From a virus: 21,849 bases of DNA. Of the stretch, positions 1 through 21,849 are shown one piece after another. Position numbers and translations under genes: made by a program. The stretch lies in IMG/VR virus record IMGVR_UViG_3300012920_000322, positions 1 through 21,849 of that record. One strand, given 5' to 3'. Numbering within the stretch: position 1 is the stretch's first letter; each line of letters opens with the position of its first letter. The notes under the pieces were generated by a model. The model saw only the letters and a list, made by a program, of their open reading frames with translations. It had not been told where the DNA came from and did no database searches.

Positions 1-516
1 AACTGTGCCGCCAGATGTGTAGGCGTCATAGCTTGTGCTATTCGTGCCAGATAACTCAAATGTGTTTGTTGTCGAGTTAGCAACCGTAAACTCAAGATTG
101 TTTACTTGTGTCATGCCTGCAACACCAGAGATAAACACTCTGTCGCCATTTGACAGGCCGTGCGTTGCGGCTGTAACAACTGCTGGATTAGCCTGTGTTA
201 TGGCTGTGATTGCTGTTGTAGCTTCTGTAAGTATGCCACCGTCTTTGAAGAAACGAATATAGTTAGCACCAAACTCAAGTACATAAGCCTGCTCATCGCT
301 AAATTCAAAATGAATTAGCCTTACCTTGCCGCCATCTTTACTGCGTCCGGCAAAGAATGTGCCTGGTCTACGGGTTGTCCCGCCAGAAGGGAACACAAGC
401 ATGTTATCCATTGTCTGTGCAGCTTCTGTGTATTTCGGTATGTCAACACGACCCTCAAGGCGGGGCGAGAACTCACCAGACTTGAAGTTGGTAAGTATGG
501 TAGATACGCGAGCCAT
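1..516 (-). CDS. Tail tubular protein B-like / tail hub protein, 3' end missing
   Basis: Structural protein of the podovirus tail; the first 172 codons are present and the rest runs off the left edge. The N-terminus reads MARVSTILTNFKSGEFSPRL, followed by GRVDIPKYTEAAQTM and GGTTRRPG. This is the typical opening of tail-hub/stabilisation proteins found just after tail tubular protein A in podoviruses and podovirus-like prophages. From about residue 117 it has a THGLSNGDRVFISG...NTFELSG...SGG segment, which resembles the FCCH-type beta domain often inserted in such proteins. The ATG lies two bases after the stop of the upstream gene, so the two are probably co-translated. Family placement is good; assignment to gp12 specifically is an inference from gene order. 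Confidence 0.82.
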   Translation of the reverse strand, partial: MARVSTILTNFKSGEFSPRLEGRVDIPKYTEAAQTMDNMLVFPSGGTTRRPGTFFAGRSKDGGKVRLIHFEFSDEQAYVLEFGANYIRFFKDGGILTEATTAITAITQANPAVVTAATHGLSNGDRVFISGVAGMTQVNNLEFTVANSTTNTFELSGTNSTSYDAYTSGGTV

Positions 517-518
517 GT

Positions 519-1115
519 CTACAGCCTTATATTCGTAAAGTCTTCTGTGATAATCCTGTCTGGCTTACCCTCGATAGCATCCATTGACCGTGCTTCTTTC
601 AGCCGCGCTTCATATAGGCTAAAGGTTTGCTGCGCTACACTTGTACTGCCTGTAATTGCATAAGCAGTCTCAGACGCTAATTTGTGTGCTATTGTAGATG
701 ACAAGAGCGAGTCATACTGTTCTGTATCTGTAACTCTGCCAATATAAATAATTCTGCAAGTATCCTCATCTGTAAGCACCTTGCGGCCCTCAATCTTAAA
801 CATGGCCTGCACATCATACGGAGATATATCGTTGTCTACATTAGATGTATGCAGCGACATAACTCGCAAGCAGTAAGGCTCTGTTGGCAGGGTAAACTGG
901 TTAGTAAAGCCAAATGCAGGACTAGCGGAGTCCTTTGCCAGCTCTTTTCTGGTAATCGCTATGTTCCAGTTATGTGCCCGTAATACGGTGTCTCGCACAG
1001 TCTCAAAGCGGCGGTTACATAAACGTGCTTCTTTTGAGTTTTCTGTTAGTGAGGTAATTGTTGCCGCACCCAGCAAATCCATTGCCTCGTTACATATATC
1101 AACTACTGATGGCAT
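519..1115 (-). CDS. Tail tubular protein A-like (head-tail/tail-tube adaptor)
   Basis: 198 residues, the usual length for T7 gp11-like tail tubular protein A, which forms the ring joining the portal to the tail nozzle. Diagnostic features are the N-terminal VDICNEAMDLLGAATITSL, then EARLCNRRFETVRDTVLRAHNWN (residues about 29-51), matching the family's pattern of a small-gene start, an R(F/Y)xxVRDxVLRxHxWN stretch and a C-terminal helix with EARLKEARSMDA. The start ATG overlaps the upstream TAA as TAATG, which suggests translational coupling. It sits between the capsid genes and tail protein B, as in T7-like phages. Confidence 0.88.
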   Translation of the reverse strand: MPSVVDICNEAMDLLGAATITSLTENSKEARLCNRRFETVRDTVLRAHNWNIAITRKELAKDSASPAFGFTNQFTLPTEPYCLRVMSLHTSNVDNDISPYDVQAMFKIEGRKVLTDEDTCRIIYIGRVTDTEQYDSLLSSTIAHKLASETAYAITGSTSVAQQTFSLYEARLKEARSMDAIEGKPDRIITEDFTNIRL

Positions 1116-1465
1116 TACTTTACCAGCCTCTCTAACTTAATCAGTGCCCCTTGGCTCATATTGTTGTCGCCGCCGGACACAACCCTGTTTTTTTCTCTAG
1201 CTTCTGCAACAAGCTCTTTTAGTCTATCTGTTGGCATCATTATAACAACACCGCCATCTAATATAAATGCCCAGTGGTCAGCCTCTGTTGTAGATATACC
1301 AGACGGCTTACCCCTACAAAAAAACTCCACAAACACTCGACCAGTTTGTGAAGCCCTGAAATCCCTTTTGACCTCTAGGGTCTTCGATTGCAACAAGTCA
1401 GCCAACCACTTCTCTTCTAGCTGACCTACTTTTAAGTCCCAGCGAAAATCGCTGTTGTATTCCAT
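1115..1465 (-). CDS. Hypothetical protein with PD-(D/E)XK-like nuclease signature
   Basis: 116 residues. It has a small alpha/beta N-terminal half with an E31-V32-K33 pair on one predicted strand, followed by a second strand (RVFVEFFCRG, residues 43-52) and EADHW at 61-65. This resembles the D...ExK core of PD-(D/E)XK folds, and proteins beginning MEYNSDFxxDLKVGQ are common between capsid and tail genes of marine podophages. No function is proven. An active nuclease would need an acidic residue ahead of E31, and D10 is the candidate. The upstream leader is GGGGGGAAGACAGGCAA and holds a loose purine-rich ribosome site. It is the first gene after the capsid-module terminator hairpins. Confidence 0.7.
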   Translation of the reverse strand: MEYNSDFRWDLKVGQLEEKWLADLLQSKTLEVKRDFRASQTGRVFVEFFCRGKPSGISTTEADHWAFILDGGVVIMMPTDRLKELVAEAREKNRVVSGGDNNMSQGALIKLERLVK

Positions 1466-1473
1466 TTGCCTGT

Positions 1474-1513
1474 CTTCCCCCCGTAGGGAAGGAGGGGCAG
1501 CCGAGGCCGCCCC
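1474..1513 (-). terminator. Twin hairpin after capsid/decoration genes
   Basis: Reading leftwards, an 8-bp stem with a CTCG loop (GGGGCGGC / GCTGCCCC, one G-U pair) follows the decoration gene stop by about 10 bases. A second stem (CTTCCC / GGGAAG, 6-base loop) comes immediately after. There is no U-tract, so it may be a partial terminator, an RNA-stabilising element or an attenuator. Its position matches that of the T7 terminator behind the capsid gene, which lowers transcription of distal genes relative to capsid. Confidence 0.55.
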
Positions 1514-1522
1514 GCCAATGGC

Positions 1523-2002
1523 TTAGTTTACAACGTAGTTGATGATAAATGCCATATCACCAGCAGTTCCGCCAGTTGCTGTCATTGTTGCAGCAACGTA
1601 GTAGAACCCACCTGGGTCAGAGCTATCACCAGCTAATTCGTACAACTGCTGACCTGTTGTGTTCAGGTTAGCTGCTTCGTAACGAACTTCTGCGATTGCA
1701 GCACCATCAGCTACTGCGCTTGCAAAAGCGTCAGCATCTTTAACTACGCCTGCTGTTGTGTAAATCCCAACATCAAAGGCACAGCTTCCGCCCAGCGCAT
1801 CAGAACCAATCTGAACTGACATGATTGATGCGTTAGTTGGAATTGGTGCAAGCATCACAACGTCACCTGAATCTGAGTCGCCTGTATCCAAGGCAATGTT
1901 GCCAGAGGCTACGCGAACAACACCATGAAGGTTGTGTGCTTCGTTTGCAACTTGAGGAGTAGCTTCAAAGTTAGCTACCAAATCTGAATTTTTAGTACCC
2001 AT
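1523..2002 (-). CDS. Probable head decoration / minor capsid protein
   Basis: 159 residues, acidic, rich in Ala, Gly and Ser, with alternating beta-type stretches (VVMLAPIPTNASIMSVQIG, FYYVAATMTATGG) and few basic residues, as in head-stabilising or surface proteins. It lies directly downstream of the major capsid gene, 10 bases after its stop, with a strong ribosome site (AAGGAG, spacing of about 7), so it should be made in quantity. No catalytic motif is visible. The role is inferred from position, composition and translation signals; a structural protein of unknown type is the safer label. Confidence 0.68.
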   Translation of the reverse strand: MGTKNSDLVANFEATPQVANEAHNLHGVVRVASGNIALDTGDSDSGDVVMLAPIPTNASIMSVQIGSDALGGSCAFDVGIYTTAGVVKDADAFASAVADGAAIAEVRYEAANLNTTGQQLYELAGDSSDPGGFYYVAATMTATGGTAGDMAFIINYVVN

Positions 2003-2012
2003 TTTCTACTCC

Positions 2013-2876
2013 TTATGCGCTTTCGTCACAATCAATTTGGACGACTTTTTCTTCTTCCATGCGAGTCGCGCCCATTGACATGCAGTAGTACACCTGTGTG
2101 GCATAACCTTTGTCAGAACGCTCGTCAATCCGCGCCATGATATCTTTGCCCAGACCAACGGCAATACCGTCTTCTGCCCATGCAAAACAGCTACGAATGT
2201 TAGAAGCAAGCCCCAAACGATTTGTAACGATGAAGTTGAAGCCCAAGAAGGTGTCGATGTCACCCTGTACGAGAGCTTTTACAGTGTTGAAGTCAGATGA
2301 AGTAACTGTTGTGTTGTTCAACAGAGCTTCAATCTGGTTTGGACCTACGGCGATGTACCGTGGGATTGATGGGTCTACAGAGTTCAGGTCAAGAATTTTC
2401 TTAGCCTGAATCAGTTTTGCAAGTGTCAGGTCTGTACCACCGTTTGCAATCTGCTGACCAGCAGGAAGCGTTGTTGATGTTGAGCCTGTTTCACCTGTAA
2501 AGGCTGTGCCTGTAGCTGCTGAGATGATTTCATCATCCATCGCACGACCCATTGCAAATGCAGCCGCCTGAGCATAGCTGCTTGTTGGGTCAATCAACAT
2601 ACGAACCTTGTCCTGGTCATCAATCAGGTCAGCGTATTCGTAGTCAACCAGAGACACCCGACGACGAGCGTGCGGTGTATCCATCTGAGGTGTGTCACCA
2701 TGACGGGTTGTGCGCTTCTGTGCAGTAGCTGAACCCACCTGGTCAAAGAAAGCATTTTTGCCAACCATATTCTCAACGCGAACCGCATCACGCAGAAGCG
2801 AACCCTTCTGCTGTGAAAGCATCTGCACGTTTGCAGAATACTGCTGGACAAATGCCGTAGTTACTTGAGTGGACAT
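2013..2876 (-). CDS. Major capsid protein (Phage_capsid_2-type)
   Basis: 287 residues, the expected size for the compact HK97-fold capsid proteins of this podophage group. The family pattern is visible in order: N-terminal FVQQYSANVQMLSQQKGSLLR, the RTTRHGDTPQMDTPHARRRVS segment (about residues 55-75), YEYADLIDDQDKVRMLIDP, AAAFAMGRAMDDEIISAA, and a central IPRYIAVGPNQIEALL. It follows the scaffold gene and has the best ribosome site in the region (AAAGGAGGGACAGT then ATG), in line with the most abundant virion protein. No delta domain, Ig-like insertion or cleavage site is obvious. Confidence 0.93.
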   Translation of the reverse strand: MSTQVTTAFVQQYSANVQMLSQQKGSLLRDAVRVENMVGKNAFFDQVGSATAQKRTTRHGDTPQMDTPHARRRVSLVDYEYADLIDDQDKVRMLIDPTSSYAQAAAFAMGRAMDDEIISAATGTAFTGETGSTSTTLPAGQQIANGGTDLTLAKLIQAKKILDLNSVDPSIPRYIAVGPNQIEALLNNTTVTSSDFNTVKALVQGDIDTFLGFNFIVTNRLGLASNIRSCFAWAEDGIAVGLGKDIMARIDERSDKGYATQVYYCMSMGATRMEEEKVVQIDCDESA

Positions 2877-2891
2877 ACTGTCCCTCCTTTA

Positions 2892-3146
2892 CTAAGTTAG
2901 CATTGTCTTTTGAGTTTGCGGCTCGCTACCCTTGCGGACGTTCCTAGACTTTTGAGCCTTCTTAGGGCTATCGTCTTTCCGATTGTCTTCAGGACGGCAC
3001 TCACAAAGCTTGCCTCTACCCTGCATGACGAACTGGTAGTATTTCTCTGCCAGAACATCAGGTTCTTTAAAGTCTCTTGCGCTTCCAAACTCAACAGCGA
3101 GTCGCAAGCACTCAAGCCTTAATTCTCTCAGAGCCTCTTCATCCAT
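2892..3146 (-). CDS. Small charged protein between scaffold and capsid
   Basis: 84 residues. The N-terminal half is an amphipathic helix-rich acidic region (MDEEALRELRLECLRLAVEFG, then a YYQFVMQG helix). The C-terminal 35 residues are basic and probably disordered (KKAQKSRNVRKGSEPQTQKT). The start overlaps the end of the scaffold gene by 8 bases and the stop lies 15 bases before the capsid ATG, so it belongs to the head-assembly cluster. Two cysteines (CEC) sit at the junction. I do not recognise a named family; a head-assembly or packaging accessory role is suggested only by location. Confidence 0.72.
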   Translation of the reverse strand: MDEEALRELRLECLRLAVEFGSARDFKEPDVLAEKYYQFVMQGRGKLCECRPEDNRKDDSPKKAQKSRNVRKGSEPQTQKTMLT

Positions 3147-3966
3147 GAAGTTGCTCCATCAAATGTTGCATCCGTTCGACAGCTTGCTGCCGTCCAACAG
3201 GATTCCGTCTATCCCAGTAAGCATGACTCTTATCATTCATGATAGCGTCAATCTCTGCCTGGGCCTTTGCAGGAGTCATCACATTAACCTGTGACATTTC
3301 TGCAACAGTATCTTCACTTGTTACATTTTGCCTAAATTCTGCAATTTTTGCAAATGCTTTTACAAATTCAGGGTGGTTGCCAAGTGTTGTCCCATCAGCC
3401 AACTGAAGGTTAAAGACATCCTCTCCGGCAAACTCTTTGGCTGCCTGTGATGCGCTTTCTACTTTTTGGTCATAAGCAAGACCCCATTCGCTTCTCAAAG
3501 CTGTTTCGCTTTGCTGCTTTTCCTGTTCTGCTTGTTGAGCCATAAGCTCGCCAGTTTGGTCAACATTTGACTTATAGTAATCAAGAATCCCCTTTGCTTG
3601 TGTTGGGTTTAGACGCAACTTGTGAGCTATGTCACTAAAGTTAGTTGCGACTTCTTCTGTAATCACGTTGCCGTCAACTTCAACTTCGTAGCCCTTTGGT
3701 GTTTCTGGGCGACCAAGTTTGTTGTAAATGCGGTCAAGGTCTTCTTCTGTAGGGTTTACAGGCAAAGGTATCTTGTCTGCACCAATCAGTTTTTGTGCGT
3801 TGACGAAAGACCGCGCCAAGTTTTCCACATCTTTAATTGGCGTTAGGCTTGGGTCTTGTCTTAGCTCTTCTGGTATCATCTGTAAAAAATCGTTACCAGA
3901 CCCGCCAGACGCCACCTCTGCTGGTGTTTCAGGCTGGGCTACCTGTTCGACATTTTCTTCTGACAT
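3139..3966 (-). CDS. Scaffolding (capsid assembly) protein
   Basis: 275 residues, acidic, largely helical and rich in Glu, Gln and Ala. This is typical of T7 gp9-like scaffolds that template procapsid assembly and leave before DNA packaging. Visible features: a low-complexity acidic N-terminus (SEENVEQVAQPETPAEV), a middle segment KLGRPETPKGYEVEV seen in many podophage scaffolds, coiled-coil-like QQAEQEKQQSETALRSEWG, and a basic C-terminal helix (RRNPVGRQQAVERMQHLMEQ) of the kind that binds capsid subunits. It lies between the portal and capsid genes and has a good ribosome site (CAGGAG) that overlaps the upstream stop. Confidence 0.9.
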   Translation of the reverse strand: MSEENVEQVAQPETPAEVASGGSGNDFLQMIPEELRQDPSLTPIKDVENLARSFVNAQKLIGADKIPLPVNPTEEDLDRIYNKLGRPETPKGYEVEVDGNVITEEVATNFSDIAHKLRLNPTQAKGILDYYKSNVDQTGELMAQQAEQEKQQSETALRSEWGLAYDQKVESASQAAKEFAGEDVFNLQLADGTTLGNHPEFVKAFAKIAEFRQNVTSEDTVAEMSQVNVMTPAKAQAEIDAIMNDKSHAYWDRRNPVGRQQAVERMQHLMEQLHG

Positions 3967-3968
3967 AA

Positions 3969-4166
3969 TTACTCCTGCATCATGTTGTAAATATGAAGGA
4001 TGACCATGCGTTTTCCTTCTTCAAACGCTGTAGCATTGGCATCACCAGCTACATAACTTGAAGTCCGCCAGTTACAACGGGCCTCCAAATCTTTTAAAAC
4101 TTTTGCCGCACTGTCACTATTGAAGGTCTGACGGTACATATCTTTAAGCTGTTCAATCTCTTTCAT
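3969..4166 (-). CDS. Bbp19-like small phage protein
   Basis: 65 residues when started at the ATG giving MKEIEQLKDMYRQTFNSD. A longer frame would need a TTG start inside the upstream gene, so the ATG is preferred; it lies 5 bases after the upstream stop. The pattern is a tyrosine/phenylalanine-rich start, LKDLEARCNW, a central GDANATAFEEGKR and a C-terminal MVILHIYNMM. It matches the small Bbp19-type proteins found beside portal genes in podophages of the BPP-1 kind. The exact role is unknown; head completion or portal association is the usual guess. Confidence 0.75.
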   Translation of the reverse strand: MKEIEQLKDMYRQTFNSDSAAKVLKDLEARCNWRTSSYVAGDANATAFEEGKRMVILHIYNMMQE

Positions 4167-4171
4167 GGGAT

Positions 4172-4375
4172 TTACACTCTGCCTTCTTTTTGCTGTGTGC
4201 AATCAGTAGCTTTAATTCTTATCATTGGGAATTTTTCACCTAAAAGATATTCCATTTGTTTAATCCTCTCCTCACATTGTTTTCTGGTAAGATACGGCCC
4301 TTGTGTATCGTGGGCTACGAGGCACTGATTCCCGCCAAACGTAACCCAACAAAAAAACACAGAAGCAAAAAACAT
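4172..4375 (-). CDS. Small exported or membrane-anchored cysteine protein
   Basis: 67 residues. The first 14 are strongly hydrophobic (MFFASVFFCWVTFGG), followed by a charged domain with Cys at 9, 18, 34 and 59 and the helix YLTRKQCEERIKQMEYLL. This looks like a short signal or anchor plus a small periplasmic domain that could be disulfide bonded. It begins 5 bases after the portal stop. A similarly built protein sits in the lysis block (16422-16628). No family is recognised; an envelope role is an inference from the N-terminus. Confidence 0.65.
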   Translation of the reverse strand: MFFASVFFCWVTFGGNQCLVAHDTQGPYLTRKQCEERIKQMEYLLGEKFPMIRIKATDCTQQKEGRV

Positions 4376-4380
4376 GAATA

Positions 4381-5970
4381 CTACATGGATACCATTCTAG
4401 CGGCCTGCGCTGCCTGTGCAGCATCCTGAACATCTTGCGATAGTTCTTGACGCTCCATCATAGCCTGCTGCTGCTCTTGTCTTTGCTGTCGCGCCTCATC
4501 AACTTCCCGCTGTGAACGCAGGGTTGTCTTTGGTACGCCAAGAGCTTCGGTGATGTGTCTTACTAAGCCATCAGGGTCAATATGGTCACTGACAGGCAGA
4601 GCCTGCGCCAGCGGCATAAGAACCTCAAGTGCCTTAATTGTGCTGTTAAGAGAGCTGGACTTTTGTGCCCTTGCCAGCGGAGATACATACTCAATGTCTA
4701 CATCTCTGCCCTGAATAATCTCTGGTGCATTTGACAACATATTGTTTCGCAACATTAGCGCAAACACACGGTCAATCATCGGACGCAGCATCTCGTTCAT
4801 CAGCCTACCAAGAACAGGACCAATAACCCGCATACGTTCTTCCTGACGCTGCACAACCTCTGTAGCTGTCATGTTCGGAGAGCCACCAGACAGAAGCTGG
4901 TCAACGTAGAACGCAGAACGAATAGCTAATCTGCGCTGGTCTTCCATGCTCAAGCCAATAGGTATGTTAGCCCCAGCCTGCAAAGGTGTAATGTTATCTC
5001 TTGTGCCGGAACGATAGAAGTTTAACCCACCTGGCTGAGTACGCACTGGCAAGATAAACCCGTCATCAGGAACAAGAAGCGGCGGGTCTATCTGTTTTTG
5101 TGCGGCCTGAATGATTGTCTTTGACATCAGGTTCAGCATTTTTACGTCTGGTAAGGCAACCATTGCCGGACTGCGGCCCATAACCTCACCAGTAGCCTTC
5201 AGGAAGCGTGGCACGATATACGGCATTTCTTCAAAGCCGGACTCAGACATTAGCTTCTTTGACTCCATATCAATATAATATGAAGCAAAGGCCATGTTCT
5301 TATTATCTATCTTTCTTGTGTCACGCTCGGAGCGTGGCATGACAACATGAAGAATATCCACCTCTTCGTCAGGTTTCTTTTCGTGAACCTTCAGAATATG
5401 CTCACCAACATTTTCTATACCAAAACGCTGAACAGCCTGCCGTGCCGAAAGCTTGTACTCTCTAAATACAGTATCGACTATGCCATACTGGTTTTCTGTA
5501 ACGTAGAACTCTGAAATATGTCTGGTGCTGAAACGGAGATTGCCTTCATCCATCTCTACAAACATACAGCCTGTGCCAAACACAACAAGGTCTACATACA
5601 TTTCGTGAACTTCAGTCTCAAAGTTTGACTGATTAAAAGCGCGAATCATGCGCTGGCTGGTATCTTCCAGCCATTCCTGCACATCATCATCCCTGCCAGT
5701 AGCGGCATCCTTCATATCTAAATGAAACCAAGGTGTTGCACCACTGGTCAACATGCCATGAAGAGAGGCTGACAACAGGTCAACAGCTTGTAAGGCTGTG
5801 CCGTCAAATATCAGCTCCATGCGCTTTTCGCCTCTACTGCGCTTACGCACAATATCAGCTTTACGGGGCAACATATAATCAGCTAGTTCCTGATAATGCG
5901 TATCCCAGTTATCTCTACGCCCTTTAATATAATCAAAGCGGCTGGTAAGAGACTTAACAAGTTCACTCAT
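4381..5970 (-). CDS. Portal protein (T7 gp8-type head-to-tail connector)
   Basis: 529 residues, the normal length for podovirus head-tail connectors, which form the dodecameric DNA gate at one capsid vertex. Typical features are the N-terminal R(R)DNWDTHYQELADYMLPRKAD, the FDGTALQAVDLLSASLHGMLTSGATPWF block (about residues 54-81), QSNFETEVHEMYVDLVVFGTGCMFVE, FREYKLSARQAVQRFG, and MTATEVVQRQEERMRVIGPVLGRL near residue 376. The C-terminal 60 residues are Gln/Ala-rich and coiled-coil-like (QQRQEQQQAMMERQ), as in gp8 barrels. It starts 3 bases after the poly-proline gene and precedes the scaffold cluster. Confidence 0.95.
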   Translation of the reverse strand: MSELVKSLTSRFDYIKGRRDNWDTHYQELADYMLPRKADIVRKRSRGEKRMELIFDGTALQAVDLLSASLHGMLTSGATPWFHLDMKDAATGRDDDVQEWLEDTSQRMIRAFNQSNFETEVHEMYVDLVVFGTGCMFVEMDEGNLRFSTRHISEFYVTENQYGIVDTVFREYKLSARQAVQRFGIENVGEHILKVHEKKPDEEVDILHVVMPRSERDTRKIDNKNMAFASYYIDMESKKLMSESGFEEMPYIVPRFLKATGEVMGRSPAMVALPDVKMLNLMSKTIIQAAQKQIDPPLLVPDDGFILPVRTQPGGLNFYRSGTRDNITPLQAGANIPIGLSMEDQRRLAIRSAFYVDQLLSGGSPNMTATEVVQRQEERMRVIGPVLGRLMNEMLRPMIDRVFALMLRNNMLSNAPEIIQGRDVDIEYVSPLARAQKSSSLNSTIKALEVLMPLAQALPVSDHIDPDGLVRHITEALGVPKTTLRSQREVDEARQQRQEQQQAMMERQELSQDVQDAAQAAQAARMVSM

Positions 5971-5973
5971 AAG

Positions 5974-6198
5974 TTACCCCAATATGGTTGGTCTACCACC
6001 TGCTGACCCGTATTCGCTTCCCAAAGCACCAGCTACAATAGTAGAGCCACGGCCTCTGCGCCGCTTACGCTGCTGCATTACAGCTTCTTCAGCCCGTGCT
6101 GCTGCCTGTTGTGTCTCTTCTGCCTCTGCTTCAATCGGAGGAGGAGGAGGTGGTGGCGGTGGAGGGGGCGGTGGGGCTTTTGGCCTCATGAATCCCAT
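5974..6198 (-). CDS. Poly-proline small protein
   Basis: 74 residues: a short head MGFMRPKA, thirteen consecutive prolines (residues 9-21), an acidic/Ala helix (EAEAEETQQAAARAEEAVM), a basic cluster QQRKRRRGRG and a Gly-rich tail ending RPTILG. The prolines use all four codons, so the run is not a simple replication-slippage repeat. The ribosome site (CAGGAG, 7 bases before ATG) supports translation. Small proteins of this make-up occur beside the portal gene in other marine podophages. The function is unknown; a head or portal-associated peptide is plausible. Confidence 0.72.
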   Translation of the reverse strand: MGFMRPKAPPPPPPPPPPPPPIEAEAEETQQAAARAEEAVMQQRKRRRGRGSTIVAGALGSEYGSAGGRPTILG

Positions 6199-6230
6199 GT
6201 CTTGCTCCTGTCAATAAAAAGGTTGTTTGT

Positions 6231-6259
6231 ATTATAGTTTTTTTTCACTTAAACCGCAA
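6231..6259 (-). promoter_or_regulatory. Candidate sigma70 promoter behind terL
   Basis: On the minus strand, a perfect TATAAT stands 17 bases after TTGCGG (3 of 6 matches to the -35 consensus), at the 3' end of the terminase gene and before the poly-proline/portal genes. An A-run lies in the spacer. It could give extra transcription of the head module; the weak -35 limits confidence. Confidence 0.4.
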
Positions 6260-7535
6260 ATGGGTTGTAATCATTCTCTGCCACCTGTTGCGGAGGCTTA
6301 GACATTGAAACTCTATTTTCCAAACCCACAGCGAGGTAACGAAACGCATCCGCCGCATGTGAAGTGAAATCATGCCTTGGATGGTCTCTAAATATTTTGC
6401 GCCTATCATCCCAATCCTGCCTATACTGTTTCAAACATTCTAGCCCAACTTCGCACTTATCAACATCAAAGTAACATTTGGGTATCATCATCCTAGCTGC
6501 GTTTATCCCATCCGCAACTTTCATCTTAGGAATTACTCTAAATCTAATCCCTAACGTGTAGGCGGTTTCCAGCCTACTCTTTCCCGAACCCAGCTCACGC
6601 ACTTCGATATCATGCGGCGCAAGGTGGTCGCCATAGGTATAGTCTTTTTGCCGTAATACTTCTGCGTAGTGGTCGAGGCCCACTCCAGAGCTTTCGTAAT
6701 AATCAATGACATTTATCGCACCGCCTCTAAATACTTGAGCAAACCAAATAGCCGTACTATCGTTTATACCCAAATCCCATGCAGTATGCACAGGAAAAGC
6801 TGGGTCATACGGCACTCTTGTAATTCTTCCACCGTCATCGGCATCAGATAACAGTTTCGCATAATATGCCCCTATAATAGCGGCACTGAAAGAACATTCA
6901 AACTCTTGCTCGTATTGCTCCTCCGTCATAGAGGAACGAGCTGCTTCTAGTTCTTCATCCTTAACAATCCCAGTTTCACTGGCCTTACAAACCTTATAAT
7001 ACCAATCTTCGGACCCTTCGTCCAATTCACGCTTGGCAACTTGCAACATATCATAAAAATGATTATGCCCTGCGGGTGTTCCTAAAAAAGTCGCCGACCC
7101 CTGCCTGTCGGACAGGGCGGGTCTAACAACCTCCCCCCATACCCTCGGATTCTGCATACCGTATTCATCAAAGAAACAATCATCTAAATAAATACCACGC
7201 AAAGCATCTGGGTTCTCAGAAGACAACAGCGTTATTCTGCCACCGTTGGGGAAATCAACCCGCAGTTCAGTTTCATTAAAAGTAACGCCTGGTATCACGC
7301 CAGCGTAAAACTTAACATAATCCCACGCAATCCTTTTAGCCTGTGTAAAGGTAGGGGCTACAAGGGCGACTCTGGGTCTGGGCAGCGGATTAGTCAGCAC
7401 CCGCTTTATCATGTGGTTTACAGCCCAAACAGTCTTGCCAAAGCGTCTGTGCATGACCAGCACATTCCACCGCTTCAACTCCTTGTGCATGTCAGACTGT
7501 AAGGCTCTGGGCTTGTAAGGTATCTTAACTTCCAT
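6249..7535 (-). CDS. terL: Terminase large subunit
   Basis: 428 residues: ATPase plus nuclease that drives DNA packaging through the portal. The ATPase part shows Walker A MHRRFGKT (28-35), Walker B YLDDCFFDE (117-124, catalytic E124 after D123) and the coupling motif FLGTPAG (150-156). The RNase H-like nuclease part shows D254 in AWDLGINDST, acidic residues near IDYYES (278) and the final aspartate D396 in SHAADAFRY. All key residues are present. The ATG overlaps the end of the zinc-ribbon gene by 11 bases. It is compact compared with T4-like terminases, as is normal for this podophage type. Confidence 0.96.
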   Translation of the reverse strand: MEVKIPYKPRALQSDMHKELKRWNVLVMHRRFGKTVWAVNHMIKRVLTNPLPRPRVALVAPTFTQAKRIAWDYVKFYAGVIPGVTFNETELRVDFPNGGRITLLSSENPDALRGIYLDDCFFDEYGMQNPRVWGEVVRPALSDRQGSATFLGTPAGHNHFYDMLQVAKRELDEGSEDWYYKVCKASETGIVKDEELEAARSSMTEEQYEQEFECSFSAAIIGAYYAKLLSDADDGGRITRVPYDPAFPVHTAWDLGINDSTAIWFAQVFRGGAINVIDYYESSGVGLDHYAEVLRQKDYTYGDHLAPHDIEVRELGSGKSRLETAYTLGIRFRVIPKMKVADGINAARMMIPKCYFDVDKCEVGLECLKQYRQDWDDRRKIFRDHPRHDFTSHAADAFRYLAVGLENRVSMSKPPQQVAENDYNPFAV

Positions 7536-7683
7536 CAGAACCCTCGACAGGCGTGTAAATAATCATAAAGGTATCGCAGTCAGGGCAGCTTAGATTGCTG
7601 GATATGTAGTTACGCCCGTCAGCGTCTTCTTCGTCATGGTCGCCACCGTATATCATCTTGCCTTCGCAGTTAGGACATTTCAT
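7525..7683 (-). CDS. Zinc-ribbon microprotein between terS and terL
   Basis: 52 residues. It opens MKCPNCEGKMIYGG, has an acidic linker (DHDEEDADG), then LSCPDCDTFMIIYTP. The two CPxC knuckles, C3/C6 and C33/C36, form a classic four-cysteine zinc ribbon. The start overlaps the terS stop as TGATG and the stop lies 11 bases inside terL, so it is fully embedded in the terminase operon. Possible roles are DNA/RNA binding or a packaging accessory; neither is shown. The ordered Cys spacing and coupled start make a chance frame unlikely. Confidence 0.8.
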   Translation of the reverse strand: MKCPNCEGKMIYGGDHDEEDADGRNYISSNLSCPDCDTFMIIYTPVEGSDGS

Positions 7684-8063
7684 CAATCAGTCTCCCACAG
7701 TATCTTCACAGTGCCATCGCCTATCTGTACCCCAGCTCTATTCTTCTGGTCTCCAAAGCGTTCAGGTAATATCTTGCTGGCCTTCCATCGCACATGATGA
7801 GCATAGTCACGCAGTACACCTGTGTCATAGTCCTTGCGTCTGTGCAACGCATCATCAAAAACTTTATCCAGCTCCTCCAAAGCTTTCTCTGCGCTGTACT
7901 GCTGCGCCTGTTTTACAGCAGCATCAAACTCAGGGTCGTTCTTCATTTTCTTGTAAAAGGCAGTTCTGGATATGCCAGTGCCCTCGCAGACATCAACAAT
8001 GGTATGCCCGTCGGCAATACCAGCTAGGATGAGGTCTGTCTTTGGTTTGGTTAGCTTAGTCAT
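7683..8063 (-). CDS. terS: Terminase small subunit
   Basis: 126 residues from the ATG giving MTKLTKPKTD. A slightly longer frame needs a TTG, while this ATG has CAGGA eight bases upstream. The N-terminal part holds a helix-turn-helix (HTIVDVCEGTGISRTAFYKKMKNDPEF), used by small terminase subunits to recognise the packaging site. It is followed by a helical oligomerisation region (FDAAVKQAQQYSAEKALEEL) and a WKASKILPERFGD segment common in such proteins. It precedes terL with only the zinc-ribbon gene between. It is the first gene of the leftward late module, behind a 240-base leader. Confidence 0.87.
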   Translation of the reverse strand: MTKLTKPKTDLILAGIADGHTIVDVCEGTGISRTAFYKKMKNDPEFDAAVKQAQQYSAEKALEELDKVFDDALHRRKDYDTGVLRDYAHHVRWKASKILPERFGDQKNRAGVQIGDGTVKILWETD

Positions 8064-8306
8064 GTGTGTGTCCTGAAAGGTCAATTAATGTACATATGCA
8101 GGGCCGCGTTCTGTTGGGGATGCCGCTTTTTGAACAAGCCCCCCCTTGCTTTGTGTTGCTGTAATGTCACAGCATGTTGCCGAAATGACACTGTAATGAT
8201 ATCCTTGCTGTATTGCTGCGCGGGGCATGTGTTCTGCTTTGTGCCTTGTAGATGTGCCATCCTCCCAAAATATCCCAGCAAATCAAAGAAAAACTTTCCC
8301 CTATAT

Positions 8307-8334
8307 AATATAGTATCTATTACCAGCCTGTAAA
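8307..8334 (-). promoter_or_regulatory. Late leftward promoter
   Basis: TTTACA (5/6), spacer 16, TATATT (5/6) on the minus strand, inside an AT-rich stretch. It faces terS and would make a transcript with a leader of about 240 bases. It is the best leftward sigma70 match in the region and the obvious candidate driver of the late genes. Confidence 0.55.
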
Positions 8335-8362
8335 CTTTTTTCACTTTTATGCTTTTTTCCTG

Positions 8363-8392
8363 TTGACATAACCGGCAAGCCTTGCCTATGCT
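8363..8392 (+). promoter_or_regulatory. Early rightward promoter
   Basis: A perfect TTGACA, spacer 18, TATGCT (4/6), about 25 bases before a GGAGG ribosome site and the first early ATG. It points to host sigma70 RNA polymerase for the first early operon. The spacer contains a perfect dyad (separate entry), so the promoter is probably regulated. Confidence 0.65.
8374..8386 (+). promoter_or_regulatory. Palindromic operator candidate in promoter spacer
   Basis: GGCAAG-C-CTTGCC, a perfect 6+1+6 dyad placed exactly between the -35 and -10 elements. The same half-sites recur as GGCAAG-GA-CTTGCC at 8647-8660 after the first early gene. A protein bound here would block RNA polymerase; the regulators encoded at 10099 or 11685 are candidates. 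Confidence 0.5.
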
Positions 8393-8424
8393 GTAATCAT
8401 CAACAGCACTGTGGAGGGCTAAAC

Positions 8425-8634
8425 ATGTTGAAACTTTATGAGGTAAAGCTAACTGGCGCATGGTCTCGTGAGACGGGCGGCAAGTCTTATTCAATACCTG
8501 CCTCAAGTGAGGATGAAGCGGTAAGGGCGGTTCTAAATGTTGAGCCATACTATAACCCACAATGGGGAATCACAGTTGGGCTTGTGGAAAACGGCAAGCG
8601 GCTGCCCTCTAAGGAATACCAAGCGAATTGGTAA
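8425..8634 (+). CDS. Early small protein, unknown
   Basis: 69 residues, first gene of the rightward early operon, with a GGAGG ribosome site about 9 bases before the ATG. It is predicted alpha/beta: LYEVKLTGAWSRETGGKSYSI, a helix SSEDEAVRAVLNVEP, then a strand WGITVGLVE. The helix pattern of a charged start with EAVRAVL resembles small phage proteins that fold like ferredoxin/dodecin units, but no family is recognised. As the first early gene it may act on the host. Confidence 0.65.
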   Translation: MLKLYEVKLTGAWSRETGGKSYSIPASSEDEAVRAVLNVEPYYNPQWGITVGLVENGKRLPSKEYQANW

Positions 8635-8643
8635 CAGGTCGAA

Positions 8644-8685
8644 ACAGGCAAGGACTTGCCTTGCCTGTCTGCTGGTAATGCCAGC
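8644..8685 (+). terminator. Two hairpins after first early gene
   Basis: ACAGGCAAGG / CCTTGCCTGT is a perfect 10-bp stem with a 5-base loop. Three bases later come GCTGG / CCAGC with a TAATG loop. No U-tract follows and another early gene starts 38 bases on, so it is an attenuator, RNA-processing or mRNA-end-protection element rather than a full terminator. It contains a second GGCAAG/CTTGCC site related to the promoter dyad. Confidence 0.5.
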
Positions 8686-8723
8686 ACTGATGAGACCAAA
8701 CAGGCCGGAGGAGGGCCAGAAAA

Positions 8724-9002
8724 ATGAAAGTATCTAACATGTTAAACCAGAACGGTCGGGCAATCCCCAACCAGTTTATTATCCGCGACGATAACACAGG
8801 TTGGACAGTGTTTCAGTCCTACCGCGCCACAATCTGCAAAAAAGGTGATGACGGCTCAATACTGCTAGACAAGCATTACTGGGATTACAGCCACACAACC
8901 AGTAAATACCGCAACCAGTTCTTAGGCATGAAACGCCCACAGATTGAGCGAGCTATTAAAGAAGGTCGCATCCATATGGCAGATTTAAACGGGGGGCGGT
9001 AA
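8724..9002 (+). CDS. DUF8033-like conserved phage protein
   Basis: 92 residues. The pattern NQFIIRDDNTGWTVFQSYRATI...LDKHYWDYSHTTSKYRNQFLG matches a small protein widespread in unrelated phages, with conserved FQSY, LD, WDYSxTTxKYRNxFLG and a charged C-terminus. I associate it with DUF8033; its biochemical role is not known to me. A GGAGG ribosome site lies about 11 bases before the ATG. The spread across phages of many hosts and its early position suggest a core host-interaction or replication accessory role, which is inference. Confidence 0.75.
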   Translation: MKVSNMLNQNGRAIPNQFIIRDDNTGWTVFQSYRATICKKGDDGSILLDKHYWDYSHTTSKYRNQFLGMKRPQIERAIKEGRIHMADLNGGR

Positions 9003-9181
9003 TGAGCAAAGAGTTAATTTCACATGATTACACGCTGGACAATATTATCAGCGTGGAAGCTCCAAAAGATGCAGAGTGGGAAGAAATCCATGAGCTGCTG
9101 AGAGACAAGCTCATAAAGCTGCTAATGGACAAGGATGAGCAGTTTGAGTTTCTGGGATTTTATGAGGAGGAAGAACAATGA
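9002..9181 (+). CDS. Small acidic early protein
   Basis: 59 residues, MSKELISHDYTLDNIISVEA at the start, a strongly charged helix EWEEIHELLRDKLIKLLMDKDEQ and an acidic tail FYEEEEQ. The ATG overlaps the upstream stop as TAATG and its stop overlaps the next ATG as ATGA, so it sits in a coupled chain. No family is recognised. The very acidic make-up is like small phage DNA mimics or inhibitors, but that is only a composition-based remark. Confidence 0.62.
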   Translation: MSKELISHDYTLDNIISVEAPKDAEWEEIHELLRDKLIKLLMDKDEQFEFLGFYEEEEQ

Positions 9182-9330
9182 GAACGCTTAAAATCTTAAC
9201 AGGTATTCTAATGACATTTGCTGTAGCTATGACCCTAGCTTGGCTTGGCCTAAACATAGCTATGGGCTGCGGCCTTGTGAATGACTGGGCTGCGCCTGAG
9301 TGTATGTCCCCTTTTGAAATGGTGAGGTGA
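9178..9330 (+). CDS. Small membrane or exported early protein
   Basis: 50 residues. Residues 5-29 form one hydrophobic segment (KILTGILMTFAVAMTLAWLGLN), preceded by basic MRTLK, giving the look of a signal anchor. A short tail (CGLVNDWAAPECMSPFEMVR) carries two cysteines that could pair. The start is coupled to the upstream gene by ATGA. An inner-membrane peptide expressed early might act in superinfection exclusion, which is a guess from topology and timing. Confidence 0.6.
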   Translation: MRTLKILTGILMTFAVAMTLAWLGLNIAMGCGLVNDWAAPECMSPFEMVR

Positions 9331-9334
9331 AGAA

Positions 9335-9511
9335 ATGGAAAAGCAAATTGCACAGATAATATTCGCAGAGAAACAGGCAGAGTTCCACACTGTCAAAGAC
9401 TCATCGCAGTGGCGGCATTGGATGGCGCAAGCCTACACAATCCGCCGACAGATAGGCGAATACCGCGAGTGGTGGAAGTTGCAAAGAATTTACTGGGCTA
9501 TAGGAGTGTAA
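9335..9511 (+). CDS. Small helical early protein, Trp/Arg-rich
   Basis: 58 residues, almost wholly helical, with many aromatics and arginines (QWRHWMAQAYTIRRQIGEYREWWKLQRIYW). It begins 4 bases after the upstream stop. The upstream stretch GGTGAGGTGAAGAA serves as ribosome site. No family is recognised. It is the last gene before a structured intercistronic RNA. Confidence 0.6.
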   Translation: MEKQIAQIIFAEKQAEFHTVKDSSQWRHWMAQAYTIRRQIGEYREWWKLQRIYWAIGV

Positions 9512-9515
9512 CACA

Positions 9516-9585
9516 GGCATGGGCCAGCAATGGCCCTGCCACTTCAGTGCATCGCTACTGGTGCATTGAAGCGGCAATGTTGCCG
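9516..9585 (+). ncRNA. Triple-hairpin intercistronic RNA element
   Basis: Three perfect or near-perfect hairpins fill the gap between two early genes. (1) GGCA-t-GGGCCA / TGGCCC-TGCC, 10 bp with one bulge and a GCAA (GNRA) tetraloop. (2) CTTCAGTGCA / TGCATTGAAG, 10 bp with one G-U pair and a 10-base loop. (3) CGGCAA-TG-TTGCCG, which may close with a 4-base loop. No U-tract follows, and an AAAAGGAGG ribosome site starts about 9 bases after. It may be a stability element, RNase site, riboregulator or protein-binding site. The function is unknown; the base pairing is directly visible. Confidence 0.5.
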
Positions 9586-9609
9586 GAAGAGCCAAAAGGA
9601 GGATAACCA

Positions 9610-9864
9610 ATGGCACAAAGAGGAAGACCAAAACTTGTTGAAAACATGGAACCGTGGGAGCTGAAGAAGCATCGCAACGAGCAAGCTTACAAAGCCCTGA
9701 CAGATGAGCAGACCGAGGCAATAAGAAAAGCCCGTGAAGCATTGTGTGAGTTTAATCAACAATGGTCAGAGAGCTATGACCTGTATGATATGGAAACACC
9801 GCGCAAGCTTGACGCAGCATTTTGGGCAATCGCAAACGCATTTCCAAAAAAGGAGGACGAGTGA
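9610..9864 (+). CDS. Early protein with basic GRPK N-terminus
   Basis: 84 residues. The start MAQRGRPKLVENMEPWELKKHR has an RGRPK motif as in AT-hook or regulatory DNA-binding tails. Then come helices with ALTDEQTEAIRKAREALCEF and a C-terminal helix LDAAFWAIANAFPKKEDE. The ribosome site AAAAGGAGG is the strongest in the operon and follows the triple hairpin directly. The stop overlaps the next start as TGATG. No named family is recognised; a DNA-associated role is possible. Confidence 0.65.
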   Translation: MAQRGRPKLVENMEPWELKKHRNEQAYKALTDEQTEAIRKAREALCEFNQQWSESYDLYDMETPRKLDAAFWAIANAFPKKEDE

Positions 9865-10109
9865 TGTTAATTGTAAACCATACTGTGAAATACACAGACA
9901 GCCTGGGCAACGATACGTTTACAGACCATTACCAACTGGCTGAAACACAGGACGAGGCACGGCAGATATTGACGGGCATTATATCCCGCACAGGCGATGC
10001 CCTGCACTGTTACGCCATAAGCCAAGTAATAGAGGCGAGTGAACCGCATTGGAAAACACCAGAGCCTATCTTAACACAGGCTGAGAAAGGCATTACTCAT
10101 GACGGCTGA
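9864..10109 (+). CDS. Early small alpha/beta protein, unknown
   Basis: 81 residues: MLIVNHTVKYTDSLGNDTFTDHYQLAETQDEARQILTGII gives two strands and a helix, followed by LHCYAISQVIEASEPHW. The start is TGATG-coupled with AAAGGAGGACGAG upstream. A strand-strand-helix-strand order is compatible with a small beta-grasp or ferredoxin-like fold, but no family is recognised. The stop lies 11 bases inside the next gene. Confidence 0.62.
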   Translation: MLIVNHTVKYTDSLGNDTFTDHYQLAETQDEARQILTGIISRTGDALHCYAISQVIEASEPHWKTPEPILTQAEKGITHDG

Positions 10110-10272
10110 TGAACTGAAAGAGAGGCGGGTGTTTATGGGCATGACCCAGAAGAAACTAGCTGAAAGGTTCGGTTTATCTGAAAGGACAGTCCGTAACTAT
10201 GAAATGGGAGCAACGCCAATACCACGCACTTTTGTCATGGCATTTGATGCTCTGGAGCTGGAGGAGAAATGA
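10099..10272 (+). CDS. XRE/Cro-type helix-turn-helix regulator, very short
   Basis: 57 residues. Residues 15-38 read MTQKKLAERFGLSERTVRNYEMG, an evident XRE helix-turn-helix: Q and L in helix 2, the GLSERTV turn and recognition helix, and the trailing NYExG. The whole protein is one DNA-binding domain without an oligomerisation or cleavage domain, so it is Cro- or excisionase-like in build rather than a full repressor. It overlaps the upstream gene by 11 bases and the HNH gene by 4 (ATGA). It may act on the GGCAAG dyads or the 11920 dyad; this is inference. Confidence 0.75.
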   Translation: MTADELKERRVFMGMTQKKLAERFGLSERTVRNYEMGATPIPRTFVMAFDALELEEK

Positions 10273-10817
10273 ACATCATCACAAAAGAGGAGGCAGTCCA
10301 AGCTGGGCTGCCTCGATACTTCACAGGCAAACCCTGCAAGCACGGGCACTTTTCCGAACGATGGACTCATAGAAGCGAGTGCATGGAGTGTTCACGAAAC
10401 AGGGCCAAAAAGTATATCCAAGAAAACAAACAAGGAGCGAGAGTCAGAAGCAGGAGGCACTACGACAAAAACAAAGAGCTTTGTAGGGCTAGGACTATCG
10501 AATGGCAAAGACAAAACAAAGAAAGACATGCCATAAAAGTAAAACGCTGGAAACAGAAGAATAAAGCACATTTAGCGTTTAAAGCTGCGGAACGCAGGAA
10601 GCACGTCAGGCGAGCTACACCAACATGGGCAAAGAAGGAGTCCATACGGCTAAAATATATAGAGGCTGGAGTTATGTCCCGTATAACTGGACTTTCGTAC
10701 CATGTTGACCACGTTATTCCCTTGCAGGGCAAGGAAGTCTGCGGACTGCATGTTCATTATAACTTAAGAGCAATACCAGAAAGGGATAACATAGCAAAAT
10801 CAAACAAGCTCTGCTAA
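10269..10817 (+). CDS. HNH endonuclease
   Basis: 182 residues. The N-terminal zinc-type module KPCKHGHFSERWTHRSECMEC (C23, H25, C38, C41) is typical of phage HNH proteins. A long Lys/Arg-rich helical middle (residues 45-118) follows. The C-terminal HNH core has HVDHVIPLQG (H145, D147, H148), CGLHVHYNL (N165) and RDNIAKSNK (N174, K177). Catalytic residues are complete. Such genes are often free-standing homing endonucleases or DNA-end processing enzymes. Its place at the end of the operon, next to the inverted repeat, fits a mobile insertion, though it is coupled to the HTH gene by ATGA. Confidence 0.88.
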   Translation: MNIITKEEAVQAGLPRYFTGKPCKHGHFSERWTHRSECMECSRNRAKKYIQENKQGARVRSRRHYDKNKELCRARTIEWQRQNKERHAIKVKRWKQKNKAHLAFKAAERRKHVRRATPTWAKKESIRLKYIEAGVMSRITGLSYHVDHVIPLQGKEVCGLHVHYNLRAIPERDNIAKSNKLC

Positions 10818-10819
10818 AG

Positions 10820-10961
10820 CGAGTAATACAGTGCTGTATTACACTGTATTGAAGAAAGGCACTGCTAAAATGACAGTGCCTTTTTTTATTTATAAATAAT
10901 TTAAAACTTTCTTTGTGAAGTACAAAGCACCATACACTGTAATACTGCACTGTATTGCTCG
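10820..10961. repeat. 32-bp imperfect inverted repeat flanking terminator
   Basis: Bases 10820-10851 and 10930-10961 are inverted copies, 28 of 32 positions complementary, enclosing 78 bases. Each arm also contains its own short dyads, e.g. GTAATACAG / CTGTATTAC at 10823-10842. The enclosed segment holds the terminator stem and a further perfect hairpin CTTTGT / ACAAAG at 10911-10927. No transposase or target-site repeat is seen. It lies between convergent genes. Confidence 0.7.
10855..10887 (+). terminator. Rho-independent terminator of early operon
   Basis: AAAGGCACTG / CAGTGCCTTT, a 10-bp perfect stem with a 9-base loop and seven T's (the last three stem bases included in the run). On the opposite strand the tract is A-rich then TTTCTTC, so it may also work for the convergent leftward operon, but less well. 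It follows the HNH stop by 37 bases. Confidence 0.9.
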
Positions 10962-10979
10962 TTTCACTCATGTGAAATA

Positions 10980-11390
10980 TCATGAATTTAAATCTGCGTC
11001 AATCCCCTCACGAACCAGCATACACCATGTTGAGAAAGAGACAGTTGCCGTGTTGTCCTTGCCTGCATAATCCCAGTTAATACTACTGAGAAAGAGGACA
11101 CACTTTATTGGCTGCCTGTCATACTTGTAAATCAATACTGGCTGACAGCCGGACGATGCAGCAGCAGAACAGACTTGCTGCCACCATTCAGGCCGATAGT
11201 TACCGCCTGCCCCTCTGTCAGCAGAGTAACGCTTGCACTCGATAACCCAACCATCCAAACCAATCAAATCACCCCTATCAGATGACCTGTATTGCTCTAA
11301 GTCACGCTTGACCACAACCCCTAGTTGTTCATCTATAAGCTTTGCAACCTCACGCTCGAACGCTGCGCCTTTTTGTCTACCGTTCGTCAT
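10980..11390 (-). CDS. PD-(D/E)XK endonuclease (resolvase-like)
   Basis: 136 residues. It shows the nuclease core: GAAFEREVAKLID helix with E12/E14, DRGDLIG with D41, then strand WVIECKRYS with E51-x-K53, and a helix EWWQQVCSAAA carrying Q71. These match the E...D...ExK...Q set of PD-(D/E)XK enzymes of the Holliday-junction-resolvase/Mrr/VRR kind. A role in recombination-intermediate cutting fits the exonuclease and annealing genes across the divergent promoter. It overlaps the upstream small gene by 14 bases and is last in the leftward regulator operon. Confidence 0.82.
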   Translation of the reverse strand: MTNGRQKGAAFEREVAKLIDEQLGVVVKRDLEQYRSSDRGDLIGLDGWVIECKRYSADRGAGGNYRPEWWQQVCSAAASSGCQPVLIYKYDRQPIKCVLFLSSINWDYAGKDNTATVSFSTWCMLVREGIDADLNS

Positions 11391-11490
11391 CTTTCACCCA
11401 TATAACTCTGCCCATCTCACCGTGCCAACCAAGCATAGGAAAGGATTGCCAGCCATCCGGCACTGGTTCACAAGCTAGTGAATACTTCAC
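11377..11490 (-). CDS. 37-residue protein, GTG start
   Basis: MKYSLACEPVPDGWQSFPML, then GWHGEMGRVIWVKDDER. It starts with GTG, 4 bases after the zinc-protein stop, and ends 14 bases inside the nuclease gene, so it fills an otherwise empty 100-base gap. The amino acid composition looks like a folded, conserved peptide, and frames of this kind recur as tiny phage genes. The same frame is open further upstream, but there it only shadows the zinc gene. No clear ribosome site is visible, hence the modest confidence. Confidence 0.5.
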   Translation of the reverse strand: MKYSLACEPVPDGWQSFPMLGWHGEMGRVIWVKDDER

Positions 11491-11494
11491 AACT

Positions 11495-11740
11495 TTAGTG
11501 GATTGACCCTGAATTTTCGAGCTGAACAATGATTTGCAGCTCTTCTTCTGTGATTTCGACTTCAACCTCGCCGTACCCTTCACACATTTCGCAGTCCATA
11601 ATCTTGCCTTGCAGCTCGCCGCCACGATATGCGCCAAAGTCAGGCACAGCAATCTCATATTCAAGCCTGCCTTCTCCATCACACTCAGGACAGGTGACTA
11701 ACGCCACCCCTTCGCGCAATTCTCTCTCTGAAAAAGTCAT
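11495..11740 (-). CDS. DnaJ-type CxxCxGxG zinc-finger protein
   Basis: 81 residues from the ATG giving MTFSEREL (an in-frame GTG lies 6 bases upstream). Two DnaJ-like zinc knuckles are seen: CPECDGEGRLEYE and CEMCEGYGEVEVE, about 34 residues apart, enough to bind one zinc ion. The tail is very acidic (EITEEELQIIVQLE). Small proteins of this type are common in phage early regions. Its first 56 bases overlap the preceding regulator gene in another frame; an AGG triplet about 7 bases upstream supports the start. Confidence 0.75.
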   Translation of the reverse strand: MTFSERELREGVALVTCPECDGEGRLEYEIAVPDFGAYRGGELQGKIMDCEMCEGYGEVEVEITEEELQIIVQLENSGSIH

Positions 11741-11909
11741 CAGCACCTACCTTTCCTTGTGTGACAATGTAAATGACATGGATAGTCTCTGGGCTAGGAA
11801 ACCTGTGCCCTCTTATTATACGGGAAATGGCAGCCGCTGACAGCTTGCATTTTCTTGCAAACTCGCCCTGCGATACACCCTCATCTCTTAGATAGTCTGA
11901 TAAATACAT
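11685..11909 (-). CDS. Cro/CI-like repressor, probably from a leaderless mRNA
   Basis: 74 residues. Residues 11-34 (EGVSQGEFARKCKLSAAAISRIIRG) form an XRE helix-turn-helix with SQ..FA, the turn at KLSAAAIS and the trailing RGHRFPSPET; the end (GKVGADDFFRERIARR) matches the tails of Cro-like proteins. There is no ribosome site. Instead TAATAT stands five bases before the ATG, 17 bases from TTGATT, so transcription should start at or beside the A of ATG, as lambda cI does from PRM. It faces the exonuclease operon across a dyad operator and is the likely master switch of that operon. Confidence 0.8.
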   Translation of the reverse strand: MYLSDYLRDEGVSQGEFARKCKLSAAAISRIIRGHRFPSPETIHVIYIVTQGKVGADDFFRERIARRGGVSHLS

Positions 11910-11914
11910 AGTTT

Positions 11915-11943
11915 ATATTAACCGTTGACAGTTTGGTAATCAA
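11915..11943 (-). promoter_or_regulatory. Repressor promoter (PRM-like, leaderless)
   Basis: TTGATT (4/6), spacer 17, TAATAT (4/6) on the minus strand. The predicted start falls six bases after the -10, on the A of the repressor ATG. No Shine-Dalgarno sequence precedes that ATG, so the promoter position and leaderless reading support each other. Confidence 0.55.
11920..11933 (+). promoter_or_regulatory. Operator-like dyad between divergent promoters
   Basis: AACCGT-TG-ACAGTT, 14 bases; the half-sites AACCGT and AACTGT (on the opposite strand) differ at one position. It covers the start of the rightward TTGACA and reaches the leftward -10, so one bound dimer could influence both promoters. 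The repressor encoded next to it is the natural ligand. Confidence 0.5.
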
Positions 11944-11953
11944 TAACTAAAAC
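11925..11953 (+). promoter_or_regulatory. Promoter of exonuclease/annealing operon
   Basis: A perfect TTGACA, spacer 17, TAAAAC (4/6), followed by an AGGAGGG ribosome site ahead of the ATG at 11971. The TAATAT seen closer to the gene would need a 23-base spacer and is less likely to be the -10. Confidence 0.5.
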
Positions 11954-11970
11954 TAATATAGGAGGGTCGT

Positions 11971-12864
11971 ATGGAATATGAAGTACCAAAACATCTAGAG
12001 CCTTTCGGCATCAAACATGTATCTGCATCGTCTGGCACACAGGAAATCTTTGAGTTCTTTCTGAAAATGTATCTCAGAAAAGAGTACAAAATGGGTTTTC
12101 CTATGTCGTCAAGACCTAGAGCTGGACAAATAGTACAAATGATTGTTGACCTGTATTTTGGGCTTGACAAGTACAGCCCTATCCGTGGGCGGCAGAAAGG
12201 CATGGACCAGGCTGAGGCTATAAGGCGTGGAATGACAGAGTTTATGGCTTATCAACCCTTGACATGGGATGAAGGCAAAGATGCTGAAGCCTATCAGGAA
12301 TTTAAAGAACACATACCAGAGATGGCTGCCCATGCTATAGCTGGTGTCAAGGAATACTTTGGCGATATGGAGATAGAAGGTGAATATCAGCGATATTACA
12401 AGGACAGCCGCATTGATGTACCAACTACCCTGTTCCTCGACTATGCGAGCGAGACAAAACAAGTTGACCTCAAATGTTCTTTCCCTGTGCGAAACCCGCC
12501 CAAAAAAGACGGAACACGCACATGGCGAGCCCCAAAGCCAAGAACAGAGCCAACCCCGCAGCAGCAAATGCAGCAATCCGTCTACACTAAATCTACTGGC
12601 CTGAAACCAGCTCTACTATTTGTTACTACGCAGGGTTATCACCTCTGCACACCAGAAAATTGTGCCGCTTTACAGCCAGAGGCTATGGAAGAGGCGTATG
12701 AAGATATCGTTAGACGCTGGATTGCCCAGCAAAATCTAATGAGAGCCGCAAATGGGAACTGGAAAGACCTGTTTGCATTAGTGCCACCCGACTTTGGCAT
12801 GATTGCCACAAGACATGGCGGTGAAATACTGAAGATTGCTAAACAAGCTTGGAGGGTAGATTGA
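11971..12864 (+). CDS. RecB/lambda-exo-like PD-(D/E)XK exonuclease
   Basis: 297 residues. The catalytic core is LFLDYAS with D157, VDLKCSF with D166 and K168, and QQMQQSVYTKSTG with Q202...Y205, the order seen in RecB, Cas4 and viral alkaline exonucleases (G..D, DxK, QxxxY). An N-terminal helical part with FEFFLKMYLR and SRPRAGQIVQMIVD holds the early acidic and arginine residues of the fold. It is first in an operon with an annealing protein and SSB, so it likely resects DNA ends to give 3' single strands for recombination. Ribosome site AGGAGG. Confidence 0.88.
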   Translation: MEYEVPKHLEPFGIKHVSASSGTQEIFEFFLKMYLRKEYKMGFPMSSRPRAGQIVQMIVDLYFGLDKYSPIRGRQKGMDQAEAIRRGMTEFMAYQPLTWDEGKDAEAYQEFKEHIPEMAAHAIAGVKEYFGDMEIEGEYQRYYKDSRIDVPTTLFLDYASETKQVDLKCSFPVRNPPKKDGTRTWRAPKPRTEPTPQQQMQQSVYTKSTGLKPALLFVTTQGYHLCTPENCAALQPEAMEEAYEDIVRRWIAQQNLMRAANGNWKDLFALVPPDFGMIATRHGGEILKIAKQAWRVD

Positions 12865-13031
12865 CAGAGGTAGAGCAAGAACACGCACAACTGATTGACT
12901 TTCAAAGTGAGCGTATGAACAGGATGGAAGCAGAAATAAAGGACTTGCGGGTTACACTGCTGACCACGATGGAGATGCTTACAGCTTTTTTAAAAGGTCA
13001 GAAAATAGAAGTGGAGTTTGAAGATGAGTAA
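12861..13031 (+). CDS. Short coiled-coil protein, TTG start
   Basis: 56 residues: TEVEQEHAQLIDFQSERMNR, then MEAEIKDLRVTLLTTMEMLTAF and a charged end. Heptad-like leucine/methionine spacing suggests a coiled coil. The TTG overlaps the exonuclease TGA and has GGAGG five bases upstream, which decides this start over an in-frame TTG 12 bases earlier. It ends 8 bases into the annealing-protein gene. Its place between the nuclease and annealing genes suggests a bridging or accessory subunit, not proven. Confidence 0.68.
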   Translation: MTEVEQEHAQLIDFQSERMNRMEAEIKDLRVTLLTTMEMLTAFLKGQKIEVEFEDE

Positions 13032-13686
13032 AATACAGGATGCAATGTCACTTGTGCATGAGTTTAGCAAGGTGCATGGCGTCAAGCAGCGCGGCGGCAA
13101 GATGTACACCCAAGTTGTGCATCGAATGGAAGCCTTCAGAACTGTCTTTGGTCTAGACTTTGGTGTAGACACACAGCTTATTGTAGACGATGGACAAAGA
13201 GTGGTTGTTAAGGCTATCATAACAAACGCAGATGGCATTGTCATAGGCTCTGGTATGGCGGAGGAGATAAGAGGACAGGGCCACGTCAACACAACATCTG
13301 CGCTAGAGAATTGTGAGAGCAGCGCAGTGGGGAGAGCGTTAGCCTCAGTAGGATTGGCTGGCGGGGAGTATGCGTCAGCGAATGAAATGGATGCTGTGCC
13401 AAGAAAGGCAGAGAATCTAAAGAGTCAGGCGGGTGGCAGCTCTGACGGCCCTCCTCCCCCAGAAGATGCGCCTCCGCCTGAACCAATGACACAGGACCAG
13501 ATAGACAAAAACTTCTACACAGAAATGTCTTTGCTGCTCCAACAGAAATCAATTCCCGCCCAAGTCGAAAAACTGTTCATCGACAACAAGCCAAAGATAA
13601 AAGAGATTTCCGCAAGGAATAAGGATAGAGCTGACAAGTTTATGTTGCTCTTCCAGAAACGCCTTAACGAGCTAGAAGGAGCATAA
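13024..13686 (+). CDS. ERF/Rad52-like single-strand annealing protein
   Basis: 220 residues, started at ATG (MSKIQDAMSLVHEFSKVHGV). The N-terminal core has GGKMYTQVVHRMEAFRTVFG, strands around DDGQRVVVKAIITNADGIVIGSG and the hallmark HVNTTSALENCESSAVGRALASVGLAGGEYASANEM (about residues 88-123), equivalent to the ETSAxGRALAxLG motif of ERF/DdrA-type annealing proteins. A Pro-rich linker (PPPPEDAPPPEP) leads to a helical C-terminal part. It would load on the single strands made by the exonuclease. It overlaps the preceding gene by 8 bases. Confidence 0.87.
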   Translation: MSKIQDAMSLVHEFSKVHGVKQRGGKMYTQVVHRMEAFRTVFGLDFGVDTQLIVDDGQRVVVKAIITNADGIVIGSGMAEEIRGQGHVNTTSALENCESSAVGRALASVGLAGGEYASANEMDAVPRKAENLKSQAGGSSDGPPPPEDAPPPEPMTQDQIDKNFYTEMSLLLQQKSIPAQVEKLFIDNKPKIKEISARNKDRADKFMLLFQKRLNELEGA

Positions 13687-13687
13687 A

Positions 13688-14011
13688 ATGGCGACAAGAT
13701 TTGAGAAAGTTTTACAGTTTAAAGCCTTTCCTAACGACCCTGACAGGGCTGCAAAATGGGGCAACAGTAAGTTTACACCGTACCGTGATGGCTCACCAGC
13801 AGATGTTACGTTGCGAGCTGATGTCCAATACAGACTGAGTGTGTTTGAGAATGATGATGGCTCTCTGGGCATCTCTGTCAGCCAACCTGTCGGGCACACT
13901 GCGGGAGACAATCTGCATGACAATGTGCAGCAAGGCGGCATGAAAAAACTTGCTGAAACACAGGCTGTCAAGCGTAATGCACTCAGCCTGGACGATGATA
14001 TCCCGTTCTAA
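13688..14011 (+). CDS. SSB-like protein with DDDIPF tail
   Basis: 107 residues. Beta-rich body (FEKVLQFKAFPNDPDRAAKWG, then VTLRADVQYRLSVFENDDGSLGISVSQPV) and an acidic end SLDDDIPF, the same tip that bacterial SSB uses to recruit RecO, PriA, exonuclease I and other partners. A classical OB-fold signature is not obvious in the body, so this may be a divergent phage SSB. It follows the annealing protein by one base with an AAGGAG ribosome site. Role: covering single strands during recombination and possibly replication. Confidence 0.72.
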   Translation: MATRFEKVLQFKAFPNDPDRAAKWGNSKFTPYRDGSPADVTLRADVQYRLSVFENDDGSLGISVSQPVGHTAGDNLHDNVQQGGMKKLAETQAVKRNALSLDDDIPF

Positions 14012-14187
14012 TGGATATCAAGCCTCAAATATTGATAGCAGTCTACCCTGATGGACTGCTTATCACTATTGACGGACATAGCTGTTTCAAGCACATGTCA
14101 CCGCGCCAAATGATGTATCTTGCAAAAGATTTGATAGAGAAGGGCGTGACGTGGATGCCAAAGGAAACACGCGATGGCTTGGTATGA
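14011..14187 (+). CDS. Small operon protein, unknown
   Basis: 58 residues: two strands (QILIAVYPDGLLITIDGHS), then a helical stretch (PRQMMYLAKDLIEKGVTW) and a polar end. The start overlaps the SSB stop as TAATG, and the stop is 14 bases inside the next gene. No family is recognised. The strand-turn-strand-helix build and coupling to SSB suggest a genuine small gene of the recombination operon. Confidence 0.65.
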   Translation: MDIKPQILIAVYPDGLLITIDGHSCFKHMSPRQMMYLAKDLIEKGVTWMPKETRDGLV

Positions 14188-14416
14188 CAGAGGCAGAAAG
14201 AAAAACAAGGCAAAGGGACAGCCAATACACACTGTCACTTGCGTTCACTGCAATAGAATAATACCAGCAATGGAAGGAACATGGGTTTGCAATGGTAACG
14301 GCGAGGTGTTGTGCCATACAAATGAGAGGGATTGTTTAAATGAGGTGCGAATGTTGCGGTCAGCAGATACTGACAGACGAACACAAAGAATTGTATTATC
14401 GCTCGAAAATGATTGA
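14174..14416 (+). CDS. Small zinc-binding protein
   Basis: 80 residues. The basic start MAWYDRGRKKNKAKGQP is followed by TCVHCNRIIPAMEGTWVC, then NGEVLCHTNERDC. The ordered Cys/His set (C23, C26, C39, then C47, H48, C54) forms a probable zinc finger. The C-terminal 25 residues are read across the start of the next gene in a second frame. No named family is recognised; a nucleic-acid-binding role is suggested by the basic start and the metal site. Confidence 0.65.
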   Translation: MAWYDRGRKKNKAKGQPIHTVTCVHCNRIIPAMEGTWVCNGNGEVLCHTNERDCLNEVRMLRSADTDRRTQRIVLSLEND

Positions 14417-14705
14417 CGGGTCTTCACTTGAAGACATTATTCAAGCTATGGAGGAGGAGATAGGCATAGGCCGGATAGAGATGCGGAAGTACAGGCGTCA
14501 CAAAGACCTGAACTTTGCCAGACAGTTATATGTCAAGCTCGCGTTTGATTATTCAAAGCATAGCTCTGTGGTTATTGGAAAGTTTATAGACCGTGACCAC
14601 ACAAGTGTCCTCCACCTTTACAAGAAAAGGATGGAGGATGACTTGGAACTTGCGTACAAAAGAACAGCCAGACGGCTGATAGATAAAACTATTTCTTCTT
14701 CTTAG
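14340..14705 (+). CDS. DnaA C-terminal-like protein with zinc knuckle
   Basis: 121 residues. The N-terminus MRCECCGQQI has three cysteines. Residues 58-103 (NFARQLYVKLAFDYSKHSSV, then VIGKFIDRDHTSVLHLYKKR) match the DnaA domain IV signature, IGxxFxxRDHTTVLHAxxK, which binds the major groove of DnaA boxes. No AAA+ ATPase domain is present. It may mark a phage origin or act as a transcription regulator. The ATG is preferred over an internal one at 14409 because AGAGGGA lies 8 bases upstream, although this makes a 77-base overlap with the preceding gene. Confidence 0.75.
   Translation: MRCECCGQQILTDEHKELYYRSKMIDGSSLEDIIQAMEEEIGIGRIEMRKYRRHKDLNFARQLYVKLAFDYSKHSSVVIGKFIDRDHTSVLHLYKKRMEDDLELAYKRTARRLIDKTISSS
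14658..14678 (-). terminator. Candidate terminator of leftward lysis/late block
   Basis: On the minus strand CAGCC-GTCT-GGCTG followed at once by TTCTTTT, 10 bases after the last leftward stop. The 5-bp GC-rich stem is short, but the U-rich tract is well placed. It lies inside the 3' end of the convergent DnaA-like gene. Confidence 0.4.
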
Positions 14706-14838
14706 ACTTCATAATTTTTTGCTGCAAAGCTTTAGGCAGTGTCTTCTGCTTTGCTGTCAACCCGTTGCCATTCTTCTTGGCGGCTTTCTTTGGTGGACGG
14801 CCCCTCTTCGAGCCATAAGTACCTTTTCCCATCGGCAT
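14689..14838 (-). CDS. Lysine-rich 49-residue protein
   Basis: 49 residues with about 20 Lys/Arg: MPMGKGTYGSKRGRPPKKAA, KNGNGLTAKQKTLPKALQQK, ending KSKKKK. The RGRPPKKAAKK stretch resembles AT-hook and histone H1-like tails, so DNA or RNA binding is likely. The start overlaps the upstream TAA as TAATG with AAGGA ahead; the end overlaps the plus-strand DnaA-like gene by 17 bases in convergent fashion. It is one of four basic proteins around the lysozyme. Confidence 0.68.
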   Translation of the reverse strand: MPMGKGTYGSKRGRPPKKAAKKNGNGLTAKQKTLPKALQQKIMKSKKKK

Positions 14839-15140
14839 TATCTTTTTCCTTTCTTTGCTTTGTTGCGTCTTGATATAGCTGCTGCCTTCTTCTTTGCGTC
14901 AGCCTTACTGGATGCACCCCAGGCACGGAGCGATAGTAACAACCGTGTCGGCTTGCCATTCTTATACTCTGGTCCTTTCATGTTGCCCATTCTTGCGAGG
15001 AAAGATGCCCGTCTAGGGTTGTCTCCTTTCTTTACAGGCGGTTTCAAAGTACCCTTTTTATAAGAAGCACGGCCCTTTGCATTAAGACCTCCTTTCGGAT
15101 TCTTGCCTGCCTTACGCTGCCAAGCTGGGGTCTTAGGCAT
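14838..15140 (-). CDS. DUF6321-like basic protein
   Basis: 100 residues. The start MPKTPAWQRKAGKNPKGGLN, then AKGRASYKKGTLKPPVK, and a middle of GDNPRRASFLARMGNMKGPEYK and GKPTRLLLSLRAWGASSKADA, match the conserved small phage family I know as DUF6321, common in marine phages. It is very basic throughout, with a Lys-rich end. The function is not established; its composition suggests nucleic-acid contact or packaging into virions. It overlaps the lysozyme gene by 8 bases and the next gene by 1. Confidence 0.83.
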   Translation of the reverse strand: MPKTPAWQRKAGKNPKGGLNAKGRASYKKGTLKPPVKKGDNPRRASFLARMGNMKGPEYKNGKPTRLLLSLRAWGASSKADAKKKAAAISRRNKAKKGKR

Positions 15141-15582
15141 TGTCCAAGCTCCTTATTCTAGCAACCAAACGCTTCGCTCTGTTCGGCACTTGGTCAAACC
15201 ATTTGCTGTCCATCATCTCATCAGCAGCGGTAGACCAATCACGTTTGTCTATGGCTTTTTTCATATTCTTAAATGCAGATAGTCGTGGCCTGCCCATGTT
15301 AAACATCATGTTTGCAATCACAAGCTGCGCTTCTTCCGGCAGCTCATCAAAGTCATTATACAAAACATGGCACTCATCTGTGGTAACTGCGATGTCACGG
15401 CGAAACACTTGCTGCACACGGTCTTCTGTAACGGGTGTGCCCACTGGTTCACCGTACTCTGGGTCGTCTTTGGTTACGAGATGACCTATGCCAAAGGTCT
15501 CAAGACCGTGGCTGTCCAAATAAATCTCGAACTTACAACCCTCATCAGCGGCAAGCTCTTGTCTGAGCTGGTCGATGTCCAT
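15133..15582 (-). CDS. T4-type lysozyme, endolysin (GH24)
   Basis: 149 residues, near the usual length for T4-like muramidases that cut the MurNAc-GlcNAc bond. The catalytic triad is visible with T4 spacing: E14 in DEGCKFEIYLD, D23 in YLDSHG and T29 in ETFGIGHL. The C-terminal lobe has AQLVIANMMFNMGRPRLSAF and the closing VPNRAKRLVARIRS helix. No signal peptide is seen, so export depends on a holin. It is coupled by TAATG to the DUF5872-like gene upstream. Confidence 0.94.
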   Translation of the reverse strand: MDIDQLRQELAADEGCKFEIYLDSHGLETFGIGHLVTKDDPEYGEPVGTPVTEDRVQQVFRRDIAVTTDECHVLYNDFDELPEEAQLVIANMMFNMGRPRLSAFKNMKKAIDKRDWSTAADEMMDSKWFDQVPNRAKRLVARIRSLDNA

Positions 15583-15842
15583 TACTTTACCCTTCGATAC
15601 TTTCTGGTTTTAGCTCGTATCTTTTTAGGCTGTCGTGAGACTTGCTTACCAGCTTTAGTTGCTTTTCTTTTAGCACGGGTTGTTGCCGCGTACTCTTTGG
15701 GCGATAGGGCTTTAATCGCCGCTGACGGTAGATAACGTTCTCCTGTGGCTTTTGGTCCTTGGGTAGATGGCTTGCCACTTTTCGTTCTCCACTTCTGTTT
15801 CGTCCATGCCTTCAGGCTGCGCTGTGATTTCTTCAACGGCAT
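15582..15842 (-). CDS. DUF5872-like basic protein
   Basis: 86 residues, started at ATG (MPLKKSQRSLKAWTKQKWRT), since this ATG overlaps the upstream stop as TAATG. The body GKPSTQGPKATGERYLPSAAIKALSPKEYAATTRAK matches the DUF5872 pattern (WTKQKWRTKSGKPS, GERYLP, AIKAL, EYAAT). It is Lys/Arg-rich, with a basic tail. The family is found in phages and some large DNA viruses; its function is not known to me. It is coupled to the lysozyme gene. Confidence 0.83.
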   Translation of the reverse strand: MPLKKSQRSLKAWTKQKWRTKSGKPSTQGPKATGERYLPSAAIKALSPKEYAATTRAKRKATKAGKQVSRQPKKIRAKTRKYRRVK

Positions 15843-16027
15843 TATCTGTAGCCCCCGCCCTTGGCTTTGTACTGCTTCGCAAGCATTTGCGCTTTTCTCG
15901 CACTCCACTGTCCAGGGCGTCCGCCCTTTCCTCCAGCCTTGATACGCTGAAAGAGCTGCTTACGCATGGTAGGCTTGGTATAGTTACCCGCCTTATTGAC
16001 CGTGGATTTACGCTTCTTTGTTGCCAT
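15842..16027 (-). CDS. Small basic conserved phage protein
   Basis: 61 residues: MATKKRKSTVNKAGNYTKPT, then RKQLFQRIKAGGKGGRPGQW, ending SARKAQMLAKQYKAKGGGYR. This is a recognisable small family that travels with DUF6321 and DUF5872 genes in marine podophages. About one third of residues are Lys or Arg. It is TAATG-coupled on both sides. The role is unknown; DNA or RNA binding is suggested by composition only. Confidence 0.75.
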   Translation of the reverse strand: MATKKRKSTVNKAGNYTKPTMRKQLFQRIKAGGKGGRPGQWSARKAQMLAKQYKAKGGGYR

Positions 16028-16422
16028 TACTTCGTAATACCTTTGTACTTTTCAAAGCTACGGAGGCCACCAAGCCCCAACATACCCAATAATACAGTCA
16101 TCAGCGTGTCCATGTCAAAGGCAGGATACGGCACAGGCTCTTGCCCTAAGAAAGCCATAACAACATCTGCAAGCGGAATAAGGAGAAAATGCACCATGAG
16201 AGCTAGGCTACAGACCCACCCACAACAGGGCCGCCAACCCGCCACAAAAATGCTTCTGTGCTTGGCTTCTTGTGCGTTCACAGCAAGCTGTCCCTTGGCT
16301 AACTCTTGTGCGTGACGCTCTGCCATTGTCGCAATCTCATGCGCCAACTCATTCTTCTTGTCTTTGTCTTCAACAAACTTGCCAATCAGCTCTGTGGCTG
16401 GGCCTATCAATGCTTGTAACAT
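16027..16422 (-). CDS. Holin of the 3TM gene-transfer-release type
   Basis: 131 residues. A helical N-terminal half with HEIATMAERHAQELAKGQLAVNAQEAKH leads into the signature SIFVAGWRPCCGWVCSLALMVHFLLIPL and a second hydrophobic stretch VLLGMLGLGGLRSFEKYKG. This order (Ala/Glu helix, FVAGWRPxxGWV, three membrane segments, GLRxxEK end) matches the holin family used by gene transfer agents and many proteobacterial phages. It would form the inner-membrane pore that releases the lysozyme encoded 0.45 kb downstream. Confidence 0.88.
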   Translation of the reverse strand: MLQALIGPATELIGKFVEDKDKKNELAHEIATMAERHAQELAKGQLAVNAQEAKHRSIFVAGWRPCCGWVCSLALMVHFLLIPLADVVMAFLGQEPVPYPAFDMDTLMTVLLGMLGLGGLRSFEKYKGITK

Positions 16423-16628
16423 CAGTCTATAAACTCCAAGATTTCACCGTTGAGAACCATGACTTTATGCTCTTTGCATGACCACTTCTGGTCAAAGTTA
16501 TTGGTGTGCCCTACGTTACGCTTAATCTTGCGCCGTACTGATAGGCACTCAGACAAAGACCTGTATGGCGTGTACTCCATCTTCTCGCCGTTCATTACCA
16601 ATAATAACACAAAGGTCAGTTCAATCAT
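16422..16628 (-). CDS. Small exported cysteine protein in lysis block
   Basis: 68 residues. A short hydrophobic start (MIELTFVLLLVMNG) precedes a soluble basic domain with YRSLSECLSVRRKIKR and WSCKEHKVMV. The design of a short signal-like start, a YxSxxEC helix and a second Cys about 24 residues later resembles the protein at 4172-4375. It overlaps the neighbour genes by 1 and 8 bases. It is perhaps an envelope-acting peptide; an outer spanin is unlikely because no lipobox is seen. Confidence 0.65.
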   Translation of the reverse strand: MIELTFVLLLVMNGEKMEYTPYRSLSECLSVRRKIKRNVGHTNNFDQKWSCKEHKVMVLNGEILEFID

Positions 16629-17019
16629 CGCCGTTTCGTAACTTCTCTATGCTTTCTTCTAGGCTTGTAATTCGTCTTTCATAAAAGTCTAGCGTTAGTT
16701 TTTGTTGTTGGTCAAAAGGTGCTTTGCCACTTTCTATATCTGTCTGTAACTTTTCAAGTTCAGTAGCCAAGTGTTCTATAAGCATGAACTGTTCACTGTC
16801 TGCTGGCAGACTTCCCATCTCCCCTCTAGGCCATTTGATGCGGAACTCTGTGTTTTGTTCGAGGTCAGCTTGCATCATAGTCTGGTTAGTCTCTAACGTG
16901 TTCAGCCTTTCTATCAAGCCAAAGTAAGCCCACGTTGCCAGACTAGCCGCCGCGACCATGCTGATGATGTTGCGTAACGGTAGTGCTACCTCTGTGTTTT
17001 CGTTTAGCTTTGCTGGCAT
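16621..17019 (-). CDS. Membrane-anchored coiled-coil protein (i-spanin-like layout)
   Basis: 132 residues. One membrane segment at about 16-34 (NIISMVAAASLATWAYFGL) is followed by coiled-coil LIERLNTLETNQTMMQADLE, a conserved patch WPRGEMGSLPADSEQFMLIEHLA and a second coil ending RRITSLEESIEKL. The N-in, coil-out layout is that of an inner-membrane spanin, and the gene lies among holin genes, but the WPRG...GSLPADSEQF patch marks a marine phage family without proven function. Start by ATG with AGAGAAG upstream. Confidence 0.7.
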   Translation of the reverse strand: MPAKLNENTEVALPLRNIISMVAAASLATWAYFGLIERLNTLETNQTMMQADLEQNTEFRIKWPRGEMGSLPADSEQFMLIEHLATELEKLQTDIESGKAPFDQQQKLTLDFYERRITSLEESIEKLRNGDD

Positions 17020-17226
17020 TTACTTCTCTGAGTTTAACCATACAGCTAGGCTGCCCGTCATCGCGCCAGTGACTACGCTTATCAGCGCACTCTGCTGTGT
17101 AGATAAATCCGGCTGTGACAGTGCCCATTCAATGCAACGTATATACACGCCTGTCATGCACAGCATCATAAACCTCGGCAGTATCTTTAGCTCTAACAGC
17201 TTTCTTGCTACATCTTCTGCACTCAT
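17020..17226 (-). CDS. Small two-helix membrane protein (holin-like)
   Basis: 68 residues with two hydrophobic segments, FMMLCMTGVYIRCIEWAL and ALISVVTGAMTGSLAVWL, separated by a polar turn (SQPDLSTQQS), and charged ends. This is the layout of class II holins or holin antagonists. An AAGGAGG ribosome site gives strong translation. It stands directly before the spanin-like gene. Function is inferred from topology and context. Confidence 0.7.
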   Translation of the reverse strand: MSAEDVARKLLELKILPRFMMLCMTGVYIRCIEWALSQPDLSTQQSALISVVTGAMTGSLAVWLNSEK

Positions 17227-17669
17227 CTGAAGCCTCCTTTAAGCCAAACAATCCAAGCCACTAAACCAGCAACCATAGTAGATATAAGTAAAGCCACAGC
17301 ACCCAATCCCAGAGCGTCCATAATCTCCGCCCGTCTGCGCTTGGCAAGCTCTTCTTGCACTCGTCTTTCTTTTCTGGCTTCTGCCTGAAACTTTTGCCAA
17401 TCATGCCATAGCCCAGGGCGTCCGCAATAAATCATAAACTGCTTCAGCTCTTCTTCGTGTTGCCGGATTTTCTCAAGGGCTATAAACTCTTCAAGGTCAG
17501 TAGAGTTGACGCCAGATTTTTTCTTTTTGTTGCCTTTACGTTGCAGCTCTTCCTTTGCAATTACAAAGTCGGAGATTGCCCTACCCGCCTTTGTTAAGTC
17601 GCCCGTGTTTTGGACAGCCTTCTTAATTATTGCAAAGGCAGCATTGGCTGCGGCAAGCTCCGCAAGCAT
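17223..17669 (-). CDS. Tail-anchored coiled-coil membrane protein
   Basis: 148 residues. An Ala-rich start (MLAELAAANAAFAIIKKAV) and charged helices with KGNKKKKSG are followed by YCGRPGLWHDWQKFQAEARKE, a long charged coil (RRVQEELAKRRRAEIM) and a C-terminal membrane segment GAVALLISTMVAGLVAWIVW. Proteins of this build (MLAELAAANAAF start and C-terminal anchor) recur in the lysis/tail interval of marine podophages. No function is known to me. It overlaps the next gene by 4 bases. Confidence 0.72.
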   Translation of the reverse strand: MLAELAAANAAFAIIKKAVQNTGDLTKAGRAISDFVIAKEELQRKGNKKKKSGVNSTDLEEFIALEKIRQHEEELKQFMIYCGRPGLWHDWQKFQAEARKERRVQEELAKRRRAEIMDALGLGAVALLISTMVAGLVAWIVWLKGGFR

Positions 17670-17821
17670 TACTCTTTATCCCAGTAAAGCCGCCATAGCT
17701 TCCAACCTACATAGATAATAGACATTACACCCAGGACCAATGCCACCCACTGATTTAAGGCTGGTAGCCAAAGAGGTGCAGAGATGCCGCCCGTGGCTAT
17801 GGCAAGGTCATTCTGGTTCAT
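17669..17821 (-). CDS. 50-residue single-span membrane protein
   Basis: MNQNDLAIATGGISAPLWLP, then ALNQWVALVLGVMSIIYVGW and the charged end KLWRLYWDKE. There is one clear membrane helix (about 22-43) with short polar ends, like pinholin- or class III holin-type peptides. Start and stop are TGATG/TAATG-coupled to both neighbours. It is the first of the lysis-type membrane genes behind the fibres. Function is unproven. Confidence 0.7.
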   Translation of the reverse strand: MNQNDLAIATGGISAPLWLPALNQWVALVLGVMSIIYVGWKLWRLYWDKE

Positions 17822-18030
17822 CAGTCTGCATCCTGAATGGTGTTACCTTCAGCTACCCACTCAAGGATGGCTGCGTAGTGACGATTATCTGGGTCAAGCG
17901 GTATGTGCATTTGCACACCGTCAATCGTGGCTTTAACTGAGTGATTTATACCATCAAGCACAAGTTCATCACTGTCATTCAAAATTGAATTTTGCTGGTA
18001 TTGTGCCGATGTAATGTTCATTTCATCCAT
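17821..18030 (-). CDS. Small tail-fibre-associated protein
   Basis: 69 residues: acidic, with NHSVKATIDGVQMHIPLDPDNRHYAAILEW and the end AEGNTIQDAD. The pattern xxPxDxxNRHYxxxxEWxxxGNxIxDAD is common in small proteins behind tail-fibre genes, where they may assist fibre folding. It starts 2 bases after the fibre stop. The M at residue 4 is an alternative start. Role is inferred from context. Confidence 0.65.
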   Translation of the reverse strand: MDEMNITSAQYQQNSILNDSDELVLDGINHSVKATIDGVQMHIPLDPDNRHYAAILEWVAEGNTIQDAD

Positions 18031-18032
18031 TG

Positions 18033-19088
18033 TTACAACTCCGCATCAAACTTCATGGCATTGCTTTTTGCAATTACTGTGTAAGTGTACGCACCCGCGT
18101 CACTGGCAGGGGCAATCTCTATGAGAGCATTGTGTCTTGTGATGGAATGAGTGCTGAATGTTCCTGTCGTATTAGAAATACCGGGCAAAGTAATTGTATT
18201 AGTTTGTGCGCTAAATGAGGGCGTTGCTCTCATCGTGACAGGGTAAGCAAGCGAACCAATATATGAATTACTGTTATTATAGGAACGCTGTGTGTGAACA
18301 CTATTCTCAGAATTTTGCGTTTGATAATAATACCTCTGACACCTAGCCAACTCATCACCAAATGACCGATGCTCAAATGGTGTGGCCTGTTCGCCTAGTT
18401 CAAGCTGTACGCCTGTGAGATAGAATGTGCCTGTTTGTGCAGAGAAATCTACTTGGTCAGAAAACGCATAATCATCAGTTGCAGTGTATGCACCCCATCC
18501 TGAATGAGGTGTTCCTGCGTAGTCTGTACCTGCGGCTAACGTAATGTAAAACTGAAACTGCCCAGTATTATCATTAGTTAGAGAACCAATTGTATCTCCA
18601 TCTATAGTAATAGTTTTATATTCCCATGTATTTGCACTGTTAATAGTGAATGACTGAGTATTACTTCTGGTGTCGGTTGGCTCGTAGAACAGAATTGAAT
18701 ATTTGCCTGTTAAACTGCTTCTAACATAAAAGCTAAGTATTATAGACTTTGCAGAAGATGTGCCGTAGTTCAAATGCTGTAAATCTTGGCCCTCAATTTG
18801 ATATCGTATGTAAAATAATTCATCAGATGCAAGCGCAGTTTCAGCAGTTGTAACAGCTACTTTTAAAGAATTAGAAAATCCGTCTGGTGACGTTGTATCT
18901 TGGTCAGCCGCAAACACAAGTTCGTCAAAATTTGTTTTATGAACAAACCACCTATCACAACTGTAAGCAGAGGTAGTAACTGTGGTATTTCTCTGGTCAA
19001 CCTGCATCGCACCATTGATAATCAGATTCCTGTTTGACAGGGCTGTTTGCGAACCTATCAGTGCGGCTAGTTCTGCTGCTTTACTCAT
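18033..19088 (-). CDS. Tail fibre / receptor-binding protein
   Basis: 351 residues. The start (ALIGSQTALSNRNLIINGAM, then QVDQRNTT) and the central jelly-roll-like carbohydrate-binding region ending in FYLTGVQLELGEQATPFEHRSFGDELARCQRYY are the standard form of phage fibre distal proteins (NRNLIINGAM...GVQLExGxxATPFExR...E..RCQRYY). The C-terminal 100 residues (TQNSENSVHTQRSYNNSNSY onwards) are beta-rich and presumably variable. It probably contacts the cell surface. ATGA overlap with the upstream paralogue. Confidence 0.88.
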   Translation of the reverse strand: MSKAAELAALIGSQTALSNRNLIINGAMQVDQRNTTVTTSAYSCDRWFVHKTNFDELVFAADQDTTSPDGFSNSLKVAVTTAETALASDELFYIRYQIEGQDLQHLNYGTSSAKSIILSFYVRSSLTGKYSILFYEPTDTRSNTQSFTINSANTWEYKTITIDGDTIGSLTNDNTGQFQFYITLAAGTDYAGTPHSGWGAYTATDDYAFSDQVDFSAQTGTFYLTGVQLELGEQATPFEHRSFGDELARCQRYYYQTQNSENSVHTQRSYNNSNSYIGSLAYPVTMRATPSFSAQTNTITLPGISNTTGTFSTHSITRHNALIEIAPASDAGAYTYTVIAKSNAMKFDAEL

Positions 19089-19510
19089 GCTAGGTCTCCC
19101 TGAATATTTATACAGCTATAACCTTGAAACCCTGCACCAGAAACAGAACTGTTTGCATAAATACTAACAAATCTACAGTTGCTAGTGGTCATTCCTGCAG
19201 GAGTTGTTTCTGTATAGGCTGAAGAACGAACACCAATAACACGAACGTAACCATCACCTGCAGGGTTCTGAACCCCGTTAGTAAATGGATAAGGTGTTGC
19301 GTTCATACTTGCAGACCAAGCTAATGTAAAATCACCTGTTCCATTGTCTGTTGTGCTAGATACATTATTTGAATCTGTTGTGGCTGTTGTAGATGTGTTT
19401 GTATCTATGATTGCCCACGCTTTATTTGTACCTTCATAAATAACACTTGTGGCAACAGAGTTGTTACCGCTGGCATCCTTCAGGGTGTTTACTCTCAGTT
19501 CGCTTGCCAT
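19085..19510 (-). CDS. Fibre-module paralogue 3 (GDLA family)
   Basis: 141 residues, started at MASELRVNTLKDASG; a longer frame would need a start inside the next gene. It shares with the two genes upstream an N-terminal MxSxLxVxTL, KAWxxxD, a central SSTTDNGTGDFT and the terminal four residues GDLA. The body is beta-rich and Ser/Thr-rich, as in fibre proteins. Overlaps are TAATG on the upstream side and ATGA on the downstream side. It is likely a fibre or base-associated structural subunit. Confidence 0.75.
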   Translation of the reverse strand: MASELRVNTLKDASGNNSVATSVIYEGTNKAWAIIDTNTSTTATTDSNNVSSTTDNGTGDFTLAWSASMNATPYPFTNGVQNPAGDGYVRVIGVRSSAYTETTPAGMTTSNCRFVSIYANSSVSGAGFQGYSCINIQGDLA

Positions 19511-19917
19511 TATGCTAAGTCTCCTGCACCATGTCCTGTACATATTCTAGCGTCAGTTAAAGTGCCTGATGCGTTTCCAGCAATTATTCCATAAACGGAT
19601 GTTCCAACAGTGCCGCTATCTGCTAAATCTGGATATATCCTTGCCCCTGTACTACCTGTGCCGATTACAGGAGCATTATTTGCGCTAGAAAAAAAATTAG
19701 TATGCGTAACAGTATAGTTGCCTGTACCATTATCTGTAATGCTAGAATTGTTTAGACTGTCTCGCACTGAGATAGTGCCGCTACCGTCCATATTTATCCA
19801 CTGTTTTAGAACACCCTGCTGTAACTGCATAGTTGCAGAGCCACCCTCGCTGGTAATCGTAATGTTGCCAGCCGCTGTGTTACCTCTTAGGTCATCTACT
19901 TTAAGTATACTTGCCAT
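19510..19917 (-). CDS. Fibre-module paralogue 2 (GDLA family)
   Basis: 135 residues. MASILKVDDLRGNTAAGNIT at the start, a central NNSSITDNGTGNYTVTHTNFF and the end GHGAGDLA mark it as the middle of three tandem paralogues. Between these shared blocks the sequence differs strongly, as expected of surface-exposed domains under host pressure. Start and stop are both coupled by TAATG. Fibre or adhesin accessory role is inferred. Confidence 0.75.
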   Translation of the reverse strand: MASILKVDDLRGNTAAGNITITSEGGSATMQLQQGVLKQWINMDGSGTISVRDSLNNSSITDNGTGNYTVTHTNFFSSANNAPVIGTGSTGARIYPDLADSGTVGTSVYGIIAGNASGTLTDARICTGHGAGDLA

Positions 19918-20312
19918 TATGCGAGGTCTCCATGTGCTGCACTACAAATAACACTTTCATCTAATCGTGCTAGTACAGAACTACTGTCCAAAGAATAGGT
20001 ATTTATCCCGTAGCTACCTGCAACAATGCTATCACATTGAACAATTCTTGCGCCTACCGATGGTGCAGAGGGTTGCCTTGAACCGTTACTGGTCACACTG
20101 TACTTGTCATAGTTAAAATTATTAGTAAGGTTGTAAGTATAATCTCCAGTGCCACTATCCGTTAAAGAAGACCCATTAAAACTATTAATTAAAGGAGATG
20201 AGGCATCCCCTTCTACATAGCACCAAGCCTTAGAAGAACTCTGCTTAGTCAACCCAACAGGGCCAGTGCCAGCCTTGTCTGCAATAGTATCTACATTCAG
20301 TACACTGGTCAT
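19917..20312 (-). CDS. Fibre-module paralogue 1 (GDLA family)
   Basis: 131 residues from MTSVLNVDTIADKAGTG; four extra upstream residues in frame are unlikely to be used. Shared blocks: SSKAWCYVEGD, NGSSLTDSGTGDYTYNLTNNF, and the C-terminal AAHGDLA. It is the first of the tandem set after the larger MPYIGKSP fibre protein, overlapping it by 4 bases. Repeated duplication of this unit suggests a modular adhesion apparatus. Confidence 0.75.
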   Translation of the reverse strand: MTSVLNVDTIADKAGTGPVGLTKQSSSKAWCYVEGDASSPLINSFNGSSLTDSGTGDYTYNLTNNFNYDKYSVTSNGSRQPSAPSVGARIVQCDSIVAGSYGINTYSLDSSSVLARLDESVICSAAHGDLA

Positions 20313-20767
20313 ACGATGCTCCAATACCCGTTAACAGTCACGGTAGCAGACTGTGTGATTGGCCCTGCACTCACGCCATTCTCATCAGAGTCAATCGTAA
20401 TGTCTGCGCTGATGGTCTGACCATTCAAGCGAATGATGCTGTTGTTACCTTTGAATGGGTAGCGTGTATCTGATTCAGTCTTGGTGTACGAGTTGGCAAT
20501 ACTAAACGCATCGTAAACTACCATTTCAACTACGTCATTCAGGGATGCCCCTGTGACCAGTACAACGGTTGTGCCTGTTGTAGCAGTGTAGTCTGTACCC
20601 GGCTTGAGTAGCACACCATTCTGATACACGTCTAGGTACAAGCTATCTGCGTAGGTCAGTGTCTTACTGTCTGCGTCACTACCACTAAAGCTAGTCTGAC
20701 CAGCAGTTGCTTGATAGACAAAGCGGTTGCGAACACCGAACTCTGGGGATTTACCTATGTATGGCAT
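20309..20767 (-). CDS. Tail fibre protein (MPYIGKSP type)
   Basis: 152 residues. MPYIGKSPEFGVRNRFVYQA, TAGQTSFSGSD, YLDVYQNGVLLKPGTDYTAT and GASLNDVVEMVVYDAFS form a fibre domain very common in marine podo- and myophages. YTKTESDTRYPFKGN is the usual short coil that links to a trimer tip. It may be the proximal fibre or base-plate attachment piece to which the following modules add. Confidence 0.85.
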   Translation of the reverse strand: MPYIGKSPEFGVRNRFVYQATAGQTSFSGSDADSKTLTYADSLYLDVYQNGVLLKPGTDYTATTGTTVVLVTGASLNDVVEMVVYDAFSIANSYTKTESDTRYPFKGNNSIIRLNGQTISADITIDSDENGVSAGPITQSATVTVNGYWSIV

Positions 20768-20768
20768 A

Positions 20769-21047
20769 TTAATGTTCCTGTTCGTCTATCATATTTTTAT
20801 AAGCAGTTTTAATGTCATCAGTCCACACGGCAGATGCAATACCCCTAACCTCTGCACTTTCAGATGATGTATCGTAGTCTGACCAATTGTCACCTGACTT
20901 TACGCATGGGTTAATAACCCTACGGTGAAAAGTGCGACTAATTTCTGTATCGTCTTCACTAATAACTGTGACTGTACGAATTTGAATAGCTTTGTACGCA
21001 CCAGCTACTTCAATTTTGTCTTCTTTAGTTGCTTTAGTTAAGGCCAC
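20769..21047 (-). CDS. Small fibre-cluster protein, GTG start
   Basis: 92 residues. MALTKATKEDKIEVAGAYKA, RTVTVISEDDTEISRTFHRR, VINPCVKSGDNWSDYDTSSE. It starts with GTG, supported by AGGAG six bases upstream. The body (beta strands, then a C-terminal helix DIKTAYKNMIDEQ) matches small marine phage proteins found beside fibre genes. Its role is unknown; a chaperone or fibre linker is plausible. Confidence 0.72.
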   Translation of the reverse strand: MALTKATKEDKIEVAGAYKAIQIRTVTVISEDDTEISRTFHRRVINPCVKSGDNWSDYDTSSESAEVRGIASAVWTDDIKTAYKNMIDEQEH

Positions 21048-21056
21048 TTATTTCTC

Positions 21057-21524
21057 CTACGTATTATAAACAACAACACCTTCAAACCAATCGTTACTAG
21101 CATTAGCATTAACATTTACTGCACTACCATCGTTATAATATGCTCTTATAAAATTTTGGCTGTCTCCAATATACATTAGAGGACTACCTTGATTTAAATA
21201 AGTAGAAGCAGTTGAATATGTTACAAACATGCCTTTAGCTGAAGGAGTATTTGCTGATGCAAATGGCAATCCTTCCAACCTGAACTGACCAGCAGCACTT
21301 GTGCCTGTCCACTGCAAAGTTATATAGCAGCATACTTGATTACCAATTTTTGTGTAGTGACCATCTTGCCTAGCATAAGTAATGCTGGTAAACCCACTAG
21401 CGTTAATAGTTGGGGTAAACGTACCCTCTTCATAATCATCTAACGTATTGGCACTACCCGAACCACCAATTTTGATGTCGGTAACTTGACCAATTCCAGC
21501 ATTGATAACTTGAGTAAGTGCCAT
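21057..21524 (-). CDS. Tail fibre / adhesin protein
   Basis: 155 residues. After a short N-terminus (MALTQVINAGIGQVTDIKIG) comes LDDYEEGTFTPTINASGFTS and GHYTKIGNQVCCYITLQW, a domain very common in fibres and phage-encoded adhesins (LDDYEEGTWTP...YTKIGxxV). The C-terminal half is beta-rich, ending DWFEGVVVYNT. Ribosome site AAGGAAACG. It probably forms a surface-exposed tip. Confidence 0.82.
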   Translation of the reverse strand: MALTQVINAGIGQVTDIKIGGSGSANTLDDYEEGTFTPTINASGFTSITYARQDGHYTKIGNQVCCYITLQWTGTSAAGQFRLEGLPFASANTPSAKGMFVTYSTASTYLNQGSPLMYIGDSQNFIRAYYNDGSAVNVNANASNDWFEGVVVYNT

Positions 21525-21536
21525 ATTTACGTTTCC

Positions 21537-21849
21537 TTATGCGTAAGGGCTGTCACCCAACACAGATGTATCCCAAGCTGCCTTCAGCTTTGCGATTGTA
21601 TCTGCATTAGTAATTGCAGATGCTGCTGGGGCATCACGAAGAGCGTTCTTCTTTGTTACAGAAGCAGCTTGTGCATCTGTGTCACCAGCTTCAAGTGCCT
21701 TCATATACACTACGTCTTCTGCTTCAAGCAGAGGCGCACGAACTTCACGGATTTTGTCCTTGAAGATTACTTTGGCTGCGTCCATATCTTCTGATATGAC
21801 TTTGCCACTCAATGACCATGCACCACGAAAGTGACGGTCAGAAGGAACG
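21537..21849 (-). CDS. Tail-fibre assembly-like protein, 5' end outside window
   Basis: About 104 C-terminal codons are visible; the frame runs off the right edge. The stretch PSDRHFRGAWSLSGKVISED, then AAKVIFKDKIREVRAPLLEA and EDVVYMKALEAGD, followed by KKNALRDAPAA, matches the C-terminal domain (DRxFRxAWxL...IxxxxIRxxRxPLLExxDVxxMxALExG...QxLRD) of fibre-associated or tail assembly chaperone proteins. A TTG inside this stretch would give a shorter product, but the family motif starts before it, so a truncated gene is the better reading. Confidence 0.78.
   Translation of the reverse strand, partial: VPSDRHFRGAWSLSGKVISEDMDAAKVIFKDKIREVRAPLLEAEDVVYMKALEAGDTDAQAASVTKKNALRDAPAASAITNADTIAKLKAAWDTSVLGDSPYA

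Follow-up and report, generated by a model that had tools for sequence, protein, structure and literature searches.

A structured gap in the early operon of an uncultured phage

What would 70 strongly structured bases between two early genes do for a phage? The question is raised by positions 9516 to 9585 of the window (the whole 21,849-nucleotide stretch of DNA analyzed here, an IMG/VR virus record), which lie in an early operon, a series of small genes on the plus strand that extends from 8425 to about 10817 (Table 1). The terminase encoded in the window shares 53% identity with its counterparts in HTVC010P-like pelagiphages, and genes for a head-tail connector and for a capsid protein (Phage_capsid_2) are also present. 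When the early region was compared with cultured phages by BLASTN, no match was returned, and the element alone matched only 29 bases of a Gordonia phage, with an unconvincing E value of 3. This lack of a nucleotide match among cultured phages and a GC content of 46% point to an uncultured relative, a phage of marine type, the host of which is probably other than SAR11.

Folding of the element yields three contiguous hairpins with a minimum free energy of -43.3 kcal/mol, compared with a mean of -24.6 (standard deviation, 2.8) for 200 dinucleotide shuffles, none of which reached so low a value (z = -6.57). In a scan of both strands of the window in steps of 5, it is the 70-nt segment with the lowest energy (mean, -13.5; standard deviation, 4.9). 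The first-pass annotation, made from the letters alone, had described a 10-bp hairpin with a GNRA loop, a second 10-bp hairpin, and a 14-base palindrome, paired beyond chance, lacking a U-tract, and placed ahead of a ribosome site, and had named a riboregulator, an RNase-processing site, and a protein-binding element as candidate roles. Folding recovers this picture, including the palindrome as hairpin 3 and the Shine-Dalgarno sequence that follows, with one correction, hairpin 2 containing 12 bp rather than 10; the excess of pairing over chance is borne out by the shuffles and by the covariation among homologues described below. A terminator scan was silent across the element, and no T-tract follows any of the stems, either in the window or in the homologues, so that the element does not have the form of an intrinsic terminator. 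The structure can be considered real with high confidence.

Table 1. Positions of the three-hairpin element, its operon surroundings, and hammerhead RNAs (window coordinates unless a contig is named)
Feature	Position	Strand	Description
Hammerhead, type II	8637-8697	+	full core by pattern; Rfam RF02276 below cut-off
Hammerhead stem II	8637-8640/8694-8697	+	GGUC / GACC, open
Hammerhead GAAA	8641-8644	+	
Hammerhead stem III	8645-8667	+	closed by loop
Hammerhead UC	8668-8669	+	predicted cut after 8669
Hammerhead stem I	8670-8686	+	closed by loop
Hammerhead CUGAUGA	8687-8693	+	
Upstream gene	9335-9511	+	58 aa, no family match; unrelated genes instead in sister phages
Stop codon of upstream gene	9509-9511	+	just 5' of the element
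Hairpin 1	9516-9540	+	GGCA-U-GGGCCA-GCAA-UGGCCC-UGCC; 10 bp, 1-nt bulge, GCAA (GNRA) loop; from fold and covariation
Segments s1, s2	9516-9519, 9537-9540	+	inside hairpin 1
Unpaired base	9541	+	single base separating hairpins 1 and 2
Hairpin 2	9542-9571	+	12 bp; sequence variable; from fold and covariation
Hairpin 3	9572-9585	+	CGGCA-AUGU-UGCCG, 5 bp; from fold; invariant in type A
Segments s3, s4	9573-9576, 9581-9584	+	inside hairpin 3
Linker AGCC	9590-9593	+	identical in 11/11 type A copies; CGCC in type B
Shine-Dalgarno AGGAGG	9597-9602	+	precedes ATG at 9610
Downstream gene	9610-9864	+	84 aa; AT-hook-like N-terminus, MAQRGRPK; in sister phages replaced, cut short, or missing
Inverted repeat with T-tract	10852-10886	.	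between convergent operons; likely terminator ending the early operon
Hammerhead-like RNA, sister early operon	L012 3410-3463		
Hammerhead-like RNA, sister early operon	L016 6562-6632	-	
Hammerhead-like RNA, sister early operon	L066 1481-1541		
Hammerhead-like RNA, sister early operon	L075 1655-1714		
Hammerhead-like RNA, sister early operon	L087 2032-2102		
Hammerhead-like RNA, sister early operon	L088 1984-2054		

Homologues preserve the stems at one operon position

Homologues were retrieved from viral contigs by using DNA patterns and the downstream proteins as queries. The resulting sample, 17 distinct sequences from related phages with one copy found per contig, keeps the same architecture at one operon position, straight after a stop codon and 12 to 25 nt 5' of an AGGAG-type ribosome site. 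In eleven distinct sequences, denoted type A, the three hairpins contain 10, about 12, and 5 bp, respectively; four others, type B (L001, L016, L007, and L011/L012), have a longer hairpin 2 and a 7-bp hairpin 3 in which the sequence changes while the pairing stays. In L013 and L036, hairpins 2 and 3 are retained and hairpin 1 has diverged. A model built from six type A sequences gave E values between 1e-12 and 1e-15 for later type A members and of about 1e-7 for type B, scores that are inflated at hairpin 1 because most type B and some type A contigs had been fetched by the hairpin 1 pattern. Five contigs (L055, L057, L062, L063, and L065) were fetched via protein neighbors and are independent of that pattern. 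The model found no match in pelagiphage HTVC010P, and a scan keyed on hairpin 3 added no new homologue. Apart from homologues that were already known, a degenerate form of the hairpin 1 pattern led to unrelated contigs, in some of which a solitary hairpin of similar form precedes a gene start; these contigs are pattern-selected and were left out of the homologues. Across 84,980 bacterial and archaeal genomes there was a single match, rejected as a terminator-like hairpin followed by a U-tract.

Standard base pairs occupy 94.9% of the cells in the alignment of 11 type A sequences and 97.5% in that of six, against only 33 to 53% in slid controls. Double changes occur in 35 cells of the type A alignments, and ten pairs in total are changed on both sides among the 11 sequences, counts that do not represent independent events since the sequences are related. 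The 11-sequence alignment was fitted to the model and is biased toward its structure; a plain MAFFT alignment is nearly identical. Double compensatory changes affect 8 of the 12 pairs of hairpin 2, the sequence of which is almost wholly replaced while pairing is kept, except for two mismatches common to L018/L024 and the L055 group. In hairpin 1, they affect 2 of the 10 pairs, with C-G turned into G-C in 5 of the 11 homologues, so that the inner stem reads either GGGCCA/UGGCCC or GGGGGA/UCCCCC. Conversely, hairpin 3 (its loop excepted), the UGCC of hairpin 1, and the AGCC linker are invariant in type A.

These stem-preserving compensatory changes are the mark of a conserved structured RNA, and they bear out the covariation that the first-pass annotation had proposed to look for in related contigs. 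Pairing is thus conserved in the homologous gaps, and these are not translated either: for every frame across the element, one or more homologues carry a stop, leaving no conserved ORF. The suggestion of a possibly undescribed phage RNA is likewise upheld, since none of the Rfam 15 covariance models reached its gathering threshold on the element; a match to Erse (E = 1.9) is spurious. Judged by sequence comparison, the element is a conserved cis-acting RNA, in types A and B, that occupies a fixed early-operon junction in uncultured HTVC010P-like phages. In the literature searched, no paper on a noncoding RNA of HTVC010P-like phages was found, and the element adds a covariation-supported RNA family to these abundant, mostly uncultured phages.

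The element persists while neighboring genes are exchanged

The junction occupied by the element is the same in every contig of sufficient length. Directly upstream, at least seven unrelated genes alternate. Downstream lies a gene starting with MA[KQ]xGRPK that comes in at least three sequence kinds and encodes a protein with no relative among cultured phages; after it come genes for a small conserved protein and a Cro-like HTH protein, frequently also an HNH gene. The GRPK frame of L016 is disrupted (truncated) and the element is still present, and in L018, which has no GRPK gene, the element directly precedes the next operon gene. Because the element is retained when the flanking genes are replaced or disappear, it appears to serve the junction or the downstream segment rather than one gene, and the RNA is not the private operator of a single gene. 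The autoregulatory operators of T4, such as that of gene 43, likewise involve a hairpin located 5' of a phage ribosome site (PMC3014915), but the element outlasts a changing or missing downstream gene, and a single autoregulated downstream gene is, from this pattern, a less likely target. By staying in place while its neighbors turn over, the element may mark a gene-swapping site in phage early operons. The bodies of the GRPK proteins of L006, L022, L024, L057, L062, and the window (9610-9640) differ and their N-terminus MA[KQ]xGRPK is common, as though the RNA leader had kept the beginning of the gene while the remainder was exchanged.

Two folds are possible

The segments s1 (GGCA), s2 (UGCC), s3 (GGCA), and s4 (UGCC) allow two pairings. 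Fold I combines s1-s2 with s3-s4 into the three hairpins, and fold II combines s2-s3 with s1-s4 into a three-way junction in which hairpin 2 is lengthened, in type A to 16 bp and in type B to about 19 bp with a mismatch. The computed energies of the two folds lie within about 1 kcal/mol of each other in most type A copies, and the ensemble preference varies with sequence. In type A, s2, s3, and s4 are invariant and s1 drifts. One position of s2/s3/s4 reads C/G/C in the window, C/G/U in L001, U/G/U in L036, and U/A/U in L013, so that s3 can always pair with both s2 and s4. This dual pairing across a few sequences is suggestive of two folds; the covariation for fold II comes from two diverged sequences, L013 and L036, because its pairs are invariant in type A.

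A predicted type II hammerhead in the same operon

The intergenic gap 8635-8723, between two early genes, is occupied by a predicted hammerhead ribozyme with looped stems I and III, an open stem II, and the core CUGAUGA/GAAA/UH, the arrangement of a type II hammerhead. It is the only match to the core pattern in the window and scores 27 bits against RF02276, below the gathering score of 37 (E = 7e-4 for 161 bases and 2.4e-5 for the whole record). Similar hammerheads occur in other element-bearing contigs (L001/L002/L004, L016, and L012) and in sister phages without a model match to the element (L066, L075, L087, and L088). None was seen in element-bearing L005, L006, L022, L018, L024, L055, L062, and L063, and the two RNAs are thus not tied to each other. 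According to a published proposal, clusters of hammerheads in phage operons divide long transcripts into mRNAs of gene length (PMC3088659). The three-hairpin element resembles them as a structured RNA between phage genes but lacks their core: CUGANGA, GAAA, and NUH at a three-way junction are absent from 9516-9602. One of the sister-phage RNAs carries CUGACGA instead of CUGAUGA. The next ribosome site after the hammerhead of the window is located in the loop of a GGCC-GGAGGAG-GGCC hairpin.

Possible functions of the element

Tentatively, the sequence comparisons favor a cis-acting leader at an mRNA boundary that insulates or stabilizes the downstream segment. The element would form a boundary of the polycistronic early mRNA and act at the RNA level: the hairpin stack would fold once the upstream stop codon is passed and separate the highly exchangeable upstream genes from the GRPK gene, the small DHYQL protein, and the Cro-like HTH gene, and provide the downstream segment with a strong, uncoupled ribosome site of its own. 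It would probably also shield the flanking mRNA ends from nucleases. The predicted hammerhead probably also cuts the operon upstream of the element, which fits segmentation of the mRNA, and the two RNAs together suggest that these small phages organize early gene expression at the RNA level. The GGCA/UGCC/GGCA/UGCC series may permit two near-isoenergetic folds, a possible point of control. Pure insulation would not need an invariant hairpin 3, UGCC segment, and AGCC linker, which hint at recognition or switching.

A translation regulator, an operator or aptamer controlled by a protein or ligand that sets the expression of the downstream gene, is a possible but doubtful alternative. Such a regulator could switch between the three hairpins and the three-way junction, as the invariance of s2, s3, and s4 in type A, the pairing of s3 with both partners in all copies, and the small energy difference would allow, but the limited covariation of fold II speaks against it, as does the exchange or loss of the downstream gene. 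Alternatively, the GCC of the linker could pair with the AUGGC start region in a weak fourth hairpin around the Shine-Dalgarno sequence, where type B has added stems of varying sequence; this hairpin is, however, weak in type A and broken in L018. As a translation block it was rejected as not clearly exceptional, because, elsewhere in these phages, pairing that spans the ribosome site is not a rare feature of gene starts (22 of 242, against 5.8% in shuffles). An undescribed phage RNA switch, in which the two exclusive, near-isoenergetic folds and the upstream hammerhead jointly control early-operon processing or expression, is unlikely.

The other alternatives are less probable than the mRNA-boundary leader and the translation regulator. 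In the early mRNA of T7, RNase III sites are intercistronic hairpins just before ribosome sites, and the element is placed in the same manner; a host RNase III-type processing site is nonetheless quite improbable, given that usual RNase III substrates are longer than the 10-, 12-, and 5-bp stems of fold I and that cleavage would not demand an invariant hairpin 3 and linker, although hairpin 2 is extended in fold II. Little more can be said for an antiterminator of the kind found in the lambdoid phage HK022, in which nascent hairpins bind host RNA polymerase and allow passage through downstream terminators. The HK022 putRNAs are about 70 nt long, with two stem-loops, and lie downstream of early promoters (PMC9378689). 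The element shares the length, the adjacent stem-loops (a single unpaired base separates hairpins 1 and 2), the early transcript, the apparent cis action, the single copy found per contig, and an effect tied to no gene, a likeness drawn from described features. Unlike put, it has three hairpins rather than two and precedes a ribosome site about 1.1 kb inside a translated operon, far from the promoter, and the next terminator-like site lies between convergent operons, where read-through would go antisense. A new self-cleaving ribozyme, which the operons shared with type II hammerheads would suggest by neighborhood, as for other ribozymes, and for which a three-way-junction fold is available, is very improbable: conserved core bases that are unpaired are almost absent outside the linker, the GNRA loop, and an AUNA loop, and no Rfam ribozyme family matches. 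Finally, a decayed intrinsic terminator or chance GC-rich hairpins are scarcely credible. The 20-mer of hairpin 1 followed by a U-tract does form a terminator-like site in a deltaproteobacterial contig, but no homologue has a U-tract, and two stems retain compensatory changes.

Other intercistronic hairpins

Lone GC-rich hairpins with GCAA-type loops also precede gene starts in unrelated phages (L030, L032, L033, and L034), for which the search pattern selects. In the same operon of L062 and L064, an extra intercistronic GNRA hairpin (CCAGGCUGGAGCAAUUCAGCCUGG) is found about 60 to 90 bases before a gene beginning with MLIVSHT. Another class of multi-hairpin leaders occupies comparable junctions in L007 (about 2010-2090), L087 (about 2600-2700), L088, L044, L045, and L080, and consists of a GCUUGG..GUCAGGC hairpin and a GGCC/GGGC hairpin, followed by UUUAAAUCGCCAUUAA and a strong ribosome site. 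The second most stable region of the window (1466-1522, minus strand) comprises two strong hairpins between two late minus-strand genes.
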